Shown: piece by piece, positions 1-64,000 of the stretch
Layout of the letters: each line of letters opens with the position of its first letter
Position numbering within the stretch: the stretch's first letter is position 1
Virus record (IMG/VR): IMGVR_UViG_3300009514_000006
Span: 61,615-125,614 of that record
Source: a virus
Direction: 5' to 3' (one strand)
Length of the DNA: 64,000 nt
Position numbers and translations under genes: made by a program
The notes under the pieces: generated by a model
Seen by the model: the letters and a program-made list of their open reading frames with translations, nothing else
What the model was told of the DNA's origin: nothing
The model's database searches: none

Positions 1-1104
1 AGAGCCAGTACCGAAAGGTGAATGATTAAGGATAGGTAGACCATACTCAGTTCCCGTAAACACCAAGTTACTAGCAGTCTTGGCTGTGTTTTTATTCAAT
101 TGATTGATGTCTGTTACACCACCAGTGAACTTACTATTTAGGATGTAGTACTCCACACCACTAAGATGTTTCGTCAGCACCTGACCGGGGGTCTCTATGA
201 TAGAAACAGTGCCATTTATGTAAGCAGTAGTGGGATCTGTATCCAAGAAAACTGAAGGCTGGTTAAAGGGCAACACCTGACCGCCATCAGTTGCTGTGTC
301 GGTAATATGTGTGGCCTCTACATGGTACAGACCACCGTCCCTACCTGCGCTGGTCAATATGTTCAGTATCTGTATAGAAACCGACGCCTTCGCTTGGAAC
401 TTATTGACATCAATACCGTAACCCGAGATTGTCACGGTAATGAAACCGCTGGTAGACACAAAAACACCGTTGTTCGTAATAGGAGGCGTAGTAAAACTGT
501 CTAGAACAGCGACTCCGTTAGCGTCATACACCCGCACAACAAAAGTGCTATCGCCGCCAAAACCAGTAGTATTGGCAGGAGTGGTTAGTGTAATAGAAGT
601 GGATCTTGAAGCATCGTGATTAGTAGCCCCTACTGTACCAGCACCGAAGGGATTCCCTTCGGCTACATTAGGCACAGCAATACGAGCGGACACCCGTTCA
701 ACCGGGTCAGTGACTCCTGTGGGCCAGTAAGGTTGGTATGCCGGGGCCGGGTGGTAGATTGTAACCTCAGAGGGACCGGTCTGAATAGCTTCAACCTCAG
801 ATCCTCCTTTGAACACCAGTCTAGAAACATTAGTAAGAACTAATGTGTTATCATTGTCTACAGTTAACGAACCACCGCCCCCGCCACCAATACCAGCTCC
901 TGTAGGAGGGGTGTACCACCGAGCAGTGGGGTTGGCGTCAATAAGCTCTATGATCCTCTGTATTTGGGATCTAAGAGCATTGAAATCAAACTCAGCCGTA
1001 GATATACCAGGACCAGGCTCCATTGTAGGACCCGCCGGAACGGTATCATCGTAAGCAGTGCTATTAAACAGCTGCTTATCTTGGCGTAGCTTGTTGTTGG
1101 CCAA
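1..1104 (-). CDS. Virion/tail-associated protein, C-terminus cut by window edge
   Basis: The reading frame is open from a TTG start at 1104 to the window edge, at least 368 codons. An AAAGGA ribosome site lies just upstream, and the TTG directly follows the TAA of the preceding small membrane-protein gene. The visible protein has an N-terminal helical segment, a glycine-rich linker near residue 75 (six or more Gly), then Thr/Val/Gly-rich beta sequence typical of fibre or baseplate proteins. No catalytic motif is seen. It is the last visible gene of the minus-strand virion block, so a tail or fibre role is inferred from context and composition. The exact function is unknown. Confidence 0.7.
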   Translation of the reverse strand, partial: MANNKLRQDKQLFNSTAYDDTVPAGPTMEPGPGISTAEFDFNALRSQIQRIIELIDANPTARWYTPPTGAGIGGGGGGSLTVDNDNTLVLTNVSRLVFKGGSEVEAIQTGPSEVTIYHPAPAYQPYWPTGVTDPVERVSARIAVPNVAEGNPFGAGTVGATNHDASRSTSITLTTPANTTGFGGDSTFVVRVYDANGVAVLDSFTTPPITNNGVFVSTSGFITVTISGYGIDVNKFQAKASVSIQILNILTSAGRDGGLYHVEATHITDTATDGGQVLPFNQPSVFLDTDPTTAYINGTVSIIETPGQVLTKHLSGVEYYILNSKFTGGVTDINQLNKNTAKTASNLVFTGTEYGLPILNHSPFGTGS

Positions 1105-1299
1105 TTATCGTCCTTTACGAGGCCAAACAAGGTGACCGCCCAGGAAACCCAGTATAAAGGCTATAGGAGTTCCGCCCTGGGCAATAACTTCAGTTATTGT
1201 GTCCCCTTCAATACCATTGGAATACGCAATAATATCCCAAATGGTTATGACCGCTACGATACCCAAAAGAACAAAAATGGTAATTTTCCTTGTCGTCAC
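1105..1299 (-). CDS. Small two-helix membrane protein, holin-like candidate
   Basis: A 64-residue protein with two hydrophobic segments, at about residues 6-26 and 43-60. They are separated by a short polar loop with acidic residues, and the protein ends in a basic tail (PRKGR). Size, two helices and basic C-terminus fit a class II holin, which would permeabilise the inner membrane at lysis. The endolysin gene, however, lies 35 kb away on the other strand. The start overlaps the stop of the upstream gene by 4 bp (ATGA). Other small membrane proteins in the window (15692-16030, 33497-33766) compete for the holin role. Confidence 0.6.
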   Translation of the reverse strand: MTTRKITIFVLLGIVAVITIWDIIAYSNGIEGDTITEVIAQGGTPIAFILGFLGGHLVWPRKGR

Positions 1300-1892
1300 G
1301 GGGTGGTCTCCTGTCTGATAATGCTGTAATGGCAGGTAAAATACTTGAAGGAGGAGTCTGTGAGATCATCATTAATTATAATCTTCACATAATCATCTGT
1401 GTCGCCCCTTAGTCTTGTAATGCCACCAAAGCTTAGACTACTAGTCAAGATATCGTTCTTACCTTCATGACCATAGGCTAGTCCAGCCACTGGCGTAAGA
1501 CGCACGAAATCCTCAGTCAGTTTATACCGATTAAACTCAGCTGCTATGCCATTGGATTTAATCTCCAAAGCTATGCCATTCACAAGAGGATTTATATAAG
1601 CGAAATGATTACCATCAGTAATAATTTCTTTAGCAACTAAGGTAAACCTAAGTTCAACTATATGCTCATCTATCTCCGGAGAGTCTCCTGGAATAGCGTC
1701 CAACTGAAAAATAACTGGAGTGGAGCTGCCGTCTACTAACAGACTTGTCTGCCCCGGCACGCCCACTTGCTCAAACAGGGCTGTAGTAACAAGAGACAAG
1801 TCTTCAGCTACAGCCTGACCTGACTGTAGCTGTAAAAAGTTCTTGCTATTCCCAGTTATGGTAATGAGCGGTGGAGTAAATACCGTGGTCAT
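1296..1892 (-). CDS. Virion protein, distant paralogue of two plus-strand virion genes
   Basis: A 198-residue beta-rich protein without catalytic motifs. Its middle and C-terminal parts follow the same pattern as the products of 36708-37310 and 44261-44893. All three have an 'LxNGI/L-x-x-E/F' strand pair near residue 105, a 'KLTEDFVR' or equivalent helix, and a terminal 'I-N-D-D-L-T/S...Y-F-T-C' strand. This suggests one beta-sandwich fold used three times. It sits between fibre genes and is probably a tail or fibre-associated structural protein. The family has no name I recognise. Confidence 0.65.
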   Translation of the reverse strand: MTTVFTPPLITITGNSKNFLQLQSGQAVAEDLSLVTTALFEQVGVPGQTSLLVDGSSTPVIFQLDAIPGDSPEIDEHIVELRFTLVAKEIITDGNHFAYINPLVNGIALEIKSNGIAAEFNRYKLTEDFVRLTPVAGLAYGHEGKNDILTSSLSFGGITRLRGDTDDYVKIIINDDLTDSSFKYFTCHYSIIRQETTP

Positions 1893-1908
1893 TAATCTTC
1901 CTTATCGA

Positions 1909-3576
1909 TTAAGGAATCAATTTGTGGATATCGTTAATCTGCTCTTGCAATGCGTCATTCTTATGAGACAACTCCTTAACTGCTTCAATCAAAAGAGCTA
2001 CAAGCCGATCATAATACACAGCCATAGTGCCAAGATCGTCTTCTTGCACATGGACCACTTCTGGGATCACCGCCAACACTTCTTGTGCGATGAGCCCTAT
2101 TTCATGTCCATTACTGGTCCGCTCGTCTTTTTGTTCGATCCAGTCATAATATACACCCCTAAGCATCTGAACTTTAGATAGAGCATCTGTCACTGTCTCA
2201 ATATTTGTTTTATGTCTCTGATCTGACGACGTATGGTAGGTTCCGTGGGTACCTGACACATCGCCGTTCGTTGCAATCGAAAAAGTATTGGCACCGAGAG
2301 CCGTGTTTGCGGTGAACTTGAATTTGTCCGAGTCACTGTTATCAATACCCGCAGACCAGCCCTGGACCCCGGCTATCTCGTACTCGACGTAGGGATCACC
2401 ACCACTCGCTCCCCCAACCTGCAGCTGTAGCTGCACATGAGAGACCGCGTTGGTGTTGTCTCCGTGGCGTAGGCGCCAATAATTTTGCTGTCCAGCAGTA
2501 TTATGATGAGCGTCTAATCGAATCCCTGCCGACGGTACTACATTGCCAATACCGATTGCTCCGTCCGCCTGAATACGGAGCCTCTCAACAGGAGATGTTG
2601 TTCCATCTGCCGCTGTAAAAAATGCAATCCTTCCCGGCATGGACGAAGCACTAACTGTCCCTGCTCCGTCTATTCCCATCAACATATATGCAGTGTTGTT
2701 CCAAGTAGTGCCATTGTGCGATCCTTGTACAATAAATTTCATAATATCGTCACCGATTACAGTAGCCGTTGGTGACGAAGACGTACCACGCGCACGGCGA
2801 CACACAAGCTGATTACCTTCGCTAACCGTGGGTCCGTATGTGTCAAACGCTACGGTTGTCTGCACTCCAGTATTTCCGCGAATATGAAAATCTGTTTCAG
2901 GAACAAGACCTACTCCTACCCAACCATTGTTCGCAATACGGAGCCTCTCAAGAGGTGTTAGTGTTCCGTCTGCCGCTGTCCAGAACGTGATCCTTCCGGG
3001 CATAGATGAGGCACTAACTGTCCCTGTGCTGTCTATTCCCATCAACATATATGCAGTGTTGTTCCAAGTAGTGCCATTGTGCGATCCTTGCACAATGAAC
3101 GACATAATATCGTCACCGATTACAGTAGCCGTTGGTGACGAAGACGTACCACGCGCACGACGACATACAAACTGATTACCTTCGCTAGCGGTAGGTCTAT
3201 ATGTATCAAACGCTACGGTTGTCTGCGCTCCAGTGTTTCCGCGAATATGAAGATCTGTTTCAGGAACAAGACCTACTCCTACCCAACCATTGTTCGCTAT
3301 GTGGAGTCTTTCGGCGTTGTTCGTAAGAAAACCTAGATCGTAATTGTCAGTATTACCTAGTGTGCGATCTGCTCCACCGGCCTCACCACCATTTGAAAAG
3401 TCTCCACCACCACCGGCACCAAGAACAGTGTCTGTGCCAACATCGTCAGTAAACACTAGAACATTAGGTGTATCATTTCGCACCCATAGAGTTCCGTCCC
3501 CGGCCGCTGGTGCACCTCCTGGAACAGAGGCTACCTCGTCAAATGCTAGCCCCTCTGATTTAATATTCTTTGCCAT
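1909..3576 (-). CDS. Tail fibre/spike with C-terminal S74 intramolecular chaperone
   Basis: A 555-residue trimeric-fibre-type protein. The N-terminus (LAFDEVASVPG...LWVRND) resembles fibre anchors also seen at 37913 and 39105. Residues about 95-340 hold two nearly identical 121-residue blocks. From about residue 442 to the end lies a peptidase S74 (endosialidase-type) chaperone domain with the SDQRHK signature. Ser451 and Lys456 are spaced as in the known Ser-Lys dyad, and the rest is a helical coiled-coil tail. In this family the C-terminal domain drives trimer folding and then cuts itself off. The receptor-binding part would be the region just before it. Confidence 0.88.
   Translation of the reverse strand: MAKNIKSEGLAFDEVASVPGGAPAAGDGTLWVRNDTPNVLVFTDDVGTDTVLGAGGGGDFSNGGEAGGADRTLGNTDNYDLGFLTNNAERLHIANNGWVGVGLVPETDLHIRGNTGAQTTVAFDTYRPTASEGNQFVCRRARGTSSSPTATVIGDDIMSFIVQGSHNGTTWNNTAYMLMGIDSTGTVSASSMPGRITFWTAADGTLTPLERLRIANNGWVGVGLVPETDFHIRGNTGVQTTVAFDTYGPTVSEGNQLVCRRARGTSSSPTATVIGDDIMKFIVQGSHNGTTWNNTAYMLMGIDGAGTVSASSMPGRIAFFTAADGTTSPVERLRIQADGAIGIGNVVPSAGIRLDAHHNTAGQQNYWRLRHGDNTNAVSHVQLQLQVGGASGGDPYVEYEIAGVQGWSAGIDNSDSDKFKFTANTALGANTFSIATNGDVSGTHGTYHTSSDQRHKTNIETVTDALSKVQMLRGVYYDWIEQKDERTSNGHEIGLIAQEVLAVIPEVVHVQEDDLGTMAVYYDRLVALLIEAVKELSHKNDALQEQINDIHKLIP
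2580..3305. repeat. Tandem 363-bp in-frame duplication inside the S74 fibre gene
   Basis: Two successive 363-bp units encode 121-residue blocks that differ at only a handful of residues. Each carries the same 'NNGWVGVGLVPETD', 'RRARGTSSSP' and 'GSHNGTTWNNTAY' words. Nucleotide identity is high, which points to recent duplication or gene conversion. The result lengthens the fibre shaft or doubles a binding block. Confidence 0.9.
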
Positions 3577-3585
3577 AAATTCCTC

Positions 3586-6500
3586 TTACGGTAAAAACGT
3601 AGCACTCTCTACGAAACGAATAAAATCACACCTCATAATCATGGACCCAGGAGAAGCTGTGGAGGTGTTCTGGAAGTCAATGCCTACAGCATCCATTGCT
3701 CCAGCATGCGTGTCTGACCCTAGATAAGCCCAGGACCCCTCGCTGGTAGCGACCCAACCATGATACGTAGTGCCTATTTTTTGAATACCAACATACCCAG
3801 GGAGCCCCGCTAAGGCAGCCCCACCAGCACCAGCCGTGTCGTCCATACGGGCCGAGGTACCTATAGTTGTAGGACTTCCCGATACTATCTTACGAAATTC
3901 GATACGGACATCACTACTGGAATCCTGTAGCAGTCTAATCTCCACCGTGTCTGTGGCGGAGAAGCCTCCTCCGGATTTGACAAAAAAGCGCAGCGACACA
4001 GTTGAGTCCCCACTTACAGGGGAACCAGAGCGCCAGCTAAAACCTATCCTAGACCAAATGAATAGATCAGTAGGTATTGTAAGGCTCTTAAAAATGCCAT
4101 GAGTACCAGTAATTCCTGGTTGGACAAACAACCATGAACTACCAGCATCACTTCCTCTGTGTCTGATCTGGGCTCTTGCTGTGTTTGCTGTAACTACAGT
4201 GTAAGGATCAGGCTTAGCACTAAAATCAAGTGCGGCTGTAAATCCTGTTTGTTCCCAAATAGAATCTAAGCTGGTAGATCTGAACTCCTCATCGTCAGCA
4301 TTGACTATAAGGGGATAACCCCAAAGATCATCTGCTGAAATTCCTGTTTGCTGAAAATCAGATAGAGTAAAGTCAATGGTATCTCCGCTGGTTAGCGGAG
4401 CTGAGAGTATCACCCTTAAAGTGGTTGTGGTTCTGTCCGACCCCGCTACCTCCGGACAGGTAAGAGCAACCAAACTACCAGAAACAGTTCCTAAGGACGC
4501 CTCTACTATATAAGAGTCATCGGGCATTGCCGATGGTATCGTTATAGTAAAGTCAGTAAGAGTGGCCGTAAAGTCGGTACCCGCAACCCTACTAAAGCTC
4601 TTAGTAGAAATAGAGTTTTCTACAGCAGAAGTAACGCTGTCCTTCACCAAGAAATCTATTTGATCACCAGATGTTAAAGCAGCAGATGTGATCACTCTAA
4701 AAGTAGTAGTTGTCCGATCTCCCGGATCCGAATCCGGGAAATTCATAAAGACTAAGTCAGCTACCCCGGCGAGGGTTCCAGTAACGGTATAGGAATCATC
4801 CCCCATAGCAGAGGGCAATGTTACCGTGAAATCACTCCCAGTACCCCCAGACGCCGTGAATCTAAACCGTTGGGTTAGTACTCCTCCAAATGTAGAGCTT
4901 TGATCTTCCCCAATAACAAAATCAATCTGATCACCCGAAACAAGAGGAGCCGAAGTAACCACTCTAAAGGAGCTGGTGCTTCTATCGGACCCAGCAGAAT
5001 CCGGACAGCTCACACTAAAGGTACTATTACCAGAGGGAGTGGCTACTACGACATACGAATCATCATCCTGTGCCTCGGGTAGAAACACCGTAAAATCACT
5101 ACCTTCGCCACCCGTAGCAACATACCTGACTCTTTGGACAACCACATTTGAAGTAGCACCTCCAGTGGCTGTTACCGAAATGGTCAGAGTTTCGTCTCCT
5201 CCGTCATTTCCCTCGGTTAGAGTTATGTCAGTCCCTGCGATAAGCTTGCCATTTAGGTAGCCGCTAGTAGTATCGTTGGACGACACAAGGGAATACTTAC
5301 CTAGATTTAGGTTAGTGCCAGTATTTATTGCGTGCGTTAGCGTGCCATTAACAGCTACGTATAATTGCTCTGTACCTAGGGCTGCAGTGGCGCCTATGAC
5401 AGTCTGTCCGTACCCATCAAGAACCGTGATACCATTACTTTGTGTATTGTACAAATGGAGGGCTGTTGACGACTGAGACTGGACTATACCGCCAATAGTG
5501 GCCCCTCCTTGAAACACTAGCTGGGACTGCACATACACTACAGTATCTGCGCCGCCAGGAGCAGCAAACTTAGCATTATACACAGTCGCATCAAAACCAA
5601 ATGATGGGGATATGTTACCTATGCCTACTTTGCCAGTAGAGTCAATCGTAAACCTAACTGTTCCGCTAGCGGTGTCATCAATTATGTTGAAATTACCCAC
5701 ACCTATGCCGGAACCAGTACCACTTGATCCAAGTGAGTAAACTCGGCCACCAGCAGTATTGTTAGTAATTTTGAAGAGTGTGTCGGTAGCAGGACTTTCA
5801 ATGTGCAGAGGGCGAACACCCTTGGCAGTTGTGTCCCCAAGAACATGAAGAAATGTGTCTGGAGTAGACTGGCCTATGCCGACCTCACCAGTCGGATATA
5901 TCCACATCCTTGTAGAGAAACCTGGCTGGAGCTTAATCTCTTGCCCTGCTGGCGCCGAATATCCACCCGACCTAGCAATAAAGTTATTCGCATCAAGATC
6001 CACGTATCCGCTGTTAGAAAAATTGCGAGCACGTATAATAGCAACATCATTAGTAAATGAAGCACTAGTACCCAGCAACAGCTGCGTTCCACTAACCGTT
6101 ACATTACCTCCAAACACAGATGCAGCTGATCCCGTTGTCTCAATAGCCAAACCACTCCCATTATGCGCCACAGTAAGACCAGATCCGCTAGAATTGGCCC
6201 CTATTGTAAGGGATATACCTACAGCAGCCGCAGCCGATCCCGGTTCTCTAGTAACACTCAACGCAGAAGTAGTATCGGCAGTATCGGCATCAAGTACTAC
6301 TGCTCCTGAATCTACAGTTATGGTCCTGCCAGACCCACTACCTCCAGAACCATCATAAGCTTCATCTAAATTTGATGCTGCACCGGCCCCTGCTGGGGTC
6401 TCCCACGTTGCCAAACCAGTGGCATCTGAAGTCAATACCTTGCCCGATCCGGGAGAACCTCCTACAATTTTGACTTGACCATCGACATGTAGCTTGGCGT

Positions 6501-7446
6501 CAATAGTACCAGTAGTAAAGGCACCGACGCCAACATCACCATTCTCATCTATAACTAATCGGTCGTTGCCAGAGGACAGATCCCGCACACGAAAACCCAC
6601 CTGCATAACAGGAGAGCCTCCTCCAGAGGCGTCTGAAATGATCTGCCAAGCTCGCCCGCCCTGGATCCGCATAAAGGCAGCTTGGGTGGCTACAGTTTCT
6701 ATGCTAGACCCTACATCCGCAGAGTCAGATCCAATAGTTAACTTAACTCCAGTATCCCAACTCTGCTTGCTGATCCCTACGTTGCCGCCAAAATAGCTAT
6801 TGTTACTAACAGCATAGAAGGCCCAGTTATTAGCGGCCCCTGATAATGGGCTTGCCAAAAACCCAAACTGATACTGCACGGTCATGGAGCCTAAATTAGT
6901 TCCATCCTCGGCTCTAAAAGCAGATGAATACAGGACATCACCAGAGGCCGACCCGTTGATATCAAAGGCTCTAGCACCAAAGCCCGTTAGGGACATGGTT
7001 GTGCTGGCCCAGTTACCTATGTTGTCGCTATCTATAGTAACCGTCGAATAGGCCCCAACATTAACAGTTGAGGTATTGGGGGTTCCTGTAGTATTGGTGA
7101 TTACGTTCCCTAAAAACGAGCCTCTAACATTTGGAGCGCTCGGGTTCGTATTTTTAGGAGCGACAACTAAGTCGCCAAGAGAAAAAGAACCGATAGAGGG
7201 ATGGGTGCCAATCTGGGCAGTTCCTCTGTGTACCAGGACACCCACATCATCTATCGATAGCCGTGCTGTCCCTGCTGTACTAATAGAAAAGGTATCAGCC
7301 GCAGACAGAAAAAAACCCGTACCGGGACTAGTAAGAAAACCATGAGGAGCAGACGCAGAACCCGCAGGAAGAGCAATGGAGTCCCCTGCAGGGACCTGTG
7401 CTACTTGTCCTTCATCATTTAATACTATTACCCTACGGGCTGTCAT
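3586..7446 (-). CDS. Large tail-fibre-like protein (1286 aa)
   Basis: A 1286-residue protein dominated by Gly, Ser, Thr and Val, with short beta repeats such as 'GNVGIGxxxP' and 'GKVLTSDATGLATWE'. The latter is shared with the 1502-residue fibre at 8304-12812. Residues about 775-1025 contain three tandem modules of about 85 residues. Each has 'DFTV-x-LP', 'DDSY-x-V', a 'CPD/PD..GSDRTT' turn and 'FRV-x-TSAPL-x-SGD-x-IDF', which looks like a beta-sandwich repeat. The C-terminal 230 residues resemble a lectin-like sandwich. No S74 domain is present. It lies directly between two other fibre genes. A long side fibre or tail-tip protein is inferred. Confidence 0.8.
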   Translation of the reverse strand: MTARRVIVLNDEGQVAQVPAGDSIALPAGSASAPHGFLTSPGTGFFLSAADTFSISTAGTARLSIDDVGVLVHRGTAQIGTHPSIGSFSLGDLVVAPKNTNPSAPNVRGSFLGNVITNTTGTPNTSTVNVGAYSTVTIDSDNIGNWASTTMSLTGFGARAFDINGSASGDVLYSSAFRAEDGTNLGSMTVQYQFGFLASPLSGAANNWAFYAVSNNSYFGGNVGISKQSWDTGVKLTIGSDSADVGSSIETVATQAAFMRIQGGRAWQIISDASGGGSPVMQVGFRVRDLSSGNDRLVIDENGDVGVGAFTTGTIDAKLHVDGQVKIVGGSPGSGKVLTSDATGLATWETPAGAGAASNLDEAYDGSGGSGSGRTITVDSGAVVLDADTADTTSALSVTREPGSAAAAVGISLTIGANSSGSGLTVAHNGSGLAIETTGSAASVFGGNVTVSGTQLLLGTSASFTNDVAIIRARNFSNSGYVDLDANNFIARSGGYSAPAGQEIKLQPGFSTRMWIYPTGEVGIGQSTPDTFLHVLGDTTAKGVRPLHIESPATDTLFKITNNTAGGRVYSLGSSGTGSGIGVGNFNIIDDTASGTVRFTIDSTGKVGIGNISPSFGFDATVYNAKFAAPGGADTVVYVQSQLVFQGGATIGGIVQSQSSTALHLYNTQSNGITVLDGYGQTVIGATAALGTEQLYVAVNGTLTHAINTGTNLNLGKYSLVSSNDTTSGYLNGKLIAGTDITLTEGNDGGDETLTISVTATGGATSNVVVQRVRYVATGGEGSDFTVFLPEAQDDDSYVVVATPSGNSTFSVSCPDSAGSDRSTSSFRVVTSAPLVSGDQIDFVIGEDQSSTFGGVLTQRFRFTASGGTGSDFTVTLPSAMGDDSYTVTGTLAGVADLVFMNFPDSDPGDRTTTTFRVITSAALTSGDQIDFLVKDSVTSAVENSISTKSFSRVAGTDFTATLTDFTITIPSAMPDDSYIVEASLGTVSGSLVALTCPEVAGSDRTTTTLRVILSAPLTSGDTIDFTLSDFQQTGISADDLWGYPLIVNADDEEFRSTSLDSIWEQTGFTAALDFSAKPDPYTVVTANTARAQIRHRGSDAGSSWLFVQPGITGTHGIFKSLTIPTDLFIWSRIGFSWRSGSPVSGDSTVSLRFFVKSGGGFSATDTVEIRLLQDSSSDVRIEFRKIVSGSPTTIGTSARMDDTAGAGGAALAGLPGYVGIQKIGTTYHGWVATSEGSWAYLGSDTHAGAMDAVGIDFQNTSTASPGSMIMRCDFIRFVESATFLP

Positions 7447-7451
7447 CTCAC

Positions 7452-7784
7452 CTACTTAGTTGCTTCACGGTCAACAACAGTCCCATCTGGGTTAATTTGC
7501 TTTTCTTTGAGGTTAATGTTGTACTTATTCTGTATCGCCCCAAAAAAGTTAGATTGATTATTCCTTAAAATTGTCTCCTCAGCATTCAAAGCGCGCTCAG
7601 CCTGAGACAAGGCGGCTCGTTCCGCAGCAACCCGCCTGCCCTCAGAAGAGAACAGGTCAATACGAAGCATCTCCTCTTCGGTTAGGCGCAGTTCTTTGGT
7701 CTTTGCCGGGATATCAATTACAGTATTATCCTTAGATTCCATAGTCTTACCATTGCTCCTTTTACTCTTCTTTTCAGTTGACAT
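7452..7784 (-). CDS. Small coiled-coil protein, paralogue of the next gene
   Basis: A 110-residue highly charged protein. It has a Lys/Ser-rich N-terminus, a long heptad-like helix at about residues 33-75 rich in Glu, Ala and Arg, and a C-terminal 'NKYNI-NLKEKQINPDGT' segment. The product of 7788-8144 has the same plan (helix, then 'K-GIDVDDPSKGKWDF'), so the two look like diverged duplicates. Several tailed phages carry such a short coiled-coil protein next to fibre genes, but I cannot assign a function. It could be a fibre chaperone or a structural linker. Confidence 0.6.
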   Translation of the reverse strand: MSTEKKSKRSNGKTMESKDNTVIDIPAKTKELRLTEEEMLRIDLFSSEGRRVAAERAALSQAERALNAEETILRNNQSNFFGAIQNKYNINLKEKQINPDGTVVDREATK

Positions 7785-7787
7785 GAC

Positions 7788-8144
7788 TCAGCTTTCTTTC
7801 TTTGTAAACACACCTTCTGCAATGTTAAAATCCCACTTACCCTTAGAGGGATCATCCACATCAATACCCTTTTCTGCTGCGTACACGCCTACTTTATTGC
7901 GCATGGCACTTTCCAAGTCAAGCATCTGCTGGGTAAGCTTGACTCTGTGCAGCTGCAGAAGTGCCTCTCTCCGGGATAACAGAGCTATCTCCTTATCCAT
8001 GCTATTGAGGTTGGTCTGCATCTCCTGAATCTCGGACTTCTGCTCCTCTGTAATGGATACCGAGGAAGCCTTTTCTACCGGCTCAGGGGTCTTGCTTTTA
8101 ACGGGAAGTGGCTTTTTGCCTGTTTTGCTCTTATTCTTTGCCAT
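7788..8144 (-). CDS. Small coiled-coil protein
   Basis: A 118-residue charged protein with a Lys/Pro-rich N-terminus, a long amphipathic helix (about residues 32-90) and a C-terminal 'GKWDFNIAEG' motif. I chose the ATG at 8144 over the in-frame one at 8156 because GGAG lies 6 nt upstream of the former. The gene is the first after a promoter (8196-8224) and a hairpin terminator (8247-8268), so it starts a new transcription unit that continues into the 1286-residue fibre. Function is unknown; fibre assembly is a guess from its neighbours. Confidence 0.65.
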   Translation of the reverse strand: MAKNKSKTGKKPLPVKSKTPEPVEKASSVSITEEQKSEIQEMQTNLNSMDKEIALLSRREALLQLHRVKLTQQMLDLESAMRNKVGVYAAEKGIDVDDPSKGKWDFNIAEGVFTKKES

Positions 8145-8195
8145 ATAAAACTCCATATACTAATAAACTCAATGAGTTACAGGTCACAGGGCTCT

Positions 8196-8224
8196 ATTAT
8201 CTCCCAAATTAGTCATATTTTCAA
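8196..8224 (-). promoter_or_regulatory. Sigma-70-type promoter upstream of 8144
   Basis: On the minus strand, TTGAAA (8224-8219), a 17-bp spacer and GATAAT (8201-8196). The predicted transcription start is near 8189, giving a leader of about 45 nt. Confidence 0.7.
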
Positions 8225-8246
8225 GCATTAACGGCTCAATGAAACA

Positions 8247-8268
8247 GGGAGCGGGTTTCCCCGCTCCC
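8247..8268 (-). terminator. Hairpin terminator after the 1502-aa fibre gene
   Basis: A perfect 9-bp GC-rich stem (GGGAGCGGG with its complement) closes on a GAAA tetraloop when read on the minus strand. TGTTTC follows, a weak U-tract. It lies between the end of the fibre gene and the promoter of the next unit. Confidence 0.65.
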
Positions 8269-8303
8269 ATCACTTTACATGTTATCTACACAAAGGTTAG
8301 GCA

Positions 8304-11300
8304 TTACGCAAGCTCAACACCTTCACCGATTTGGATTAGCATCTTGGGGGACGCGCTTCCGTCAGTCAAAATACCCACTCGTGTAACACGCACACCAGAG
8401 GCAACAGGCGGGGTGAACGTATATTCACCATTAGTTGTGTTACTAACATATACACGTTTACCTACATCAGCTGCCGTAGGAGCGGAATCGAACAAAGACA
8501 CATCCAGGGACACCTCACCCGACACCACAATTATGGCCGGATCTGAGGCAGAGTAGGCAGCCTTTGCGACACCTACAGGTTGTTCCCGCTCTCCGCCTTC
8601 ATCTGGGTCCGCCAAGAAGGCTTTAGGCGAACCTCCATCATTATCCATAGCTACCAGGGCTCCAGCAACCATAGTCTCTCCAGCTACGGTAGAGAAAGTG
8701 ACTTCAAAACCAGCGTTCTCCCAAGTAGCAACGCCAGTCGCATCCGAGGTCAGAACCTTACCCGCTCCCGGAGTACCTGTGTTAGGCAGCTCCAAAGTAC
8801 CACCGAGGTAGGTTCGACCACCCACTACATGAATAGCATCAGCAATCGTACCGGTCGGAGTGTTCACATAGATACCATAGTTATTAGTAGCAGCAGTCAA
8901 GTCGCCTACATAAAAGCCATATTGGTTGGTAAGAGTAACCGATCCAGAGTTAACAAAGTTAGCAGCATAGAAATCCGCAGAACCAGTAATAGCACCAGTA
9001 GAACCAGATTCTGCGCCACCACTAGATTGGACACCACGAATACCGACAGCACCAGTCCAAGCTTGGGTATTGGAGGCACTAACAAGTGACTCCGCTCTAA
9101 CACCAAATTGCTGCCCAGCATAAGCACCTGAAGTATGACCCACTACCGGACCAAAGTAACCACCTTCAGTACTACTAACGTCATCCGAAAACTTATGATA
9201 GTTATAGTTAATAGCCTGGTCAAAAACGAGACCATCACCCAATGAGAAACCAGCAAGATTTCCTGTGGTTCTACGCCCCTTTACGCGCAGGTTACCGTCA
9301 GTTTGGGCAGGTCCATTTTTAACATGAAGAGGGATACTATTAGTGACAACAACGCGATCGGTGCTTGAGGTTTGCAGGGTGATGTCACCAGCGGCATCAA
9401 CGATTACATCCTCAGCCGAATTAAAGTCTAGGTCACCTGAGGTGATTGTCTCGACAGTTAGAGTAGCCCCGTTTACCGACAAGTTAGAAGCACCAGTACC
9501 ATCAATAGAGATTGATCCACCGTCGATAAGAACATTACCAGCAGAGTTTATATCTACGTCGCCCGAAGTAAGGGTCTCTAAAGACAAATTACCAGAAGTT
9601 ACACTAACATTGGAAGCTCCCGTTGAGTCCAACGACATAGAGCTACTAGACAGCATGTCAAAAGTGCCGGTAACGTCAACATCCAAATTTGCACCAGCAT
9701 TGACATCCATCAAGCCGCCACTAGTAAGGGTGATTACATCAGAGGTTACGGTACCGATGTTAATATCCCCAACCGTACCACCAACAGTGGTACCAGCTTG
9801 AATCGATACGTTACCACCATCACCGGTACCCGTAGTGGCTGCGCCACCAGTGAGAATCAGGGCACCACCAGCTCCGGTACCTACACCACCACCAGCAGCA
9901 ACCGTAAGGGCACCACCAGCAGTGTCAGCAGTAGTAGAGTCAGCAACATCAATACGATGAGCAAGTTCTTTAGCGAATACCTGATCCGCAAGGAGTTGGA
10001 ATTCGGTAGGAGTAACATTAAGGATATCAGTACCGTCGTCCTTCTCAATTCGGAACAAGTCACCAACCGGAGTCGCGTTATCTTGAACAACAATAGCGCC
10101 ATCAGTGGCGTTCAACTCGAAGTGAACACCAGCTGTGTTACCAGTATCGGGGCCATTGGTATAGGCATCTTGCAGAGTAAAGTTGCCACCAGAAATAGCT
10201 GCATCAAGTTGCTCAAGGGCTTCCTGGACACTTCGATCGGTAAGAGAGATATTGTTCAAAGCCGAAGTATCAACACCGATTGCATCAGCACCGACAGTAG
10301 CATTAGAAGTAGAGTTGTCGCTCAACTTTACAGCAGTACCAGTAGGCGAACCAGTAACGATACCTTGTTGGTAGACGTCGATAGCGATAGCAGCTGCTCT
10401 ACCGAAGGTCAGAGTACCCGATGAAGTACCACCAATCGACAGGGCACTTGCGCCAGTGGCGTCAAGGGCAAAGGCCCCATCCGTAGTAAACGAAGTCAGA
10501 TTCTGAGTGAGGGTCTGATCCCAGCCGGCTCCCGTGTACAGGTAGATAGAGTTACCGGTCTCATCATAAACTAGATGACCTTCGCCTGAGGGCGTGCTCG
10601 TGGGGGCACCGCTAACACCAGTAACCTTAAATAGGTCAGTAGATCCAGTACCTTGTGCCGACTGCATATAGATACTGCCCGTAACCGCGTTACGAGCGGA
10701 GTTACCCGCCAGCAACATGTACTGGGTGTGATCGTCGTTTCCAAGTCCCGAAAGGTTACCGTGAACACTAGCCGAGGCAGCCGTGAACACATCCGTAAAC
10801 ACAGACTGTACCTGAGTGGCCGTGCTCGCACCATTTTGGAATATGATTCGACCAATCAATTTAGTCAGAATCGTCTGATGGGTAGCGATAGTTGCAGGAG
10901 CATCGGCGGCTTCAGCAGCCGCAGCACTAGGATACTCGGCTTGACCATAGTGCATGTACAAATCACCGTCAGGGTCAAGATAGAACCAAAGGTTACTATA
11001 AAAACCGGCGGTCATAGCCACTAGACCAGTAGCGATGTCGTTGTACTGGGTATTTGGCCATTGGGTCACGTCTGCAGTGGTCCAGGTCGAGCCGCTGTCT
11101 GCGGTGTAGTAGGTCCTAAAAGTTCCCGACACACTAGTATCAATAGCGCTAATCGAAAAGCGGTTCAACCGATCCCACAAAGCACCAGCAGACACCGTTA
11201 CGTTGCGCGTACCAGTCTCGCCAAGAATAAGACCACCGCTACGATTGTCACGAGTAAAGGGCATAGTCTCATATGCCCTACGAATCATGAAACCAGCGTG

Positions 11301-12812
11301 ATCACCAACTGCCTGCTCATTTTGTAGAATATTGGCGTTTTCTCCGCTAACTTTAACAACCGTTCCCAGAGGGAACTCAGTATTGTAGTCCCAAACATTA
11401 CTAGTCTTGGTAATAACTTGGGGGCTGCCAGCGTTATACTCAACACCAATATAAGAGACTTCGGCGGGAAGAGTGATGTCATCGGAGGACGGCCAATCAA
11501 AGAAAAGAAGGTCACCTGTACGGCTATTCGTGGTACGGATGAAACCAGTACCAGCAGCCACATCAATCTGTGTCTCTGGGTCGGTCCCGCCAGTAATGGC
11601 ACCGCCACTCGACCAACCGGCAGAGTGGAAAATGTTTTGCATATCCTGAACGGTTCTGTAAGTAGACCCCGAAATATTGTCAGCAAGAACACCATCAGCG
11701 AACTTAACTTCATTAAGAGCACCGACAATAGACGTAGCCGTATACTCAGTATCCAAAACAACAGAACCACTCTGGTTCAAAGTAATAGCCGCAGCGTTAC
11801 CCTGTCCACCAAAGGTGATGTTCCCGGAACCGGCATTTACAACCACTGCCGAAGCGGCCACATTCAAATAATCAGTGGTTCCAGCATTGTCCTGAACAGC
11901 GAACAGAGTAGTACCCAAGGGGGTAGCGTTATCTCGGAATAAAATAGAACCATCAGTAGAAGTCAGAGTGATGATTGCGTCCGAGCCATCTGCATCGTTG
12001 TTATAAACAGTTTGAAGGCTGGGGCTAGCACCGGCCGTAAGAGCAGCGTCAAGAGCAACGAGAGCCTCTTGAACATCGTTGATGCTAGTCGAGATGGAAG
12101 TGAACGGAGTACCGTACACACCAATAGTGCTCGCGCCGGGGGTGGAGGTGACTGACGACAAGCTGACGTTTACGCCACCGTCAACAGGGGTGTTAAATAT
12201 GTTAGTAGTATATGTAGCAGCGCGACCCCAGGTCATGGTCCCCGAAGCAGTTCCACCAACGGTGATATCACCTTCGGCACCGCTAACGGTAGTGCCACCA
12301 TTGATGAGAACATCGCCACCGTCTCCACCACCAGTATTACCGGCACCACCAGTGATAACCAAGTTACCACCATCACCAGTGCCGTTACCGCCACCTGGGT
12401 TGATGGTGAGGTTACCACCAACAGCATCGGTAGTTGTAGAGGTATCGACAGCGATCGTATGATTGACCTCCTTCAAGAAAGGAAGATCGGTAGCAATACG
12501 AGCCGTATAGGTAACCAAGTCAGCGGTATCATCACCAAGGTTGATGTTACCGTTCATAGTAGACGTACCAGTAACAGTCTCAGTACCGTCTACTTGTAGG
12601 TTTCCTTTAACGGTCGTTAAAGTTCCCACTGCACCAATATTGACTGCCGTGGTGGTTGCCGTGGGGCCAATGTTAATAGTAGTAGCTGTAGTTGCGCCAA
12701 TAGTCAGCGTTCCGGTAGCAACATCGATACCGTCACCAACAATTAGCGTATCAGTATTAGCCTGCTGGGTTATTACCCCAGTGTTAATAATTAACGCTCT
12801 TTGTGTAGCCAT
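8304..12812 (-). CDS. Giant tail-fibre-like protein (1502 aa)
   Basis: A 1502-residue Gly/Thr/Ala/Val-rich protein, the largest in the window. The N-terminal 120 residues are a run of short beta repeats (TINIGPTATTTAVNIG). Later parts have repeated blocks with 'NATDGxxxxQDNATPxG', 'GSGNITFGGQGN' and 'VQEALxxLDAAI'. The last 135 residues ('PVGVAK', 'VSGEVSLDVS', 'GKRVYVSN') look like the small beta-barrel found in phage decoration or DUF2190-like proteins, and resemble the product of 13139-13597. GC-biased codons suggest strong expression. A ribosome site (AAGGGGA) precedes the ATG. A long tail fibre or appendage is inferred. Confidence 0.82.
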   Translation of the reverse strand: MATQRALIINTGVITQQANTDTLIVGDGIDVATGTLTIGATTATTINIGPTATTTAVNIGAVGTLTTVKGNLQVDGTETVTGTSTMNGNINLGDDTADLVTYTARIATDLPFLKEVNHTIAVDTSTTTDAVGGNLTINPGGGNGTGDGGNLVITGGAGNTGGGDGGDVLINGGTTVSGAEGDITVGGTASGTMTWGRAATYTTNIFNTPVDGGVNVSLSSVTSTPGASTIGVYGTPFTSISTSINDVQEALVALDAALTAGASPSLQTVYNNDADGSDAIITLTSTDGSILFRDNATPLGTTLFAVQDNAGTTDYLNVAASAVVVNAGSGNITFGGQGNAAAITLNQSGSVVLDTEYTATSIVGALNEVKFADGVLADNISGSTYRTVQDMQNIFHSAGWSSGGAITGGTDPETQIDVAAGTGFIRTTNSRTGDLLFFDWPSSDDITLPAEVSYIGVEYNAGSPQVITKTSNVWDYNTEFPLGTVVKVSGENANILQNEQAVGDHAGFMIRRAYETMPFTRDNRSGGLILGETGTRNVTVSAGALWDRLNRFSISAIDTSVSGTFRTYYTADSGSTWTTADVTQWPNTQYNDIATGLVAMTAGFYSNLWFYLDPDGDLYMHYGQAEYPSAAAAEAADAPATIATHQTILTKLIGRIIFQNGASTATQVQSVFTDVFTAASASVHGNLSGLGNDDHTQYMLLAGNSARNAVTGSIYMQSAQGTGSTDLFKVTGVSGAPTSTPSGEGHLVYDETGNSIYLYTGAGWDQTLTQNLTSFTTDGAFALDATGASALSIGGTSSGTLTFGRAAAIAIDVYQQGIVTGSPTGTAVKLSDNSTSNATVGADAIGVDTSALNNISLTDRSVQEALEQLDAAISGGNFTLQDAYTNGPDTGNTAGVHFELNATDGAIVVQDNATPVGDLFRIEKDDGTDILNVTPTEFQLLADQVFAKELAHRIDVADSTTADTAGGALTVAAGGGVGTGAGGALILTGGAATTGTGDGGNVSIQAGTTVGGTVGDINIGTVTSDVITLTSGGLMDVNAGANLDVDVTGTFDMLSSSSMSLDSTGASNVSVTSGNLSLETLTSGDVDINSAGNVLIDGGSISIDGTGASNLSVNGATLTVETITSGDLDFNSAEDVIVDAAGDITLQTSSTDRVVVTNSIPLHVKNGPAQTDGNLRVKGRRTTGNLAGFSLGDGLVFDQAINYNYHKFSDDVSSTEGGYFGPVVGHTSGAYAGQQFGVRAESLVSASNTQAWTGAVGIRGVQSSGGAESGSTGAITGSADFYAANFVNSGSVTLTNQYGFYVGDLTAATNNYGIYVNTPTGTIADAIHVVGGRTYLGGTLELPNTGTPGAGKVLTSDATGVATWENAGFEVTFSTVAGETMVAGALVAMDNDGGSPKAFLADPDEGGEREQPVGVAKAAYSASDPAIIVVSGEVSLDVSLFDSAPTAADVGKRVYVSNTTNGEYTFTPPVASGVRVTRVGILTDGSASPKMLIQIGEGVELA

Positions 12813-12861
12813 TAGTTAGTTCCCCTTAGTCTAATAAGTTAGTATGTTATGCTATCGAAAA

Positions 12862-13092
12862 CTATAGAATTTCCTCGAACCGAAGGGTGTCTGCTCGCAT
12901 ATGACGCAAACAGCGCTCTTCGGTGATGTCGTATCCTATGTCTTCTCCCACTGCAAAGTAGGTCGCGGGCGGGACTGGGGCTAGTTCGTGACACGTCCCA
13001 TCACACCCTCGCATACGAATAAGAACAGTGGGCCCGAAAGAATTACCAGCTCCCAGGCTTCTATTTTCCCCTAAATATTTAAATCTGGCCAT
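12862..13092 (-). CDS. Small virion-region protein with Cys-x3-Cys motif
   Basis: A 76-residue protein beginning MARFKYLG. The ATG at 13092 has an AGGTAGG ribosome site; a longer in-frame start at 13158 would overlap the upstream gene and lacks one. It contains 'RMRGCDGTCHEL' and a later 'EERCLRHMR', so three Cys and a His could bind a metal, but no named family is recognised. It lies between the giant fibre and a beta-barrel virion protein. Confidence 0.6.
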   Translation of the reverse strand: MARFKYLGENRSLGAGNSFGPTVLIRMRGCDGTCHELAPVPPATYFAVGEDIGYDITEERCLRHMRADTLRFEEIL

Positions 13093-13138
13093 GGTACCTA
13101 CCTTTGAAATTAGCCATTTGATTTCCTTCTGTGTAGAG

Positions 13139-13597
13139 TTAAGGCAACAATCTGACAAAATTAAAATCTCTACTCAGCAAAAGTCTTCCACTTTCAATTC
13201 CCACTCCAACAACTTGCAATATAACTATTTCACCAGCATTAGGGAAAGGGGGTATATTAGTAGCCACTCCAGTCTTACTTATCCAATACCTAGAATTAGG
13301 AATAGTAGGAATAACAGTAGTTTCTCCTGTTAGTCCCTGAACAACACACCTAGTAGGAGTAGACTTTTCGATAATAACCCCTACTGAAGGCATAGTATTT
13401 TCATCCGTAATATCAACAGTGGTTACCTGCGGTATCCCCGCAACTTCTAGACCAGTCGTATACACAAAAGAACCAACTATATCCCCGGCTAAACAATCTG
13501 CTTCAAAGTAATAACCCTTGGCAAGATCTCTCTCATCAGTCGCATTAACGGGCTCAGCTCGACGTATTTGAGAGTGTCTAATTAAAGTACGGGGCAC
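13139..13597 (-). CDS. Beta-barrel virion protein, decoration-like
   Basis: A 152-residue beta-rich protein with the order 'GDIVGSFVYTT', 'MPSVGVIIEKSTPTRCVVQG', 'RYWISKTG' and 'VVGVGIESGRLLL'. The same layout occurs at the C-terminus of the 1502-residue fibre and in DUF2190-like or capsid-fibre proteins of other phages. The start is a GTG with GGAAGG just upstream. A strong promoter (13612-13640) places the transcription start only about 8 nt before the GTG. A surface decoration role on head or tail is inferred. Confidence 0.65.
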   Translation of the reverse strand: MPRTLIRHSQIRRAEPVNATDERDLAKGYYFEADCLAGDIVGSFVYTTGLEVAGIPQVTTVDITDENTMPSVGVIIEKSTPTRCVVQGLTGETTVIPTIPNSRYWISKTGVATNIPPFPNAGEIVILQVVGVGIESGRLLLSRDFNFVRLLP

Positions 13598-13611
13598 AAC
13601 ATTCCTTCCAT

Positions 13612-13640
13612 AAGATAAAGTGTAACAACAAATTTGTCAA
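13612..13640 (-). promoter_or_regulatory. Strong sigma-70-type promoter with a very short leader
   Basis: On the minus strand, TTGACA (13640-13635), a 17-bp spacer and TATCTT (13617-13612). The predicted start of transcription is at about 13605, only about 8 nt ahead of the GTG start at 13597. Confidence 0.75.
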
Positions 13641-13653
13641 TAAAAATAATAAC

Positions 13654-15093
13654 TTATAGTACTACCATACTAGAACCTCTAAAGGCTCCTTTAAGCTTAA
13701 CCAAGTTCATCTCCACCCATTTACGATAGTCTTCAATGGTAGCAGAATAGATACCAAAAGTGGCCGAGGCCGTGTATGACACAGACTCACTGATCCCGTC
13801 TCGGCTAATACTCTGGGAGGAGAACCCTCCTCGGAAAGCTTGGCCTGCGATGGTAAGAATATCGATAGCAGCTTTCTTGGCTACTAACTCGATTAGGACC
13901 TCAGGTGTCTCTCTGAACCCTACTATGGCATCGTAATTCCAGAAGTTAGGGATGGGGACTGGACCACGAAGAGACTCCACCCAGATCAAACCAATGAAGT
14001 TGAAGGCGATCTCTTGGTTAAATGGAACCAATTCCACAAAACCACCCTTCTCATTCGCCTCAACCCACTCTAGGGCGATATCCACAATTCTAGTGTTAGA
14101 TACCTTACCATATAGTTCGTTGAACCTGATCAACGGGTAATAGGGCATCTTAAAATTGATCCAAGCCCCGGCAGAAGCCCTAAAATAAGTAACTGCGTCC
14201 CTTATCTCATCAAAGTCAGAATTTACGAAAGTAGGAATATCGGTTCCTGAACCGTAGGCTATGCTACCTGCCTCAGTGACCGAATTAAAATCGGTAATAA
14301 TCCTAGTAGGCTCAAGAAAGACAGATAGCTCACTATCCTCAAGCCACGATATCTTCTGATCTATAATAGCTCGCATACGCTCCTCTTCCAAAGGAGCTTT
14401 CTCAACAAGAATCTCTTCTGTTATAGAAGAGGTAGGCAATGAAGCGAAATCAATCTTGATGTCAATATAATCAGAGCTAGAACCTTTTCGTAGTGTGTAC
14501 CTCTTGCGAGTCGGGCTCAACACCACCAGGGGACCAGCGCACCATGAAAGAGCCTGGACTGTGTTACCCCCATCTTCTGAATAGTTGTAAGAAAGAGTTA
14601 TCCAGGACTGGGGGTGGTTGTTCGATACATTTGTTACCTCCACGCCTGTAATATCAACAGGTTGATTATGGACCGCTAGTGTCTCAGAAGCACGCTGAGT
14701 GGTTCCGTGTAGGTAGTCCTTCTTCAACCGAGCAACCGAGATTAGAGATACCCTAAAATCGGAGGATTCAGCATCAATAAGAGGGTTGGTCTGAGAAAAA
14801 CAATTTATGAAATATTTACCCCGACGAACCTTTGGTACCATTTCCTGATCCACTATATCAGGAAGATGAAAATCCATGTCCTGAGCCGTGTTGTCTGCTA
14901 CGAGGGTCATGGTTTTGGTAGCCACAACAATGTCACGATTTCGTCGGGCCTTCCTCAGTTCTACTGTGATCAATTCTCCTACAGTGCTAGTACCCGTGGG
15001 ACTAATAGTGACAATAACTGTATCTCTTTCGGTCTCAAACCGAGAATACTCCTCAAGATCAACAGTTACTGATAATGATGTAGGTGCTGCCAT
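13654..15093 (-). CDS. Virion structural protein (479 aa)
   Basis: A 479-residue protein. The first 120 residues form an immunoglobulin-like beta domain (VTVDLEEYSRFE, RDTVIVTISPTG). The last 160 residues are mixed helix and strand and end in a segment with 'FSSQSISRDGISESVSYT' followed by a helix 'YRKWVEMNLVKLKGAFRG'. That ending is seen in structural or neck-type proteins of several large phages, where a Ser-rich loop follows a conserved AG-containing helix. No enzyme motif is present. The start overlaps the previous stop (TAATG). A connector, neck or baseplate role is an inference. Confidence 0.65.
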   Translation of the reverse strand: MAAPTSLSVTVDLEEYSRFETERDTVIVTISPTGTSTVGELITVELRKARRNRDIVVATKTMTLVADNTAQDMDFHLPDIVDQEMVPKVRRGKYFINCFSQTNPLIDAESSDFRVSLISVARLKKDYLHGTTQRASETLAVHNQPVDITGVEVTNVSNNHPQSWITLSYNYSEDGGNTVQALSWCAGPLVVLSPTRKRYTLRKGSSSDYIDIKIDFASLPTSSITEEILVEKAPLEEERMRAIIDQKISWLEDSELSVFLEPTRIITDFNSVTEAGSIAYGSGTDIPTFVNSDFDEIRDAVTYFRASAGAWINFKMPYYPLIRFNELYGKVSNTRIVDIALEWVEANEKGGFVELVPFNQEIAFNFIGLIWVESLRGPVPIPNFWNYDAIVGFRETPEVLIELVAKKAAIDILTIAGQAFRGGFSSQSISRDGISESVSYTASATFGIYSATIEDYRKWVEMNLVKLKGAFRGSSMVVL

Positions 15094-15692
15094 TATGGTA
15101 TATCTTGAAAGAGGTTAGCGGTTGTTACATTAGGAACAACAAGCTTACGCTTATAGTTAACAGCAGATATAGTTATCTCTACTTGAGCTAGTCGAATCAG
15201 ACTAATAAAAAACTCACCAGCAGCATCAGTGGTCACAGATATGCGTCCCCCTGTTAGAACATAATTATTCTGTATGCTAGGAGCGCCTAGAATTCGGGCG
15301 GAGACAGACACCCCCGAAACAGGAGAACCAGCGGGATTCAGAACATGACCACTGATCACACAAGTATTTACAGAGATAGGGGTTGGGGTTGCTCCCGCTG
15401 CTACTACTGTAGAAATGGACACAAATTGAGATACAGAGGCTCCTGTGACCTTAAACAAAAAGGAGCCAAGAGTATCCAACTCGGCTGCTGTGAAGGCGAT
15501 GGTGTAGATACCAGATCCCAACTCTACAAAATCAGGAGCCGTAAGGGCTTTATTAGTAAAAGATCCAGCCCCTTCTTTCCGGTACTGTACTGTCACATCA
15601 CTATAAACGAGGCCCGTAACAGGGAGCCCTGAGGAGTCGGTTAGTATCGCAATAAGGTCCGCAGCAATACTTTGGGTTACTACATGGGACAT
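15093..15692 (-). CDS. Virion protein with carboxypeptidase-regulatory-like Ig domain
   Basis: A 199-residue protein made of two beta domains. Residues 8-95 look like a cell-surface Ig-like domain (SGLPVTGLVYSDVTVQYRKE, GIYTIAFTAAELDT). Residues 110-199 fit the carboxypeptidase regulatory-like fold, with 'ISGHVLNPAGSPVSGVSVSA' followed by 'TTDAAGEFFISL'. Such domains are common as exposed appendages on phage heads and tails. The gene is tightly packed between neighbours, with 1-bp overlaps on both sides. Confidence 0.7.
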   Translation of the reverse strand: MSHVVTQSIAADLIAILTDSSGLPVTGLVYSDVTVQYRKEGAGSFTNKALTAPDFVELGSGIYTIAFTAAELDTLGSFLFKVTGASVSQFVSISTVVAAGATPTPISVNTCVISGHVLNPAGSPVSGVSVSARILGAPSIQNNYVLTGGRISVTTDAAGEFFISLIRLAQVEITISAVNYKRKLVVPNVTTANLFQDIP

Positions 15693-16030
15693 TACTTCCT
15701 ATCCTCTCTGATAGCTCTGGCTAGTTCCTTATTGTTACCAGCCATTTCTCTAAGAATAATATTTTGGGTCTGTATGGCATCAGTTAGCTTAGCCACAGAT
15801 TCTTCAAGAGATCTACGGACATACCACACCTTAACGCCATCATTATCCTCGTGATCGTGCCAATCATGTAACTCGGCTATCTGCCGAGCCATGATTTCCG
15901 TTCGTGCGTCAGAATAATAATTGGTAGTGCCAGAGTCTCCCTTTTTCTTAGCCAGAAAAGTAAGAACTTCCCTAACAAGAAGAAGGGCTAGGATACCGCC
16001 TGTTCCCAGCTGTAAAATCGAGTCAACCAT
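15692..16030 (-). CDS. Membrane-anchored coiled-coil protein, possible holin or spanin-like
   Basis: A 112-residue protein with one N-terminal membrane helix (about residues 5-25), a polar region containing 'LHDWHDHEDNDGVKVWYVRR', and a C-terminal coiled coil. The 'W-H-D...D-G-V-x-V-W-Y' motif recurs in short membrane proteins of unrelated large phages that are often listed as putative holins; I have no proof of that activity. A GGGAGG ribosome site precedes the ATG, and a promoter lies at 16068-16094. It could instead be an inner-membrane structural partner of the tail. Confidence 0.6.
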   Translation of the reverse strand: MVDSILQLGTGGILALLLVREVLTFLAKKKGDSGTTNYYSDARTEIMARQIAELHDWHDHEDNDGVKVWYVRRSLEESVAKLTDAIQTQNIILREMAGNNKELARAIREDRK

Positions 16031-16067
16031 TGATGCCTCCCTATAGCTATTAGGTATGTAGGGAACA

Positions 16068-16094
16068 ATTATACCTATGAAACAAACAATACAA
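16068..16094 (-). promoter_or_regulatory. Promoter-like site with consensus -10
   Basis: On the minus strand, TATAAT (16073-16068) is a perfect -10 box. The best -35 is TTGTAT (16094-16089) with a short 15-bp spacer. It would drive the gene starting at 16030. Between them lies a near-palindrome (CCTAATAGCTATAGG) that could be an operator. Confidence 0.5.
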
Positions 16095-16111
16095 CTTAAC
16101 AGAGAGACATT

Positions 16112-16384
16112 CTAACCCTCACCAATTAGAGCTGACCAGTTTACAGTTCCGGTATTAGACCGCACGTAGAAGAAGTGAAACTGGGCATCCACATCAAGCG
16201 GTGGGTGCCCAGGCAAGATGGAGTAATAATTTCCTCCACCATTAAAACTTACTTCTAGGTTATTGGTACCGTCAAGATTAGCGATACGAATGTACTGACC
16301 AAGACCTCTGTTTACAGAGACCTTGGTAGGAGTAGTAGTGGCTGCGCCATTAACATGACGCATTTTCATAGGACGAGCAGGCAT
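16112..16384 (-). CDS. Small beta-sandwich virion protein
   Basis: A 90-residue protein. After a short basic N-terminus, it has strands 'KVSVNRGLGQYIRIANLDGT' and 'LEVSFNGGGNYYSILPGHPP', then a C-terminal 'YVRSNTGTVNWSALIGEG'. This pattern fits small head-decoration or tail proteins that present an exposed beta-sandwich. A CCTTGGGG-flanked spacer and a GGAGGCGTT ribosome site lie upstream. It sits among virion genes just after the capsid terminator. Confidence 0.65.
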   Translation of the reverse strand: MPARPMKMRHVNGAATTTPTKVSVNRGLGQYIRIANLDGTNNLEVSFNGGGNYYSILPGHPPLDVDAQFHFFYVRSNTGTVNWSALIGEG

Positions 16385-16423
16385 AACGCCTCCTTGGGGT
16401 AGCTATACTACCCGGTAAAGTCA

Positions 16424-16693
16424 CTACGGAATACTAGGGGCCGCTGCAAGCTCCAGGGTAGCAACCAATTTCCGGAGACCAGTAAGGTCCACGGCAGCAA
16501 CCGCATTAAGAGCTGTTTTAATCTCGTTGATAAGATCTTGTTCAGCAGAGGTGTAAGTACCCCCAGCATCAGCGTTAGCAATAGTAGCCACCTTAAGGCC
16601 CTCTACAGCATCAACCAGATTATTCACCTGGAGACGGACTTGCTTAAGTTCCTCGCTGCCAAGATCCGCAATAATTTTCTTAGTAGTAGCCAT
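16424..16693 (-). CDS. Small alpha-helical virion-region protein
   Basis: An 89-residue protein predicted as three helices with heptad-like spacing (QVRLQVNNLVDAVEGLKV, QDLINEIKTALNAVAAVDL, LRKLVATLELAAA), joined by a short 'NADAGGTYTSAE' loop. No Cys and no enzyme motif. Small helical proteins of this type next to capsid genes can be head-tail joining or internal head proteins, but the function is not known. Confidence 0.6.
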   Translation of the reverse strand: MATTKKIIADLGSEELKQVRLQVNNLVDAVEGLKVATIANADAGGTYTSAEQDLINEIKTALNAVAAVDLTGLRKLVATLELAAAPSIP

Positions 16694-16724
16694 GATTTAT
16701 TCCTATCTCGTAAAAAGAGTATTG

Positions 16725-17138
16725 TTAGTTTTTTGTCGCTGCTTTTGCTTCTGCTTTTGCTTCTGCTTTTGCTTCTGCTTTTGCTTCTTCTTTTGCAACA
16801 ACTCTTTCGTCGCGTTTAGACTTTCGTCCTGTGGGGACGGGCTTGGGCTCTTCGGACTTAGTCCTTGATGGCTCACTCTTAGGCGTAGTTTCGACAATAT
16901 TGGGTTTCTTCTCCTCTTTGACTGCAACCTCTTTTACTTCCTCTTTAACAGGAGTTAAATCAGTTACACCATTCTTCTTTACCAATAAAGCAAAGTCATT
17001 AGGAGAATAACCGATAGCCTTAACCTCACAAATACCTTTATTGTTAAACTTAAAAACACTGTTACCAACAGTAATAGTGCGACCGGCTAATCGCTTACAC
17101 TCTGCCTTCAGAGTGGGAAAATTTTCACTATTATCCAT
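16725..17138 (-). CDS. Disordered Lys/Glu/Ala-rich protein with EAKA repeats
   Basis: A 137-residue protein from the ATG at 17138, chosen because AAGGAAA lies 6 nt upstream; a longer frame opens at 17213 without a good ribosome site. The N-terminal 60 residues may fold (ECKRLAGRTITVGNSVFKF...IGYSPNDFALL). The rest is low complexity, rich in Lys, Glu and Pro. It ends in five tandem EAKA tetrapeptides encoded by 12-bp repeats at about 16733-16785, a slippage-prone tract. It is the first gene after the capsid terminator and has its own promoter. Function unknown. Confidence 0.6.
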   Translation of the reverse strand: MDNSENFPTLKAECKRLAGRTITVGNSVFKFNNKGICEVKAIGYSPNDFALLVKKNGVTDLTPVKEEVKEVAVKEEKKPNIVETTPKSEPSRTKSEEPKPVPTGRKSKRDERVVAKEEAKAEAKAEAKAEAKAATKN

Positions 17139-17223
17139 TCTATTTCCTTTCAAGTCATTCTCCGCCATTCCAGAGAACACCTGCAAAACTGACTTGGGCT
17201 CCTTTTCAATCATAACTTACCAG

Positions 17224-17252
17224 AGTATACAGATTTTTAGCACATTATACAA
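17224..17252 (-). promoter_or_regulatory. Promoter after the capsid terminator
   Basis: On the minus strand, TTGTAT (17252-17247), a 17-bp spacer and TATACT (17229-17224). A TATAAT word overlaps the -35 box at about 17250-17245 and may act as an alternative -10. The site lies just downstream of the 17.3 kb terminator and restarts transcription toward the accessory virion genes. Confidence 0.65.
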
Positions 17253-17278
17253 GAACAATTAAACCGCATACGAGAAGC

Positions 17279-17324
17279 AAAAAACCCCCGGACTTGACTA
17301 GTCCAAACAAGACAAGCCCGGGGG
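17279..17324 (-). terminator. Strong rho-independent terminator after the capsid gene
   Basis: Read on the minus strand, a 12-bp stem with one mismatch (CCCGGGCTTG-type arm at 17324-17313 pairing with 17296-17285) has a 16-nt loop. Six T residues (17284-17279) follow. It ends the head operon after the capsid stop at 17363. Confidence 0.88.
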
Positions 17325-17362
17325 TGTTAGTGCAACTAAACTAAGTAACAAGCGCTTAGCTA

Positions 17363-18784
17363 TTAGCTAAGACGACCGATATTAACAAAACGGAGCCACT
17401 TCTTGTCGGCGAAAAGAATGGGCGTACCATACAGCAAGATCATCCAGCGGTATGCCGGAGCCAGAATGGCCAGATCCATACGCAACATAGGAAGAAGCTG
17501 TCGGAACGTAAGAACGCTCGGAGTCATTTCTCCCATGTAGGCGATGTCCGTGAACGGCAGCAAGAAGTTAACATCATCAGGAGTAGTCGTGCTACTAGGC
17601 GTGGCGTTAGCAGCAGGAACCTGAAGGATGAGGCTGTAATCAGCCGGGGTGGTGGAGGCCGCACCACTAGTGGCTTGCGGACGGGTACGGTAGACACGGA
17701 AATACTCAGCCTGAGTACCCGAAGCGGCATGGGTGATCGTAAGATCAACATGGTTGGTAATCGTAGCAACGGCTTGCTTGTTCGTGATGAATCGAGGAGC
17801 CGACTCACCAAAACGGTTGGCAGCAGTAACAGCATAGCCGTAATAATTGGTACCGGCCGGTACGCCCTTACCAAAGTCACCATCCGTACCAGACACACCC
17901 GACGCAATGGACGTAGGCTGCGCCGGCGCCGATCCAGACGTAGCAACGGCAGGGGGCGACGGAAGTTGCTTAAGGAAGACGTTCGGGTTAAGCTCCATCA
18001 CACCCGCTTGGGTCATAACCGAGTTAACCGACATTCCGACCATTCCGTTTTGCGGGGCCGGAAGGCTGATCCGCTCACGGGGATAGAAGGTCTTCACCAG
18101 GTCACTAGCAACCCGGGTACCCAACCAAAGGTCCGTAGGATAGGCAAATTGCTCGACAAGAAGGTTTGCACCCTCTTCGATGTCGGCTTCTTGCATCGGC
18201 TGACCTTCAAGGTCAATGAACGAGGTGGCGTCAATAAGACTGTCAAGACCGTCCCATTGCTCCGCTTCGCCATCTACGGCCAAGGACGAGTCGCCCTTGA
18301 ACAAACTGTTTTCCATCTTCTCAAGCAGCCAGAGGATACCGTTCTGGTTTTCCAGAGCGATAACATCACCATGAGCAGGATGGACCACAGTCATCGGGTG
18401 CGTCACTTCACGGGTGACACCGATGTACTTAACAAGCGAGGTACGACGAGCGTACGTCGAGTCTTGCGTGGGGGGTAGTTCGCCTTCACGAACAAACCCG
18501 CCGGAGCTGCTACCATAGTCCACCAACTGGTTGTACTCCTCAACCGTGCTATAAGCAGGGCTCTTAGGAATCTTCTTCCAGAATTTGATGTGGTGAGCTG
18601 TGTGGGTGACGACCTTCAATGAGCCTTCAAGAGACTCAACCCGAAGGGCCGAACCACCCGTTTGACCAGTCAATTGATAACCAGCTTCAAGAGCTTTCTG
18701 CAGATCCTGCAGGTTAGCGGACGAATCTACTCCGAAACCGCTAACGGGCTGCTGGCTGTAATTATTGAGACTAACACCAGACAT
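17363..18784 (-). CDS. Major capsid protein candidate with inserted Ig/Fn3-like domain
   Basis: A 473-residue protein following the prohead protease and scaffold genes, the usual place of the major capsid protein. Residues 1-280 and 415-473 read as an HK97-fold-type coat protein, with 'KFWKKIPKSPAYSTVEEYN', 'GGFVREGELP' and a C-terminal 'APAYRWMILLYGTPILFADK'. In between, at about residues 285-415, lies a Ser/Thr/Ala/Pro-rich beta domain ('GTNYYGYAVTAANRFGES', 'EYFRVYRTR') of fibronectin III or Ig type, which would project from the capsid surface. Codons are GC-biased compared with neighbours, as expected for the most abundant virion protein. A strong terminator follows. Confidence 0.85.
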   Translation of the reverse strand: MSGVSLNNYSQQPVSGFGVDSSANLQDLQKALEAGYQLTGQTGGSALRVESLEGSLKVVTHTAHHIKFWKKIPKSPAYSTVEEYNQLVDYGSSSGGFVREGELPPTQDSTYARRTSLVKYIGVTREVTHPMTVVHPAHGDVIALENQNGILWLLEKMENSLFKGDSSLAVDGEAEQWDGLDSLIDATSFIDLEGQPMQEADIEEGANLLVEQFAYPTDLWLGTRVASDLVKTFYPRERISLPAPQNGMVGMSVNSVMTQAGVMELNPNVFLKQLPSPPAVATSGSAPAQPTSIASGVSGTDGDFGKGVPAGTNYYGYAVTAANRFGESAPRFITNKQAVATITNHVDLTITHAASGTQAEYFRVYRTRPQATSGAASTTPADYSLILQVPAANATPSSTTTPDDVNFLLPFTDIAYMGEMTPSVLTFRQLLPMLRMDLAILAPAYRWMILLYGTPILFADKKWLRFVNIGRLS

Positions 18785-18806
18785 AGGTTATTATTCCTTT
18801 CCCGAA

Positions 18807-19835
18807 TTAGCGGTTGTTGCCGCTTGCGAAGTTAAGAACCTTCTGTTGCACTTCAGGCAGCAGTTGGCCACTGGTTTCATACTTGATAACATCAAGACTT
18901 CCAAGCTGTCCCTTATGGACCATGTCAGTCATAATGTCGGTGATCTGAGCCTTGGTCAGGTCCATGTCCAAGCCGCCCGGGCCGCTGAAGTTTTTCTTCA
19001 GGACCTGAACATCTTGGCCGCCCTGCACCGAACGAAGCTGCGACTTGGGAGCACCAACGGGCTCTTGCGCCTTAGCAATCGCGAGGTCAGTGGTACCCGA
19101 GACATGCTCGCCAATACCCACAACAGCCTCAACAAGAGCCTTATTAAGCTCCTCGTTCTGGCTGTGGGCCTTAGCAAGGTTACCCTCAAGGGTATTCACT
19201 CGATGCTCAAGAGTGGCAACAACATTGGCCAGACTTTTGCCAATTCGAGCTTCGACGCCGCTAATAGCTTCGCCGAAAGCGCGAGTAAACTCAGCAAGGA
19301 AAGGAGAAATCTCAAGACCCTTCTGGAGTTCAGGAGAGTTAAAGGACTTCTTAGCGTCGCCCTCAACCTCGTCGTCCTTACCGCCAGCGTGGCTGTCCAC
19401 CACACTACCAGCATCGTCATCCTCACCAGGAGTCCCAGCAGGACCCGGTTTGGCTTTGCCCTTGGCAATACCTTGGAAGCTGTTCGCGACAGCCCAATTC
19501 TCTGCCTTGGTCAACGACTCACCCTTAGCGAGTTTGCTACCGATCAACGGAAGCGGATTGGCTCCCTTGGCGATTGCTACTTCCGCAGGAGACAAGGCTT
19601 GGCTCTTAGCCACCTTATCCGCCAAGCTAGCGCGAACGCTCTTGTAGCTCATGCCATTATAGTCAGTACCGTTATCATCGATACCGTTGTCCCACTCATT
19701 CTGGTCCGTCTCAGACGAACCCCAGCCTGCTTCGCCTACTGACGAATCGCTGGGAGTGTGGTACAACTGCCCCTTTGCCATCGTTTCTAGGCGCTCCAGG
19801 CTTTTCTGGAATTCGCCCTTGTTAATATTCGCCAT
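18807..19835 (-). CDS. Head scaffold-like protein
   Basis: A 342-residue protein between the protease and capsid genes, where scaffolds usually lie. The N-terminal half is polar and acidic with low-complexity linkers (GEDDDAGSVVDSH). Residues about 170-260 form long amphipathic helices suited to coiled coil. The C-terminus (QLLPEVQQKVLNFASG) is a short helix that could contact the coat protein. Ala/Lys-rich segments contain 'KSQALSPAEVAIAKGANPL', a pattern seen in other phage head proteins. Codon bias resembles the capsid gene. It would template capsid assembly and then be cut by the protease; I see no direct proof of cleavage sites. Confidence 0.65.
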   Translation of the reverse strand: MANINKGEFQKSLERLETMAKGQLYHTPSDSSVGEAGWGSSETDQNEWDNGIDDNGTDYNGMSYKSVRASLADKVAKSQALSPAEVAIAKGANPLPLIGSKLAKGESLTKAENWAVANSFQGIAKGKAKPGPAGTPGEDDDAGSVVDSHAGGKDDEVEGDAKKSFNSPELQKGLEISPFLAEFTRAFGEAISGVEARIGKSLANVVATLEHRVNTLEGNLAKAHSQNEELNKALVEAVVGIGEHVSGTTDLAIAKAQEPVGAPKSQLRSVQGGQDVQVLKKNFSGPGGLDMDLTKAQITDIMTDMVHKGQLGSLDVIKYETSGQLLPEVQQKVLNFASGNNR

Positions 19836-19851
19836 TAGGCACTCCTCTCAG

Positions 19852-20682
19852 TCATTTGTTTAGTTTTCTTTCTGTGAAAATTGCATCAACAACAAGCGAA
19901 GCCGTGGATCGACCCCACCCTTTGTCCAATTGTAGAGCCTTAATACACTCCTCCCGAGACAGCATTGCCTCTTGAGGAATATCATCAAGACTTTTAAAGG
20001 TAGTTACCTTAGCTCTTCCTTCCAAGGATTGAGGAACTAAAGACCTACCCATACCCCCAACAGAAAGAGCTTTCTCATGCTCTTCTCTCTCTTGTTTGGG
20101 TGTTTCCTTCTCTTCATGCTCGTGCATGTCGTCTTCACTGCCGCACTCACATGAAATAACTGCTTTATCCATAGAATCACACCATTCTTCAGCACAGAGA
20201 GATTTAACTATCTGTGTCCAGGTGCTGGTGTTAACCGGGGCTGCGGTAATAGCTACATCCTTGATCCAACACTTAAGGATGCTTTTTCCAGCTCGTCGCT
20301 TGACTTTCCCCTCAATGGAGAAACCAACTCGTCGTTTAGAGTCAGACTGATCGAGCGACTGTAGGTGCTCCCACCACTTATCGGAGATTTCCTTGCCTTT
20401 ATACAAAAACCCTTTAATCCAGAAGCCATCCTTGGTTATCTTAGCTTCTGTAGGTTCTCCGACTTTATTCTCTGGACCCTCTTTATGATCGTTATTGATA
20501 TAGCCATTTTTCAAGAAGTATTCAAAATCAATACCATCTTGAACAACCCGCTCCCCTTGTAGATCTAGGTCGGCAGTAGACGCAATACCTTCAATCCAGC
20601 GAGTGCCATCACCCGTTTTGTTGGCTTTGACAACAGTTGCTGGAAGGAAAAACTGGAAAGTGTCTTTATTAGGCTTACTCAT
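19852..20682 (-). CDS. Prohead serine protease
   Basis: A 276-residue caudovirus prohead protease (U35/S78-like). The N-terminal 165 residues carry the fold, with 'WIEGIASTADLDLQGERV', 'NNDHK' (His66) and 'RRVGFSIEGKV' (Ser122), the expected His and Ser catalytic pair. The C-terminal 110 residues are a charged tail with a Cys/His-containing stretch (CECGSEDDMHEHEE) that may be removed on maturation. It processes scaffold and coat proteins during head maturation. The ATG at 20682 has no recognisable ribosome site and lies 5 nt from the T-tract of a terminator-like hairpin, so expression may be attenuated. Confidence 0.9.
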   Translation of the reverse strand: MSKPNKDTFQFFLPATVVKANKTGDGTRWIEGIASTADLDLQGERVVQDGIDFEYFLKNGYINNDHKEGPENKVGEPTEAKITKDGFWIKGFLYKGKEISDKWWEHLQSLDQSDSKRRVGFSIEGKVKRRAGKSILKCWIKDVAITAAPVNTSTWTQIVKSLCAEEWCDSMDKAVISCECGSEDDMHEHEEKETPKQEREEHEKALSVGGMGRSLVPQSLEGRAKVTTFKSLDDIPQEAMLSREECIKALQLDKGWGRSTASLVVDAIFTERKLNK

Positions 20683-20686
20683 GACG

Positions 20687-20719
20687 AAAAAAGGGAGAGA
20701 CCGCCGAGGCAGCTCTCCC
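20687..20719 (-). terminator. Terminator/attenuator abutting the protease start codon
   Basis: Read on the minus strand, a 7-bp GGGAGAG stem (20719-20713 with 20699-20693) continues into an inner GC-rich stem. Six T residues (20692-20687) follow. It lies between a TTGACA promoter and the protease ATG. Confidence 0.85.
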
Positions 20720-20753
20720 TATATGGAGTCCTTTAGTATGTGCTAGCTCGATA

Positions 20754-20783
20754 ACTTTACTATGATAGTTTATGTAATGTCAA
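20754..20783 (-). promoter_or_regulatory. Promoter upstream of the protease attenuator
   Basis: On the minus strand, TTGACA (20783-20778) overlaps the end of the zinc-ribbon gene. An 18-bp spacer and TAAAGT (20759-20754) follow. Transcription would start near 20747 and meet the 20.7 kb hairpin after about 30 nt. Confidence 0.7.
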
Positions 20784-21001
20784 GTACTTTTTTTGCTATA
20801 TCCCTTGATAAACAAAGGAGGATTTGCATTGTCAAAATCTGCTCTAATAGGAACAGGTATCTCTTTGTTACAACCCTTACAAACAGCCCAAGATGTGCTG
20901 TTATCCTTCAGTATCAAGATCTTAGACCTAATCTTAAATCCATTGCCATCGGACTTAATGATTAGTTCTCCACACGAGCAGGTTAGGGTTGGTGCGTTCA
21001 T
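20780..21001 (-). CDS. Small zinc-ribbon protein
   Basis: A 73-residue protein with 'CSCGELIIKSDGNGFKI' near the N-terminus and 'CKGCNKEIPVPI' in the middle. This gives a four-Cys zinc ribbon (C-x-C...C-x2-C) in a fold resembling short phage Com-like or RNA-binding ribbons. The start overlaps the stop of the topoisomerase-like gene by 4 bp. Placed just before the protease promoter, it could act in regulation, but this is only a guess. Confidence 0.6.
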   Translation of the reverse strand: MNAPTLTCSCGELIIKSDGNGFKIRSKILILKDNSTSWAVCKGCNKEIPVPIRADFDNANPPLFIKGYSKKST

Positions 21002-21990
21002 ACGTAATTATGTAAAGGCGTTGTATGCAACCACTTACTAAAAACAGACTCACTAGGAGTCCTAGATGTTAGGTCAGAAGAAACTCTGGGGATGCTCATG
21101 AATGATCTATGGTCCATCAAAGGAGCACCAACATTACTCCTCATCTTTGCGTTTTCTTCTATGACCCGAATAACTACAGGGTCCACATACTGCTCCTGAA
21201 TAACGCTGAGGCAGAAATCAAGATCTTCAGAAGTATTCAAGTTGTACCCCAGCTCTGAAGCTACTTCAATTAGAGATTGTCGGTGAGCGTATCCTACATC
21301 CGCACCTCTATCTAGGAAGCCTTGCATAGAAGTAATGTAGGCATTGCTGGCGTGGTATGTTTGTAGACCCTCTAGAGGTATACCTAACTCTACCAGTAAA
21401 TTCGTGATAAGATGAGGACCAATCCTACGGGGCTCAAAGTAAGATAGATCGCTCTGACTATCTACCTTAGGCACAACAAATAAAGGTTCTTTTGGATCTC
21501 GGTTAGAGCACAGCATCCTTAGGGCCTGAGAGACTTCGGGGGAGCAGTGAATCCTCCTCTTACCTAGACGACAAATCTCTCGGGCACAAACAATATCTTT
21601 GATGCTCAGACCAGTAATCTCCCACAGACGAAATCTGCCCTGGTCCAGCAACATAAGAATCAAAGCAACAGACTTGTCCTTCATATGGGGAGATTTAAAC
21701 AGGGTGCTAACATAGGATCTAAAAGTAGGAAGACGAGAATCAACAAGAGCATTCTGCTGGTGTATTTTCCACCCACTTTGCCCCGCCATGTCCTCCTCTA
21801 GATAAGAGTATTCATGTGATCCATTAACAGGGTTAACCCACCTAGCGGCCCACAAATTTTTAGGGTCATTAGGGTGATAACCTTGGTTCCATTCAACAGG
21901 AGCACCTGGGTAGGGTGCCCGGGATAACCGGCGCCCATCTTCAGTTAGAAAAGGTGATTTTTCAGGTTCTTGCTTAGTATTGGAACCCAT
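20998..21990 (-). CDS. Topoisomerase IB/tyrosine-recombinase-like protein in the head cluster
   Basis: A 330-residue protein from the ATG at 21990 (AGAGGA upstream); an in-frame ATG at 22023 lacks a ribosome site. The N-terminal 100 residues match the topoisomerase IB pattern ('YHPNDPKNLWAARWVNP', 'HQQNALVDSRLPTFRSYV'). The catalytic half follows: 'LLDQGRFRLWEITGLSIKD' (Arg119/121), 'LQTYHASNAYIT' and 'QEQYVDPVVI' with the likely nucleophile Tyr268. In TopIB enzymes the third motif reads F-R-T-W-H-A; here Gln210 replaces the Arg, so activity is uncertain. A TopIB-like gene between portal and protease is unusual and suggests a packaged or structural role. Confidence 0.65.
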   Translation of the reverse strand: MGSNTKQEPEKSPFLTEDGRRLSRAPYPGAPVEWNQGYHPNDPKNLWAARWVNPVNGSHEYSYLEEDMAGQSGWKIHQQNALVDSRLPTFRSYVSTLFKSPHMKDKSVALILMLLDQGRFRLWEITGLSIKDIVCAREICRLGKRRIHCSPEVSQALRMLCSNRDPKEPLFVVPKVDSQSDLSYFEPRRIGPHLITNLLVELGIPLEGLQTYHASNAYITSMQGFLDRGADVGYAHRQSLIEVASELGYNLNTSEDLDFCLSVIQEQYVDPVVIRVIEENAKMRSNVGAPLMDHRSFMSIPRVSSDLTSRTPSESVFSKWLHTTPLHNYV

Positions 21991-22780
21991 CTTTTGAGTC
22001 CTCTTCTGCAAGACTAGCAACACCCTCAGGACCTGCTTGCGGATCTGAGTGATCTAGTAGATCTGGATCTTCGAATGTTGCAGACTGCATAGTCATAGGA
22101 GACATCTGCTCAAACAAGTCTAGTTGATCTTCTAAAAAGCCTTTGACCTCTGCGCGGATATGGTTTTCAGTGACAGGAAAGTACTGATAGCCATCTCCCC
22201 ATATTTCAGCAGCCAAAGGCATCAGCTGAGCTTCGTCAACAGAATCAATGAGCATGAGAGCTTGGTTTACAAACATTGGGTCATTTACATTCATCACAAG
22301 AGCCGGAGGAGCTGCTTCCTGCTCTGTCTCTACTGGCGCCTCCTCGTCTCCGAATGCCTTCTTCACAAACTTATTTTTGAAATCATCTATGGAATACTCT
22401 TTCATAGATCCAAAAAATTTAGGTGTGTTGAAGTGCATAAGATAAGCCGCTTTGGCCTCCCTAGCCGTACAAAACCCAATCATAACTTTCTGTTCATCCA
22501 GCTTTTTAAATTCAGGTTTCTTTAGTTGATCTACAACAAAGACTTTCGGGGAGTCATCATGGGGACCCACAAACACATCAAGCTGATCTCCGTCCCAACC
22601 CTTATCTTTCATACCACAAAAATATCCATAAGGATAATGCATCTTTGTGGTACCTTTCTCACCCGTTGCTTCGTCGGTCCAATGACGAACTTGACCCTTA
22701 TCTGTCTCAATAGAGATCTCTAGATCCTGAAACTCAATTTTTCGAGCTAGCTTTCTAGCTTTTTCAGTGACCTTGAACAT
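21974..22780 (-). CDS. Inorganic-pyrophosphatase-like domain protein
   Basis: A 268-residue protein. Residues 20-140 match the inorganic-pyrophosphatase-like domain found in phage polyvalent proteins. The motifs are 'HYPYGYFCGM', 'DGDQLDVFVGP' (Asp63, Asp65, Asp68 as metal ligands), 'VFVVDQ', 'DEQKVMIGF' and 'AYLMHF'. The remaining 130 residues are acidic and helical with no known domain. In phages such domains are thought to be injected or to act on pyrophosphate during replication. Here the gene lies in the head module, which agrees with packaging in the virion. It overlaps the topoisomerase-like gene by 17 bp. Confidence 0.72.
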   Translation of the reverse strand: MFKVTEKARKLARKIEFQDLEISIETDKGQVRHWTDEATGEKGTTKMHYPYGYFCGMKDKGWDGDQLDVFVGPHDDSPKVFVVDQLKKPEFKKLDEQKVMIGFCTAREAKAAYLMHFNTPKFFGSMKEYSIDDFKNKFVKKAFGDEEAPVETEQEAAPPALVMNVNDPMFVNQALMLIDSVDEAQLMPLAAEIWGDGYQYFPVTENHIRAEVKGFLEDQLDLFEQMSPMTMQSATFEDPDLLDHSDPQAGPEGVASLAEEDSKDGFQY

Positions 22781-22781
22781 C

Positions 22782-24314
22782 CTAGTACTGTTTCATCGCC
22801 TCAATGGCCTTCTGCTGGGCTTCATACAGCTGCCTCTGATAAGAATCACTACCGGGACCTTGCCCGTATACTCCAGGCGCCTCTGGATTATCCTCTGCTC
22901 CCTCGCCTACCGCGATAGTAGTAGACGCTGCGCCGTCTGGGGGAGAAAACGTTCCGTCAGTATTATGGTTAGGATTACCGCCTAAATGTCCCGGAACTCC
23001 CGACATACGATTCCTGGGCATCTCACCCTCAGATATGTCAGCTATCGAGTCAAAGGCCCCTGCATGAGTTGGTGGTGTTCGTAGCTCCTTGGTTCCATTA
23101 GCATTAAGCTCTTGTCCAGCACTTCCCGAATCAATAAGGTCCATCAGGTCCTGCAGCTGTGCGCGGATGGCTCCTAAATCTAAGCCACTATCCATAGGGC
23201 TACCCGAGTCTCCTGTCGGAGCTGTTTCTAGGGAGTCATCGTAGGCAAAATCTTCTTCACCACCAAGAGAGCCCTCGTCTTCTGGGAGCATACTCTCCAT
23301 AGAAAAATCATCATCATATGCCGCATCATCATAATCATCGCCGCCAAAGGATTCTGCGTCCTGAGGTCTTTCGTTGACATTAGTCATGGGACCCACCGGG
23401 CCACCAGTGGCCGTATGCTTCATACCAGGAGCGGGGCCGCTACCACTAGCGGCCATCAACGGTTTATTCTGCTCCGGGGAAACATCTGGTTGCGACAGAA
23501 GATTATCAAATGATCCATTATTTCTGTCATCCATACTGTTCATAGACTCAACAAAGCGATCAGAAGGACTCAGTGAATCCTTCCTGCGGTCTTCATGTGC
23601 GTCAGCATTATTCATGAACCGCATAGTGTCTTCAGGGGTCTCAGCCTCATCACTCAACAATCTGTTGAGCATCTCTGCTTCTTCATGATCCTCAGGAGAG
23701 AAGTCTTCGTGACCAGAGAAATAAGGATCATCAAAGATATCTAATCCATGAGTTGTATGCCCCATTACATCTGCTTTAGTGTCATTTTGGAGCTGTGGAG
23801 CGATAGCCTTAGGAGCACCTGGAAGCTGCGCAGGGACACTTGGGGCTGCTTTTTTTACCGATCTCTTAGCTCCTCCTTTGCCAGACCTTTCCCCTGGCGA
23901 GGGCAGGCGACGGACATGTCTACCCCCCTCTCGTAGCTCCAAAAGAGATTCCAATTTCTCGTGAGCACGAAGTTTATGCTCGCGTTCAGTTTTAGCCTTA
24001 TCCTCTTCTGCGGTTGACTGGGATCCTACATCTTCAGACGCAGCAAACTTACCAGAATGAGGGTCCCGCTTGCGCTGAAATTGTGGGCCAGAAGCAGTAT
24101 ATTTCACTGGTACTCTGATGGCTTTGTTCAAGTATAGAGAAGGCCCATGCTCAACAATAACAGGAGGTGTGATAACATTGTTACCTCGTGTCGGAGGAGT
24201 ACCACACCTGGCCGCCTCTATAGACTTCTCAATATAGGACGGTTTTCGTTCTTGGGGAATCACTACATTAGGAGTAACCCAATTAAGACGTTTGATACTT
24301 CCGTGGTCCGACAT
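22782..24314 (-). CDS. Acidic, largely disordered head-module protein
   Basis: A 510-residue protein. The first 90 residues are basic and may bind neighbours (VTPNVVIPQERKPSYIEKSI, YLNKAIRVPVKYTASGP, then PHSGKF). The rest is highly acidic and rich in Asp, Glu, Gly, Pro and Ser, with little predicted structure. Such proteins occur between portal and protease in large phages and may be internal head or scaffold-linked proteins. No domain is recognised. The last stretch (NPEAPGVYGQGPGSDS) is Pro/Gly-rich and is followed by a short helix. Confidence 0.6.
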   Translation of the reverse strand: MSDHGSIKRLNWVTPNVVIPQERKPSYIEKSIEAARCGTPPTRGNNVITPPVIVEHGPSLYLNKAIRVPVKYTASGPQFQRKRDPHSGKFAASEDVGSQSTAEEDKAKTEREHKLRAHEKLESLLELREGGRHVRRLPSPGERSGKGGAKRSVKKAAPSVPAQLPGAPKAIAPQLQNDTKADVMGHTTHGLDIFDDPYFSGHEDFSPEDHEEAEMLNRLLSDEAETPEDTMRFMNNADAHEDRRKDSLSPSDRFVESMNSMDDRNNGSFDNLLSQPDVSPEQNKPLMAASGSGPAPGMKHTATGGPVGPMTNVNERPQDAESFGGDDYDDAAYDDDFSMESMLPEDEGSLGGEEDFAYDDSLETAPTGDSGSPMDSGLDLGAIRAQLQDLMDLIDSGSAGQELNANGTKELRTPPTHAGAFDSIADISEGEMPRNRMSGVPGHLGGNPNHNTDGTFSPPDGAASTTIAVGEGAEDNPEAPGVYGQGPGSDSYQRQLYEAQQKAIEAMKQY

Positions 24315-24322
24315 AGAGTCTC

Positions 24323-24796
24323 CTACTTGCCGCTTAGTGTACGGCTTTGTCCAGGAACAAAAACACCACCACTACCGGCATTATATGCAACTTCTTCCGC
24401 TAAATGTGCCATAACTAGCTGCTTTAACTTAGACTTCTCAGTACGAGACAGCTGGGTACGGATCTCCGCCATCATTGGTTCCATTTTACGAAACTTAAGA
24501 GGGAACACAACAGTAAGCAAAGCCTCCTCCATCGGAGTCAAAAAACCATTGTACTCGGCCTTGTGGATAGCATCAATAATGGCATTAGAAGCCCAAACAT
24601 AATCTAGCTCACCGTTGGGATAACGCCGCATAGTACTCATCATATGGGTACTCGGTCTGTCCTCAAGGTTATGGTATTTGCTCTCGTGTTGTTCGTGCGG
24701 AGCAAACGACTCGTAGCTAGGATTAGTCTCTTTAGCTTTTACGATATTCGGATTCTGCATATGCAGAGGAACTCTTGGTGTGCTGTTACTGCTCAT
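24323..24796 (-). CDS. Head-module protein of unknown function (157 aa)
   Basis: A 157-residue protein with a polar N-terminus and helical C-terminal two-thirds (AIIDAIHKAEYNGFLTPMEE, AEIRTQLSRTEKSKLKQLVM). The start ATG overlaps the TGA of a short upstream frame (24793-24918), suggesting translational coupling. GAGAGGAAAAA gives a ribosome site. No homologue is recognised. Its position between the portal-side and pyrophosphatase-like genes suggests a role in the head. Confidence 0.6.
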   Translation of the reverse strand: MSSNSTPRVPLHMQNPNIVKAKETNPSYESFAPHEQHESKYHNLEDRPSTHMMSTMRRYPNGELDYVWASNAIIDAIHKAEYNGFLTPMEEALLTVVFPLKFRKMEPMMAEIRTQLSRTEKSKLKQLVMAHLAEEVAYNAGSGGVFVPGQSRTLSGK

Positions 24797-24918
24797 TTTT
24801 TCCTCTCGATATTAATGTATAGAGGTTGACTCTTTTTGATTGAAGAGTCCTTTACCAACAAGGGAACCTTGTTTGGTACCGAAATCCACAAAGGAATTGA
24901 TTTTTCTATCTTACCCAT
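24793..24918 (-). CDS. Short ORF (41 aa) filling the gap before 24796
   Basis: An ATG at 24918, preceded by GGGTGA, opens a 41-codon frame. Its TGA overlaps the next ATG as ATGA. The peptide starts MGKIEKSIPLWISVP and is basic (PLYINIERKK at the end). The coupling and exact fit to the gap are the main support. The same DNA holds two small hairpins, so a regulatory leader is an alternative. Confidence 0.45.
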   Translation of the reverse strand: MGKIEKSIPLWISVPNKVPLLVKDSSIKKSQPLYINIERKK

Positions 24919-24923
24919 ATAGG

Positions 24924-26054
24924 TCACCCACAATTCGGACAGAAAAGATTACCCCCAGCAGATTTTGTCAATCGAGCATTGCAGGAGGAACAACAAGTCG
25001 ATTTGTAAAGACCACAAGAAAAACAACCAACAGATGATTTATACACAGTACCATGAGTAGGACAATTATTATAAGGGTCTGCCACTCGGTTATAGTCCTT
25101 ACCAGAAACATCTTTAAGGGTATCCCCAACAAGAGGAGCTACACCTTCGGGACTATAAAGAGCCGAGTTCTGACGGGTCATCGTCTTCATGGCAGAGTTA
25201 TACACGCCAAAGGGGTCATAAACTCCCTGCGGGCGGGGGATGTGCATAGAACGAGTTGTTAGGGCCTTTCCCATACCCTGAAGTTTGGTACCCAAGGAAT
25301 ACTCTGGGCTACCCTTAGGCTGATTAGCCGTCAAACTCTGTCCCGCTCCATGAAGGGACGCTTGCCGGCTAATTGTATGACCAGCTTCGGGCTTAGTGCC
25401 AGAAGTATACTCAGGTTTATTAGTAATCTGCCTTACGGTTTGAGCCGGGGGTACAGTAGGTTCTTTTCTAGCTCGATCTATCTCAGATCCCTTACCAGAC
25501 TCAAAAGCCTTGTCTGTCCACTCTTTCTTAAGCGTCTCTCCCTCTTCATCAAACAGGTCCTCTAGACTCTTCTCAGCAGGAGGCATACCTGGTAGAGGGC
25601 CTTTAGCTCTTTCCCCGGGAGTTTCAGAGGTTACTGTTCCCTTTAGCTTAGAAGGAACAGGAGGCGGACCAGATTTAGGAACAGGAGGAGGACCAGCCTT
25701 AGATACCCCAGCTTGGTTAGCTGCGATTGCTATTGCTTGCTTTCGTCCGCCAGGATACTTATCGGGATTGTCTTTCATCTCTCTCATATTAGCGGAAATC
25801 TTCCGCTCAAAGTGAGATTCCTTTTTATCCTTGTCCTCATCTTCATCATCAGAGGCTTTAAGCAAGTCTAGCAAGTTAGTCATAGTATTAGGTCCCTTAT
25901 TTACTGGCGTTTTAATAAGCCACGGTTTTTTATCTTTAGGATAATCGTCCACACTAAAATCACCAACAGAACTATCTTTATACCCCCCACCTCGCTTACG
26001 ATCTTGTTCAGCAATCTGCTGGGGGGTCATATTTGGTGTATATGATTTCTTCAT
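24924..26054 (-). CDS. Zinc-ribbon head-module protein with QAIAIA motif
   Basis: A 376-residue protein. The N-terminal region is charged (DDEDEDKDKK) and is followed by 'NMREMKDNPDKYPGGRKQAI' leading into 'AIAANQAG'. That is a short helical motif common in phage head proteins, resembling 'M-x-x-G...KQAIAIAL'. The middle is Pro-rich. The C-terminal 50 residues are a double zinc ribbon: 'CPTHGTVYKSSVGCFSCG' and 'CCSSCNARL...CPNCG'. The gene overlaps the portal gene by 4 bp. A portal-associated or internal head role is inferred; the ribbon could bind nucleic acid. Confidence 0.65.
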   Translation of the reverse strand: MKKSYTPNMTPQQIAEQDRKRGGGYKDSSVGDFSVDDYPKDKKPWLIKTPVNKGPNTMTNLLDLLKASDDEDEDKDKKESHFERKISANMREMKDNPDKYPGGRKQAIAIAANQAGVSKAGPPPVPKSGPPPVPSKLKGTVTSETPGERAKGPLPGMPPAEKSLEDLFDEEGETLKKEWTDKAFESGKGSEIDRARKEPTVPPAQTVRQITNKPEYTSGTKPEAGHTISRQASLHGAGQSLTANQPKGSPEYSLGTKLQGMGKALTTRSMHIPRPQGVYDPFGVYNSAMKTMTRQNSALYSPEGVAPLVGDTLKDVSGKDYNRVADPYNNCPTHGTVYKSSVGCFSCGLYKSTCCSSCNARLTKSAGGNLFCPNCG

Positions 26055-27742
26055 CCCAGATCCCCCACATCAGGCAGGCCGTCTGCGGCGCTGTATTTAG
26101 GGGGAGCCTCAAAACCTTGTTGTGAAGAAGAACCAGGAAGAGCAGCAGGAGGCTCCGCAGACTCAGGAGCAGGTTGAGCTGCCTGTGCAGCCTCTGTTGC
26201 TTGCTGCAGCTGCATCAGCTGTAGATATGTGGGGTTCAAGGGAACGTCACCACCAGGGAGATCCGGCAGGTCCGCTTGTCGGCGAACTTCATTAAGCGTT
26301 AGATAACTAGATAGCTGTTCTACAAGAAGATTATGTTTGTCCTGCTCAGACAGCTCATCCAAACCAACGAACTCAAGAGTAAAATGATCATCGATCCGAT
26401 CAATAATATTCTTGTTGATCATCCTAGCAACAAATCTCAGAAGAGGCTTCAAGCCCCTATCGCGAGATGCTTTCAGTTTCCACTCTTGAGAGGACTCAAA
26501 CAAAGGAGTCTGCTGTACTCCTCCGTGCATGTCAAAGTTTAGCTCTGCTGGATCTATGAGGAAAACACCGCAGGTAATTTTCAATAGATATTCCATCCAT
26601 CGGCCAAATTCCATTTCTTGATTCGACCTAGCCAACTCGATCCATTCAATGCCCTCGGATTGAAGAACCGGGGTTTTCCATGCGTTATCTACTCCTGCAA
26701 CCTGCGCAGACCAATGCCGCCTAAACTCTTCAAGCTGATCTGGGGTCCAGTTATCTCCTCGTAGGTTAAGAATACCCTTAGGGGCACTACCTTGCGTAAA
26801 AAAGTGCCTATTATACGTCTCAGCATTGAGATGAGCAGTGATAATAGTAATCAGTTGCTCTAACTCAGATAAACCATAACCAGAAGTATAGATATCAGTT
26901 CTAGGATTTCTAACCCCAAAAATCATCTCCTTATCACTATAAATATTTTCAATTTGTCCGTTCACAACCTGTACATAGGCTACTTCGTCACCTTCAGCGG
27001 TACGAATGTCGTCATTACCATATTCCCGACCCTGGTATAGTCCCGCAAACCTAGAAGGAACAGAAGGAACAAAGCCTGTCCGACTATGATAAGAAGAATT
27101 GATCCCAACATAACGATTGTCTGAGGCTATTCGTATAGTAGAGGCATCAACCGCTAAAAACTCATAAGGAAGACCTAAACGATCAGGAACCACCTCAGTA
27201 CAACTTTGGTCAAACAAAAGTGAGTCACGAACTATCTTTCGTAGCCAACTCTCAAAATCATCTCTTGGTTGTCTAGAGTATGGGTTCTTTTCAGCCCGAC
27301 CGCAGTTCAATACAAAATTTTCAAGTTCTTTAATAAAGGCAACTTCGGAAGCAGTTGTGGGGTGGTCTGCCTCTTTGTGTTTAATCACAAAACCAAGACT
27401 ACGAGTAGACCTATAGGGCTGAGAAAAAGAAGCAACCTGAGCCGCTCGGGTGTTAATGATGGCGCTAATAATGCTTAGCTGGCCTGAAATCTTCTTAAGG
27501 GTGTCATAGGTTACGCTGTATCTACGATCTTTATACCCTAAGCTATACTGAAGGGTGAGAGGGTCGCTGAACCAACTTTTTGGTGACCTTTGGGAATCCG
27601 TATTAGGAAGCTGCTTCCACCCCTTCTGGATGTTTTCCCGAACCATCGGCATAATCTGCTGAGTTGCGACGGCCATCTTAGCCGCCTCAGCGATTATGCT
27701 AGCATAATCAATATCCGGAGGATTGTTAGGTTTCTTAGCCAA
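26051..27742 (-). CDS. Portal protein
   Basis: A 563-residue portal protein. The core follows the phage portal pattern: 'SIISAIINTRAAQVASFSQP', 'DSLLFDQSCTEVVPDR', 'VAYVQVVNGQIENIYSDKEM', 'IYTSGYGLSELEQL', 'ITAHLNAETYNRHFFTQG' and 'LKITCGVFLIDPAEL', ending with a Pro/Ala/Gln-rich tail. Twelve copies would form the vertex ring through which DNA is packaged and ejected and on which the neck is built. Length is in the usual 450-600 range. It lies upstream of protease, scaffold and capsid, the normal head-gene order; the terminase is not in the window. Confidence 0.9.
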   Translation of the reverse strand: MAKKPNNPPDIDYASIIAEAAKMAVATQQIMPMVRENIQKGWKQLPNTDSQRSPKSWFSDPLTLQYSLGYKDRRYSVTYDTLKKISGQLSIISAIINTRAAQVASFSQPYRSTRSLGFVIKHKEADHPTTASEVAFIKELENFVLNCGRAEKNPYSRQPRDDFESWLRKIVRDSLLFDQSCTEVVPDRLGLPYEFLAVDASTIRIASDNRYVGINSSYHSRTGFVPSVPSRFAGLYQGREYGNDDIRTAEGDEVAYVQVVNGQIENIYSDKEMIFGVRNPRTDIYTSGYGLSELEQLITIITAHLNAETYNRHFFTQGSAPKGILNLRGDNWTPDQLEEFRRHWSAQVAGVDNAWKTPVLQSEGIEWIELARSNQEMEFGRWMEYLLKITCGVFLIDPAELNFDMHGGVQQTPLFESSQEWKLKASRDRGLKPLLRFVARMINKNIIDRIDDHFTLEFVGLDELSEQDKHNLLVEQLSSYLTLNEVRRQADLPDLPGGDVPLNPTYLQLMQLQQATEAAQAAQPAPESAEPPAALPGSSSQQGFEAPPKYSAADGLPDVGDLG

Positions 27743-27743
27743 A

Positions 27744-28661
27744 TTACTTTCTCCACCCCTTTAAATCATTCAGCTTGGATCGTAGAGACTTATTCATCCA
27801 CCTAGCATATAACACCTTCTGGGTGGGGTTCATACGAGTATCGCCAGCTTCTATTTGTTCAGGGGTCTTTCCTACTACTTCTAGTAGAAACTGTTTCTCT
27901 TTATCAGAGGCTGTATGGAAGGTTCTAGGAGCTGTGCGCTGGAGACTCTGCCCCAGCCCCTTGATCAACGATGCAGCATTCCAAGATTTTTCTACCTCTT
28001 TTAGCTTTGAATAATAATCTTGATCCTCAGTAAGATGGTCCATCGCAATCTCAGTAGCTATGGACCTATCAGAAGTGTGCTCAAGTTCTACTTTAACTCC
28101 CTCATCCAATTTATCTTGGTCAAAGTCAGACGGACTTTTACCATCAGCAAGACCGCCAGGAATGGCATCTGCTTTCTGAGTAATCTCTTCCTCTTCGTGC
28201 CACTGTCTACCCACTTCAGGCAGATCCGGCGTGACAGAACCAGCGGCACCAGGATGCTTTGCTGTGGCGAGTCTCTGCTGGGCGACCACATCCTGTTCTT
28301 CGTCCACCACAGGCATAGATCCCATGGCTACATCTGCTTTTTCCATTCGGACAATATCGCAGCCTAGAGAACAACTTTTGAGAAGCTTATTAGCCTCCCA
28401 TACTTTGTCCCTATCGTTTGCTTTCACCAAGGAGAACTTACCGTCCGGTATGTAGCTAAAGTAGTACAAATCATCTTTAGAAGACTTAACAATGCCTCTA
28501 AACACATTGTTCATAACACCATAACGAACGGACTCTGGGACAACACCGTTCTTGATAGACTTATGAACAATAGCAACTTCAGTCATCCTGTTAGAAGGAG
28601 ACAACGAAGTATAATAGTCCATAATGGACTCATCTGTATTATTTACTTTTTGTTCAGCCAT
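27744..28661 (-). CDS. Head-module protein of unknown function (305 aa)
   Basis: A 305-residue protein. Residues 20-110 form a mixed domain (VPESVRYGVMNNVFRGIVKS, YYFSYIPDGKFSLVKAND). Residues about 170-225 contain 'GLADGKSPSDFDQDKLDEGV' followed by 'VELEHTSDRSIATEIAMDHL'. This resembles the DUF5661-like phrase found in large phages, where the host-type pattern is 'G...F..e.L..G..vE.EHT....A..IA.DHL'. The C-terminus is helical and basic. The start lies inside the end of the previous gene (19-bp overlap). A structural or DNA-packaging-related role is possible but unproven. Confidence 0.65.
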   Translation of the reverse strand: MAEQKVNNTDESIMDYYTSLSPSNRMTEVAIVHKSIKNGVVPESVRYGVMNNVFRGIVKSSKDDLYYFSYIPDGKFSLVKANDRDKVWEANKLLKSCSLGCDIVRMEKADVAMGSMPVVDEEQDVVAQQRLATAKHPGAAGSVTPDLPEVGRQWHEEEEITQKADAIPGGLADGKSPSDFDQDKLDEGVKVELEHTSDRSIATEIAMDHLTEDQDYYSKLKEVEKSWNAASLIKGLGQSLQRTAPRTFHTASDKEKQFLLEVVGKTPEQIEAGDTRMNPTQKVLYARWMNKSLRSKLNDLKGWRK

Positions 28662-30346
28662 TCTTTTAAACTTTCCATAGATCTCTTAAAAGGTACAGGT
28701 TTACCAGGTTTTGGAGAATTTATTGGTGGCCGAGAAAAATTAGAACCCGTACCTGGGTCGCCTATGCCCTCTCTTCTCCCCGGAATAAGCTGCCCCACGG
28801 CAGCAGCCGTTGGACCAACGGTACCACCAGGGTCACCCAAGCCAGCCCCCATAGCGTACGCTGTACCAAGAGTAGGCAACTTAACTGCCCAAGGATTATC
28901 CTTACTTGTAGAGCTAGATTCCTTTTCCTTAGGAGACTTATCCTTCTCTTCAGGATCATCTCCCGGCAAATCAAGATGTTCCGGGGCCTGTGCTTGAGGG
29001 TCCGGGGTCTGTGCTTGAGGGTCCGGAGTCTGTGCTTGAGGGTCCGGGGCCTGTGCTCGGGGTGCCTCTTTAGCTGCTCTAGTGGCCTGTTCGACTTTTT
29101 GCCTCTGCCTCTCTGCCCAGGGAATATTTCTTTGTTGTTCGTTAAAATTGGTAGGAGGGTCACGAAGAGGCAACATGTCCTCTAGACCAGCACCGGGACG
29201 AGAAGAAGCTTGGGACCTAGACGGAACCAAATGCGTAGGAGGCGGAGGAAGGGGCTCTGCCTGCTGTTGCGGGGCCTGTGCTCGGGGTGCCTCTTTAGCT
29301 GCTCTCAACGGTAAACGATCCGTATCAAAGGGCGCCTGAAGAGGAAGACGACTAGTATTGAAGGGACCCGACGGAGGCGGAGGAAGGGGCTCTGCCTGCT
29401 GTTGCGGGGCCTGTGCTCGGGGTGCCTGTGGTTTAGCTACGGTTATTTTTTGTCTAGCTCCTGCTACTCTCTGCTGTCGCATCGAAGAAGCGGGTTTCTT
29501 GCCCGCCATAACAGGAGACGCAGTAGGAGCACGAGGCTTAGTAGGAGCCGCAGTAGGAGCACGAGGCTTAGTAGGAGCCGCAGTAGGAGCACGAGGCTTA
29601 GTAGGAGCCGCAGTAGGAGCACGAGGCTTAGCAGGCGCCGCAGTAGGAGCACGAGGCTTAGCAGGCGCCGCAGTAGGAGCCGCAGTAGGAGCACGAGGCT
29701 TAGCAGGCGCCGCAGTAGGAGCCGCTGCTACGGGTTCCCGGGGTTTTCCCGTTCCCTTAGAAACATCAAACATCCATCCAAGTGACTTATGCGTTTCCTC
29801 GTCTTCACCGTCTTTAACTTCTGGCGAAGACGCTATTTGATAACCAAGAGAACGAGATGGTTTATCTTCTTTTTCATCCCTATACTCTTTTATCTTATCG
29901 AGGGCTTTACCAAGCTTACCTGGATTGGTCTGTACCCTAGTGGCAGCTCTTTCCACGGTCGGCCCAGCCTCAGTATCACCATATTCAAAATCACTCTGTC
30001 CTGGCTTGCGAGAAGTAGTAGAGACACGAGATCTACCTGCTACGTCCACAGGAGAGGGAGAAAGGGGCGCCTTAAGAGGCAGTCTATCTATGATATTCTT
30101 CGACACACTATTAGGAGAAACACGATGCCCTTCAACGGATATAGAGGCTTGGTAAGAGCAAAGCTTACCAGCCCCGTGCTTGTGCCCGCACTGAGGGCAC
30201 TTAGCTCCTTTAATGTCATTACCACCCACAGGCCCGCCCATCATCTCTTCCTTCAGCCGGGAGGCTACGGCCTTAGGGGGTTTGACCCCCTTCTGCATGT
30301 CGGCCATGTTGATAAACTTAGCGGACTTTTGAGTGGGTGACTTCAT
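28643..30346 (-). CDS. Pro/Ala-rich repeat protein with N-terminal zinc motif
   Basis: A 567-residue protein. The N-terminus has 'CPQCGHKHGAGKLC', a short zinc-ribbon half. Residues about 205-280 are tandem 10-residue repeats of the form AAPTKPRAPT, and residues about 425-460 have TPDPQAQ repeats. The remainder is rich in Pro, Gln and charged residues and must be mostly disordered. It lies between the cupin-like protein and portal-side genes. A long flexible internal head protein, scaffold or DNA-binding spacer is plausible. The encoding DNA is a slippage-prone 30-bp repeat, so length may vary between isolates. Confidence 0.6.
   Translation of the reverse strand: MKSPTQKSAKFINMADMQKGVKPPKAVASRLKEEMMGGPVGGNDIKGAKCPQCGHKHGAGKLCSYQASISVEGHRVSPNSVSKNIIDRLPLKAPLSPSPVDVAGRSRVSTTSRKPGQSDFEYGDTEAGPTVERAATRVQTNPGKLGKALDKIKEYRDEKEDKPSRSLGYQIASSPEVKDGEDEETHKSLGWMFDVSKGTGKPREPVAAAPTAAPAKPRAPTAAPTAAPAKPRAPTAAPAKPRAPTAAPTKPRAPTAAPTKPRAPTAAPTKPRAPTASPVMAGKKPASSMRQQRVAGARQKITVAKPQAPRAQAPQQQAEPLPPPPSGPFNTSRLPLQAPFDTDRLPLRAAKEAPRAQAPQQQAEPLPPPPTHLVPSRSQASSRPGAGLEDMLPLRDPPTNFNEQQRNIPWAERQRQKVEQATRAAKEAPRAQAPDPQAQTPDPQAQTPDPQAQAPEHLDLPGDDPEEKDKSPKEKESSSTSKDNPWAVKLPTLGTAYAMGAGLGDPGGTVGPTAAAVGQLIPGRREGIGDPGTGSNFSRPPINSPKPGKPVPFKRSMESLKEWLNKK
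29521..29722. repeat. 30-bp tandem coding repeats (AAPTKPRAPT units)
   Basis: About seven units of a 30-bp sequence (cagtaggagcacgaggctta plus a variable 10-bp part on the plus strand) lie in frame in the 28643-30346 gene. One unit is partly duplicated (gcagtaggagcc), breaking the period. Long open frames on the opposite strand here are by-products of the repeat. Confidence 0.9.
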
Positions 30347-31051
30347 TTAATCCGTTTCTGCCAAAGCAGCAGCACCCATCGGCATAGGATTAACACCTAC
30401 CGACGATGAACTGTTCGCGTTCGGCTGAGCATTGCCACCTTTGCGGGGCCGCCCACGTTTTCGTTCTTCTCTGCTTTTAGCAGCTTGATCTTGTGCCCTT
30501 GAGGAGTCTCGTTCCCGTCGGGGGACAGTGGAGTTGGACGAGACCAGCAATACGTTGTCACCCTTAGCTACAATGGATTTCTCTACAGACACAAAATCCT
30601 TAGAATAATCAGTAGCCTCAGTAACCAACAACTCAACATGAGAAGTGCCAGAGGTGGCCAAGCTATATCCAGTTCCTTTAGGGAGAAGGATATAACCACC
30701 CTCATTGATGAGGGACGTGTTTGTATTCTCAATACTGTTGTCTTCTTTAATCGTACCAAGAATCAAATAGACACTACCCCTCATTACACGAGCAGTTTTA
30801 TCTCTCTTTTTATTGATTCCGAACCCTGTAGAGTTACCGGCATACATACACTCAAAATATTGGGAGAATTCGCTATTGCTAAATATTTCGTTACGATACC
30901 CATGAAGGGTATCCACCTTAGCAACATTCGCAGGGGCCGAGCTACCGATCCCTCTGCGGTTCATAATATCAGAGTGCTTGGTGCCAGCGTGTGGGTCAAG
31001 GCGGCGTGTCTTGCGGCCTTTGTTGTCATTTCTATTCGGGTTATAGCTCAT
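30347..31051 (-). CDS. Cupin-like protein, first gene of the head operon
   Basis: A 234-residue protein. Residues 50-160 look like a small cupin beta-barrel ('YFECMYAGNSTGFG', 'ARVMRGSVYLILG', 'LINEGGYILLPKGTGYSLAT', 'HVELLVTE'). The metal-binding His residues of active cupins are mostly absent, so a structural barrel is more likely. The flanks are polar: a basic N-terminus (DNKGRKTRRLDPHAG) and a Lys/Arg-rich C-terminal tail (KSREERKRGRPRKG) with an AT-hook-like 'RGRPRKG'. It is the first gene after the 31.2 kb promoter. A DNA-binding head protein is a reasonable guess. Confidence 0.6.
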   Translation of the reverse strand: MSYNPNRNDNKGRKTRRLDPHAGTKHSDIMNRRGIGSSAPANVAKVDTLHGYRNEIFSNSEFSQYFECMYAGNSTGFGINKKRDKTARVMRGSVYLILGTIKEDNSIENTNTSLINEGGYILLPKGTGYSLATSGTSHVELLVTEATDYSKDFVSVEKSIVAKGDNVLLVSSNSTVPRRERDSSRAQDQAAKSREERKRGRPRKGGNAQPNANSSSSVGVNPMPMGAAALAETD

Positions 31052-31147
31052 TTATTCACTGCCTTCCTAAACTGTTTCAATTAGCTATGCTACTTAATTT
31101 GAGTACAACATTTAGACTCTCAAAGTGCTTTGCAGTGAACACACAGA

Positions 31148-31167
31148 GCGCACGGGGGACCGTACGC
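31148..31167 (-). promoter_or_regulatory. Perfect 8-bp hairpin at the predicted 5' end of the head-operon mRNA
   Basis: GCGTACGG and CCGTGCGC pair (one G-U) around a UCCC loop on the minus strand. The hairpin begins at 31167, the predicted transcription start. A 5'-terminal stem can protect an mRNA from decay. About 95 nt of leader follow before the ATG at 31051. Confidence 0.65.
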
Positions 31168-31173
31168 CGCTAT

Positions 31174-31203
31174 ATGATACACATATAAGACATTAAAAGT
31201 CAA
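31174..31203 (-). promoter_or_regulatory. Promoter of the head operon
   Basis: On the minus strand, TTGACT (31203-31198), an 18-bp spacer and TATCAT (31179-31174). Predicted transcription start is 31167. It is the only good promoter seen upstream of the ten-gene head block. Confidence 0.7.
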
Positions 31204-31211
31204 ATATATTA

Positions 31212-31475
31212 CTAGATTACAATTCGGCTATTATTACTATCGCTCTCACTGAGGAGTGTGCGTATCTCAGGGTGCGGAGTAAAATGAGAATAATGGTTGC
31301 CCAAAGCTTGGCGCCATTGTTGGACCCGTTGTCGGGTTACCTGAAACTCCTGTGCAATCTGGGGCATTGCTACGCCCTTCTGAAAGGAGTCTATTAGGTA
31401 ATTGAATTTCTCAAGACCGTGCTTTTTAATCAAATTACGAGCCAATTTACTTGGCTTAGTTCCCTTTTGCATCAT
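31212..31475 (-). CDS. Small helix-turn-helix DNA-binding protein
   Basis: An 87-residue protein. Residues about 33-59 read as a helix-turn-helix (GVAMPQIAQEFQVTRQRVQQ, then WRQALG), as in sigma-4-like or resolvase-type HTH proteins. A basic N-terminal helix (KLARNLIKKHGLEKF) precedes it. It is transcribed toward the head operon from a promoter whose +1 coincides with the A of the ATG. A second ATG follows at once. It lies beside the iteron and hairpin region, so it could be the switch regulator, an origin-binding protein or, less likely, a small terminase subunit. Confidence 0.7.
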   Translation of the reverse strand: MMQKGTKPSKLARNLIKKHGLEKFNYLIDSFQKGVAMPQIAQEFQVTRQRVQQWRQALGNHYSHFTPHPEIRTLLSESDSNNSRIVI

Positions 31476-31481
31476 GAAAGC

Positions 31482-31510
31482 ACCATATCAAAAGCAAATT
31501 GCCATGTCAA
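31482..31510 (-). promoter_or_regulatory. Promoter of the HTH gene, leaderless geometry
   Basis: On the minus strand, TTGACA (31510-31505), a 17-bp spacer and TATGGT (31487-31482). Six nt follow, and the next base (31475) is the A of ATG. The mRNA would lack a 5' untranslated region, and no ribosome site can be placed. Confidence 0.75.
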
Positions 31511-31596
31511 CGTAAATATGTAGGACAGTGTCAGATAAGTCCTACACCAATTTGCCCTAATGACTAATCTTGGTCGCACACTTATTTACGAAATTA

Positions 31597-31789
31597 CTTG
31601 ACAACGAAGAATCACCCGAAAACCTCAACAATATCAACTAATAGTAAAATACTTAAAATAGTTCTTGACAACGACTTTTCCAAAAAACCCAATGATATTC
31701 GCAAATAACAACGATTTGACACAGCAAGAGCAAAAGGGTGCCGAATTTCTCCATGATAACATTGGGTTGCATTTTTCACTTGACAACCA
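31597..31789. repeat. TTGACAAC iteron-like repeats in AT-rich DNA
   Basis: The 11-bp word CTTGACAACGA occurs at 31597-31607 and 31664-31674, and CTTGACAACCA at 31779-31789. A partial copy (AACGATTTGACA) lies at about 31710-31721. None has a convincing -10 box 16-18 bp downstream except possibly the last. The shared bases extend beyond TTGACA, so a protein-binding iteron is more likely than a promoter. The only frame here (81 codons, minus) has unusual composition and no ribosome site. The gene-free stretch runs from 31476 to 32160. Confidence 0.6.
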
Positions 31790-31912
31790 AAAAAACGTGT
31801 GTTTTATCATTAGGGGGTGAAAGGGGTGTGAGTGATGGGCTGTGGTGAAACAAGTGGTAAAGAAGTTTCTATATAGCACACATTCACTACTTTACTAAAA
31901 AACTCACCCTAT

Positions 31913-32024
31913 GAAGCGAAGCTTCTGGACTGGCTGATAAGCCAGTCAATGTGAATAAGTGAAACTGTGGTTCACTTATGTGTTTTTAAGCAGAGATCTG
32001 TCTTGAGATCAAGACAAGAGATCT
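31913..32024. other. Series of four hairpins between two transcription units
   Basis: Four inverted repeats lie in a row. They are GAAGC-GAA-GCTTC (31913-31925), GACTGGCT-GATA-AGCCAGTC (31928-31947), a 9-bp ATAAGTGAA stem with 7-nt loop (31955-31979), and TGTCTTGA-GA-TCAAGACA (31999-32016) with outer AGATC pairing (31994-32024). The first contains GCGAAGC, a word known to form an unusually stable single-stranded DNA mini-hairpin. Confidence 0.75.
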
Positions 32025-32032
32025 GAGCCACT

Positions 32033-32143
32033 AAAAACCCCTCAGCCCCTTTGATTACCCTCAGCCCATATGAGGACTAGGCGCCTTCGGCGCCCAGATG
32101 TGCTTCGCACATCAGGGAATTAGTTATTCTGTTTTCTGAGGGG
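32033..32143 (-). terminator. Branched terminator-like structure with two alternative 3' arms
   Basis: On the minus strand, CCCCTCAG (32143-32136) can pair with CTGAGGGG (32045-32038), which is followed by TTTTT (32037-32033). It can also pair with a nearer CTGAGGG (32064-32058) that has no T-tract. Inside the loop sit two adjacent perfect hairpins with GAA loops: GATGTGC stem (32113-32097) and GGCGCC stem (32094-32080). Together they could terminate transcription after the 32161 stop, or form a switching structured RNA. Confidence 0.6.
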
Positions 32144-32160
32144 GAGTGGGTGCCTAGGAG

Positions 32161-32421
32161 CTAGACAACTTCAACTGTGGCCCACACACCCGTTGGGGTG
32201 AAGATCAGGGCGCAGTCGTCTTCATCAATGACTAAGTCTCCTACTGAGACTCTTTTAGGTCTAAGTAGAACAGCTTCGCTGTGGTCATCCGGTTTAGCTA
32301 TTTTAGTGGTAATTTGAGACTTATAAGACGCCTCAATAGTTCCAACTTCTGTGTAGTCGTCTAAGGAGACTTTACTGGGAGCACGGGGCTCACCTTTTCT
32401 GTAGAATACTGTGTAGATCAT
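32161..32421 (-). CDS. Small protein cotranscribed with primase
   Basis: An 86-residue beta-rich protein (IYTVFYRKGEPRAPSK, EAVLLRPKRVSVGDLVIDED, ALIFTPTGVWATVEVV). The ATG overlaps the primase stop by 4 bp, so the two are translationally coupled. No domain is recognised. A role as a primase partner or replication accessory protein is suggested only by context. Confidence 0.65.
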   Translation of the reverse strand: MIYTVFYRKGEPRAPSKVSLDDYTEVGTIEASYKSQITTKIAKPDDHSEAVLLRPKRVSVGDLVIDEDDCALIFTPTGVWATVEVV

Positions 32422-33443
32422 TTGATTTTCCTTTGTAGCTTCCAGAGCCAGTAGTCTCCAGAGTCTGTGTAGATTGCTGTGTCAAGAGTTTCCTTGAGCC
32501 AAGGTTTAAGCTCTGGATATTGTAGCACAAGTCCGGGGTCTAGCTTCAGCTTACTTTCCTCTGGGAAGGGAATTATGTATACTGAAAATAGGTGGGCTAA
32601 CTTGTCTGCTGCGTCTTGAATGTCCTGATGGGCGTCAGGGTCCCAAGCAAAGTATACATTCTTGATTTTGTGCTTCTGAAGTAGTTCGATTTGGCTTGTA
32701 GATATTTTCTTACCAAAAGTGCACACAGCCGGGACCCCTACACTCAGGTACCCTAGTGCGTCGAAGACTCCCTCTACGATTACTATTGTGTCTTGTTCTT
32801 TGAGTTGGTCTAGGGGCCACAGCCACTGTTTGATATTCTCTGAGGATACGTACTTTGGGTCCTTATCAACTATACAGCGCCCCTGATAGGCCACTGTCAG
32901 CCCGAAATAATTGACGGGGAAAAGAACGTAGGGACCAGAGTGTCCTCTTAGGGAGCCAACCATAGCTAACTGGCGCTCCTTTATAATCTCTTCGCTGAGA
33001 CCTCTTTTTAGGAGGTAGTTGTACGCGCGGGTGCCGGTAACACCCTCGAAAGGTTCCGTCTGGGGCAGAGAGACTGTATCTATAGGTTCGGGTGCATCTA
33101 ATGTTTTATCTGGCTTAATTTTGTCTTGAACAGCACTTTCAAACTCGTTCTCCTTTTTCGCTGGAGACACAGTCTGGGCTAGTTCTATTTTAATGTCATT
33201 AAGGTGGCGACCACTAACTTCGGCCATCAGCCTACAGATGTCTCTGATGCCCTTCCCGAACCCACACCTCTGGCAATAGAACAATTTTTTCTCTACGCTA
33301 ACATAGAGTTTGCTCTTATCATTCAGGCATACGGGGCACACCCTTATTCGTATTTCTCCATCATTACGAAAGGTTATCTCCGTGTAGTCATTTAACCAGG
33401 ACTCTAAATCTAGGTCTTCTAATGCTTCTTCTAACTTAGCCAT
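32418..33443 (-). CDS. DnaG-type primase (zinc finger plus TOPRIM)
   Basis: A 341-residue primase. The N-terminal CHC2-like zinc ribbon has Cys36, Cys39, Cys57 and Cys60 (CPVC...CQRC). The middle (GTRAYNYLLKRGLSEEIIKE, VLFPVNYFGLTVAYQGR) matches the RNA-polymerase core of DnaG. The TOPRIM part carries 'IVIVEGVFDALGYLS' (Glu) and 'NVYFAWDPDAHQDI' (Asp-x-Asp). No helicase domain is fused, so a separate helicase must exist. It makes primers for phage DNA synthesis. It lies next to the AT-rich hairpin region, which supports an origin there. No clear ribosome site precedes the ATG. Confidence 0.9.
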   Translation of the reverse strand: MAKLEEALEDLDLESWLNDYTEITFRNDGEIRIRVCPVCLNDKSKLYVSVEKKLFYCQRCGFGKGIRDICRLMAEVSGRHLNDIKIELAQTVSPAKKENEFESAVQDKIKPDKTLDAPEPIDTVSLPQTEPFEGVTGTRAYNYLLKRGLSEEIIKERQLAMVGSLRGHSGPYVLFPVNYFGLTVAYQGRCIVDKDPKYVSSENIKQWLWPLDQLKEQDTIVIVEGVFDALGYLSVGVPAVCTFGKKISTSQIELLQKHKIKNVYFAWDPDAHQDIQDAADKLAHLFSVYIIPFPEESKLKLDPGLVLQYPELKPWLKETLDTAIYTDSGDYWLWKLQRKIK

Positions 33444-33496
33444 AATGTTATCTGTTGAATTTTACTTGTTAACGTGTTACTGCTAGAGGGTACCAC

Positions 33497-33766
33497 ATGT
33501 TGTTAGCCCTGACAGTCCTAAAAGTCTTTGCATTCGGCGTCATGATTGACGTTGCTTTTGTTTTGTGGACTTTAGGGGCTACCAGAGGGAGCTATATCCG
33601 TGCCGGTACCTTTTCCGTGCTCACGTCGATACCGTCTGTGTTTGGGTACATTGAGATCTTCGATAATAGGTGGATGGCTATACCTTGGTTTTTCGGCTTG
33701 TTCATTGGGACAATAGTGGGGATAAAAATAGATGAACTCATTAGTAAGCGTAGTAGCCAAGAGTAG
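33497..33766 (+). CDS. Small hydrophobic membrane protein, DUF2179-like
   Basis: An 89-residue protein with three hydrophobic segments (about residues 3-25, 35-52, 58-78) and a polar tail (KIDELISKRSSQE). It may be a small membrane protein of the yebN/DUF5698 sort or a holin; its place at the head of the plus-strand lysis and lipoprotein block favours a lysis or envelope role. It overlaps the next gene by 35 bp. A weak promoter (TTGAAT, 17 bp, TACTGC; 33455-33483) precedes it, divergent from primase. Confidence 0.6.
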   Translation: MLLALTVLKVFAFGVMIDVAFVLWTLGATRGSYIRAGTFSVLTSIPSVFGYIEIFDNRWMAIPWFFGLFIGTIVGIKIDELISKRSSQE

Positions 33767-34253
33767 CTTAGTCCTATTATTTTCGTGTTCTTTCGACACC
33801 AGCGGTTATCCTAGCGACGGAAGACCCAGCACTGTTACTGATTCTTCTATGATGGACGCTCGTGAGATGACGAGTATCCACCTAGCTGGTAGACTCTACT
33901 ACCACAACAACACAACCACCAGCTGTATCAATGCAGAAGAAGTAGATCTTACCCTAATTGCAAACTCTACTCCTCCTAGAATGATCGAGTATCCTTGGGA
34001 TCATTACACATGTGGAGATATAAGCGTAGTGGGGGACACCTTCCACCTTCAGTGCCTCTACTATGACTGTATATACATATATGATAGTTGTTTGTTTCCT
34101 TTTGTGCGTAAGCTAACATTCCAATTAAGCAAAGAAAACAACTATTCGGGGATAATTTGGATTAGGCTAGAAGATACTAGCGAGCAATATGACGGACCAT
34201 ACTGGTTCTGTGACAGCTTCTTTAAAGTAAAAGGTGTTCCATTTTTTGATTAG
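33732..34253 (+). CDS. Predicted lipoprotein (173 aa)
   Basis: The N-terminus (MNSLVSVVAKSSLVLLFSC) is a signal peptide ending in a lipobox with Cys19; Ser at +2 predicts outer-membrane sorting in a Gram-negative cell. The mature part is beta-rich with several Cys (TTTSCINAEEVDLTLI, DHYTCGDISVVGDTFHLQCL, YDSCLFPF) likely to form disulfides in the periplasm. No family is recognised. It starts within the end of the upstream membrane-protein gene. It could alter the host surface, for example in superinfection exclusion. Confidence 0.7.
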   Translation: MNSLVSVVAKSSLVLLFSCSFDTSGYPSDGRPSTVTDSSMMDAREMTSIHLAGRLYYHNNTTTSCINAEEVDLTLIANSTPPRMIEYPWDHYTCGDISVVGDTFHLQCLYYDCIYIYDSCLFPFVRKLTFQLSKENNYSGIIWIRLEDTSEQYDGPYWFCDSFFKVKGVPFFD

Positions 34254-34267
34254 AAAGTAGGTTACTA

Positions 34268-34699
34268 ATGCACATTAATGTTGAAAAGATTAATAAAGTG
34301 TTACTGTTTGTCGCAGCCGCGCTATTTTTGTTCTTGGTAGTGTTTATCAGTACTGGGTGCTCGGATGATAAAGGAGAACCAGCAGACCCTATCGAAAACG
34401 GAGAAGCATGCGACTCTGACTCAGAGTGCCTTGGTGGGTGGTGTGTGACCGAGCTTACTGATCCTCAAGGAACACGGTCTATCGCCTTCCCTGGTGGTAT
34501 GTGTAGCTCTGGTTGTGACTTTGAGGACGAAACTAGCTGTGCCGAGGACGAGATCTGTGTAAGGTATAACCCCACAGGAGAGATGCTCTGCCTTGTTCTC
34601 TGTGAACGACCTTCTCAATGTCGCACAGACGAGGGCTACGCCTGTACTTCCTTGTCCTTCTTTGGTCCAAACGCTTGCTTTCCTCCCATTGGAGGCTAA
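34268..34699 (+). CDS. Cys-rich lipoprotein of deltaproteobacterial style
   Basis: A 143-residue protein. An N-terminal hydrophobic stretch ends in the lipobox 'FISTGC' (Cys31, then Ser-Asp-Asp). The mature domain has about 14 Cys in a pattern such as 'GEACDSDSECLGGWC', 'GGMCSSGCDFEDETSCAEDE' and 'LCERPSQCR'. This small disulfide-rich arrangement is common in surface lipoproteins of Myxococcota and related bacteria. I infer acquisition from such a host. It may coat the cell or mimic a host lipoprotein; no enzymatic function is seen. Confidence 0.75.
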   Translation: MHINVEKINKVLLFVAAALFLFLVVFISTGCSDDKGEPADPIENGEACDSDSECLGGWCVTELTDPQGTRSIAFPGGMCSSGCDFEDETSCAEDEICVRYNPTGEMLCLVLCERPSQCRTDEGYACTSLSFFGPNACFPPIGG

Positions 34700-34712
34700 G
34701 TACTTAATTTCT

Positions 34713-34740
34713 TTGAGAATTACCTAAGGTAGGGTACACT
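34713..34740 (+). promoter_or_regulatory. Promoter upstream of the matrixin-like gene
   Basis: TTGAGA (34713-34718), a 16-bp spacer and TACACT (34735-34740). The transcription start would be near 34747, about 29 nt before the TTG start at 34776. Confidence 0.6.
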
Positions 34741-34775
34741 TGTAGGGTTATTTAACTTTCTACAAGGAGCCTATC

Positions 34776-35429
34776 TTGCGTAAGTCACTAATTTTATTAG
34801 CTTATATTGTATCCTTGTTCAGTTTCTCTTGTATCAGACCCTCGGCCGAGGTTCCTCGGCCTATCACTGAAATTTCTTTTATGAAGGTCTGTTGGGACGG
34901 GGATCGGGTGGTTTATCCTGTTGACAATTTTAATCAGGTAGCCCCCACTTGTCCAAATCCTGTGGAAATTGACTGGGGTGAGGGAAGTCTTCCAATTCGC
35001 ATTAACTCAGAGATCCCAGATCCAGCCATCGAATTGGCCATGATGGTGTGGAATGAAACAGTTGGTTTTGAGCTGTTTGTCCCCGGTAAAATTGGGTGGG
35101 ATATGATAATCACGCTGGCACCCAGTCCGGGAGAGAAAGAAAGCGGGGCCGTAGCCCTGGCCGGTACTGTCCATTTTAAGGACCATGGTCATTTGGGGGC
35201 CATCATATTTGCCTACGAGACTATGGGTGAGCTAGATGGGTACCAAAGGATACAAGTCTATGTACACGAACTTGGTCATGTGCTAGGTTTAGGGCATGAT
35301 GTAAACGATGTGCATTCTCTTATGTATCCGGCGCCTCCTTTAGGTGACATTGGTAGCTTAACCCAACTAGACATAGAGGCAGTTAAGAAGAAATATGGAA
35401 GAACCAGCAAAAAGGTGTCAAAAAATTAG
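34776..35429 (+). CDS. Matrixin-like zinc metalloprotease lipoprotein
   Basis: A 217-residue protein from a TTG start with an AAGGAG ribosome site. Residues 1-19 form a lipoprotein signal ending in 'LFSFSC' (Cys19). The catalytic domain carries the metzincin motif HELGHVLGLGHD (His164, Glu165, His168, His174) and a Met-turn 'SLMYP' (Met183), the hallmarks of M10-type matrixins. It would be a surface-bound protease in the periplasm or outer membrane. A second matrixin-like lipoprotein is encoded at 47486-48007. A role in degrading competitor or host surface proteins, or in release from the envelope, is inferred. Confidence 0.85.
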   Translation: MRKSLILLAYIVSLFSFSCIRPSAEVPRPITEISFMKVCWDGDRVVYPVDNFNQVAPTCPNPVEIDWGEGSLPIRINSEIPDPAIELAMMVWNETVGFELFVPGKIGWDMIITLAPSPGEKESGAVALAGTVHFKDHGHLGAIIFAYETMGELDGYQRIQVYVHELGHVLGLGHDVNDVHSLMYPAPPLGDIGSLTQLDIEAVKKKYGRTSKKVSKN

Positions 35430-35559
35430 CCATGACAATCTCGCTCCTGGATTCGGATGTTGCCAGTGCGCTACGTATAATGTTATCAATCGGCATAAGT
35501 GCCGGTATTGTGGGCATATTCCTTGTTATACAGAGATAGAGATTATTGACAGATCTTAA
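35395..35559 (+). CDS. Small zinc-ribbon protein (54 aa)
   Basis: A 54-codon frame from the ATG at 35395, which overlaps the end of the metalloprotease gene. It encodes 'GFGCCQCATYNVINRHKCRY' followed by 'CGHIPC', a Cys-x2-Cys...Cys-x2-Cys zinc ribbon. AGAAG precedes the ATG. The paired Cys motifs argue for a real gene; function is unknown. Confidence 0.6.
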   Translation: MEEPAKRCQKISHDNLAPGFGCCQCATYNVINRHKCRYCGHIPCYTEIEIIDRS

Positions 35560-35571
35560 AGGTGTCTCACA

Positions 35572-35772
35572 ATGTCTGCTGCGTACAAGGGATGTTGGCG
35601 TTGCTGGACTAATTGTCTGTTTTATAGGTGGTTTGATGACTCCCCGTGTTGGGGAGAGGTTCCTCACATGAGGGATTCTTCATGTGAGGTCCACCTGTGC
35701 GAAGGACATGCAAAGGCGTATTCTACTGGAGAGTTCTACGTAGAGCGTAAAAAAGAGGTGAACAATGACTAA
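35572..35772 (+). CDS. Small Cys/Trp-rich protein
   Basis: A 66-residue protein with 'CWRCWTNCLFYRW', 'SPCWGEV', 'SSCEVHLC' and 'CEGHAKAY'. The many Cys and His residues suggest a metal-binding fold. AAAGGTG precedes the ATG. The end overlaps the endolysin start by 8 bp, so it is cotranscribed with it. It may help lysis or host takeover, but nothing in the sequence proves this. Confidence 0.55.
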   Translation: MSAAYKGCWRCWTNCLFYRWFDDSPCWGEVPHMRDSSCEVHLCEGHAKAYSTGEFYVERKKEVNND

Positions 35773-36625
35773 AGGTATTTCAGATCTAGCGAATCAAACA
35801 AAGAAGAAGTGGAAGGGAAAGCAACGACCTAAAGGTTGGGTTGGTAATGTATTTGGGCTTGTTGTCCACACAACTGGCGGAGGTCTCCCTGCCAAGGCTC
35901 TTAAGCGTAACGAGAACCCAGTAGATACCGCTGTAAACTTCTACAACACAAATCATGGAACTCATTATGTTATTGGTTGGGATGGTGACCTAGTTCAAAT
36001 AGCTACTGAAGATATGGTGGCTAACGGAGTAGGGGTCACCAATAAAGACCCAAAGATTAACCAAATATTGTCCGTAGCGCGAGGTTGGGAAAACGACCTT
36101 CCAAAAGCCATGGTTGACCGATGGAAGAAAAGGTGGCCCAAGTATAAGACACCTCTACAACTGTTCCCTACTAAGTATGCAAATAGCTGTTATGTTCATG
36201 TTGAATGTATTCCCTGTATTTTTTACGAAGCAAATAAGCTGATAACATCTGCGACTCCTATGGGAGGAAGCCTTCGCTTCACTGAAGCCCAGCACAAAAA
36301 AGTAGCCGAGCTAGCTTGTGATATAGCAAAGAGAAACGGATGGGAAGGGGAGTGGTGGAAAACTCCTCGATTGGTTGGGCACGAGGATATTACTCCAGTG
36401 TCCAGGAGCACCTCTACAGGTGGTTGGGATCCCGGTTGGCTCCGGGCCACGCCTTACTTTGACTGGGATTTTGTCTATTCCGAAATCGACAAGATCGTGA
36501 ATCCGGTCACAGTGGTAATTGACCAAACACCGGAGTCTGTTTCAGAACCCACTCAAGAGACGGATTCAGTGAATCCATTACTTGCTTTTTTGGCGGCTAT
36601 ATGGGCGAAATTAAAAGCAAAATAA
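35765..36625 (+). CDS. Endolysin: N-acetylmuramoyl-L-alanine amidase (amidase_2)
   Basis: A 286-residue amidase. The fold carries 'GLVVHTTGGG' (His35), 'THYVIGWDGDLVQIA', 'CYVHVECIPC' and 'RLVGHEDITPVS...GGWDPG' (His206, Asp222). These give the His/His/Asp zinc ligands of the amidase_2/PGRP family. It cleaves between muramic acid and L-alanine of peptidoglycan. The C-terminus (about residues 240-286) is a Thr/Glu/Pro linker ending in an amphipathic hydrophobic helix (NPLLAFLAAIWAKLKAK) that could touch membranes. No signal peptide is present, so export needs a holin. AAAAGAGGTG precedes the ATG. Confidence 0.9.
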   Translation: MTKGISDLANQTKKKWKGKQRPKGWVGNVFGLVVHTTGGGLPAKALKRNENPVDTAVNFYNTNHGTHYVIGWDGDLVQIATEDMVANGVGVTNKDPKINQILSVARGWENDLPKAMVDRWKKRWPKYKTPLQLFPTKYANSCYVHVECIPCIFYEANKLITSATPMGGSLRFTEAQHKKVAELACDIAKRNGWEGEWWKTPRLVGHEDITPVSRSTSTGGWDPGWLRATPYFDWDFVYSEIDKIVNPVTVVIDQTPESVSEPTQETDSVNPLLAFLAAIWAKLKAK

Positions 36626-36644
36626 ATATAATTTAATTTTTTAC

Positions 36645-36673
36645 TTGCAAACAGTTTTCTTTCGGCATAGACT
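36645..36673 (+). promoter_or_regulatory. Promoter of the plus-strand virion cassette
   Basis: TTGCAA (36645-36650), a 17-bp spacer and TAGACT (36668-36673). Predicted start near 36680, 28 nt before the TTG start at 36708. Confidence 0.65.
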
Positions 36674-36707
36674 CTTAAGTGGTTGGTGATGGTTGGGGTG
36701 ATAAGAG

Positions 36708-37310
36708 TTGCCGAAATATACGAAGATCTTAGATAGAAATGGCGAAAATGAAGCCGTAGTAACGCCAATAGGGGAAGTCCTTGTCACAGGTAATTTTTCT
36801 ACCTCTGATCAGGCTAACCCTACCAGCGCAGGAGATATACTTCACGGGTCCGTTGAGCTTGCAGGCAGTGACGACCTCCGTGTGGATGGCACCTCTCCAA
36901 AAGTTTTCTCGTTTCTTAGTGATCCTAGCTCTAGTATAGACCTATATATTCGTGATATAAGGTTTATATTAGTTAGCAAACATATAGATCCTTCGGGTGC
37001 CAGTTTCGGTCCTATTCCTTCCTTAACAAATGGTTTGCTCTTTGAACTCCAGACCGATGGGGTTTCTAAAACCATTGCAAACTTCAAAATAACTGAAGAC
37101 TTTCTACGGACTGTGTCTAATCCAGAGTCCGATCCAATTAACAGATCCGGAGCATATGATACCCTCACGGCTATATATGATTATGGGGGAGGCTTAAGTT
37201 TAAAAGGGGGTACAAGTGATTTCGTCAAGGTCACTGTGCGGGACGACTTAAGCCTCCCCCAACTCCTATATTTTACCTGCTCCGTGACAGCTACAAAGGT
37301 GGCAGTCTAA
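36708..37310 (+). CDS. Virion protein with DGENxxVVTPxGExLV N-terminal module
   Basis: A 200-residue protein from a TTG start preceded by GGGGTG. The N-terminus 'YTKILDRNGENEAVVTPIGE' is nearly the same as that of the product of 41432-42061 (YYKILDRDGENSSVVTPAGE). The rest is a beta-sandwich related to the products of 1296-1892 and 44261-44893 (LTNGLLFELQTDGVSK, ITEDFLRTVS, VRDDLSLPQLLYFTC). It opens a run of thirteen virion-type genes. A tail adaptor or receptor-binding role is inferred. Confidence 0.65.
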   Translation: MPKYTKILDRNGENEAVVTPIGEVLVTGNFSTSDQANPTSAGDILHGSVELAGSDDLRVDGTSPKVFSFLSDPSSSIDLYIRDIRFILVSKHIDPSGASFGPIPSLTNGLLFELQTDGVSKTIANFKITEDFLRTVSNPESDPINRSGAYDTLTAIYDYGGGLSLKGGTSDFVKVTVRDDLSLPQLLYFTCSVTATKVAV

Positions 37311-37909
37311 TGCCCACTCATATCGAATTTCCAGCTGGTCACGAACCGTCCACATTAAGGGCTCACTTTCAAGAGGGGTTAGTTACCCGTGCCGATGATC
37401 TTAGCATAAATATTCGATTAGGTCACTTCATTATTGGGTCTAATCACATAAAATATTTGGGAGCGGTTGACCAACCTGTAGTAGACGATACCCTTAATTA
37501 CGTCTATCTAAACTCTGCCGGTGTTCTTCAGATCAACCAAACTGGATTTCCTTTAGCTAATCCGCACATACGACTAGCCCGGGTAAGTGCTAGTAACGGT
37601 ATTATCTGTGCTGTGATAGACGAGCGGGAGCTAATGACCTCAGGTCTGGGGTTTCTTGGATCTATTAAAGCCGGAAAATTAATACCAGGTAATTTTAGCG
37701 GGAATCCTAAAACAGCATCGGTAACATTTGGTACTTCCCTTATAGATACAGAATATACCATTACTTGGGGCGTAGAAGCGATCAATAACCAATCATTTTT
37801 AGTTAGTTTTGAGAACAAGACCATAAATGGTTTCACGGTAAACTTAAATACAAATAATTTAGCAGACTTTGCCCTGCTCACATGGCAAGTGATCCCCATA
37901 GGAGAATAA
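37310..37909 (+). CDS. Tail/fibre protein with lectin-like C-terminal domain
   Basis: A 199-residue protein. The N-terminal half is short-beta (RLGHFIIGSNHIKYLGAVDQ, YVYLNSAGVLQINQTGFP) as in virion fibre-tip proteins. The C-terminal 80 residues, with 'AGKLIPGNFSGNPKTASVTF', 'YTITWGVEA' and 'FTVNLNTNNLADFALLTWQV', match the small beta-sandwich at the end of the 37913 gene product (ILPGSFVGSTAVVTFSASF). Such domains often bind sugars in phage fibres. The ATG overlaps the TAA of the previous gene. Confidence 0.65.
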   Translation: MPTHIEFPAGHEPSTLRAHFQEGLVTRADDLSINIRLGHFIIGSNHIKYLGAVDQPVVDDTLNYVYLNSAGVLQINQTGFPLANPHIRLARVSASNGIICAVIDERELMTSGLGFLGSIKAGKLIPGNFSGNPKTASVTFGTSLIDTEYTITWGVEAINNQSFLVSFENKTINGFTVNLNTNNLADFALLTWQVIPIGE

Positions 37910-37912
37910 TCA

Positions 37913-39097
37913 ATGGCAATAAGAATCAATGGTATAGTGTATGATGAATTAGCAGCCGACCCAGGTACTCCTGCTGAAGGAGAATCTTGGTATAATACTA
38001 CTGAAGATAGGTTAAAAGTATTTGCCAATGGAACAGTACAAGTTGTTGCGTGGGATTCGGAGCTAACATCTCATGAAAATGATACCGGAAATCCGCACAG
38101 TGTTACGTTAGAACAGGCCAGAACTGCTGGTAATGCTGTAATTGGCCAAATAGACATGGGTAATAATAAAATTATCCAGGTTGCTAATGGTACTGCTTCT
38201 ACCGATGCTGTGAATGTTAGCCAATTGATTGATGCTATCACTGCAGCAGGTCTTGGGGATGAGTGGCAGAATTCTGTCCTCGATAAAGACTTGGCTACAG
38301 CACCAGGCTCTCCAAATCCAGGAGACAGATATATCATTGCAGGTACAGGAGGGTTGTGGTCTCCCTTTAGTGTTAATGATATTGTCGAATGGAATGGTTC
38401 TGTTTGGGAGCTAAAGCACACCCCTAATGAGGGGTCTACTACTCGTGTTGATGACGAGAATAAAACCTATCAGCACAACGGTTCCAGCTGGGAGATCTTA
38501 GAGCTAACTCAAGATCATGGTAACTTAATTGGTTTAGGGGACGATGATCATACTCAATATCTCCTGATTAACGGTACCCGAAACATGTCGGGCAACCTCA
38601 ACATGGGCACGTTTCAAATAACTAACGTGGGTAATGTTGACGGCGTCGATGTATCAGATCATAGTGCCCGTCATGAAAGCGGTGGTTCAGACGAGGTTGA
38701 TGGAGATATTCTTGACATAGATTTTGTTCCTGCTAATTATGCCCGGACTACAGCGCCTACAGAAGTTAGCGCACTAGTACATCTTACTGCTCACTTAGCG
38801 GGCATAGATACTGCCATCGGTGACCTTGGTTCGGAAGTTAATTCCCTTGTACATAAGTCCGGAGAGATACTTCCTGGTTCTTTTGTTGGCTCTACAGCTG
38901 TGGTTACTTTTTCTGCGTCCTTTTCAGACGCTAATTACTCCCCTACAGCAATAGCAGAAACTTCAGGAGGTAAAGCTTACCTACTGACTTGTGAATCGAT
39001 TACCTCAGGTAGCTTTGTCATAAACAAAAATTCTTCATCAACATCTGGTTTGACTAAAGTTAGATGGACAGCTATTAAACACGGAGAATCTAACTAG
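37913..39097 (+). CDS. Tail fibre with DUF2793-like domain
   Basis: A 394-residue fibre protein. The N-terminus (INGIVYDELAADPGTPAEGE) is an anchor motif shared with the genes at 39105 and 1909. Residues about 120-200 match a DUF2793-type domain (PNPGDRYIIAGTGGLWSPF, NDIVEWNGSVWE). Then follow shaft repeats (DDDHTQYLLINGTRNMSGNL). The C-terminal 80 residues are the lectin-like sandwich also present at 37310-37909. These parts are typical of fibres in Gram-negative phages. The final domain would contact the receptor. Confidence 0.78.
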   Translation: MAIRINGIVYDELAADPGTPAEGESWYNTTEDRLKVFANGTVQVVAWDSELTSHENDTGNPHSVTLEQARTAGNAVIGQIDMGNNKIIQVANGTASTDAVNVSQLIDAITAAGLGDEWQNSVLDKDLATAPGSPNPGDRYIIAGTGGLWSPFSVNDIVEWNGSVWELKHTPNEGSTTRVDDENKTYQHNGSSWEILELTQDHGNLIGLGDDDHTQYLLINGTRNMSGNLNMGTFQITNVGNVDGVDVSDHSARHESGGSDEVDGDILDIDFVPANYARTTAPTEVSALVHLTAHLAGIDTAIGDLGSEVNSLVHKSGEILPGSFVGSTAVVTFSASFSDANYSPTAIAETSGGKAYLLTCESITSGSFVINKNSSSTSGLTKVRWTAIKHGESN

Positions 39098-39104
39098 GTG
39101 ACCA

Positions 39105-39872
39105 ATGCCCCAATTTATTGATTCCATTGGTTTTGACAATCTAACGATTGATCCGGTCTCCCCTACTAATGGAGAGATATGGTTTAATACTACTGCAAAT
39201 GAATTTAGAACCTTTGTTAATGGTGTTGTAATTTCTTTGAATGATCCTCGTGTGTCAAACAATGACACTACTCCTGCTCCTCTATTTACTAAACTCATAG
39301 CAGGGTCTAATGTTCTTCTTGAAGAAGTTAATGATGGGGGGAATGAAAAGTTACGTATAAATGCAGCAGGTAATGGTGTAGGTGATGGTAGGTTCACCAT
39401 TGACGTAGCAGCCATGTTGGCTAAGCAGGATGACAACCCAGATGATGTGAACAAAGTTGTTATAAATGGTTTTCCAGGACTAAAGATTAAGCACAGTAAA
39501 ACAGCTTTTGGTATATCAGGTCTCTATCTCATAGGCGGCGGTACCTCTCTTACTGTAACCGCCAAGTTCATTTTGAGGGACAGCCATGCAGGAACAATCG
39601 TAAGGCTTGCAGCCAGGGCAAAGGTTAGGAGCACCGGAGAGAATACCAGCACAGGATTTGACGCAGAAAATTTTGTTCCCATTACGGTGAACTCAACTAC
39701 TATTGGTGAGGTTTTTGAAGGTACCATAGTTCTTCCTATTACCGTATCAGATAACGATGCCGTAGCTTTGCATGTTGGTCGAGACGGAAAAAACCTGATT
39801 GCAGGCGCCGGTGCTCCTGACGACTTTGGTAAACCTATCGTTATAATCGCAGTTGAAATGAGAGTTTCCTAA
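39105..39872 (+). CDS. Tail fibre-like protein (255 aa)
   Basis: A 255-residue protein. The N-terminus 'IDSIGFDNLTIDPVSPTNGE' followed by 'IWFNTTANEFRTFVNG' is the same anchor as at 37913. Then comes 'LIAGSNVLLEEVNDGGNEKL', a phrase common in trimeric fibres. The C-terminal 130 residues form a beta-sandwich (VTAKFILRDSHAGTIVRLAA, VPITVNSTTIGEVFEGTIVL, PDDFGKPIVIIAVEMR) that could be a receptor-binding head. ACCAATG places the start. A further member of the fibre set. Confidence 0.72.
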   Translation: MPQFIDSIGFDNLTIDPVSPTNGEIWFNTTANEFRTFVNGVVISLNDPRVSNNDTTPAPLFTKLIAGSNVLLEEVNDGGNEKLRINAAGNGVGDGRFTIDVAAMLAKQDDNPDDVNKVVINGFPGLKIKHSKTAFGISGLYLIGGGTSLTVTAKFILRDSHAGTIVRLAARAKVRSTGENTSTGFDAENFVPITVNSTTIGEVFEGTIVLPITVSDNDAVALHVGRDGKNLIAGAGAPDDFGKPIVIIAVEMRVS

Positions 39873-40771
39873 TGGCTATTGAATATTACCAAAAACGAAT
39901 TAAGACTGTTCCTCCCACAGTCACCGATTGCTCAAATAATGGATATGAGGTTGGTTGTGACTGGATTGACGCAACAACAGGTATTGAATACGTTCTTGTA
40001 GACAGTACTCCTGGCGCCGCAGTTTGGCGAGAACGAACCAATAGCGAAACTGTTTTACTGTCTGAAAAGGGCGTGGCAAATGGTGTGGCTACCCTAGATG
40101 GTTCTGCGAAGATACCTGACACACAAATACCAGACTCCATAGCTAGAGACTCCGAGCTTCATTCTCATACCAACAAAGCTCAATTGGACCTGGTGACAGA
40201 TGGTGATCATGACGTCCGAACAGATAACCCCCACGTAGTAACAGCGGCACAAGTAGGCAACACCACAGCCCAATGGAACGCTAATAAAATACAGGGAAAG
40301 ACAGTAGATGATGCTGCTATCGGTAATAATAAAGTTCTGATGTATAATTTATCGGGAGATAAAATAGTATACAGCAGCTCTCTTCCCGTAGCTCCTGGAC
40401 AACATAGATTGGTGGTGGACACTACCACTACTAGTCAAACTTATGTAAATTTAATGACTGTTAACAGAGTAACGGGTGCAAATCGTGTTAAAGTAACTGT
40501 AGCAGTTGCGTGTAGTCAAACGAGTGACAGAAAACCTGTTTTCTATAGGTTCACACTAGACGGAGTCTCTAAAGGCGGTATGACCGTATCTACTGCTAAT
40601 AAAGAGTGGTCTGAGTGTGGTTACTTCTTGTTTCTCACAGACCCCTTAACTGCTGCATCTCATGAATTTAAGGTTGAGTGGAGAGTGGATAGTAACGAAG
40701 GGCAAATTCGACCTGTGGCTAGACCTGATACTGAGTTTTTTGTGATGATGCTTGAAGAGGTGGCCTCCTAA
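39872..40771 (+). CDS. Tail fibre-like protein (299 aa)
   Basis: A 299-residue protein. The N-terminus 'YQKRIKTVPPTVTDCSNNGY' followed by 'EVGCDWIDATTGIEYVLVD' is a compact beta module seen in phage fibres. A linker with 'ATLDGSAKIPDTQIPDSIAR' and 'HSHTNKAQLDLVTDGDHDVR' follows; 'L-D-G-x-A-K-I-P-x-x-Q-I-P' is a frequent fibre-shaft phrase. The C-terminal 130 residues are a beta-sandwich (KVTVAVACSQTSDRKPVFYR, FKVEWRVDSNEG). The start ATG overlaps the previous stop (TAATG). Confidence 0.72.
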   Translation: MAIEYYQKRIKTVPPTVTDCSNNGYEVGCDWIDATTGIEYVLVDSTPGAAVWRERTNSETVLLSEKGVANGVATLDGSAKIPDTQIPDSIARDSELHSHTNKAQLDLVTDGDHDVRTDNPHVVTAAQVGNTTAQWNANKIQGKTVDDAAIGNNKVLMYNLSGDKIVYSSSLPVAPGQHRLVVDTTTTSQTYVNLMTVNRVTGANRVKVTVAVACSQTSDRKPVFYRFTLDGVSKGGMTVSTANKEWSECGYFLFLTDPLTAASHEFKVEWRVDSNEGQIRPVARPDTEFFVMMLEEVAS

Positions 40772-41361
40772 TGTCCACACCTACTAAATATAGCTATACG
40801 ATTTCTACTGATTTCAATTCTGGAAAGGTATCGGGAGAGGGATTAAAGAAAGAAATACAAAATAGCGACATAACCACAGAACTGTACTATGTGGAAACAA
40901 TAGGCGATATCTGTAATATTTTATTTGCAGAGGAGTTATCCCCGGGTGACTTAACTCTGTTAGATGGTGGATCTTCCCCGCCCACAAGCACTAGTATAAT
41001 AGGGAAACATTTTCCGCTTAAGTATACTAGGATTGTTGAGATTGATAAAAAAACTGACCTCATCATATCTAATGGGTTTACATATTCTAGTAAACAATTT
41101 TCTTTATCTATTCAGGCCCAGTCTAAGATGACCGCTGCGTACCAGCTTAAAGATAATCCTGCACTGGTATACCCTATAGAATGGAACACAATTGACGATT
41201 CTGATTCGTATTCAATCATAGATTCTTCTGATTTAAATAGCTTCTATCTAACTGCTATTGGGACTATTCGAGCCATATTGGACTCTGGGACAAACCTTAA
41301 GAAACAGATTAGAGAAGCCACTACTGTCTCTGAGGTAAATGCGATAGTAGATAATAGATAG
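40771..41361 (+). CDS. DUF4376-like tail protein
   Basis: A 196-residue protein. Its last 110 residues contain 'FSLSIQAQSKMTAAYQL', 'ALVYPIEWNTIDDSDSYSII', 'DLNSFYLTAIGTIRAILDSG' and 'LKKQIREATTVSEVNAI'. This fits the DUF4376-type domain found near the end of tail-fibre operons, where it is thought to be a structural adaptor. The start overlaps the previous stop by one base set (TAATG). A new promoter follows at 41368, so this is the last gene of the first sub-operon. Confidence 0.65.
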   Translation: MSTPTKYSYTISTDFNSGKVSGEGLKKEIQNSDITTELYYVETIGDICNILFAEELSPGDLTLLDGGSSPPTSTSIIGKHFPLKYTRIVEIDKKTDLIISNGFTYSSKQFSLSIQAQSKMTAAYQLKDNPALVYPIEWNTIDDSDSYSIIDSSDLNSFYLTAIGTIRAILDSGTNLKKQIREATTVSEVNAIVDNR

Positions 41362-41367
41362 AATCTA

Positions 41368-41397
41368 TTGACATACATACTTTTTATCTGGTAAAGT
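41368..41397 (+). promoter_or_regulatory. Promoter of the second virion sub-operon
   Basis: TTGACA (41368-41373), an 18-bp spacer and TAAAGT (41392-41397). Predicted start near 41404, 28 nt before the ATG at 41432. The same TTGACA-18-TAAAGT arrangement occurs on the minus strand upstream of the prohead protease. Confidence 0.7.
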
Positions 41398-41431
41398 TTG
41401 TGGACCTGGTGTATGCTCTGAGCGTACCCCC

Positions 41432-42061
41432 ATGTCCGCATATTATAAGATCCTTGACAGAGACGGCGAGAATTCGTCCGTAGTTACACCCGCCGGAGAG
41501 CTACTGGTTAAGGGCTCCGTGGTGGTTGGCGGCAGCTCTGTCGCAGTGGGGCTGGACTATGTAAAATCGAGTATTTCGGCCGACCAGTATTTCCTACTCA
41601 TTGATCTAGACAATCAAGGGGGTGGGGGCCCCTACAAGCACTCAGGCTCCGGAGGAGTAAAGTTTCACTGGGTGCATGGCCACTTGATCAAGAGTAAACA
41701 GCAGGCCGAGTGGAATGTTGTACTATTAGTTGTATTGGATATTGATGGGACGGATGCTACTTTAGCTGCATTAGAATTTAGCTCGTTGCACTCTGAGGAT
41801 ACTCTTAAATATGAGTCTTCTATAACGCAGAGTGTAACTCCTCATGTACTCGATTTAACTGTATCAGGATCCTCACTGGCTTTTTTGACAGTGGGGGACA
41901 TCCGGACAGGTGTTGTCGAAGTAAATACTTCAAGCACCTTAAAGGATGTTGCAGGTAATGACGTAGTCCCTAGTGTGGGCGATGTCCTTGTCCTGGTAAA
42001 AAAGGGTACAGGTTCAGGGACAGCTAAATTCCACTACACCCTAATATATGAGGTAAGCTAA
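41432..42061 (+). CDS. Virion protein, tandem paralogue of the next gene
   Basis: A 209-residue protein. The N-terminus is the DRDGENSSVVTPAGELLVKG module shared with 36708. Residues about 40-209 align end to end with the product of 42062-42778. Both have 'DNQ-x-G-x-GPYKH', 'HGHLIKSK' or 'IGHLTKSK', 'VLDIDGTDA' or 'VLRVDGTDA', 'DLTV' and a terminal 'YEVS'. Codon use here is AT-rich, unlike the copy. No ribosome site is obvious. Role unknown; a surface or tail decoration protein is likely. Confidence 0.7.
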   Translation: MSAYYKILDRDGENSSVVTPAGELLVKGSVVVGGSSVAVGLDYVKSSISADQYFLLIDLDNQGGGGPYKHSGSGGVKFHWVHGHLIKSKQQAEWNVVLLVVLDIDGTDATLAALEFSSLHSEDTLKYESSITQSVTPHVLDLTVSGSSLAFLTVGDIRTGVVEVNTSSTLKDVAGNDVVPSVGDVLVLVKKGTGSGTAKFHYTLIYEVS

Positions 42062-42778
42062 ATGGCTTTTCAAGACAAGCAACCAGTAGTACAGAACATT
42101 CTCTATAAGGCTGATGGCACTCCGATCACCATTGTTAACGAAGCCGGTGCAGACCGCTTGGCCACTACGTCCGTCATCTCTGACGGAACGAATGTGGTCT
42201 CAGTCAATGCTTCTGGTGAATTGGCTGTTACTCTTGCAGGTGGTACCGCTGATGTTTTTGGTGTGGACTTTGGTAAGAGCGGCCAAACCACGGATGCTTA
42301 TTACATGTTCATCGACGTTGACAATCAAGCCGGTGCCGGTCCCTACAAGCACGCTGCGGGCACCGCAGTGAAGCTCCACAGTGTTATCGGGCACTTGACT
42401 AAGTCTAAGCACAGCTTGGACTGGAAAGTCGTCCTTGCTGTCGTCCTTCGGGTTGATGGTACGGACGCCGACCTGGCCTATCTTGAGCTGTCTTCGATGC
42501 ACACCGAAAACAGCGCCTTGTTCCAAGTGGCTCTCGACTACAAAGCCGCCCCAGATCCTCTTGACTTGACTGTTGCGGCGGGCTCTCTTACTCGCATTGC
42601 GGTTAAGAATGTTCAGCTCAATGTGGCTGCTGTGAATACCGCTACTCCGTTGGAAGATGTTTCGGCGGCGGGAACTGTTGCTCCTGCTGCTGGTGATATT
42701 CTTATCTTCTCGGACAACTTGAATTCTGGTTCGGGTACTGCTGATTGGCACTTTACGGCCAACTATGAAGTGAGCTAG
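42062..42778 (+). CDS. Probably abundant virion protein (238 aa), GC-biased codons
   Basis: A 238-residue protein and tandem paralogue of 41432-42061. Its N-terminal 40 residues match instead those of 42784-43104 (MAFQDKQPVVQNILYKADG versus MAFQDDRPVNQEVLYDADG). Third codon positions are markedly richer in G and C than in its neighbours (GCC, GGT, CTC, AAG preferred). The capsid, scaffold and 1502-residue fibre genes show the same bias. This suggests high expression, for example a tail-tube, decoration or major fibre-linked protein. The sequence has no enzymatic motif. Confidence 0.7.
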   Translation: MAFQDKQPVVQNILYKADGTPITIVNEAGADRLATTSVISDGTNVVSVNASGELAVTLAGGTADVFGVDFGKSGQTTDAYYMFIDVDNQAGAGPYKHAAGTAVKLHSVIGHLTKSKHSLDWKVVLAVVLRVDGTDADLAYLELSSMHTENSALFQVALDYKAAPDPLDLTVAAGSLTRIAVKNVQLNVAAVNTATPLEDVSAAGTVAPAAGDILIFSDNLNSGSGTADWHFTANYEVS

Positions 42779-42783
42779 GACTA

Positions 42784-43104
42784 ATGGCTTTCCAAGACGA
42801 CAGACCGGTAAACCAAGAGGTACTATACGATGCGGATGGTAATGCTGTGTCTGTCGTCTTGGACGGCACTGTTTACCGACTAGCTACAGACACCAAACTA
42901 GCTACTAGTGATGAAGTAATTGGTAGGATTAAGATCACTAACGGGTCATCAAACGCAAATATTAACACAGACGGTTGCTTTGAACTGGGCGTTAGAGATG
43001 ATGAGGTTCTGAACGTGCTTCATCTAGTGTTATCAGAGTTAAGATTACTAACTCGCATATTAACCTATGCGGCAGAGGCGGAGTTTGAAGGAGAAGACTC
43101 ATAA
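42784..43104 (+). CDS. Small virion adaptor protein (106 aa)
   Basis: A 106-residue protein. The first 40 residues are the same module as in the upstream gene (MAFQDDRPVNQEVLYDADGN). A second 'IKITNGSSNANINTDGCFEL' segment repeats the D-G...V pattern. The C-terminal 30 residues form a helix (NVLHLVLSELRLLTRILTYA). The layout, a beta module plus a helix, suits a connector between virion proteins. The last base overlaps the next ATG. Confidence 0.65.
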   Translation: MAFQDDRPVNQEVLYDADGNAVSVVLDGTVYRLATDTKLATSDEVIGRIKITNGSSNANINTDGCFELGVRDDEVLNVLHLVLSELRLLTRILTYAAEAEFEGEDS

Positions 43105-43688
43105 TGTCTGAATTCGTAATTAAAGACGGAACTGGTAAGGGATATAGGTCCGCAGTTGACAGCGGTAATAGACTTAGGGTGCATGCTGTAGCGCAGGTTG
43201 AGTCTGCTTCGTTTACTAACTCTGGAGATGGTTACGTCATCCCTATGAGTAAACGGACATTTAACACGACCGCGACACAGTACCCTATTATGTACATAAA
43301 CCCCAACTCCCCTTCAAAAGCCTTTGCTGTTAATAGGTTTTATGGCAGTTGGTCTGGTCCCGATGTTGCGATTTACCGAATTTATTATGGAGCATCGGCC
43401 CCTACAGCAGGTCATGTTCCTTTTCCCGCTCCAAACAGCAATAGTAACTCAGTTAGGGCAGCGGCTTTAACCCTAAACGTGTGGAACGGTGTATCGGGAA
43501 CGGGAATGACAGTGGCCTCAAACGGAACAGAGGCCCTTACTACTTATGTCACCACTGGGCCTAACGATATTATGGTAGCGGGTACTCTTCTTTGGGGCTT
43601 CGGAGTAGGTGCCCTAATCACTGTTGAGGCCCCTGTCTCAGCTGGATCTGGGACTCTTCTCATTAGCGGATGGGAGATTGATGTATGA
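43104..43688 (+). CDS. Virion beta-sandwich protein with IKDGTG N-terminus
   Basis: A 194-residue protein. The N-terminus 'EFVIKDGTGKGYRSAVDSGN' followed by 'RLRVHA' is the recurrent module. The body is beta-rich (GDGYVIPMSKRTFNTTATQY, 'PIMYINPNSPSKAFAVNRFY') and ends 'SGTLLISGWEIDV'. The following gene product (43685-44251) has the same order, so the pair are diverged duplicates. It is likely a tail or fibre-associated protein. The stop overlaps the next ATG by 4 bp. Confidence 0.65.
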   Translation: MSEFVIKDGTGKGYRSAVDSGNRLRVHAVAQVESASFTNSGDGYVIPMSKRTFNTTATQYPIMYINPNSPSKAFAVNRFYGSWSGPDVAIYRIYYGASAPTAGHVPFPAPNSNSNSVRAAALTLNVWNGVSGTGMTVASNGTEALTTYVTTGPNDIMVAGTLLWGFGVGALITVEAPVSAGSGTLLISGWEIDV

Positions 43689-44251
43689 GTATTGTAATAC
43701 GAGACGGTACTGGTCGTGAATTTACAGTCAAAGTGACTGACAAGAATGAGCTAAGTACACGAGCAGCGGTGCGTAGTCGTCTAGCTGTAAGAGCCAAAGA
43801 GGGCGATGCATTTATTATCTCCGCGCCTATCGTAGCCCTGACTACCACGGGATCGTTTAATGGGATTCTATATATTAAGAATACGGGAACCTCTCCTTGG
43901 CGTATTTGGCAGTCCCGCCTTCAGTGCTCTGTTCTTAGTCAGTGGAACATCCGAACTAATCCTACCACTGGAACACTAATTTCCGATGCTAGCGCTGCCA
44001 CAGTGACTAACTGTAACTCTGAGTCTACAAAATCTCTTTCCAGTACTTCTTATAAAGCATCCGGAGATGGTAAAACAGTGACAAACGGTACTATTATATA
44101 CAATAGTATCATTTCAGCTGGTGGGGCTCAACCTACTCAACCCGAGGGCGCTTTTATTCTTGGGGTTGGTGACGCTATTTCTTGGGGGTGTAAACCAGCG
44201 TCTGCGTGCGATGTGTCAGTGGATGTTATTATCTATATCGATGACGAATAA
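43685..44251 (+). CDS. Virion beta-sandwich protein, paralogue of 43104-43688
   Basis: A 188-residue protein. It starts 'IVIRDGTGREFTVKVTDKNE' and continues with 'GDAFIISAPIVALTTTGSFN' and 'GILYIKNTGTSPWRIWQ', matching the upstream paralogue strand by strand. The C-terminal half contains Cys-rich 'CNSESTKS' and 'SWGCKPASACDVSVDVIIYI'. Function as an outer virion protein is inferred from the cassette. Confidence 0.65.
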   Translation: MSIVIRDGTGREFTVKVTDKNELSTRAAVRSRLAVRAKEGDAFIISAPIVALTTTGSFNGILYIKNTGTSPWRIWQSRLQCSVLSQWNIRTNPTTGTLISDASAATVTNCNSESTKSLSSTSYKASGDGKTVTNGTIIYNSIISAGGAQPTQPEGAFILGVGDAISWGCKPASACDVSVDVIIYIDDE

Positions 44252-44260
44252 GGTGTAGAA

Positions 44261-44893
44261 GTGGCGTTACCTACATACATACAAGATCCTGCTACTGGAA
44301 GGCGCCTCAAAGTCACCCAAGACGGGGCCATAGCTGTTAGTGTGGTTGAGATTAGCGCTAGTGAAGTAGATACGAGTAGTCTTACTAAACGTAAACAGCT
44401 AAGAGAGTTCCTAAGACGGACCACAGACAACTCACCAGATCTTAATGTAAACGCTTCCGGTGGTCTTCAGGAGTTTAATGTTAAGGCTGAGGTAGGTAAA
44501 ACTAAGTGGATTACTGAAGTTCGAGTCATCATATACGGAAAAAACTGTGAGATGCAATCTAACGATTTTCGTAGGTTCGGTGACGCTACCTCTGTTGGTT
44601 CTCCTCTTACAAACGGAATTAAATTGTTTGTAACTCAAGGTGGTGTACAGACAAACTTCTTTATTAATAATATTACTAGAATGGGTGACTTTTTTGATTA
44701 CATGGATGACTTTGTCAATGTAATCAATGCTATTGATTCGCAGACAGACTTCTTAACTTTTGACTTCCGTTTTGAGGGTCCTGTGGTTCTGCCTCCCGGT
44801 GTCCCAGATAAAATTTCTATAACTATAAATGACAACCTGTCATCGCTGACTCTCTTCCGAGTAATTGCTAGAGGGTACCAAGAAAGCATATGA
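44261..44893 (+). CDS. Virion protein related to 36708 and 1296 genes
   Basis: A 210-residue protein from a GTG start (TAAGGTG upstream). The N-terminus 'YIQDPATGRRLKVTQDGAIA' is a variant of the shared module. The body follows the 36708/1296 pattern: 'LTNGIKLFVTQGGVQTNFF', 'NNITRMGDFFDY', and a terminal 'TINDNLSSLTLFRVIARG'. It is another copy of this beta-sandwich family. The last 4 bp overlap the next gene. Confidence 0.65.
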   Translation: MALPTYIQDPATGRRLKVTQDGAIAVSVVEISASEVDTSSLTKRKQLREFLRRTTDNSPDLNVNASGGLQEFNVKAEVGKTKWITEVRVIIYGKNCEMQSNDFRRFGDATSVGSPLTNGIKLFVTQGGVQTNFFINNITRMGDFFDYMDDFVNVINAIDSQTDFLTFDFRFEGPVVLPPGVPDKISITINDNLSSLTLFRVIARGYQESI

Positions 44894-45747
44894 TAGTAGA
44901 CAACCCACCACGAACAAGCCGTAGGTTTAACCGCATTCAAGTGGAGCCTCCAGAGGCTAAGCGGCTTGATGTTGTATCTATTAACTGGTGTGATCGAACT
45001 ACGTGGTATCCTAGTTCGGTTAGGGTCGAGGACGAGGTTCTGGCTGATTCAGGAGACTCCGCTACTTATAATCCAGAGACCCAAAGAGCTTGGATCGATG
45101 TAATGCATGGAAAGTTGACCGGGGAGTATTCTCTTCGACCAATGTATCAAGTAGTAGTGAAGGTAAATGGTACCACCAAAACAGAGAACCCAGTTGGGAC
45201 ATCAAACGGCGATTACTCAATAAACTACGAAACCGGACAAGTAACGTTTAATAGCTCGCTTGCTCCTACTGATGTTGTAACCGCGTCGTACAACTACGAG
45301 AACGGCTCGACCTGGACCATCAAGCCCTCAGACGGTAGAACCATACGTATCACCACAGTAGAGGTCCAGTTCTCTGCTGATCTGGTTCTAACAGATACGG
45401 TACTGTTTGAGGCTCATGGATTAGTAGATGTTTTTGCTCCGCATCTGGTACCGGCGGTCCCGTCAGGTACTGTTATTCCCCTGGGGAACCAAGCAGTGTA
45501 CCAAGTGATGCAAGACTACATTAATGAGGCTGAAAGAGCCTACCCTAGCATTCCCAAGTTGGGAGGGACTGGGTGGCGAGGAATGCCTCAAGAAGTACAT
45601 ATCTTTAGGTGGCCCTATTCGAGCCGAGGAACCACAGACCTTGTAGCATCGATGGGACTAGAGATCCATATTAAGCTAGAGAACGATATCCCCTTTGAGG
45701 GGGAGATTGGGATTGTGACGTTCTACGGGATCTCTGAAGAAGAGTAG
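44890..45747 (+). CDS. Virion structural protein (285 aa)
   Basis: A 285-residue protein. An N-terminal 'NPPRTSRRFNRIQVEPPEAK' is followed by a beta domain with 'NYETGQVTFNSSLAPTDVV' and 'TASYNYENGSTWTIKPSDGR', a pattern found in baseplate or tail proteins. The C-terminal half includes 'VYQVMQDYINEAERAYPSIP' and 'IHIKLENDIPFEGEIGIVTF'. It is the last gene of the cassette and converges with the deoxynucleotidase gene (25-bp tail-to-tail overlap). I see no terminator between them. Confidence 0.65.
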   Translation: MIVDNPPRTSRRFNRIQVEPPEAKRLDVVSINWCDRTTWYPSSVRVEDEVLADSGDSATYNPETQRAWIDVMHGKLTGEYSLRPMYQVVVKVNGTTKTENPVGTSNGDYSINYETGQVTFNSSLAPTDVVTASYNYENGSTWTIKPSDGRTIRITTVEVQFSADLVLTDTVLFEAHGLVDVFAPHLVPAVPSGTVIPLGNQAVYQVMQDYINEAERAYPSIPKLGGTGWRGMPQEVHIFRWPYSSRGTTDLVASMGLEIHIKLENDIPFEGEIGIVTFYGISEEE

Positions 45748-46316
45748 GCTTCGATATACTCCACGATTGACTTCCAAGCCTTTTCTGTGTCCGCCCAGCC
45801 CTCTGCCCTACAGTCAGTAATGCTCTCAGTACATTTATTGTAGGGATAAGCTATTGAAATGAGCTTAGTGTTGGGTTGGTACTGCCTGACCTTCTCAGCG
45901 TTCAAGGGCGAGTCGTCAATCAGTATATCAGCCATTACCATTGATTTTCTATAACAGATAAAGACATCTTCTAGAGGAATATTTAAGTGTCTTTTAATCC
46001 ACTTCATCTTCTCTGAAGCGATTTCTGGACAGACAGTGGCTGTACAGACCATAACTGTGTGGCCCATATCTCGTAGATCGCTAATAGCCTTAACAGCTCC
46101 CGGGAGAGGTTCAAGGTCTCTAAACATTTGTGGAGTGAGGTATTTGTAGACGTCTTTGCCACAGGCGGGGTTAACTACATTCTCAATGTACCATTCAGGG
46201 ATGTCCCCTGGAGTAAGATTGGCCGCCCACTCTTTGTTGTAGGCGGCCAACCATGGACCTAATAGATTTGCTACGATTCCATCTAAATCAGTCAAAATTT
46301 CCAGTTTACGAGTCAT
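45723..46316 (-). CDS. 5'(3')-deoxyribonucleotidase, HAD family
   Basis: A 197-residue HAD-superfamily enzyme of the NT5C type. The N-terminal 'LEILTDLDGIVANL' holds the catalytic D-x-D (Asp10, Asp12). A cap region with 'LTPGDIPEWYIENVV' follows, then 'MVCTATVCP' (motif II), 'KSMVMADILIDDSPLNAEKV' (motif IV) and 'TKLISIAYPYNK'. It dephosphorylates deoxynucleoside monophosphates and so would adjust pools during phage DNA synthesis. Other nucleotide genes nearby (dCMP deaminase, MazG-like) support this role. Confidence 0.8.
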   Translation of the reverse strand: MTRKLEILTDLDGIVANLLGPWLAAYNKEWAANLTPGDIPEWYIENVVNPACGKDVYKYLTPQMFRDLEPLPGAVKAISDLRDMGHTVMVCTATVCPEIASEKMKWIKRHLNIPLEDVFICYRKSMVMADILIDDSPLNAEKVRQYQPNTKLISIAYPYNKCTESITDCRAEGWADTEKAWKSIVEYIEAYSSSEIP

Positions 46317-46319
46317 AGC

Positions 46320-46535
46320 TTAGGAAGATAAATGATTCTCCTCTGTTGCTTGGGTGTCAATAAGATCTGGATGGCAATCGGCACAAAAAAGAAGACCAGC
46401 TCCGGCCCCTATACCTTCTGTAATCATTGCATATGCCAAACTATCCTTTTTGCCGCACACCAAACAATCTGGTGCCGCGTCCAATACACGCTGTACACGA
46501 GCCTCGGTAATCCTCGAAAAATCTAGATACCTCAT
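46320..46535 (-). CDS. Small zinc-finger protein
   Basis: A 71-residue protein with 'CLVCGKKDSLAYAMITEG' followed by 'FCADCHPDLID', a four-Cys zinc finger of C-x2-C...C-x2-C type. AAGGAG lies 8 nt before the ATG. It may bind nucleic acid or a host protein; no family name is assigned. Confidence 0.6.
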   Translation of the reverse strand: MRYLDFSRITEARVQRVLDAAPDCLVCGKKDSLAYAMITEGIGAGAGLLFCADCHPDLIDTQATEENHLSS

Positions 46536-46561
46536 CGATTGTCTCCTTGTCGAACACTCTT

Positions 46562-46828
46562 TTATAGGGATGTACTTTCCAAAGAATCGATAGGGACTAT
46601 GTCCGCTGGTGGGGGTAGGATGGATAGCCCCTTGAGAGCGCTTAGGATTCGATCTGCCTGGGTCATCGCCGCCGATACAGCTTTTCCTGGTGTGGCCCCT
46701 ACCCCTATGGGTGAGTACTCGGGAACGAAGTTGGAGTACTCCAGAAGGCTAGGCACGAATGCCTTGTACATTTCGTACTGGTCACACCACTCAATGAGAA
46801 GCTGATATCTAAACGGTTTTTTCCTCAT
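46562..46828 (-). CDS. HicB-like protein
   Basis: An 88-residue protein with the HicB N-terminal layout: 'YQLLIEWCDQYEMYKAFVP' (strand pair), 'YSPIGVGATPGKAVSAAMTQ' and a helix 'ADRILSALK'. Bacterial HicB is the antitoxin of a mRNA-cutting HicA partner. No HicA-like gene (short, with a conserved His) is seen beside it, so an orphan domain is more likely. It may be a repurposed phage accessory protein. Confidence 0.5.
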   Translation of the reverse strand: MRKKPFRYQLLIEWCDQYEMYKAFVPSLLEYSNFVPEYSPIGVGATPGKAVSAAMTQADRILSALKGLSILPPPADIVPIDSLESTSL

Positions 46829-46830
46829 GG

Positions 46831-47142
46831 CTAATCGTCATCGTCATAAATGCTTTTATGTACTATTCCTGCTAGGTTTACGTTTTCCTCAATATGTTTA
46901 AATAACTCCCACAATGAATATACCGTATTACGCCCTCTACTTTCAAGCGTAATAAGTGCTGCTTGACTTTCTTCCATTTCTGTGATCTCAAAATCAGACA
47001 TAGCCTCATCTATTTCCTCGTCTGAGAACTCAGAATCATAAAGGTCATGGCGAAATAGTTCACTAGCCTCCAATTCATCTTCGGCCGCTATCCACCACAA
47101 ATCACGCCCCATTGATACTTCATATAGTTTTAGTTCCATCAT
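46831..47142 (-). CDS. Acidic small protein (103 aa)
   Basis: A 103-residue protein with an N-terminal beta strand (ELKLYEVSMGRDLWWIAAED) and a highly acidic middle (SEFSDEEIDEAMSDFEITEM). The start codon overlaps the preceding stop (TAATG). The C-terminus ends in Asp repeats (SIYDDDD). No domain is known. The charge pattern could mimic DNA, which is a common theme in phage anti-host proteins, but this is only a thought. Confidence 0.5.
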   Translation of the reverse strand: MMELKLYEVSMGRDLWWIAAEDELEASELFRHDLYDSEFSDEEIDEAMSDFEITEMEESQAALITLESRGRNTVYSLWELFKHIEENVNLAGIVHKSIYDDDD

Positions 47143-47489
47143 TATTCATGCTCCCGAAGGCTCAAAACAGCTACTGCCAGGGCACAGCCATCGCGAATAC
47201 CCTGCTCGTCCTCAGCAGACCAGTAGCTTGCTTGTTCCTCTATCAGTGTTATACAAGCGTCTCTTTCCTCTTTGACTCGGTCGTTTATTAGAATAGCTAG
47301 TTCTGTAGAATTCTTAATCTCTTCTGCTAGAACATAACCATAACTCAGATTGTTCTTTATCCATTTCTTCATTTCCATTACAGTAGCCTTCCTTACAGGT
47401 CTACTCTTCTTCTTAAAAAAGGGTATACTCGGAAGCCACCTTGGCAACCATCGTATCGAGTTGTCTACTTCTTTTACTAGTCGTTTCAC
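47142..47489 (-). CDS. Small protein coupled to the metalloprotease (115 aa)
   Basis: A 115-residue protein from a GTG start overlapping the upstream TGA (GTGA). The N-terminus is basic and Trp/Pro-rich (SIRWLPRWLPSIPFFKKKSR) and the rest helical (EMKKWIKNNLSYGYVLAEEI). It is translationally coupled to the second matrixin-like gene. No family is recognised. Confidence 0.5.
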   Translation of the reverse strand: MKRLVKEVDNSIRWLPRWLPSIPFFKKKSRPVRKATVMEMKKWIKNNLSYGYVLAEEIKNSTELAILINDRVKEERDACITLIEEQASYWSAEDEQGIRDGCALAVAVLSLREHE

Positions 47490-48007
47490 TGACAGTACCT
47501 TTCATTAAGCGCCACCACTGTCTTATGTGACGTTAACTGTGCTACTACATCTAGTACATACGGATGCATAACACTATGATCATCTAACTCATGTTGTAAG
47601 CCTATAGCGTGACCTAGTTCATGATCAAGCACTAAGAACATCTTATCATCATAAAACTTTCGTATACGAATTATCCCGAGCCATCCATCACTCATCTTAG
47701 TGAACTCAATGTCAGCAATAGTGTACCTGTCTTTTTGCTCACCTTCTAATACCCATATCTGGGCCTCTGAGAAGTCGCTGGTCATGGCCAATACTTCGCA
47801 CCCGGCCATTGTATTCCAATAGTTAATAGCTATATCTAGGTCATCTTGGTATCGACCTAAATCAGCAGCCAGGGCTACCTTTAGAGGTATCTTAGGCCAC
47901 ATAGGCGTCTTACGAAGCCACCCTGTTGAAGGGACTTTAGCGTTGTTGGAGTAGTGGCAACTGAATACTGCCACTATTAACGATATTACTACTAGGTAGA
48001 GCCTCAC
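47486..48007 (-). CDS. Second matrixin-like metalloprotease lipoprotein
   Basis: A 173-residue protein from a GTG start. Signal peptide 'YLVVISLIVAVFSC' ends in lipobox Cys17 (His at +2). The catalytic motif is HELGHAIGLQHE (His129, Glu130, His133, His139) with the Met-turn 'SVMHPY' (Met147). The third ligand follows metzincin spacing. Length and plan match the matrixin-like gene at 34776, although overall identity is low. Two such proteases in one phage is unusual. It would act outside the cytoplasm, anchored to a membrane. Confidence 0.82.
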   Translation of the reverse strand: MRLYLVVISLIVAVFSCHYSNNAKVPSTGWLRKTPMWPKIPLKVALAADLGRYQDDLDIAINYWNTMAGCEVLAMTSDFSEAQIWVLEGEQKDRYTIADIEFTKMSDGWLGIIRIRKFYDDKMFLVLDHELGHAIGLQHELDDHSVMHPYVLDVVAQLTSHKTVVALNERYCQ

Positions 48008-48047
48008 CCATATAGTCTACCAAAATATGGGCTAGATACCAATAAAA

Positions 48048-48425
48048 TCAGCTTTTCCAGAAGGGTTTGAGCTTGTGGACCATATCTAAGAAGGCCCCGG
48101 AGAACATAGAAACCAGAGTTTCCTCAAAGGAGTCTCCCTCATAGGCATTCTCAGGGGAGATGGCATGGGGAAGAAGATGGTAGTAGGCATGGAGGATTTC
48201 GTGGATCAGAGTGTTCTTCATGGCCTCTTTTGATTGGTCCGTACAGATGTAGATAGTGGTGCTCATAGAGTCACAGAGACCTAATATCATACCCGGACTA
48301 GGCTCAAGACCTGGTCTATCGTCCGGCTCAACGATATTCTTCATGTATAGAATGGTCCAATTTTGGCCAAGAATGTTGATTTCAGTAGGGAAGTCTTTAT
48401 AAGGGGGTTTATTTGATTTAGCCAT
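48048..48425 (-). CDS. Cytoplasmic HExxH metallopeptidase-like protein
   Basis: A 125-residue protein with 'NTLIHEILHAYYHLLPH' (His75, Glu76, His79) and a downstream 'FEETLVSMFSGAFLDMV' whose Glu could be the third zinc ligand. No signal peptide is present. The arrangement is that of small gluzincin-like phage proteins (ImmA/SprT-like). A substrate is not known. Confidence 0.7.
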   Translation of the reverse strand: MAKSNKPPYKDFPTEINILGQNWTILYMKNIVEPDDRPGLEPSPGMILGLCDSMSTTIYICTDQSKEAMKNTLIHEILHAYYHLLPHAISPENAYEGDSFEETLVSMFSGAFLDMVHKLKPFWKS

Positions 48426-48886
48426 TATTTTTTACCTACGACGATCGCATATAGCCTGTCCTCAGTCACGCTCTTTCGGGAGTTCTTCCATCTTCTCATA
48501 AGTTGGTTCTTCGTGAATATATGGACTCCATTCTCCTTCTTATTGATAGAGAAGTTGGAAGAGTCGATAACTACCACACGGTCACCTAGGTACCCTACAG
48601 CCACTGCCCAGTGAAGCCACGCATCTAAGCACAGAATGACAGGACTACCGTGAATCAATTGTCCTGAAATCCACTGAAAGGCATTATTCGAGGAATCAGA
48701 GGTATAGGGAGCAGCCGTGAACCCTAGGGCCCTAACAGCGTTCATTATGCCTACCTCGTCTGTGCCTTCTTTGGTGGTCCCGGCTAGGCCCCGTACCTTG
48801 TACTCAGATACTTTGGTACCAAATACCCGGATAGCATTGACCACCGCAGCAGCCCCGCAAGACCAGGATGACCGTTGGTACTTCAT
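48425..48886 (-). CDS. C39-like papain-fold cysteine peptidase
   Basis: A 153-residue protein of the C39/papain fold: 'SSWSCGAAAVVNAIRVFG' gives the catalytic Cys10, 'LHWAVAVGY' gives His92, and 'VVVIDSSN' gives Asp108. Bacterial C39 peptidases cut leader peptides of bacteriocins, but single-domain forms are found widely with other targets. No transporter is fused. The ATG lies directly after the metallophosphoesterase gene. It may process a phage or host protein. Confidence 0.8.
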   Translation of the reverse strand: MKYQRSSWSCGAAAVVNAIRVFGTKVSEYKVRGLAGTTKEGTDEVGIMNAVRALGFTAAPYTSDSSNNAFQWISGQLIHGSPVILCLDAWLHWAVAVGYLGDRVVVIDSSNFSINKKENGVHIFTKNQLMRRWKNSRKSVTEDRLYAIVVGKK

Positions 48887-48890
48887 ATCA

Positions 48891-49973
48891 CTATTTTCCG
48901 GTATACAGCTTGCCGCCGAACTTGAACTTACCGTTTATGATCTCAATTATAGAGGTATGATGCCTAGTTTTGTTACCGTCCTGCCAGTACTCAATGAGGG
49001 CAAAACCATGGTTCCACTGGGGGTTGGCTACATAAGTTTGCTGGTCTGTATCACTAAGATGACCAACACAGCTAGCAGAGTACGTCTCAGGGCCGCTGGG
49101 CCCGTACAGGACGTGGCTCTTTGTCTCTATGCGGTGGAAGTGCCCAAAGATTGTGTGGGACGTAGGACGAACGTCTAGGACCCTCTGAGCGAGATATTTA
49201 GGGGCCTGTCTCCAGTTTCCTAGCTTATCACCATGGGAAAACATAGTTTCCCCGATGTATAGCTTAGTCCTATAGGGATAGATCTTGATAGCTTTTGGAA
49301 TGTCAAGGAAATTATGAAGACTAAATGCTGGGTGGGAAAACAAAGCAGGATTAGCATCAATGAGCCGCTCTAGTCGGTACTCATGATTACCAGCAATCAT
49401 AGCTACATTCTTAGTGATGCTAAGGCACTCATTCCAGAAGGGAATAGCGCTTTGAGCTTCTTCCCAAATACGTCCACCATATGAGGTCATTCGTTTCTGG
49501 CTGTGCCCAAAAGATGACAGCCCATAAAAATCATAGGTGTCACCTAGCTGTAGGATCATGTCTGGTTTGGCGTCTTGAGCAAAGGCCATTAAAGCGGCAA
49601 GTGCCGCTTTGTCTTCAATGGGAAAGTGAATGTCAGGTATCACTAGTACCTTATTAGGTATCTTAGGGATATAAACAGTACCTTCTGGTTCAACGGTCTT
49701 TTCGGGAGTACATTCTTTAGGAATTCTGAGGCCCGGTCCTTCACAGGTGAACTGGCCTGCTGAACCTCTATCGCTGCCCATGACGTCAGCAAGTTGAGGG
49801 ATATCCTGTCCGTCTCTTCGTAGTCTTCGGAGGGCGGAACTCACAGCATTGTAAGTAACCCGTCTACCCATGAGGTCGCTGCATCGTTCCGCGATCTCTC
49901 CGGTGCTGTGACTGTTCTTAGCGATTTCAATAATATCGTCAAGAACGTCCGCCCAAGTAATGTTATCGGCCAT
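48891..49973 (-). CDS. Calcineurin-like metallophosphoesterase with N-terminal HTH
   Basis: A 360-residue protein. Residues about 5-55 look like a winged or helix-turn-helix segment (DDIIEIAKNSHSTGEIAERC, VTYNAVSSALRRLRRD). The phosphoesterase domain has 'VIPDIHFP' (Asp114, His116), 'GDTYDFYG', 'AGNHEYRLERL', 'FSHGDKLG' and 'GHFHRIE', the complete two-metal motif set. Similar phage proteins are annotated as DNA repair or nucleotidase-like enzymes. The N-terminal HTH suggests action on nucleic acid. GGAGATACT precedes the ATG. Confidence 0.85.
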   Translation of the reverse strand: MADNITWADVLDDIIEIAKNSHSTGEIAERCSDLMGRRVTYNAVSSALRRLRRDGQDIPQLADVMGSDRGSAGQFTCEGPGLRIPKECTPEKTVEPEGTVYIPKIPNKVLVIPDIHFPIEDKAALAALMAFAQDAKPDMILQLGDTYDFYGLSSFGHSQKRMTSYGGRIWEEAQSAIPFWNECLSITKNVAMIAGNHEYRLERLIDANPALFSHPAFSLHNFLDIPKAIKIYPYRTKLYIGETMFSHGDKLGNWRQAPKYLAQRVLDVRPTSHTIFGHFHRIETKSHVLYGPSGPETYSASCVGHLSDTDQQTYVANPQWNHGFALIEYWQDGNKTRHHTSIIEIINGKFKFGGKLYTGK

Positions 49974-50024
49974 AGTATCTCCTGGTAATTACTAGCTGAC
50001 GACGGCAGCTACGCCCACTCTAGC

Positions 50025-50038
50025 ACTAATCAGGCTAG
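50025..50038 (-). promoter_or_regulatory. 14-nt element shared with 51339-51352 (possible operator)
   Basis: CTAGCCTGATTAGT is present on the minus strand here and on the plus strand at 51339-51352, both times in a gap upstream of a gene. Here it also forms a small hairpin with CTAG at either end. The whole gap (49974-50102) holds two more inverted repeats (TAGCTG...CAGCTA; CCTGACA...TGTCAGG) and no gene. Confidence 0.5.
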
Positions 50039-50102
50039 AAATCCAGGATTAGAGTGATTTGACGCCTGACAGAAGTGTTGTCAGGAAAAAAGAGTCGTCG
50101 AG

Positions 50103-50363
50103 TTAGCTGTCTTGACGACGGGCGAGCTTTGTGAGGGCGGAGTATGCTTGAAGATAGTTCATTGTTTCGTCTAGGTCGGCTAGACGATCACTAATAGGTC
50201 CTAGCATGTCCCGAAGTTTGTTCTCCGCCTCGGCCAGGGATCTAACCCCCAAAACAGCAGTCGAGGTGCTTTGGAGAACTTTTTCTACAGACTTAATCAG
50301 TACTAGCGCGGAAGTAAGCTCCATCAGTATTTCATCTATTGTTTTTTTGTCATCGATATCCAT
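50103..50363 (-). CDS. Small helical protein (86 aa)
   Basis: An 86-residue helical protein (KTIDEILMELTSALVLIKSV, LRDMLGPISDRLADLDETMN) with heptad spacing. The ATG lies one base from the end of the upstream gene. No family is recognised. It may form a coiled coil. Confidence 0.5.
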   Translation of the reverse strand: MDIDDKKTIDEILMELTSALVLIKSVEKVLQSTSTAVLGVRSLAEAENKLRDMLGPISDRLADLDETMNYLQAYSALTKLARRQDS

Positions 50364-50726
50364 TCAGACCCCTTTCAAGTGCACCTTAGCATCATACCGC
50401 AGCGTGTGGGGAACAATTTTATTAACAGTAGACCACTCGCTCGGAGGAATGTCCCCCTCGTCAGTGATATCTATTATTCCTATCAAATAAGTTACTAAAC
50501 TAGTAGTTACTGATTTTGCATTCTCTTCTGTCTGGAAGAGAAAGACGGGGTACCCCGCTGGGACGATAATCTCAGGGGGGCCCGACATTGGTTGCCAAAA
50601 GGGGTCGAAAATGGAGTAACAGAATATTCTTGTCGTCTGGTCTGCTTCCTCACAGTACGAACATCTTGCAATATTGAACAAGACATAGGTTTGTCGGCTA
50701 CAGGTTGGACAACGCAGAAGACTCAT
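50364..50726 (-). CDS. N-terminal zinc-ribbon protein (120 aa)
   Basis: A 120-residue protein beginning with a zinc ribbon, 'CPTCSRQTYVLFNIARCSYC'. A C-terminal 90-residue domain follows (PEIIVPAGYPVFLFQTEENA, TEENAKSVTTSLVTYLIGII). The 55204-55578 gene product starts with the same kind of ribbon (CPTCGTSMKALFVSEYCPSC) and has a similar length, so the two may be distant relatives. Confidence 0.6.
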   Translation of the reverse strand: MSLLRCPTCSRQTYVLFNIARCSYCEEADQTTRIFCYSIFDPFWQPMSGPPEIIVPAGYPVFLFQTEENAKSVTTSLVTYLIGIIDITDEGDIPPSEWSTVNKIVPHTLRYDAKVHLKGV

Positions 50727-50729
50727 GTA

Positions 50730-51308
50730 TCACCAGCTTTCTTTAGCCCATTTCTCCTGCAGATCGGCTACATGAGCCATAGTAGCCTCATAGTCCGGGT
50801 GCTCGTGATGCTCAAAGGCAGGACCAAACATGATGTGTCCAGCCTCGTGAATCCAAGCAGAGTCTTTAATCAGGTTCCCACTAGGAGGTAATCCCACGAT
50901 CATCTGCTTGCTGTCCTGCCAGGCCAATCCCGATAGGGGGGCTTTTCCGTTCCGATATGCTTGGTGATAAAAAGGGAAGGTATCAAACTTGCAGGACACG
51001 CCGTTCAGGCCACCGTTTGTCCAGGGGTACCGAACGTAAAATTCTTCGGTTACGGCCTCTACTTCCGCTTTTGTTACCTTGTGTCCATTCTTGTAGACGC
51101 TAATTCCGTGTTTAGTAACAAATTTCTGCCGTGCAATTTTGATGTAAAGCCACCAAAACCGAGCGGTAACGGCAGCCCATACGCCCCACACAGTCCATAG
51201 TCCGATAGCCTGCTTCAATGCGGGCTTGCCCTTAAAGACGGCCAATAGGACCAATATTAGGGCTACACACAATATCCCAGAGTTGATAAGTAAGGTTGTT
51301 TTGTTCAT
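50730..51308 (-). CDS. Membrane-anchored HExxH metallopeptidase-like protein
   Basis: A 192-residue protein. Two N-terminal membrane helices (about residues 5-25 and 33-57) are followed by a soluble part with 'SAWIHEAGHIMFGPAFEHHE' (His154, Glu155, His158). The mid region has 'GLAWQDSKQMIVGLPPSGN'. This is the fourth HExxH protein in the window. No family name is certain. An AGGA ribosome site lies upstream. The divergent gap to 51415 contains a promoter and the shared 14-nt element. Confidence 0.65.
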   Translation of the reverse strand: MNKTTLLINSGILCVALILVLLAVFKGKPALKQAIGLWTVWGVWAAVTARFWWLYIKIARQKFVTKHGISVYKNGHKVTKAEVEAVTEEFYVRYPWTNGGLNGVSCKFDTFPFYHQAYRNGKAPLSGLAWQDSKQMIVGLPPSGNLIKDSAWIHEAGHIMFGPAFEHHEHPDYEATMAHVADLQEKWAKESW

Positions 51309-51333
51309 GCGTTATTCCTATGTGTTATTTTGT

Positions 51334-51362
51334 TTGCGCTAGCCTGATTAGTAAGGTATCTT
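51334..51362 (+). promoter_or_regulatory. Promoter of the fatty-acid-hydroxylase-like gene, with embedded operator-like word
   Basis: TTGCGC (51334-51339), a 17-bp spacer and TATCTT (51357-51362). The spacer contains the 14-nt element CTAGCCTGATTAGT that recurs at 50025-50038. Predicted start near 51369. Confidence 0.6.
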
Positions 51363-51414
51363 AAATACACATAAAGAATTTCAAGCATAAATTTACATAC
51401 AACGAGGACTTAAA

Positions 51415-51954
51415 TTGATTTATCTGCTACTAGCAATTATAGGCAGTTATATCTTCTCACAGGCAGCAGGATATGCAGTCCATAAAATGCTACATAACCC
51501 TTTAGCAGGTAGGTTGTTTAATTCCCATGAAACCCATCACGACGTATTATATCCTCCTGATAATTTCTTGTCTATTAAATACAGATCAGTCTCTTGGCGT
51601 GACAATCCTGTCTTCTACTATGGGCCCACAGCTATAGTATATGTGTTTGCCTCTTTCTTGATCTGGCCCTGGTATATCGCTGTAACCGCTACAATAACCT
51701 TAATATGTGTTGCTTGGGCAAATGACTGGTTGCACGAGAAACTACATATCGAAAACCACTGGCTAGAGAAGTATGACTGGTTTCTGCGGCTACGACACCT
51801 GCATTACCTGCATCACGTAGACAAAGAGACAAATCTAGGTATATTTTCTTTTTTCCCGGACAAGGCCACTGGAACGTATACGAAGGCTGAGGCTATGCCT
51901 CTCCAATTGGAGACCAGTCGCACTCGGGAGCGTCGAGCCAAGTATTCTCAATGA
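51415..51954 (+). CDS. Fatty acid hydroxylase/sterol desaturase-superfamily membrane protein
   Basis: A 179-residue protein from a TTG start with a GAGGA ribosome site. It has the His-box pattern of the fatty acid hydroxylase superfamily: 'HKMLH' (His23, His27), 'HETHH' (His38, His41, His42), 'HEKLH' (His107, His111) and 'RHLHYLHH' (His128-134). Membrane helices lie at about residues 2-20 and 70-105. These His residues hold a di-iron centre that oxidises lipids or carotenoids. A phage copy could alter host membrane lipids. It is on the plus strand, opposite nearly all neighbours, as a separately acquired 'moron' would be. Confidence 0.8.
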   Translation: MIYLLLAIIGSYIFSQAAGYAVHKMLHNPLAGRLFNSHETHHDVLYPPDNFLSIKYRSVSWRDNPVFYYGPTAIVYVFASFLIWPWYIAVTATITLICVAWANDWLHEKLHIENHWLEKYDWFLRLRHLHYLHHVDKETNLGIFSFFPDKATGTYTKAEAMPLQLETSRTRERRAKYSQ

Positions 51955-52147
51955 ACCTCTGCACGTCTTCCTCTGTGCAGACAGACTTAGCAAAGACGAT
52001 ACCCCAGGTGAGCAGTGTCTCTGCTACCCGAGATATCTGCTCCCCGTCCATGACTAGGGTGCTATCTTTTAGGGATTGTAGGATTGAGATCAGGGAGTCA
52101 ATGGAATCGATCTCATCTTCGTCTTTATCGTCAATGACTTCAATCAT
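51893..52147 (-). CDS. Acidic small protein (84 aa)
   Basis: An 84-residue acidic protein (VIDDKDEDEIDSIDSLISIL). Its C-terminal end overlaps the hydroxylase-like gene tail to tail by 62 bp. Helical in the middle (VAETLLTWGIVFAKSVCTEE). No domain is seen. Codon pattern and spacing agree with the minus-strand operon. Confidence 0.45.
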   Translation of the reverse strand: MIEVIDDKDEDEIDSIDSLISILQSLKDSTLVMDGEQISRVAETLLTWGIVFAKSVCTEEDVQRFIENTWLDAPECDWSPIGEA

Positions 52148-52182
52148 TTAACGATGATCCCCTAATTAGGGGCTTGTGTCAA

Positions 52183-52461
52183 CTAATTTGAGGGGTCGCT
52201 TTTAGCGCCCATAATACCAAGCTTGACACTGCCAGCGTCTTCCTCTGGTCGCTGATCATTGATTCTTTGGAACTCTTTTACCGAGGCTATGAACAGGTCA
52301 AAGTCCAGCTCTGTGTGCCGCACCAAGAATTCCAGGACCACAGCAGTAGCAGTGTGGATGACCGCTAGCTTCTCGTTTTTGAAGCAGGTACCGATTTTAT
52401 CGGCTAGGTCAAAGGCTTCTCGTAGGATTTCCATGTCTTTGTCGCTTAGTGTGTCACTCAT
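52183..52461 (-). CDS. Small helical protein (92 aa)
   Basis: A 92-residue protein of three helices (KDMEILREAFDLADKIGTCF, AVIHTATAVVLEFLVRHTEL). The fold resembles four-helix-type small regulatory proteins, but no family is assigned. The start follows the 52464 gene stop by 2 bp. Confidence 0.5.
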   Translation of the reverse strand: MSDTLSDKDMEILREAFDLADKIGTCFKNEKLAVIHTATAVVLEFLVRHTELDFDLFIASVKEFQRINDQRPEEDAGSVKLGIMGAKSDPSN

Positions 52462-52463
52462 GT

Positions 52464-52682
52464 CTAATTGATCTCCTCATTCTTTTTAGATCCAGGGGGC
52501 CATTCTTCGCCAGTTAGTTGTTTGTAAATCCTCATTGATTCATCAAGGAATTCATCTGGGGTCCAGTCATGGTCGTACAGCCATTGATCGAATAGCTTCT
52601 TTTGAAGGGCAAACTGCCCCTTATTCTCTGCTGCTATCTGAAATAGCTTGGTTTGGCATTCTCTAAATGATGCTCGGATCAT
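52464..52682 (-). CDS. Small protein (72 aa)
   Basis: A 72-residue helical protein with 'QTKLFQIAAENKGQFALQKK' and 'YKQLTGEEWPPGSKK'. The ATG overlaps the TGA of the next upstream gene (ATGA). Function unknown. Confidence 0.5.
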   Translation of the reverse strand: MIRASFRECQTKLFQIAAENKGQFALQKKLFDQWLYDHDWTPDEFLDESMRIYKQLTGEEWPPGSKKNEEIN

Positions 52683-52903
52683 GCCCTCATCCTTATGATG
52701 AAGGTGAGAGGCCAGAGTACCCCATGCAGCACTGCTGTAACCATATATACGAGAGCAAGCTGGAACAACAGGATGACTCTAGTAACTCGATCATCGATTT
52801 CTTCAGTAAGAAAGGCTTCTTCTGATGAAGCGATGTCTATGAGGTGTAGGCACGTCATAACAGTGCCTATCCCCAGGTACACAATGAGATAGATGTTAAG
52901 CAT
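52679..52903 (-). CDS. Small membrane protein (74 aa)
   Basis: A 74-residue protein with two membrane helices, about residues 2-22 and 43-68, and a short acidic loop between (SSEEAFLTEEIDDRVTR). Tightly packed in the operon. It could be an envelope-modifying or exclusion protein; the sequence gives no further hint. Confidence 0.55.
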   Translation of the reverse strand: MLNIYLIVYLGIGTVMTCLHLIDIASSEEAFLTEEIDDRVTRVILLFQLALVYMVTAVLHGVLWPLTFIIRMRA

Positions 52904-53147
52904 TTTTCCTCTTGGTAGACCGTCTGTTCATTTCCTTCTTTATCATTCTGAAATCATTATTGAATTTCCAACCTTCATTGTAGTAAGTTCGCCAAACATA
53001 ACCTCCTCTTTTTACGAGGGGATTATTGCATTGCTCCACAGCGTGTTCCTTTCCCTCATAAGAAACTTCTGCTAGCTTAGCTAGGTAGGCGTCCGAACAG
53101 AGTCGTAGAAATATCATTCGGAACCAATCTTTAACTCTATGATACAT
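52896..53147 (-). CDS. Basic small protein (83 aa)
   Basis: An 83-residue basic protein (YEGKEHAVEQCNNPLVKRGG, KEMNRRSTKRKNA). Tyr- and Trp-rich middle (YVWRTYYNEGWKFNNDFRM). It overlaps the following membrane-protein start by 8 bp. No homologue is recognised. Confidence 0.5.
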   Translation of the reverse strand: MYHRVKDWFRMIFLRLCSDAYLAKLAEVSYEGKEHAVEQCNNPLVKRGGYVWRTYYNEGWKFNNDFRMIKKEMNRRSTKRKNA

Positions 53148-53362
53148 TATTTAGTGTTCTTAAGGTTCTTTAGGCAGGATAGGAATATTTGGTTCGTTAC
53201 ATCCACGGCCTGGTCGATTAGACTTTCTGTGTTAGTAACAAACTGTTGTTTGCTGCTTTCTGAATAGTTATCTAGCTGATTATCTTTAAGTTCCCACAGT
53301 ATGTTCTCTATGTTCCTGTGGGCTTTCTTAGCCTTCTCTTTTAGGTCGTATATGTCACTCAT
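53147..53362 (-). CDS. Small helical protein (71 aa)
   Basis: A 71-residue coiled-coil-type protein (KEKAKKAHRNIENILWELKD, NTESLIDQAVDVTNQIF). It is coupled to both neighbours through overlaps (TAATG at 53147, 8 bp at 53355). Function unknown. Confidence 0.5.
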   Translation of the reverse strand: MSDIYDLKEKAKKAHRNIENILWELKDNQLDNYSESSKQQFVTNTESLIDQAVDVTNQIFLSCLKNLKNTK

Positions 53363-53543
53363 TGGGTTTAATGCCTCTTTCGTGCTTCATCAACCATTGA
53401 AGTGCTTCTAGATGTGCTCTACTAGTTTCTATCTGGTCCAACAGGGCGGCTTCTATTTCTTCTATTCGCTTTTGTTGCTTCTTAATTTTCTCTTCTAGCT
53501 CAAACATTCTGGCCGATAGAATGTTTGCGGTTAAGTTGTCCAT
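53355..53543 (-). CDS. Small coiled-coil protein (62 aa)
   Basis: A 62-residue protein with a strong coiled coil (ARMFELEEKIKKQQKRIEEI). No other feature. The 53147 and 53355 proteins could form a hetero-coil, but this is only suggested by adjacency. Confidence 0.5.
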   Translation of the reverse strand: MDNLTANILSARMFELEEKIKKQQKRIEEIEAALLDQIETSRAHLEALQWLMKHERGIKPNE

Positions 53544-53547
53544 ATGG

Positions 53548-53985
53548 TTAACCTTTTATTTGTGCCAACTCCACGCCAGCGGCGGCAAAGAACGCCTCGA
53601 CCTTTTCGGTGCTCCTGCTAGCATAGTATTCTTCATAGAAGACTGATTTGACACCAGAATTTACGATACGCTTAGCACAATCATAGCACGGAATTACCGT
53701 CACGAACAGGAGACAATTTTCAGCCCGGACACCTGCATAGTCGAGAGCGTTGGACTCTGCATGTAGAGTACGAACACAGGAGTCTCGCCCGTCCATGTTC
53801 ACCAGCTCGTGCCCAGCTTCATCACAATGAGGCAATCCTCTAGGGGAGCCATTATATCCCGTAGCCACTACTCGCCTGTTTTTGTCAACGAGCACAGCCC
53901 CTACCTTTTTTCGGTCACAAGTAGCCCGGGTGGCTACTAGCCTAGCCATGTACATGAAGTATTCGCCCCAGTCTAATCTAATCAT
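53548..53985 (-). CDS. dCMP deaminase
   Basis: A 145-residue enzyme. The zinc motifs are 'TLHAESNALDYA' (His75, Glu77) and 'VIPCYDCAKRIV' (Cys100, Cys103); 'GYNGSPRGLPHCDE' is the family's substrate and zinc loop. It turns dCMP into dUMP, feeding dTMP synthesis during phage replication. Length is normal for phage and bacterial dCMP deaminases. The ATG overlaps the upstream stop by 4 bp. Confidence 0.92.
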   Translation of the reverse strand: MIRLDWGEYFMYMARLVATRATCDRKKVGAVLVDKNRRVVATGYNGSPRGLPHCDEAGHELVNMDGRDSCVRTLHAESNALDYAGVRAENCLLFVTVIPCYDCAKRIVNSGVKSVFYEEYYASRSTEKVEAFFAAAGVELAQIKG

Positions 53986-54206
53986 TTCTTAGTGCCTCCT
54001 TTATCGGGCTCACTATAACGACCAAGATCAAGCACAGCCCAGTTAAGCCCGGTTTCGGCCTTCTTGAGATCGTCTATGAGAACATGCTCATACCCACTCA
54101 GGGAGAAGGGATCTCTTTGCTCTAGCTCATCAAGCTTACACAAGAAAGCGGTTAATGTAGCTTGTACGCCTTTTGCTTTCTTCCTTATTCGTTCTATTCG
54201 GCTCAT
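53982..54206 (-). CDS. Small helical protein (74 aa)
   Basis: A 74-residue protein, basic at the N-terminus (MSRIERIRKKAKGVQATLTA) and helical thereafter (KLDELEQRDPFSLSGYEHVL). It is coupled to dCMP deaminase by a 4-bp overlap. No family is recognised. Confidence 0.5.
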   Translation of the reverse strand: MSRIERIRKKAKGVQATLTAFLCKLDELEQRDPFSLSGYEHVLIDDLKKAETGLNWAVLDLGRYSEPDKGGTKK

Positions 54207-54267
54207 GAAACCACCATATCAACCTTTCTATTGCTTTGGCAAGAGTATTGTGAACATTGTGCGCCTA

Positions 54268-54295
54268 TTGACACGCCTGAAATTGGATCTAAATT
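54268..54295 (+). promoter_or_regulatory. Promoter of the small heat shock gene
   Basis: TTGACA (54268-54273), a 16-bp spacer and TAAATT (54290-54295). The transcript would start near 54302, immediately before a strong AAGGAGG ribosome site (54304-54310). Confidence 0.6.
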
Positions 54296-54317
54296 GTAAG
54301 CTAAAGGAGGTAAATTT

Positions 54318-54656
54318 ATGTATATCACAACTACGGATTCGTTTAACCTTATTGATGCTCTTTGGGAGCCCTATTATAAGAAGTCTAACCCACCGAGCAA
54401 TGTACAAGAGACAGATGACTCTTTTATCTTTTCTATGGATATCCCAGGTGTAAAGAAAGAGCTAGTTGATGTCACATGCAGTTCGGGAGCCCTAGTAGTG
54501 TCAGGCACCAGAAACAATAAAGCATTCTCTAGGTCGGTAAGGTTACCTAAAAACGTAGACTTAATCGCAGCGGCAGCATCCATGGAAGATGGAGTTTTAA
54601 CCGTTACCTTACCCAAAAAGCAAGAGTCTTTACCGAGAAAGATCTTAATAAAATAG
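54318..54656 (+). CDS. Small heat shock protein (HSP20/alpha-crystallin family)
   Basis: A 112-residue protein. Residues about 28-112 form an alpha-crystallin domain: 'FIFSMDIPGVKKELVDVTCS', 'GALVVSGTRN', 'SRSVRLPKNVDL' and 'EDGVLTVTLPKKQESLPRKI', with the usual G-V-L-T-V-x-L-P motif. It would hold unfolding proteins, here perhaps virion subunits. It stands alone on the plus strand with a strong ribosome site. Small HSPs are known in cyanophages and a few other large phages. Confidence 0.9.
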   Translation: MYITTTDSFNLIDALWEPYYKKSNPPSNVQETDDSFIFSMDIPGVKKELVDVTCSSGALVVSGTRNNKAFSRSVRLPKNVDLIAAAASMEDGVLTVTLPKKQESLPRKILIK

Positions 54657-54666
54657 GCCCTAAGTC

Positions 54667-54719
54667 TTGAAACCTATCGGGCATTTATGCTACGTTAAAG
54701 AATGCCCGATAGGTTTCAA
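54667..54719 (+). repeat. Perfect 19-bp inverted repeat covering the next start codon
   Basis: TTGAAACCTATCGGGCATT (54667-54685) and its exact complement (54701-54719) flank a 15-nt loop. The right arm contains the ATG at 54702. No T-tract follows on either strand, so a simple terminator is unlikely. Confidence 0.9.
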
Positions 54720-54950
54720 AATCAAAAATGGTATGTGAAGCTATATCGACTTCGTTGGCGTCTGCTTATACCCTACTGGTTCCTAGTAGTCTGGTGGGAT
54801 AACCTAATAGGAAAGAACCGTCTTAAAACCAAGCTCTTATGGAGAGTGGCTAAGTCAGTGGCAGACAGCAAGATGAAGTATTGGTATACGCAGGAAGAGG
54901 TATTTGGGAAGATAAAGAAGGAGATAGAGAAGCGCTATAAAGGCAGTTAG
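54702..54950 (+). CDS. Basic membrane-associated protein (82 aa)
   Basis: An 82-residue basic protein with an aromatic, partly hydrophobic segment (LLIPYWFLVVWWDNLIG, about residues 21-37) and a charged C-terminus (EVFGKIKKEIEKRYKGS). Its start codon lies in the right arm of a 19-bp hairpin, so translation from a long mRNA is probably blocked. It overlaps the end of the minus-strand gene 54947 by 4 bp, tail to tail. Confidence 0.5.
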   Translation: MPDRFQNQKWYVKLYRLRWRLLIPYWFLVVWWDNLIGKNRLKTKLLWRVAKSVADSKMKYWYTQEEVFGKIKKEIEKRYKGS

Positions 54951-55207
54951 CGAAGTGGTCGCATGCCTTTAGCTTTCTCCTTCAATTCTTCTGTAAGAGC
55001 GCTTACCTTATGGTTAACAATTTTTAGCCTCTTAATATCTTCCAGAAGGTCTTCCTTTTCCATGGTCAATACACGATTGACTGCGGACGCCCACCGTAGG
55101 TCTTCTGTTAGCTCTCTATTCTCTTTGCGCAACCTATCTAGCTCCTCGTGGAGGCGTTGGTTGCTCGCAAGAAGAGGATCTTCTTCAGCGTACTTTTCAC
55201 AGCTCAT
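54947..55207 (-). CDS. Coiled-coil protein (86 aa)
   Basis: An 86-residue coiled-coil protein (NQRLHEELDRLRKENRELTE, MEKEDLLEDIKRLKIVNHKV). Heptad-like Leu/Ile spacing runs through most of the length. No other motif. The ATG overlaps the upstream TGA (ATGA). Confidence 0.6.
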   Translation of the reverse strand: MSCEKYAEEDPLLASNQRLHEELDRLRKENRELTEDLRWASAVNRVLTMEKEDLLEDIKRLKIVNHKVSALTEELKEKAKGMRPLR

Positions 55208-55578
55208 GGATAGTTCCTTTCATGAATTTGCAGTGGCCAATGTGTTAGAACGTAATCAATACCATAGACATCTAAATCTTTAGCGTGGTCCTCAAAAGTA
55301 ACATACCGGTCCCAGGTCTCATAAGGCCCCATTTCGTCTTCTGTCCAGACCTCTAGGATGATGTCAAGACTTTTAGACATGAAGGTGGCTTGGCCCAGAT
55401 TATGGTATACTCTAGCGGGAGCCGATCCTCCGGCCATCAAGTTTTTTCTTACCTTGTGATCCACTACTGCCCAGTATTTTCGTACTTCGGACGGGGCCCC
55501 AGCCGCATCACACGAGGGGCAGTACTCGGACACAAATAGCGCTTTCATACTAGTACCACAGGTGGGGCATTTACTCAT
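55204..55578 (-). CDS. Zinc-ribbon protein (124 aa)
   Basis: A 124-residue protein beginning 'MSKCPTCGTSMKALFVSEYC' and 'PSCDAAG', a zinc ribbon like that of the 50364-50726 protein. The remaining domain contains 'LMAGGSAPARVYHNLGQAT' and 'TFEDHAKDLDVYGIDYVLTH'. The start overlaps the upstream gene by 8 bp. Function unknown. Confidence 0.6.
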   Translation of the reverse strand: MSKCPTCGTSMKALFVSEYCPSCDAAGAPSEVRKYWAVVDHKVRKNLMAGGSAPARVYHNLGQATFMSKSLDIILEVWTEDEMGPYETWDRYVTFEDHAKDLDVYGIDYVLTHWPLQIHERNYP

Positions 55579-55813
55579 AGCCGCCTAGCTCCTTCCACCA
55601 ACGGATGAATTCCTCTACGCCAGTAACAGTAAGGGCTATTCCTTCACTCTCTTTCCATCGTTTGTTTGTTTCAAAGTAGTCGTATACCCTCACCAAAGCT
55701 ACATAATCGTCTTGGTAGTAGGGAACAACTGTTGTTTTCCACAGAGTGTCAAAACAAGTTTCGCCCAAATCGATCAACTCTTCGCCTTCTTCTAGCTCTC
55801 CATTAGGTAACAT
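55571..55813 (-). CDS. Small protein (80 aa)
   Basis: An 80-residue acidic protein (MLPNGELEEGEELIDLGETC) with a C-terminal helical part (VTGVEEFIRWWKELGGYE). Nothing further can be read from it. Confidence 0.5.
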   Translation of the reverse strand: MLPNGELEEGEELIDLGETCFDTLWKTTVVPYYQDDYVALVRVYDYFETNKRWKESEGIALTVTGVEEFIRWWKELGGYE

Positions 55814-55825
55814 AAGTACTCCATT

Positions 55826-56326
55826 CTATTCAAAATCACTAAGGTACAGCTGGTCTCCAATATCCAATAGATAGGATACTAGGTCAACTTCATCTTCTGA
55901 CAAAACCGCCCATTTCCTCCTGCCCTCTGGGTCCCTATTTCTAAGAAGAAGCATCAGCGCACAGTGAGCCAGCATGCTCTCCGCCCCTCTACGTTGCCAA
56001 ATCAGAGCCTCTTCTGGGTCTTCCGGGGCATCATATGTGTTTATCTGCTCAGCCGCAGTTTTGGCGTCGTACAAGAACCAGTGGCCAACTCTACGGACAT
56101 GGAGGTGCCCTCTAGAGTGAGCAATGGCTATGTAGAACAAAGTAGCACGCATTACAGGATCATAAAACGATATATCAGGCGGAGCCTCTTCTGGGTTACG
56201 CTTAAATTTAGCCCAGCTAGACTGTAGCTTCTTCTCCCAGTTCTTCTTATTGGAGCATTCTGGTTCTACTTTCTTTATGAGGTCCTTAATAGTTCGGATT
56301 GCTTCTTTATATTTTGGATCGTTCAT
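55826..56326 (-). CDS. Alpha-helical protein of unknown function (166 aa)
   Basis: A 166-residue protein from the ATG at 56326; a longer frame to 56443 would overlap the next gene more deeply. It is mostly helical (KEAIRTIKDLIKKVEPECSN, MRATLFYIAIAHSRGHLHVR, DAPEDPEEALIWQRRGAESM). No catalytic motif is certain, though 'HSRGHLH' has two His. It overlaps the 56307 gene end by 20 bp. Confidence 0.55.
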   Translation of the reverse strand: MNDPKYKEAIRTIKDLIKKVEPECSNKKNWEKKLQSSWAKFKRNPEEAPPDISFYDPVMRATLFYIAIAHSRGHLHVRRVGHWFLYDAKTAAEQINTYDAPEDPEEALIWQRRGAESMLAHCALMLLLRNRDPEGRRKWAVLSEDEVDLVSYLLDIGDQLYLSDFE

Positions 56327-56723
56327 AATTCTGTACGGGCCAGACATAGGGCATATCTTCTGTTTCGGTCCAACCGAACTGAGTATAGTACTCGTAGTCT
56401 TTACGAAGCAAGTTAGATCTATGGCTAGCATGAAATTCTTCATTACCTACCCACAAGGGAAGCTCGGCTACATGAATAATTCCCTTAACCATATTGTTCT
56501 TGTAGCCTCTATTTACCCACTCATCTATTGCAGCATTCATATAAAGAACCAAAGCATCTTCATAGCCTATCCACATCTTAGTAGCGGGGTGGTTAATCCA
56601 GCTTCCACCGTTGTATATTGCTTTAAGTATTTGATATGCTTCGACTCTTTGCTTTCCCAGACGACGATAGTCTAGTACTTTCATAGAAGCAGCGAAGTCA
56701 GGGTAGGGGAGAAAAGTCTGCAT
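56307..56723 (-). CDS. MSMEG_6728-type protein (pyrimidine-dimer-glycosylase-like annotation)
   Basis: A 138-residue protein from the ATG at 56723 (AGGACA upstream; overlaps the previous TAA). It reads 'MQTFLPYPDFAASMKVLDYR' and 'RLGKQRVEAYQILKAI', then 'NHPATKMWIGYEDALVLYMN' and 'EWVNRGYKNN'. This is the signature of the MSMEG_6728 family, often labelled pyrimidine dimer DNA glycosylase/endonuclease V-like. I recall this from the family pattern; the enzymatic role is not proven. DNA repair during infection is the likely purpose. Confidence 0.65.
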   Translation of the reverse strand: MQTFLPYPDFAASMKVLDYRRLGKQRVEAYQILKAIYNGGSWINHPATKMWIGYEDALVLYMNAAIDEWVNRGYKNNMVKGIIHVAELPLWVGNEEFHASHRSNLLRKDYEYYTQFGWTETEDMPYVWPVQNYERSKI

Positions 56724-56992
56724 TATGCTTTGTCCTGTAGGTACCTGAGGAGGTAGTGTGCCTCCCGGACAGGACAAGCACACATGTCAGTATCAGGGAA
56801 GTTCTCTTTAAGGAACTCCTCTACTTTTTTCAGCTTGTCATCCATTGCCGTAAGTTTACGCCTTAAGACATCTATAGTGTGCTTAGCGTGTACCCCGTCA
56901 TAAAGACAAGAAGTACACATACTTACGCCACAAGAGCAGATCTCAAGAGGAGCGGGTCTGTACACCCCGCACTTTAGGCAGTATTCGGTCAT
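56723..56992 (-). CDS. Cys-rich zinc-finger protein (89 aa)
   Basis: An 89-residue protein with 'YCLKCGVYRPAPLEICSCGV' and 'SMCTSCLYDGVHAKHT', a RING- or B-box-like spacing of Cys and His. A coiled-coil stretch (LRRKLTAMDDKLKKVEEFLK) follows, and the protein ends 'CACPVREAHYLLRYLQ'. A metal-binding protein of unknown role. Confidence 0.6.
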   Translation of the reverse strand: MTEYCLKCGVYRPAPLEICSCGVSMCTSCLYDGVHAKHTIDVLRRKLTAMDDKLKKVEEFLKENFPDTDMCACPVREAHYLLRYLQDKA

Positions 56993-57204
56993 ACTGCCTC
57001 ATCTTGTGCTTCTTCTTCCTCTACAGCAGTGTCTATGTAGTACATACAGCCTTGGGCGCATCCAAACTCTTGGAGACCCAAAACTTCAACGGTTTTTTCA
57101 GCATCCTTACCAGATGCGATACGGTTCCAAGAATGGTCTCCTTGATCCATCCGTTCAAGCCAACGACACGATTCAACCATTCTATACAATACATTCTTTT
57201 GCAC
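56989..57204 (-). CDS. Small protein (71 aa), GTG start
   Basis: A 71-residue protein from the GTG at 57204, preceded by AGGAG at about 9 nt. A longer open frame to 57357 runs through a different real gene (57240-57410), so the short form is preferred. It is helical at the N-terminus (LYRMVESCRWLERMDQGDHS) and acidic at the end (AVEEEEAQDEAV). Function unknown. Confidence 0.6.
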   Translation of the reverse strand: MQKNVLYRMVESCRWLERMDQGDHSWNRIASGKDAEKTVEVLGLQEFGCAQGCMYYIDTAVEEEEAQDEAV

Positions 57205-57239
57205 GATTCTAAACTCCTGCTTTACTTTTGTGTAAGTTA

Positions 57240-57410
57240 TCAGTCTGCTGATTTCGATATTCCATAGGCTGCAGCCGCCAAGTTGACTAGGGCTGCTAAC
57301 ACCCAGATTAGCCCTACTGTTACTTCCCCATTGATAACAAGGACAGTAGCAACACAAGTAGAAAGAACAGCCAATAGAGCGAAAGCAATTATAACTAAGG
57401 AATCACTCAT
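57240..57410 (-). CDS. Small two-helix membrane protein (56 aa)
   Basis: A 56-residue frame from the ATG at 57410 that overlaps the MazG-like TGA (ATGA). The peptide has two membrane helices: 'LVIIAFALLAVLSTCVATVL' and 'VGLIWVLAALVNLAAAAYGI', ending in SKSAD. The overlap and hydrophobic pattern support it as the true gene in this gap. It may be an exclusion or envelope protein. Confidence 0.65.
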   Translation of the reverse strand: MSDSLVIIAFALLAVLSTCVATVLVINGEVTVGLIWVLAALVNLAAAAYGISKSAD

Positions 57411-57751
57411 AGTCTTTTCCCGTGTTTATGGGGCCGTGTAGCATTGTATGCCTGCTTCTCTTCGATAGCCTTCTCTAAGTCTATACCGAGAGCACCACAA
57501 AGGTCCGCTATACGGATAACCGCATCCGCTAGCTCAATGCTAAAGCCCTCTGGTTTACCGTTTTCGTCTACATGATACATCCAATCATCCCTTAGTTCCC
57601 TATAGGCTTCAAGAGCCTCAGAGATCTCCGAATGAATAAGAGCCAATGTTTCGGGGATCCTAGCCTCTGGAGGACTTCCCCAGCGACCGCTCCAGAATCC
57701 CTTAGAGGCTGACATCTCGTGGGAGGCTTTAATTAGCTCTGCAATGGTCAT
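57407..57751 (-). CDS. MazG-like nucleotide pyrophosphohydrolase
   Basis: A 114-residue protein with the MazG/PRA-PH pattern: 'TLALIHSEISEALEAYREL' (two Glu of E-x-x-E), then 'IELADAVIRIADLCGALGID' (E-x-x-D), and 'KQAYNATRPHKHGKRL'. It hydrolyses nucleoside triphosphates to monophosphates and pyrophosphate. In phages MazG is thought to lower (p)ppGpp or clear odd nucleotides. The start overlaps the upstream stop by 4 bp. Confidence 0.85.
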   Translation of the reverse strand: MTIAELIKASHEMSASKGFWSGRWGSPPEARIPETLALIHSEISEALEAYRELRDDWMYHVDENGKPEGFSIELADAVIRIADLCGALGIDLEKAIEEKQAYNATRPHKHGKRL

Positions 57752-57993
57752 GATGAGTAGCTCTTGCGAACCGCTTTAAGCGCGTCCACAGCATCATCCC
57801 TTTCGACAATTAGTTGTTTAGTAAGGGTCTTCTGTATCTTTATAGTAGTATTTAACATGTCGAGTGCGTCTTGCATATCCACAAGCTTGTCCATTACCTT
57901 CATAAAGAGAACCCAGTCAAGCACGACCTTTCCATCCTCTGGAGGGGTTCGACAGTAGTCCATAATTTCTTTAACTTCTTCGTCGCTAATCAT
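57748..57993 (-). CDS. Small helical protein (81 aa)
   Basis: An 81-residue helical protein (LDWVLFMKVMDKLVDMQDAL, TKQLIVERDDAVDALKAVRK). Coupled to the MazG-like gene by a 4-bp overlap. Function unknown. Confidence 0.5.
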   Translation of the reverse strand: MISDEEVKEIMDYCRTPPEDGKVVLDWVLFMKVMDKLVDMQDALDMLNTTIKIQKTLTKQLIVERDDAVDALKAVRKSYSS

Positions 57994-57996
57994 TGA

Positions 57997-58293
57997 TTAC
58001 CTCACAAATAAACTTGTTAGTCGTTGTTTCCAGTTCTTGTTCCTCTCAACCACTTGAGCAATTGGAATCTTTCTTTCTTTCATTCCTCGGTATACGAAGT
58101 TCCATTCGTGGGCCATTTGCTCGCCTAGTTCTTTATAACAAGGTTCGCATACTTCGCCGGTAAAATCTACGTGATTCTGCCGTTTGCCCCATCCGCCCCT
58201 GGAATATCCAAAGGTTACTTTAAGCCCCATCTTATTGAGCGGGGTTAGTTGAACTTCACAAATGTCACAAAAATGAGTTGTTTTAGTAGCCAT
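57997..58293 (-). CDS. Zinc-finger protein (98 aa)
   Basis: A 98-residue protein with 'HFCDICEVQLTPLNKMGLKV' and, after about 30 residues, 'EVCEPCYKELGEQMAHEW'. The C-x2-C pairs form a treble-clef or rubredoxin-like zinc site. The C-terminal part is basic. It overlaps the pentapeptide-repeat gene by 11 bp. No function is assigned. Confidence 0.6.
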   Translation of the reverse strand: MATKTTHFCDICEVQLTPLNKMGLKVTFGYSRGGWGKRQNHVDFTGEVCEPCYKELGEQMAHEWNFVYRGMKERKIPIAQVVERNKNWKQRLTSLFVR

Positions 58294-59233
58294 TGTTCAC
58301 CAAAGTGTGGCCGATGAAGTCAGCCTTTTCCAGGTCTCCAGTTGAGGTGTTGGCGCTAAGTAGGTTTTCGACCTCGATGAGCACCGTGTCCGTAAAGTTA
58401 GCGTTGATAGCATTCAGATAGAACAGATTAGAGTAAGACAGATTTGCTAAGGAAAGGTTTGACCCAATCATAGAAGCATAAGAGAAATCTGAATATTGCA
58501 TGTTCGCCTTGGTTAGGTTGGCCAACCGGATACCTGCCCAGGCAAACGTAGTATTCAGAGCCACAGCCCCTTCCAAGTTGGCTTCCTGTAAGTTAGCTAG
58601 GGAGAAGTCAGCAGATCCCAATGAAGTATAGGATAGATCAACTTTATGTAGTTTTGCGTTTCGGAAGCTAGCACCAAACAGATTGGCTCCTTTAAAGTCC
58701 ACTTCGGAGCCCATCGCCGAGGAGAACTCAGCCCCATAAAGGTCAGACCCTGCAAAACACGCTCCTGTAATACTAGTCTTGAAAAAGTTAGTATTACGTA
58801 GGTTTAGGTGGCTTAGGTTAGCTCCAACTAAGACCGAATAGATAAATGTACTATGAGAGATCTTAGCATCAGTAAAGTCACTGCATTCTAAGGCAGAGTC
58901 TGAGAAGACAATGTGCTCCCCAACAACTCTCTTAAAGGAAGACTTGTACCCCACTGCTAGGTGGAAATTGGCATAGGTAAGGTTTGCTTCGTCAAACACC
59001 GCTTCAGCAATAGATGTTTGTCGAAAGCTAGCCGATTTTAGGTTGGCTCTTGTGAAGATAGCGCCGGACAAGTCGAATTCATCGAAATTAAATCCAGTTA
59101 AATCACAGTCAGTGAAATCAGCCCTCTTTCTTGTGTCACCAAACGAACTGTACTCTTCGTGGTTTTTTATGATTTCACGTATTTGTTCGCCAGTTAGTTC
59201 GGTTTTTTTACTTTGTGTTTTACTTGTTGTCAT
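58283..59233 (-). CDS. Pentapeptide-repeat protein (316 aa)
   Basis: A 316-residue protein composed of A(N/D)LxX units almost from residue 35 to 290 (FDLSGAIFTRANLKSASFRQ, LSHLNLRNTNFFKTSITGAC, SLANLQEANLEGAVALNTTF). These fold as a right-handed quadrilateral beta-helix. Some family members, such as Qnr and MfpA, mimic B-form DNA and bind gyrase. A similar protective or inhibitory role is possible here, but the sequence alone cannot show it. The ATG has GGATTAAG upstream. Confidence 0.85.
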   Translation of the reverse strand: MTTSKTQSKKTELTGEQIREIIKNHEEYSSFGDTRKRADFTDCDLTGFNFDEFDLSGAIFTRANLKSASFRQTSIAEAVFDEANLTYANFHLAVGYKSSFKRVVGEHIVFSDSALECSDFTDAKISHSTFIYSVLVGANLSHLNLRNTNFFKTSITGACFAGSDLYGAEFSSAMGSEVDFKGANLFGASFRNAKLHKVDLSYTSLGSADFSLANLQEANLEGAVALNTTFAWAGIRLANLTKANMQYSDFSYASMIGSNLSLANLSYSNLFYLNAINANFTDTVLIEVENLLSANTSTGDLEKADFIGHTLVNNGY

Positions 59234-59234
59234 C

Positions 59235-59639
59235 TTAATCCTTAAGAAGGTGATTATACGAACCTTTTACGATTTCGATAAATCCCTTTACTCGAAACAA
59301 ATACTCTCTAACCTTTGTATACTCTTCATTGGAGTTAGCTTCGCTTAGCATCTCAGACATTAGTTCAATGGCAGAGTCTACCTTATCGAAGGTCTCCCGC
59401 CAATCCTCGTAGAGCCCCTCACACTCGATGAGGGCGTCATAGTTCTCTAAGATGACCTCAGCCCTGTTCTTGGCTGCCTTAAGCGTAGGAAGGTACTCTG
59501 AATAGCTCTTGTGCGGAAATGTCATCTCCCAGCGATTAGACATGTGCGCCTTTCGGATGACCACCCCCGCCAAGCTATTTATGGTAGCTATATAAGCCCA
59601 CCCATCACGGCTAATCATCACTCGTTTCCATTGCAGCAT
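59235..59639 (-). CDS. Phage accessory protein (134 aa), paralogue of the next gene
   Basis: A 134-residue protein. Its N-terminal half is a beta sheet (YIATINSLAGVVIRKAHMSN) and its C-terminal half is helical. The ending 'FRVKGFIEIVKGSYNHLLKD' is close to that of the upstream neighbour (IRLKGFKDIVDNSYNHLIKE), which is also 134 residues. The pair are tandem duplicates that have diverged strongly. No domain is known. Confidence 0.6.
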   Translation of the reverse strand: MLQWKRVMISRDGWAYIATINSLAGVVIRKAHMSNRWEMTFPHKSYSEYLPTLKAAKNRAEVILENYDALIECEGLYEDWRETFDKVDSAIELMSEMLSEANSNEEYTKVREYLFRVKGFIEIVKGSYNHLLKD

Positions 59640-59645
59640 ACTATC

Positions 59646-60050
59646 CTACTCTTTGATTAAATGATTGTACGAATTATCAACAATGTCTTTAAAACCCTTT
59701 AATCGAATAAGAGAATTCTTAACTTCAGGTATATCGCTCTTACTGGTAATATCAACAAGCTTCTTAGACCATTGAAATAGCTCTCGATGCATTTGGGTAA
59801 GCATACCTTGGGTTCTATGTAGCTCTTTAAAAAACTCAGTCACAAAGGACAAATCCTCATAAAGAATGTTCGCGGCTTTCTTTGCTTCCCTAAGAGTATC
59901 ATATTGCATACCCCAAAGGCCATACTGGCCATTCTGATCTCGATAATGTAGGACCCAAAACTTACCTCCTCGATCCTTATCAATCCTTAGTACGGTCTTA
60001 CCCTCTCCTGTGGCATAGTACGATCCGTCATGTCGGCCCCACTTAATCAT
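59646..60050 (-). CDS. Phage accessory protein (134 aa)
   Basis: A 134-residue protein from the ATG at 60050 (GGAGGTG 6 nt upstream); the longer frame to 60113 would start inside the promoter. N-terminal strands (WGRHDGSYYATGEGKTVLRI, FWVLHYRDQNGQYG) and 'DTLREAKKAANILYEDL' precede a C-terminal helix pair. It has the same length and ending as the next gene. It begins a transcription unit with a promoter at 60085-60113. Confidence 0.65.
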   Translation of the reverse strand: MIKWGRHDGSYYATGEGKTVLRIDKDRGGKFWVLHYRDQNGQYGLWGMQYDTLREAKKAANILYEDLSFVTEFFKELHRTQGMLTQMHRELFQWSKKLVDITSKSDIPEVKNSLIRLKGFKDIVDNSYNHLIKE

Positions 60051-60084
60051 ATTAGCACCTCCGTGAACACTGGCAACTGATAGC

Positions 60085-60113
60085 ATTGTCATGTAAAGCA
60101 GAAAGGAAGTCAA
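60085..60113 (-). promoter_or_regulatory. Promoter of the 60050 gene
   Basis: On the minus strand, TTGACT (60113-60108), a 17-bp spacer and GACAAT (60090-60085). Predicted start near 60078, 28 nt before the ATG. Confidence 0.65.
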
Positions 60114-60166
60114 TAAGAAACTGAGAACATGCCAGATATGACGGATTAGGAATGCCTGATACCGCG

Positions 60167-60198
60167 CGGGTGACTATAGAATCGGGTGACTATAGAAT
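60167..60198. repeat. 16-bp tandem direct repeat upstream of a promoter
   Basis: CGGGTGACTATAGAAT is present twice without a gap (60167-60182 and 60183-60198). It lies between the 60.2 kb terminator and the 60.1 kb promoter, about 55 bp upstream of the -35 box. An activator site or a duplicated operator is possible. Confidence 0.8.
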
Positions 60199-60200
60199 AA

Positions 60201-60233
60201 AGAAAAGGGCTCTAGCGCTTCTACTAGGCCCTT
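60201..60233 (-). terminator. Terminator after the HRxDGPA-repeat gene block
   Basis: On the minus strand, AAGGGC and CTAG pair with CTAG and GCCCTT around an 8-nt loop, with one bulged base. TTTTCTTT follows (60206-60199). It ends the transcript coming from 62-60.3 kb. Confidence 0.75.
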
Positions 60234-60289
60234 ATAATAGGATGAATAGGGTTTGGTTCTATTTATTCTTGAATAAGCTGAGCGGTGGG

Positions 60290-60712
60290 TTATAGCTTAT
60301 CGATGTGATCTTGGTATACCTGCTTTTCCTTTTCCCAGATATGCTTGGCTAGATCTACTATATTTGGTTCTACCTTCTCTCCATATACCCACCACTCTTG
60401 ATGGCCGTTGGCCATGTCAAGAGCGGGACCACCGATGCGGTGGAGTTCTCCATGTAGATACCAGACCTGGCCTCCATTGCTTCTTTCCACAGCCGGTCCA
60501 TTTTCCCTATGCGGTTTGCCGTGGTACCACCACTCCCTGTCTCCTTCAGGGGTCTCCACAGCCGGATCTATGAGACGGTGCTTGTTTCCTTGGTGGTACC
60601 ATATCTTCCAGCCGTTGGGAGTCTCTACAGCTGGTCCATCATCTCTGTGGAGGAGGTTATCTTTATACCACCGTTTAACGCCTTGTTTGTCGGTTTCAAG
60701 AATACTAGTCAT
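60290..60712 (-). CDS. HRxDGPA/MORN-variant repeat protein (140 aa)
   Basis: A 140-residue protein made of five repeats of about 22 residues, each like 'G...WY-x-x-G-x-x-HR-x-x-GPA-V-E' (DNLLHRDDGPAVETPNG, HGKPHRENGPAVERSNG, HGELHRIGGPALDMANG). This pattern, seen in large phages and giant viruses, is a MORN-like variant. A C-terminal helix (IVDLAKHIWEKEKQVYQDHI) ends the protein. Two relatives lie at 61395 and 61822. The domain's role is not known; beta-repeat binding surfaces are likely. Confidence 0.75.
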   Translation of the reverse strand: MTSILETDKQGVKRWYKDNLLHRDDGPAVETPNGWKIWYHQGNKHRLIDPAVETPEGDREWWYHGKPHRENGPAVERSNGGQVWYLHGELHRIGGPALDMANGHQEWWVYGEKVEPNIVDLAKHIWEKEKQVYQDHIDKL

Positions 60713-60713
60713 A

Positions 60714-61028
60714 CTAATCGTTGCTCACCGTGCCGCCGCTTGCTGCGCTGTTGGAGGCTGGTCCTACTACATAGAGTGCTTTAGCGATTGTCTCCCTTAC
60801 CTTCTCAGAGCCTGAAGGAGAGGTGTCTAGATAGTCAGCAGCAATTGCAGCAAGGTTATAGATGGTCTCTTTGAGGTCAAGAATCAGTCGCTCATTGGCG
60901 TATACTATATCTAGAGCTTTTGCTTCGTGCACGCATTTTACTCCCCAACATATAGTGTCTCTAGTAGCTGCTTCATATTCACGAAGTCTTTGTAGTTCTT
61001 GTTGTGTTTTACAGAGCTTGTCACACAT
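60714..61028 (-). CDS. Small helical protein (104 aa)
   Basis: A 104-residue protein with a Cys pair at the N-terminus (MCDKLCKTQQELQRLREYEA), a middle helix (YANERLILDLKETIYNLAAI) and a Ser/Ala-rich end. GGAATAAC precedes the ATG. Function unknown. Confidence 0.5.
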   Translation of the reverse strand: MCDKLCKTQQELQRLREYEAATRDTICWGVKCVHEAKALDIVYANERLILDLKETIYNLAAIAADYLDTSPSGSEKVRETIAKALYVVGPASNSAASGGTVSND

Positions 61029-61054
61029 TGCTGTTATTCCTTTCTTGGATCACT

Positions 61055-61420
61055 CTACTCTGTTTCGTTTGCTTCGACAAGATCAAAGTTCTTAGCTATC
61101 CCTGATAGTTTCTTTGACCAGGTTGCTGGCGGGTCTGTGTCGTGCATATCCTGCAAAGCAGTGAGTAGTTCCAGTGCCTCTTCTGGCAAACCTGACTTTT
61201 CCATTACTCTTGGATAGTGTTTAAACAGCTCATCAACACCCATTCCAATTTCTTCATCGAATGCCTTTTTGTAGTATTGGTCTGGAATCAAATACCCAAC
61301 AGGACATTTTCTGCCTCTCTGTCCTCGATAGGCACATAAGCCAGATTCTTTTTGTGACCTTTTGTTTTGCTCAAGTAAGTGTTTTTTCACTAAATCAAAT
61401 ATTTGTTGATTGGTTAGCAC
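61055..61420 (-). CDS. Conserved phage protein with CAYRG...CPVGYLIPD motif
   Basis: A 121-residue protein from a GTG start inside the end of the upstream gene. It has 'LCAYRGQRGRKCPVGYLIPD' and 'QYYKKAFDEE', a motif I associate with small phage and prophage proteins of unknown role. The rest is helical (LPEEALELLTALQDMHDTDP). Two Cys of the motif may bind a metal or form a turn. Confidence 0.6.
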   Translation of the reverse strand: MLTNQQIFDLVKKHLLEQNKRSQKESGLCAYRGQRGRKCPVGYLIPDQYYKKAFDEEIGMGVDELFKHYPRVMEKSGLPEEALELLTALQDMHDTDPPATWSKKLSGIAKNFDLVEANETE

Positions 61421-61832
61421 TAATTTGCTCCTGGTACTTGTCCCGATCTCGTTCCCACTCCCATTTAGCTATCTGTAGCACAGTGGGGGTAAATTTCTCC
61501 CCGTTTAGGTACCACTCCTTGTATCCGTTTGAGTACTCAACAGCGGGACCGTCTTCCCGATGTAGCTTCCCCTTTAGACACCACGCCTTGTGCCCGTTTG
61601 GGTGCTCAAAAGCGGGACCGTCTTCCCTGTGTCGCTTCCCGTTTAGGCACCACTCCTTGTATCCGTCGGGGTTCTCAACAGCGGGACCGTCTTCCCGATG
61701 TAGCTTCCCGTTTAGGTACCAAGCCTTGTCCCCGTTTGAGTACTCAATAGCGGGACCGTCTTCCCGATGTAGCTTCCCGTTTAGGTACCACGCCTTGGTC
61801 CCGTTTGGGCGCTCGATGAGTTTAGGTTGCAC
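61395..61832 (-). CDS. HRxDGPA-repeat protein (145 aa)
   Basis: A 145-residue protein of five tandem 22-residue repeats of the form 'G-x-K-x-WY/CL-NGK-LHREDGPA-x-E'. It ends with 'EKFTPTVLQIAKWEWERDRD' and 'KYQEQISA'. The GTG start (61832) lies inside the end of the neighbouring copy, where the same 'EQISA' codons carry the CAGGAG ribosome site. The 66-bp DNA repeats are nearly identical. Function unknown. Confidence 0.75.
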   Translation of the reverse strand: MQPKLIERPNGTKAWYLNGKLHREDGPAIEYSNGDKAWYLNGKLHREDGPAVENPDGYKEWCLNGKRHREDGPAFEHPNGHKAWCLKGKLHREDGPAVEYSNGYKEWYLNGEKFTPTVLQIAKWEWERDRDKYQEQISANQSTNI

Positions 61833-62265
61833 TAATTTGCTCCTGGTACTTGTCCCGATCTCGCACCCACTCCCATTTAGCTACCTGTAGCACAGTGGGG
61901 GTAAATCTATTACCGTTTAGGTACCACTCCTTGTATCCGTTTGAGTACTCAACAGCGGGACCGTCTTCCCGATGTAGCTCCCCATTTAGCCACCACTCCT
62001 TGTATCCGTCTGGGTGCTCAAAAGCGGGACCGTCTTCCCGATGTAGCTCCCCGTTTAGGCACCAAGCCTTGTTCCCGTTTGAGTACTCAATAGCGGGACC
62101 GTCTTCCCGATGTAGCTTCCCGTTTAGCCACCACTCCTTGTTCCCGTTTGAGTACTCAACAGCGGGACCGTCTTCCCTGTGTCGCTCCCCATTTAGCCAC
62201 CACTCCTTGGTCCCGTCTGGGTGCTCGGTGAGTTTAGGTCTATTAGTTCTCTTTTTGAAGCCCAT
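61822..62265 (-). CDS. HRxDGPA-repeat protein (147 aa)
   Basis: A 147-residue close relative of the 61395-61832 protein. It has five repeats such as 'NGERHREDGPAVEYSNG' and 'NGELHREDGPAFEHPDG', a basic N-terminus (MGFKKRTNRPKLTEHPDG) and the shared ending 'KYQEQISA'. It is the first of three family members. High identity of the 66-bp units, including silent sites, indicates recent duplication or conversion. The ribosome site is GGATGA. Confidence 0.75.
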   Translation of the reverse strand: MGFKKRTNRPKLTEHPDGTKEWWLNGERHREDGPAVEYSNGNKEWWLNGKLHREDGPAIEYSNGNKAWCLNGELHREDGPAFEHPDGYKEWWLNGELHREDGPAVEYSNGYKEWYLNGNRFTPTVLQVAKWEWVRDRDKYQEQISAT

Positions 62266-62384
62266 TTAGTCATCCTATTTATATTTTATAGTATCCCTTA
62301 AGGACATAATGTCCGCCACGAGTGGAGCTATACCAATAAAGGGACCATAGGATTGTGTTGTCCTGCATGGCGCTAATCAGTTGC

Positions 62385-62576
62385 TCATTTCTCAGCCTTC
62401 CTGCACGCCATAACCGCAATCGCTTCTATATCTGTGAGTGCCTGGAATTCTAGTTCAGACGCTCCCTCTGCTGCGAAGCCTGCTATTTCATGGATTTTTG
62501 ACAATGCTGCTAGTGCTGCATCTAGTCTAGAGCGCAATGTTAAACCCTTTTCATGACACCTATAACACCAACTCAT
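62385..62576 (-). CDS. Small helical protein with CYRCH motif (63 aa)
   Basis: A 63-residue protein with 'SWCYRCHEKGLTL' at the N-terminus and a long helix (RLDAALAALSKIHEIAGFAA). AAGGTGATG precedes the ATG. The 119-bp gap downstream (62266-62384) contains a GGACATAATGTCC palindrome and a 29-codon frame with no ribosome site. Confidence 0.5.
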   Translation of the reverse strand: MSWCYRCHEKGLTLRSRLDAALAALSKIHEIAGFAAEGASELEFQALTDIEAIAVMACRKAEK

Positions 62577-62616
62577 TTCATCACCTTGAACTGCTGTGTT
62601 TTTGTCCTGCTCATTT

Positions 62617-63045
62617 TTATTTCACCTCAAACCTCTTTTTGAGTTTTTCATACATAGCTTTTTCTCTTTTTAGATGCTTTTCGTTTTCTTCCTTGAGCCG
62701 CTCGTTTTCTTCCTTGAGCCGCTTGTTTTCTGTTTTCCAAGCTTCAATGATAGGTTGCATCGACTCATTCAACCTAAACCTTTCCTGGATAGCTGTGTCT
62801 TCAGGAATTTCGAGGATGATTCTTTTCCATTCATTAAGTCTTTCTAGCTCCTGATACTGAATTTTATACATTGATTCTAGTCTGCTGTATTCATTGACAC
62901 ATACGCTTTGGGCCTCACCTACTGGGCATAGCTGTGGTTCCCCATCATCACGGAACCACACACAGTGTAAACCACAATAATACTGGTCTTTCCAGGTCTT
63001 GTCTTTGTTAATGTCGCATTCTACTGCTGCAAAATGATTACTCAT
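62617..63045 (-). CDS. Cys-containing coiled-coil protein (142 aa)
   Basis: A 142-residue protein from the ATG at 63045 (GGTGAT upstream); the longer frame overlaps the 63053 gene and lacks a ribosome site. The N-terminal 50 residues have Cys motifs (AVECDINKDK, YYCGLHCVWF, QLCPVGEAQSVC). The C-terminal half is a long coiled coil with two repeated 'RLKEENERLKEENE'-type heptads. It may form an oligomer with a metal-bearing head. Function unknown. Confidence 0.6.
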   Translation of the reverse strand: MSNHFAAVECDINKDKTWKDQYYCGLHCVWFRDDGEPQLCPVGEAQSVCVNEYSRLESMYKIQYQELERLNEWKRIILEIPEDTAIQERFRLNESMQPIIEAWKTENKRLKEENERLKEENEKHLKREKAMYEKLKKRFEVK

Positions 63046-63052
63046 GTTTTTT

Positions 63053-63244
63053 CTAATCACCATAATCACACACACAGCCCCCATTTGGACACACAGGGCA
63101 TTCATGAACATAGTACCTGTTTGGTATCTCCCACGATTCAGACTCCCAGTAGCCGCCCAGTGAAGCCACAGGATACCATTCCCCACACTCACAACACTTA
63201 GCCTCTGTTACTGAGGGAAGAACCTTCTCATCGAAAATACCCAT
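63053..63244 (-). CDS. Small zinc-finger protein (63 aa)
   Basis: A 63-residue protein from the ATG at 63244, chosen over 63325 because AAGG precedes it and the longer start lies in low-complexity DNA. It has 'AKCCECGEWYPVASLGGYW' and 'HECPVCPNGGCVCDYGD'. Seven Cys and a His suggest two zinc sites. It is the rightmost gene in the window. Confidence 0.6.
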   Translation of the reverse strand: MGIFDEKVLPSVTEAKCCECGEWYPVASLGGYWESESWEIPNRYYVHECPVCPNGGCVCDYGD

Positions 63245-63666
63245 AACCAACCTTGTACCAAACAACCCTTTCGCTGACAAGGGAAAACTCTGGAAAAATA
63301 TTTTCTCCCTCTCCCCCTTTGTCAATTAAAATTCTCCCCCTTCTCCCCCTTCTCCCCCTTCTCCCCCCGTCGTATTTTTTGCTGAGGGTAGTTTGTACCA
63401 CAGGCCATATATCCCCTTTTCTCATGATTGGTTTTCAGTTCTCGGGTTTTAGTTCTCGGGGTTCAGTCGGCGTTTAACATTGGTTAAAATGCGTTTTACA
63501 GGGGTTTAGCAGGGGTATACTATCGTTCTTTACATGTAAAGCGTTTGTGGCATAATACTATTTTATTTTATTTGTAAAGGGCTTTTTATCAGATATCGTT
63601 GGTGAGGAGCCTAGGTGGGACAAAACCGCACATTCGCCTACGTGCTTATTTGTTCAGGTAGGCAAG
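63245..63666. other. Non-coding stretch with CT-rich repeat and palindrome
   Basis: No convincing gene. It holds four tandem 9-bp TTCTCCCCC units (63332-63367), two copies of 'AGTTCTCGGG' (about 63437-63461), and a perfect 14-bp palindrome CTTTACATGTAAAG (63528-63541). An AT-rich tract follows (63555-63582). The region may contain the promoter for the minus-strand early genes, but no clean -35/-10 pair was found. Confidence 0.6.
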
Positions 63667-64000
63667 TGTCCCACATGTAGCATGGTGTAGCATGGTGTCC
63701 CACATGTAGTCCAGTGTAGCATGGTGTCCCACATGTAGCATGGTGTAGCATGGTGTCCCACATGTAGCATGGTGTAGCATGGTGTCCCACATGTAGCATG
63801 GTGTAGCATGGTGTCCCACATGTAGTCCAGTGTAGCCAGGTGTAGTCCAGTGTAGCCAGGTGTAGTCCAGTGTAGCCAGGTGTAGTCCAGTGTAGTCCGG
63901 TGGCCCACCACGGCCCACCACGGCCCACCACGGCCCACCACGGCCCACCACGGCCCACCACGGCCCACCACGGCCCACCACGGCCCACCACGGCCCACCA
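63667..64000. repeat. Graded 10-bp tandem repeat array running off the window
   Basis: Five 29-bp units (tgtcccaca + 10 + 10) cover 63667-63811, with one internal substitution of a 10-mer. Then 20-bp units (tgtagtccag + tgtagccagg) run to 63880, a transition follows at 63881-63910, and ten near-identical 10-mers (cggcccacca) reach the last base. Successive 10-mers differ by one or a few bases. Frames of 110-117 codons on the minus strand are by-products of the period. Confidence 0.95.

Follow-up and report, generated by a model that had tools for sequence, protein, structure and literature searches.

The 685-bp gap at positions 31476-32160 of the window is, in a reading to which we give a little less than even confidence, a control region at an operon boundary that probably carries a small structured RNA gene. 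The window is the whole 64,000-base stretch analysed, running from base 61615 to the final base of a virus record 125,614 bases long. The gap is a real feature and unusual for its genome, and what it offers, on the strength of two phages, is a candidate for a new but ordinary sort of phage RNA.

By its terminase, portal, head, tail and baseplate families the phage is tailed and myovirus-like, and it has genes for a DNA polymerase, a DnaB-like helicase and a primase of its own. It has no close named phage: the best primase matches are ~28% identical, and no DNA similarity to named phages was found. A related head protein occurs in 77 uncultured contigs at up to 76% identity. DNA comparison with 39 related records returned chance matches only, and a head-protein search of bacterial and archaeal genomes did not identify the host. 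The primase, the HTH protein and the protein after it also served as queries in a search for more relatives. At the end of the record (window 63662-64000) there are tandem arrays of 29-bp and 10-bp units, then 9.9 perfect copies of GGCCCACCAC that run to the final base, and the assembly probably stops there because of this tandem repeat. Window 61412-62239 holds a two-copy 412-bp repeat whose unit contains, reversed, the left-end sequence of the record (bases 1-100), TTACCCCCACTGTGCTACAGGTAGCTAAATGGGAGTGG.

The gap (41% GC) lies between the HTH ORF and an 86-aa ORF, both on the minus strand, and separates two operons of that same strand at a sharp break in the gene map. The genes on its two sides are as follows.

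31212-31475, minus strand: HTH protein of 87 aa, phrog_686, with a weak HTH_23 match; kept beside the 86-aa ORF in four relatives
32161-32421, minus strand: 86-aa ORF of unknown function, which adjoins the HTH gene in four relatives too
32418-33443, minus strand: DNA primase, phrog_47

The initial annotation had described these 685 bp as free of genes, and the gap is real; ORFs inside it were examined by codon use. The longest, an 81-aa ORF with a GTG start on the minus strand, has non-coding codon use and was rejected as a gene. A 42-aa ORF (MIFANNNDLTQQEQ...) at 31692-31820 on the plus strand has gene-like codon use, and no homologue of it was found in the related loci or in named phages. 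The gap had also been placed beside the primase; the primase is indeed where it was said to be, but the 86-aa ORF intervenes between it and the gap.

In the arrangement we propose, the gap would control the boundary between two minus-strand operons, that of the primase and an HTH-led one that continues into portal and head genes. A minus-strand promoter in the gap would drive the HTH gene, and the gap's hairpins could terminate transcription of the primase operon. On the plus strand, TTGACA-19-TATCAT would start a transcript near 31817 whose fold would be a long 5' arm followed by three hairpins; it would end at a U-run at 31983-31987, or alternatively continue into a closed hairpin domain at 32038-32150. 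This plus-strand RNA might be a regulator, or a convergent transcript that damps read-through of the primase operon. We infer its production, its start and end, and its regulatory or convergent role from the features, statistics and comparison given below. The features of the left part of the gap are these.

31482-31510, minus strand: promoter-like site of the HTH gene, TTGACA-17-TATGGT, with TG preceding the -10 and the start codon 6 bp past the -10
31597-31607, plus strand: word 1, CTTGACAACGA, with no good -10 after it
31664-31674, plus strand: word 2, CTTGACAACGA, with no good -10 after it
31779-31789, plus strand: word 3, CTTGACAACCA, with TATCAT following 19 bp after its TTGACA
31780-31810, plus strand: promoter-like site TTGACA-19-TATCAT, with 11/12 matches to consensus
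31814-31987, plus strand: candidate small structured RNA, comprising a 5' arm (31814-31910), three hairpins and a U-run

The RNA gene is suggested by an intergenic promoter-like site matching consensus at 11/12 positions, a fold that starts right after it, and a 5' arm biased towards one strand. No intergenic site in the 125.6-kb record is better than the plus-strand one, and only one other equals it. Promoter-like sites in the record are 6.6 times denser between genes than within them, so the host polymerase probably uses this sigma-70-type consensus. As expected of a small RNA gene, a promoter, identified by consensus match only, lies directly upstream of the fold, which begins just past the plus-strand -10 (31812-31990, z -4.67 against shuffled sequence). 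Its first 100 nt, the 5' arm, have a folding energy of -32.7 kcal/mol on plus against -20.2 on minus; this far greater stability suggests that plus is the RNA strand in the 5' arm, while the 3' hairpins of the candidate have no strand preference. The U-run at 31983-31987 follows the third, A+T-rich hairpin and scores below the threshold of the terminator scan; an A+T-rich stem before a U-run makes a poor terminator. A TTGACA lies ~35-37 bp ahead of the annotated HTH start codon both here (31482-31510) and in a relative (L241:4224-4285); the mRNA of the HTH gene may therefore lack a leader or begin further inside. The idea that TTGAC is a conserved operator ahead of the HTH gene was tested and rejected: it occurs in the last 80 nt in four of five phages, and four other 5-mers do at least as well.

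The closest known systems are those small RNA genes of phages and bacteria that have their own sigma-70-type promoter and terminator. The gap resembles them in its promoter-like site, a stable multi-hairpin fold at the predicted start, a U-run and a place between operons. The candidate differs from known examples in its weak terminator, in having only one relative with the same anatomy, and in matching no known family. At gathering score Rfam 15 finds no family in the window, a permissive threshold gives only chance-level matches in the gap region, and no tRNA was found. The spacer also counts against an RNA gene, since the promoter optimum is 17 bp and 19 bp is longer, as does the array of hairpins to the right, which is strand-neutral.

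That array begins within the candidate RNA and extends well beyond it.

31913-31925: hairpin GAAGC-GAA-GCTTC, with GCGAAGC on the plus strand
31928-31947: hairpin GACTGGCT-GATA-AGCCAGTC
31955-31979: hairpin ATAAGTGAA-ACTGTGG-TTCACTTAT, then GTGTTTTT on the plus strand, weakly terminator-like
31982-32038: long hairpin GTTTTTA...TAAAAAC, with inner TGTCTTG-AGAT-CAAGACA
32038-32150: closed hairpin domain (CCCCTCAG/CTGAGGGG), enclosing both adjacent TTC-loop hairpins
32080-32094: hairpin GGCGCC-TTC-GGCGCC
32097-32113: hairpin GATGTGC-TTC-GCACATC, with GCGAAGC on the minus strand

At least six hairpins had been reported in 31913-32113, and there are in fact seven with perfect stems of at least 5 bp. 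Their number far exceeds chance: the average over 1000 shuffled versions of the segment is 1.1, and seven is never reached. The loops, too, are as first described, with GAA or TTC in three hairpins and GCGAAGC in two of these. GCGAAGC hairpins are very stable in DNA, and the d(GCGAAGC) mini-hairpin word that recurs in two hairpins of the gap is also found elsewhere in the window, there inside genes; it is mildly frequent overall (9 occurrences against 4.5 expected, with 4 of 100 shuffles reaching 9). Short-loop hairpins suit RNA and DNA equally, and GCGAAGC fits hairpins of either kind. The array at 31880-32160 folds about equally on the two strands (RNA z -5.6 on plus and -5.4 on minus; DNA z -6.4), and few windows of the record are as over-stable. 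Another of the record's top windows lies outside the window analysed here, in a gap at record 53165-53407 (L004:13165-13407, minus strand; fold z -4.87), where a near-perfect inverted repeat of ~20 nt (GCCTTTACGGCACCTTTCC) surrounds ~75 nt, TTAGCTTAGCTTAG-like direct repeats flank the inverted repeat, and a gene starts just downstream.

The same hairpins could serve as plain operon punctuation, a reading that invokes neither a separate RNA nor an origin and that we consider unlikely, though it fares best among the alternatives. The hairpins would then be terminators and mRNA-stabilising stems, and the A+T-rich half would hold the HTH promoter and its operators. The gap's place between two same-strand operons fits such a role, as do the promoter-like site of the HTH gene, a T-run (31902-31897) after the last hairpin on the minus strand, and a clear terminator at the same place in one relative, G004. 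The minus-strand fold contains a stem CCCCCUCAG/CUGAGGGG followed by UUUUUAG; on that strand TTTTTAG follows the closing stem of the 32038-32150 domain, which may thus terminate the primase operon. A terminator nevertheless needs less than seven hairpins and 250 strongly folding bases, and punctuation leaves the plus-strand promoter-like site and the plus-strand 5' arm unaccounted for.

In four related records (G004, G005, G006 and L241) the gene order is likewise primase, 86-aa ORF and HTH gene, and the protein that follows these is shared as well, but the distance from the 86-aa ORF to the HTH gene is only 24 bp in G005, 31 bp in G006 and 61 bp in L241. The conservation of the hairpins that had been offered as a check is thus not borne out: with 24-61 bp in three of the four relatives that have the same genes, the gap and its hairpins are no conserved part of the locus. 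Between the primase and the 86-aa homologue, L095 (5414-6493) and L241 (2711-3871) encode a protein with P-loop ATPase-like motifs, which is absent from that place here, in G004 and in G006.

G004 is the only relative with a large gap, of 382 bp, and the RNA-gene reading draws support from the same anatomy there. Its gap carries TTGACA-19-TATAAT, the sole 12/12 site in its 147 kb, together with an RNA fold of z -5.2, a clear intrinsic terminator and two short-loop hairpins in tandem, the only such pair in the G004 record. It counts against an RNA gene that these two phages are the only ones to show the anatomy, and that they do so in opposite orientations relative to the genes, the unit in G004 being oriented with them and the unit here against them. 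Homology of the two gaps is only a suggestion; their alignment is non-significant, 20 and 37 of 300 shuffles being equally good, and no alignable homologue was found. We also set aside a motif, TTTAAGCANAGRTCTNTNTTGA, that is shared with the G004 gap and with no other viral contig: it comes from the two gaps themselves, which do not align significantly.

The initial annotation had read the region as a replication origin built on iterons and A+T-rich DNA. The hairpin array, the module boundary and a switch in AT skew speak for that reading, while the unphased words and the missing gap in three of four relatives speak against it. The three CTTGACAAC(G/C)A words are present as claimed, in the plus strand throughout, at 31597, 31664 and 31779; the A+T-richness is likewise confirmed, the left half of the gap having 36.8% GC against ~46% in the window. 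A+T-rich stretches are as usual for promoters as for origins. The repeats exceed chance only modestly: a 9-base word occurs three times with p = 0.013 in the shuffled gap and 0.023 in the shuffled left half, and 43 of 1252 windows of the record contain some 9-base word three times. Each CTTGACAAC word includes TTGACA, the sigma-70 -35 hexamer, which occurs in the gap again at 31716 (plus) and 31505-31510 (minus). The term iterons fits poorly, for the words are short (9-11 bp), match the -35 hexamer, and lie out of helical phase at uneven spacings of 67 and 115 bp (6.4 and 11.0 turns at 10.5 bp per turn). The best reading of them is as putative -35 boxes or binding sites of a regulator. In the iteron origins of plasmids and lambda (PMC5043065) the repeats are usually direct, phased with the helix and next to the A+T-rich element of their initiator. 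The gap is like such origins in having a repeated short word beside A+T-rich non-coding DNA, and unlike them in the length, spacing and hexamer match of its words. The PLE satellite of phage ICP1 has a non-coding replication region with several repeats as candidate initiator sites, which are semi-palindromic, are bound by a RepA_N initiator and were shown to be necessary (PMC7145576). The gap is similarly non-coding with several repeats.

Total GC skew, the check proposed for an origin, tracks gene strand and for that reason was not used as evidence, but strand-corrected AT skew at fourfold sites does switch near the gap. Among minus-strand genes it is -0.31 to the left of the gap and -0.05 to the right, with the gap as best change point (gene-level permutation p 0.01). 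When two forks are modelled as starting from a single point, the best fit falls at 92.5-92.7 kb of the record, at a distance of 0.4-0.6 kb from the gap, and the signs are those expected for an origin, with T and G excess on the leading strand. This switch is the strongest evidence for the earlier origin reading; it is compatible with an origin, not proof of one. Rotating the gene order gives 6/140 (p ~0.04), the right arm alone is non-significant (p 0.07), and the switch is confounded both with the gene-module boundary at the same place and with gene length (variance explained is 0.197 for the fork model, 0.166 for a plain module-boundary step and 0.16 for gene length alone). G004 and G005 have no AT-skew switch at the same gene junction.

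An origin here would have an initiator, the HTH protein or another, bind the repeated words while the A+T-rich half opens, with the hairpins acting in single-stranded DNA or as RNA primer and the primase loading nearby. The skew and the DNA fold favour it, but with the polymerase and DnaB-like helicase genes far off (~67-71 kb from the gap in the record), words that are not iteron-like and three of four relatives keeping the same genes and not the gap, we regard it as improbable; in those relatives an origin could lie elsewhere. Less probable still is a piece of inserted or decayed DNA of no present function, which would have entered long ago between the HTH gene and its 86-aa neighbour: gap lengths of 685, 382, 24, 31 and 61 bp in five phages mean that the stretch comes and goes, and the 42-aa ORF has a gene-like look and no homologue, but perfect stems should decay when not under selection, and promoter-like and hairpin features recur jointly in G004.

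Returning to the control region with an RNA gene, we propose, as an unlikely but specific extension, a previously undescribed phage RNA of ~175-340 nt that would sit at the boundary of the primase and HTH-portal operons in either orientation and regulate the switch between them, and that would belong to a group of uncultured myovirus-like phages. The phage group concerned is known solely from metagenomes. Should depth data place the start of replication at the gap, this would show that origins can come and go among relatives that keep their replication genes. If the RNA is made, these phages would encode a structured RNA just where one would expect the primase and virion operons to be controlled.

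Follow-up and report, generated by a model that had tools for sequence, protein, structure and literature searches.

A terminator-like RNA element with a branched loop and a repeated 3' arm downstream of a phage primase operon

Results

Genomic setting

The window analysed here, a stretch of 64,000 nt, makes up the right-hand end of an uncultured phage contig of 125,614 nt and is traversed by a train of genes on the minus strand. The genes and the predicted promoter that frame the element are the following (positions are those of the window).

32418..33443, minus strand: DNA primase gene (Toprim; phrog_47) of the upstream operon
32161..32421, minus strand: 86-aa ORF (orf86), the last gene before the element, with homologues in three related phages (G015, G016 and G017)
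31482..31510, minus strand: predicted HTH promoter, TTGACA-17-TATGGT, whose -35 box begins 35 nt ahead of the start codon
31212..31475, minus strand: HTH gene, encoding an 87-aa protein that is HTH_23/phrog_686-like, below the Pfam cut-off

The gene orf86 overlaps the primase gene by 4 nt, its stop codon lies within 20 nt of the start of the element, and 685 nt without a convincing gene separate it from the HTH gene. Two ORFs of 81 and 51 aa within this gap have no convincing family match, and a coding remnant was rejected on these grounds. The HTH gene is followed by a gene for a 234-aa protein and then by structural genes, including that of the portal protein. Farther along the same gene train, directly after the major capsid gene, lies a strong canonical terminator (17214-17362, minus strand; CCCCCGGGCTTG...CAAGTCCGGGGG followed by T6), which makes intrinsic termination plausible in the host. 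Elsewhere in the window, HELGHxxGLxH motifs, typical of zinc metalloproteases, occur in two phage ORFs (34776-35429, plus strand; 47486-48007, minus strand), and several ORFs at 60290-62265 (minus strand) are made of repeats such as REDGPAVEYSNGYKEWYLNG.

Anatomy of the element

Read on the minus strand, the element comprises the following parts.

32148..32160, minus strand: outer 5' segment CTCCTAGGCACCC, directly 3' of the orf86 stop codon; predicted to pair imperfectly with the distal arm as an alternative to the inner arm
32136..32144, minus strand: inner 5' arm CCCCCTCAG
32097..32113, minus strand: perfect 7-bp hairpin, GATGTGC-GAA-GCACATC
32080..32094, minus strand: perfect 6-bp hairpin, GGCGCC-GAA-GGCGCC
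32059..32075, minus strand: local hairpin, CCTCA-TATGGGC-TGAGG, able to occupy the proximal arm
32058..32064, minus strand: proximal 3' arm, CTGAGGG, with no T tract
32038..32045, minus strand: distal 3' arm CTGAGGGG, directly abutting the T tract
32033..32037, minus strand: T5 tract, the predicted termination zone (TTTTTAGT)

The pairing core of the inner 5' arm, CCCCTCAG (32143-32136), can form 7 bp with the proximal arm, whose next letters are TAATC, or 8 bp with the distal arm, which abuts TTTTT at 32037-32033. An earlier note on this DNA had described just such an arrangement, with one 5' arm facing two downstream CTGAGGG(G) copies of which only the distal one is followed by TTTTT, and two perfect GAA-loop hairpins placed side by side, 2 nt apart. 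All of these features are present, the hairpins at 32113-32097 and 32094-32080 with the dinucleotide TG between them. A 16-nt direct repeat contains the two 3' arms, one in each copy; the copies are 88% identical and 19 nt apart. As this similarity exceeds the 7 nt needed for pairing, it would fit a short duplication, from which the proximal arm probably arose as a by-product.

Rarity and stability of the fold

The combination of features in the element is not due to chance. The repeated arm together with the side-by-side hairpins was absent from all 3000 dinucleotide shuffles and occurred in a single one of 19,308 contig windows, that of the element itself. Across the whole contig, an 8-mer that has a perfect complement no more than 120 nt upstream stands before only one of 298 T5 tracts, again that of the element, and no other T-tract-abutting hairpin of the contig reaches as low an energy (-47.5 kcal/mol). 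The 141-nt fold has z = -2.7, while the 281-nt gap at 31880-32160 has z = -5.4, with none of 200 shuffles as good, and the lowest energy per nt among contig gaps of at least 110 nt. Relative to GC content, the most stable fold of the contig lies outside the window, in an intergenic gap at contig position 53171-53407 that holds a perfect inverted repeat of ~19 bp, GCCTTTACGGCACCTTTCC, flanked by TTAGCTTAG-like repeats.

The element belongs to a larger hairpin-rich block at 31913-32160 (z about -5.4), wider than the interval marked in the earlier note. With both strands considered, the further hairpins of the block are the following.

31913-31925: hairpin
31928-31947: hairpin
31955-31979: hairpin, followed by GTG and T5 on the plus strand; a weaker, terminator-like counterpart facing the opposite way
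31992-32025: hairpin

The plus strand folds equally well, with energies of -102.1 and -101.6 kcal/mol for the two strands, so that folding alone does not tell the strand of the element, which is indicated instead by the T5 tract abutting the distal arm. Rfam 15 gave no match at the gathering score in the 64-kb window and matches at chance level only under a lax threshold, and a riboswitch or other known non-coding RNA was rejected for lack of such a match. No tRNA was found, nor any tandem array by TRF.

Competition between the two 3' arms

Pairing at equilibrium was calculated for transcripts that start at 32450, 32300, 32220, 32160, 32151, 32148 or 32145 and end at 32036-32024. In a calculation on the growing transcript, the proximal arm, as soon as it has been made, is bound by the inner 5' arm (p about 0.9), and this pairing holds at equilibrium until the distal arm has another partner. 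The distal arm, when it appears, pairs in either case, with the inner arm or with the outer segment at 32160-32148 (CUCCUAGGCACCC as read in that direction), the latter pairing enclosing the inner-proximal hairpin. In every tested transcript the GGGG that adjoins the U tract has an upstream pairing partner with a probability of at least 0.97, and none of them showed at equilibrium the exclusive state with an unpaired terminator arm that defines an attenuator. Since the distal arm has a partner in these transcripts whether or not the proximal arm is used, the alternative pairing does not create an antiterminator at equilibrium. Of the choice between terminator and antiterminator that the earlier note had proposed as one possibility, the terminator half is supported by the anatomy, a GC-rich stem flush with U5 that follows the last gene of the operon and is the strongest such site of the contig, while the choice itself finds no support at equilibrium.

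We also used a crude helix-level Metropolis model of co-transcriptional folding, in which time is counted in an arbitrary unit. With short pauses the distal arm was often unpaired, and with longer pauses it paired with the inner arm in transcripts starting at 32220 or 32148; for the start at 32163, it stayed unpaired throughout in many runs. When the inner-proximal pairing was forbidden in the model, with the sequence left unaltered, the terminator formed in 64/80 rather than 7/80 short-pause runs for the start at 32148, and in 27/80 rather than 13/80 runs for the start at 32220, with little effect for the start at 32163. The model leaves room for the proximal arm as a kinetic decoy that slows terminator formation, and gives no evidence of regulation.

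These calculations bear on the idea of a regulated attenuator, in which the proximal arm would capture the inner 5' arm first and delay or prevent the terminator, thereby setting read-through into the HTH/structural operon, the balance being tilted by a ribosome that finishes orf86 (covering 32160-32148), by an RNA-binding protein or by pausing of the polymerase. The two arms do compete, both in the equilibrium pairing of the growing transcript and in the faster terminator formation that the model yields without the inner-proximal pairing. However, no equilibrium state frees the distal arm, the kinetic result rests on arbitrary time steps and Rfam holds no match. We consider a regulated attenuator unlikely and, as far as the modelling goes, possible in a kinetic form only. 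A more elaborate version, to which we would attach very little probability, is a terminator with three arms, where a ribosome at the orf86 stop codon would mask the outer segment while the proximal arm holds the inner one; termination would then depend on translation and on the speed of the polymerase, and would gate read-through towards the HTH/structural operon.

Related phages with the same gene order

No relative at the DNA level was found by a distant BLAST search of phages and plasmids or by a search of IMG/VR for the pattern of arms plus T tract, and scans with the single proteins (primase, HTH, portal) returned no relatives or non-syntenic ones only. Three syntenic phages were found through a capsid protein search, followed by HTH and primase searches of whole records. 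A scan with a primase alignment and a scan of genome contigs yielded distant relatives only, and an HTH-alignment scan of IMG/VR added no further syntenic phage.

The order of primase, small ORF and HTH gene is common to the three phages, G015 (IMGVR_UViG_3300049489_000321; 147.5 kb), G016 (162.6 kb) and G017 (71.8 kb). In G015 and G017 the orf86 homologue comes after the primase gene, and in all three phages it stands directly before the HTH gene; in G016 other genes lie between primase and orf86. The gap between orf86 and HTH is 24 nt in G016 and 31 nt in G017, which leaves no room for such an RNA, and neither phage has the element there. In G015 the gap is 382 nt long and carries a hairpin cluster of its own (L098 2961-3106, z = -4.6), with side-by-side triloop hairpins, no sequence similarity to the element and, at its end, an ordinary terminator (AATACCCACC-TTC-GGTGGGTATTTTTT, with a 10-bp stem, a TTC loop and T6). 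Across 793 kb of related loci, a covariance model of the element gave no match other than the element, within the limited reach of a single-sequence model. The element is best read as specific to its lineage. As two of the three syntenic relatives have no terminator here, a terminator is not essential at this locus. The absence of any intergenic RNA from G016 and G017, and of homologous arms from the gap in G015, also speaks against the attenuator.

That G015 has a hairpin-rich gap in the same place, with no similarity in sequence, could be taken to favour a stable non-coding RNA, either intergenic or derived from the 3' UTR, in which the hairpin block would protect the operon mRNA or act as a small RNA and the T tract would merely mark its 3' end. 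The folding of the whole 281-nt gap agrees with such an RNA. However, neither an Rfam family nor a homologue was found in the collections searched, and no promoter-like site was called directly upstream of the element; we regard a stable RNA of this kind as rather improbable.

A promoter-like site and repeats before the HTH gene

All four phages carry a -35-like hexamer that begins 35 or 36 nt ahead of the HTH start codon. The corresponding boxes in the relatives are TTGACA-16-TATTGT (G017), TTGACG-17-CAATAT (G016) and TTGTAA-17-TATCTT (G015). It should be noted that the boxes of G016 and G015 are weak by themselves (8/12) and that the constant position is what counts. This fixed position in 4/4 phages suggests that the HTH gene probably has its own promoter. 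The -10 box would end about 6 nt before the start codon, from which we infer that the HTH mRNA would be leaderless or nearly so. With the predicted promoter about 520 nt beyond the element, expression of the HTH gene need not depend on read-through. The conserved promoter-like site is a further point against the attenuator and, together with the absence of the element from two of three relatives, it weakens the earlier suggestion that the structure controls read-through into the HTH gene.

Directly upstream of the predicted -35 box, at 31519-31546, lies an inverted repeat, TGTAGGAC-12 nt-GTCCTACA, which is a candidate operator. Four copies of TTGACA occur on the plus strand within 190 bp (31598, 31665, 31716 and 31780), the only such cluster of the contig, and three of them are part of repeats that resemble TCGTTGTCAAG when read on the minus strand. 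As no matching -10 boxes were called there, these are probably protein-binding repeats near the HTH promoter.

The repeats nearby raise the question of whether the element acts as DNA, as a cruciform or as single-strand hairpins that would act in replication or bind proteins close to the primase gene. Besides the TTGACA cluster, its perfect hairpins and the equal folding of both strands are compatible with such a role, and GCGAAGC, present in one of the hairpins, is the core of a class of DNA mini-hairpins with unusual stability. Against this, the element is absent from the corresponding place in G016 and G017, and the T5 tract flush against the arm would be left unexplained. The slope of the GC skew changes here, but this change follows a switch in gene orientation; it is not diagnostic, and a replication origin called by GC skew was rejected. 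We therefore hold a DNA-level role to be quite improbable.

Discussion

With moderate confidence, we interpret the element as an intrinsic-terminator-like end of the primase-orf86 operon, with the HTH/structural operon read from its own promoter. As RNA polymerase reaches the U5 tract, the distal arm CUGAGGGG would pair with a C-rich segment upstream, right behind the enzyme, and the transcript would be released near 32033. The stem would close a branched loop of ~90 nt, compacted by the two GAA-loop hairpins and holding the second 3' arm, which lacks the U tract and may slow termination. The element would in this way insulate the primase operon, and transcription of the HTH/structural operon would begin at the putative promoter beside the HTH start codon.

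A terminator is supported by the upstream pairing of the distal GGGG, whichever 5' partner is used, and by the ordinary terminator in the corresponding gap of G015. Against it stand the size of the loop and of the whole structure, the short U tract (TTTTTAGT), the lack of a terminator at this locus in two of the three syntenic relatives, and the kinetic model, which often leaves the distal arm unpaired at short pauses. A multi-species Term-seq survey found a median terminator loop of 4 nt (PMC12207403). In one measured set, efficiency was already lower with loops of 9-10 nt than with one of 5 nt (PMC9271916), so that a low or pause-dependent efficiency is likely for the element. In the literature on branched or long-loop terminators, we found nothing direct. 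If the element does terminate, it is a natural intrinsic-terminator-like element invisible to the usual predictors, and such sites would be missed in phage annotation.

Comparison with known systems

With the canonical intrinsic terminator, as defined for TransTermHP (PMC1852404), the element shares its position behind the final gene of an operon and a GC-rich stem that runs directly into a T-rich tract. The stem is expected to have no fewer than 4 bp and to end at the T tract; here it has 8 bp (CCCCTCAG/CTGAGGGG) flush with T5. The T-rich tract, expected to hold at least 5 T in 8 nt, reads TTTTTAGT. The element differs in its loop, which is branched and about 90 nt long where the canonical limits are 3-13 nt, in its total length of 106 nt against a maximum of 59 nt, and in the second copy of the 3' arm inside the loop. 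The usual predictors are blind to the element because its loop branches and has about seven times the permitted length, and a simple terminator scan did not list it.

Attenuators, such as trp-type leaders and the expression platforms of riboswitches, resemble the element in having one 5' arm with two 3' partners, one of which carries a U tract. In contrast to these, equilibrium folding of the element never frees the terminator arm, no homologous RNA was found in the related loci, and the candidate regulated gene lies about 560 nt beyond the element, behind a promoter-like site of its own.

The hairpin cluster in the G015 gap is alike in gene order (primase, small ORF, gap, HTH), in its side-by-side perfect triloop hairpins and in its terminal T tract. 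It differs in sequence throughout and in its terminator, which is a simple hairpin of 10 bp closed by a 3-nt loop, and it has no such duplicated arm. At this one operon boundary of related phages, hairpin-rich insulators appear to come and go, and the promoter-like site before the HTH gene keeps its position.
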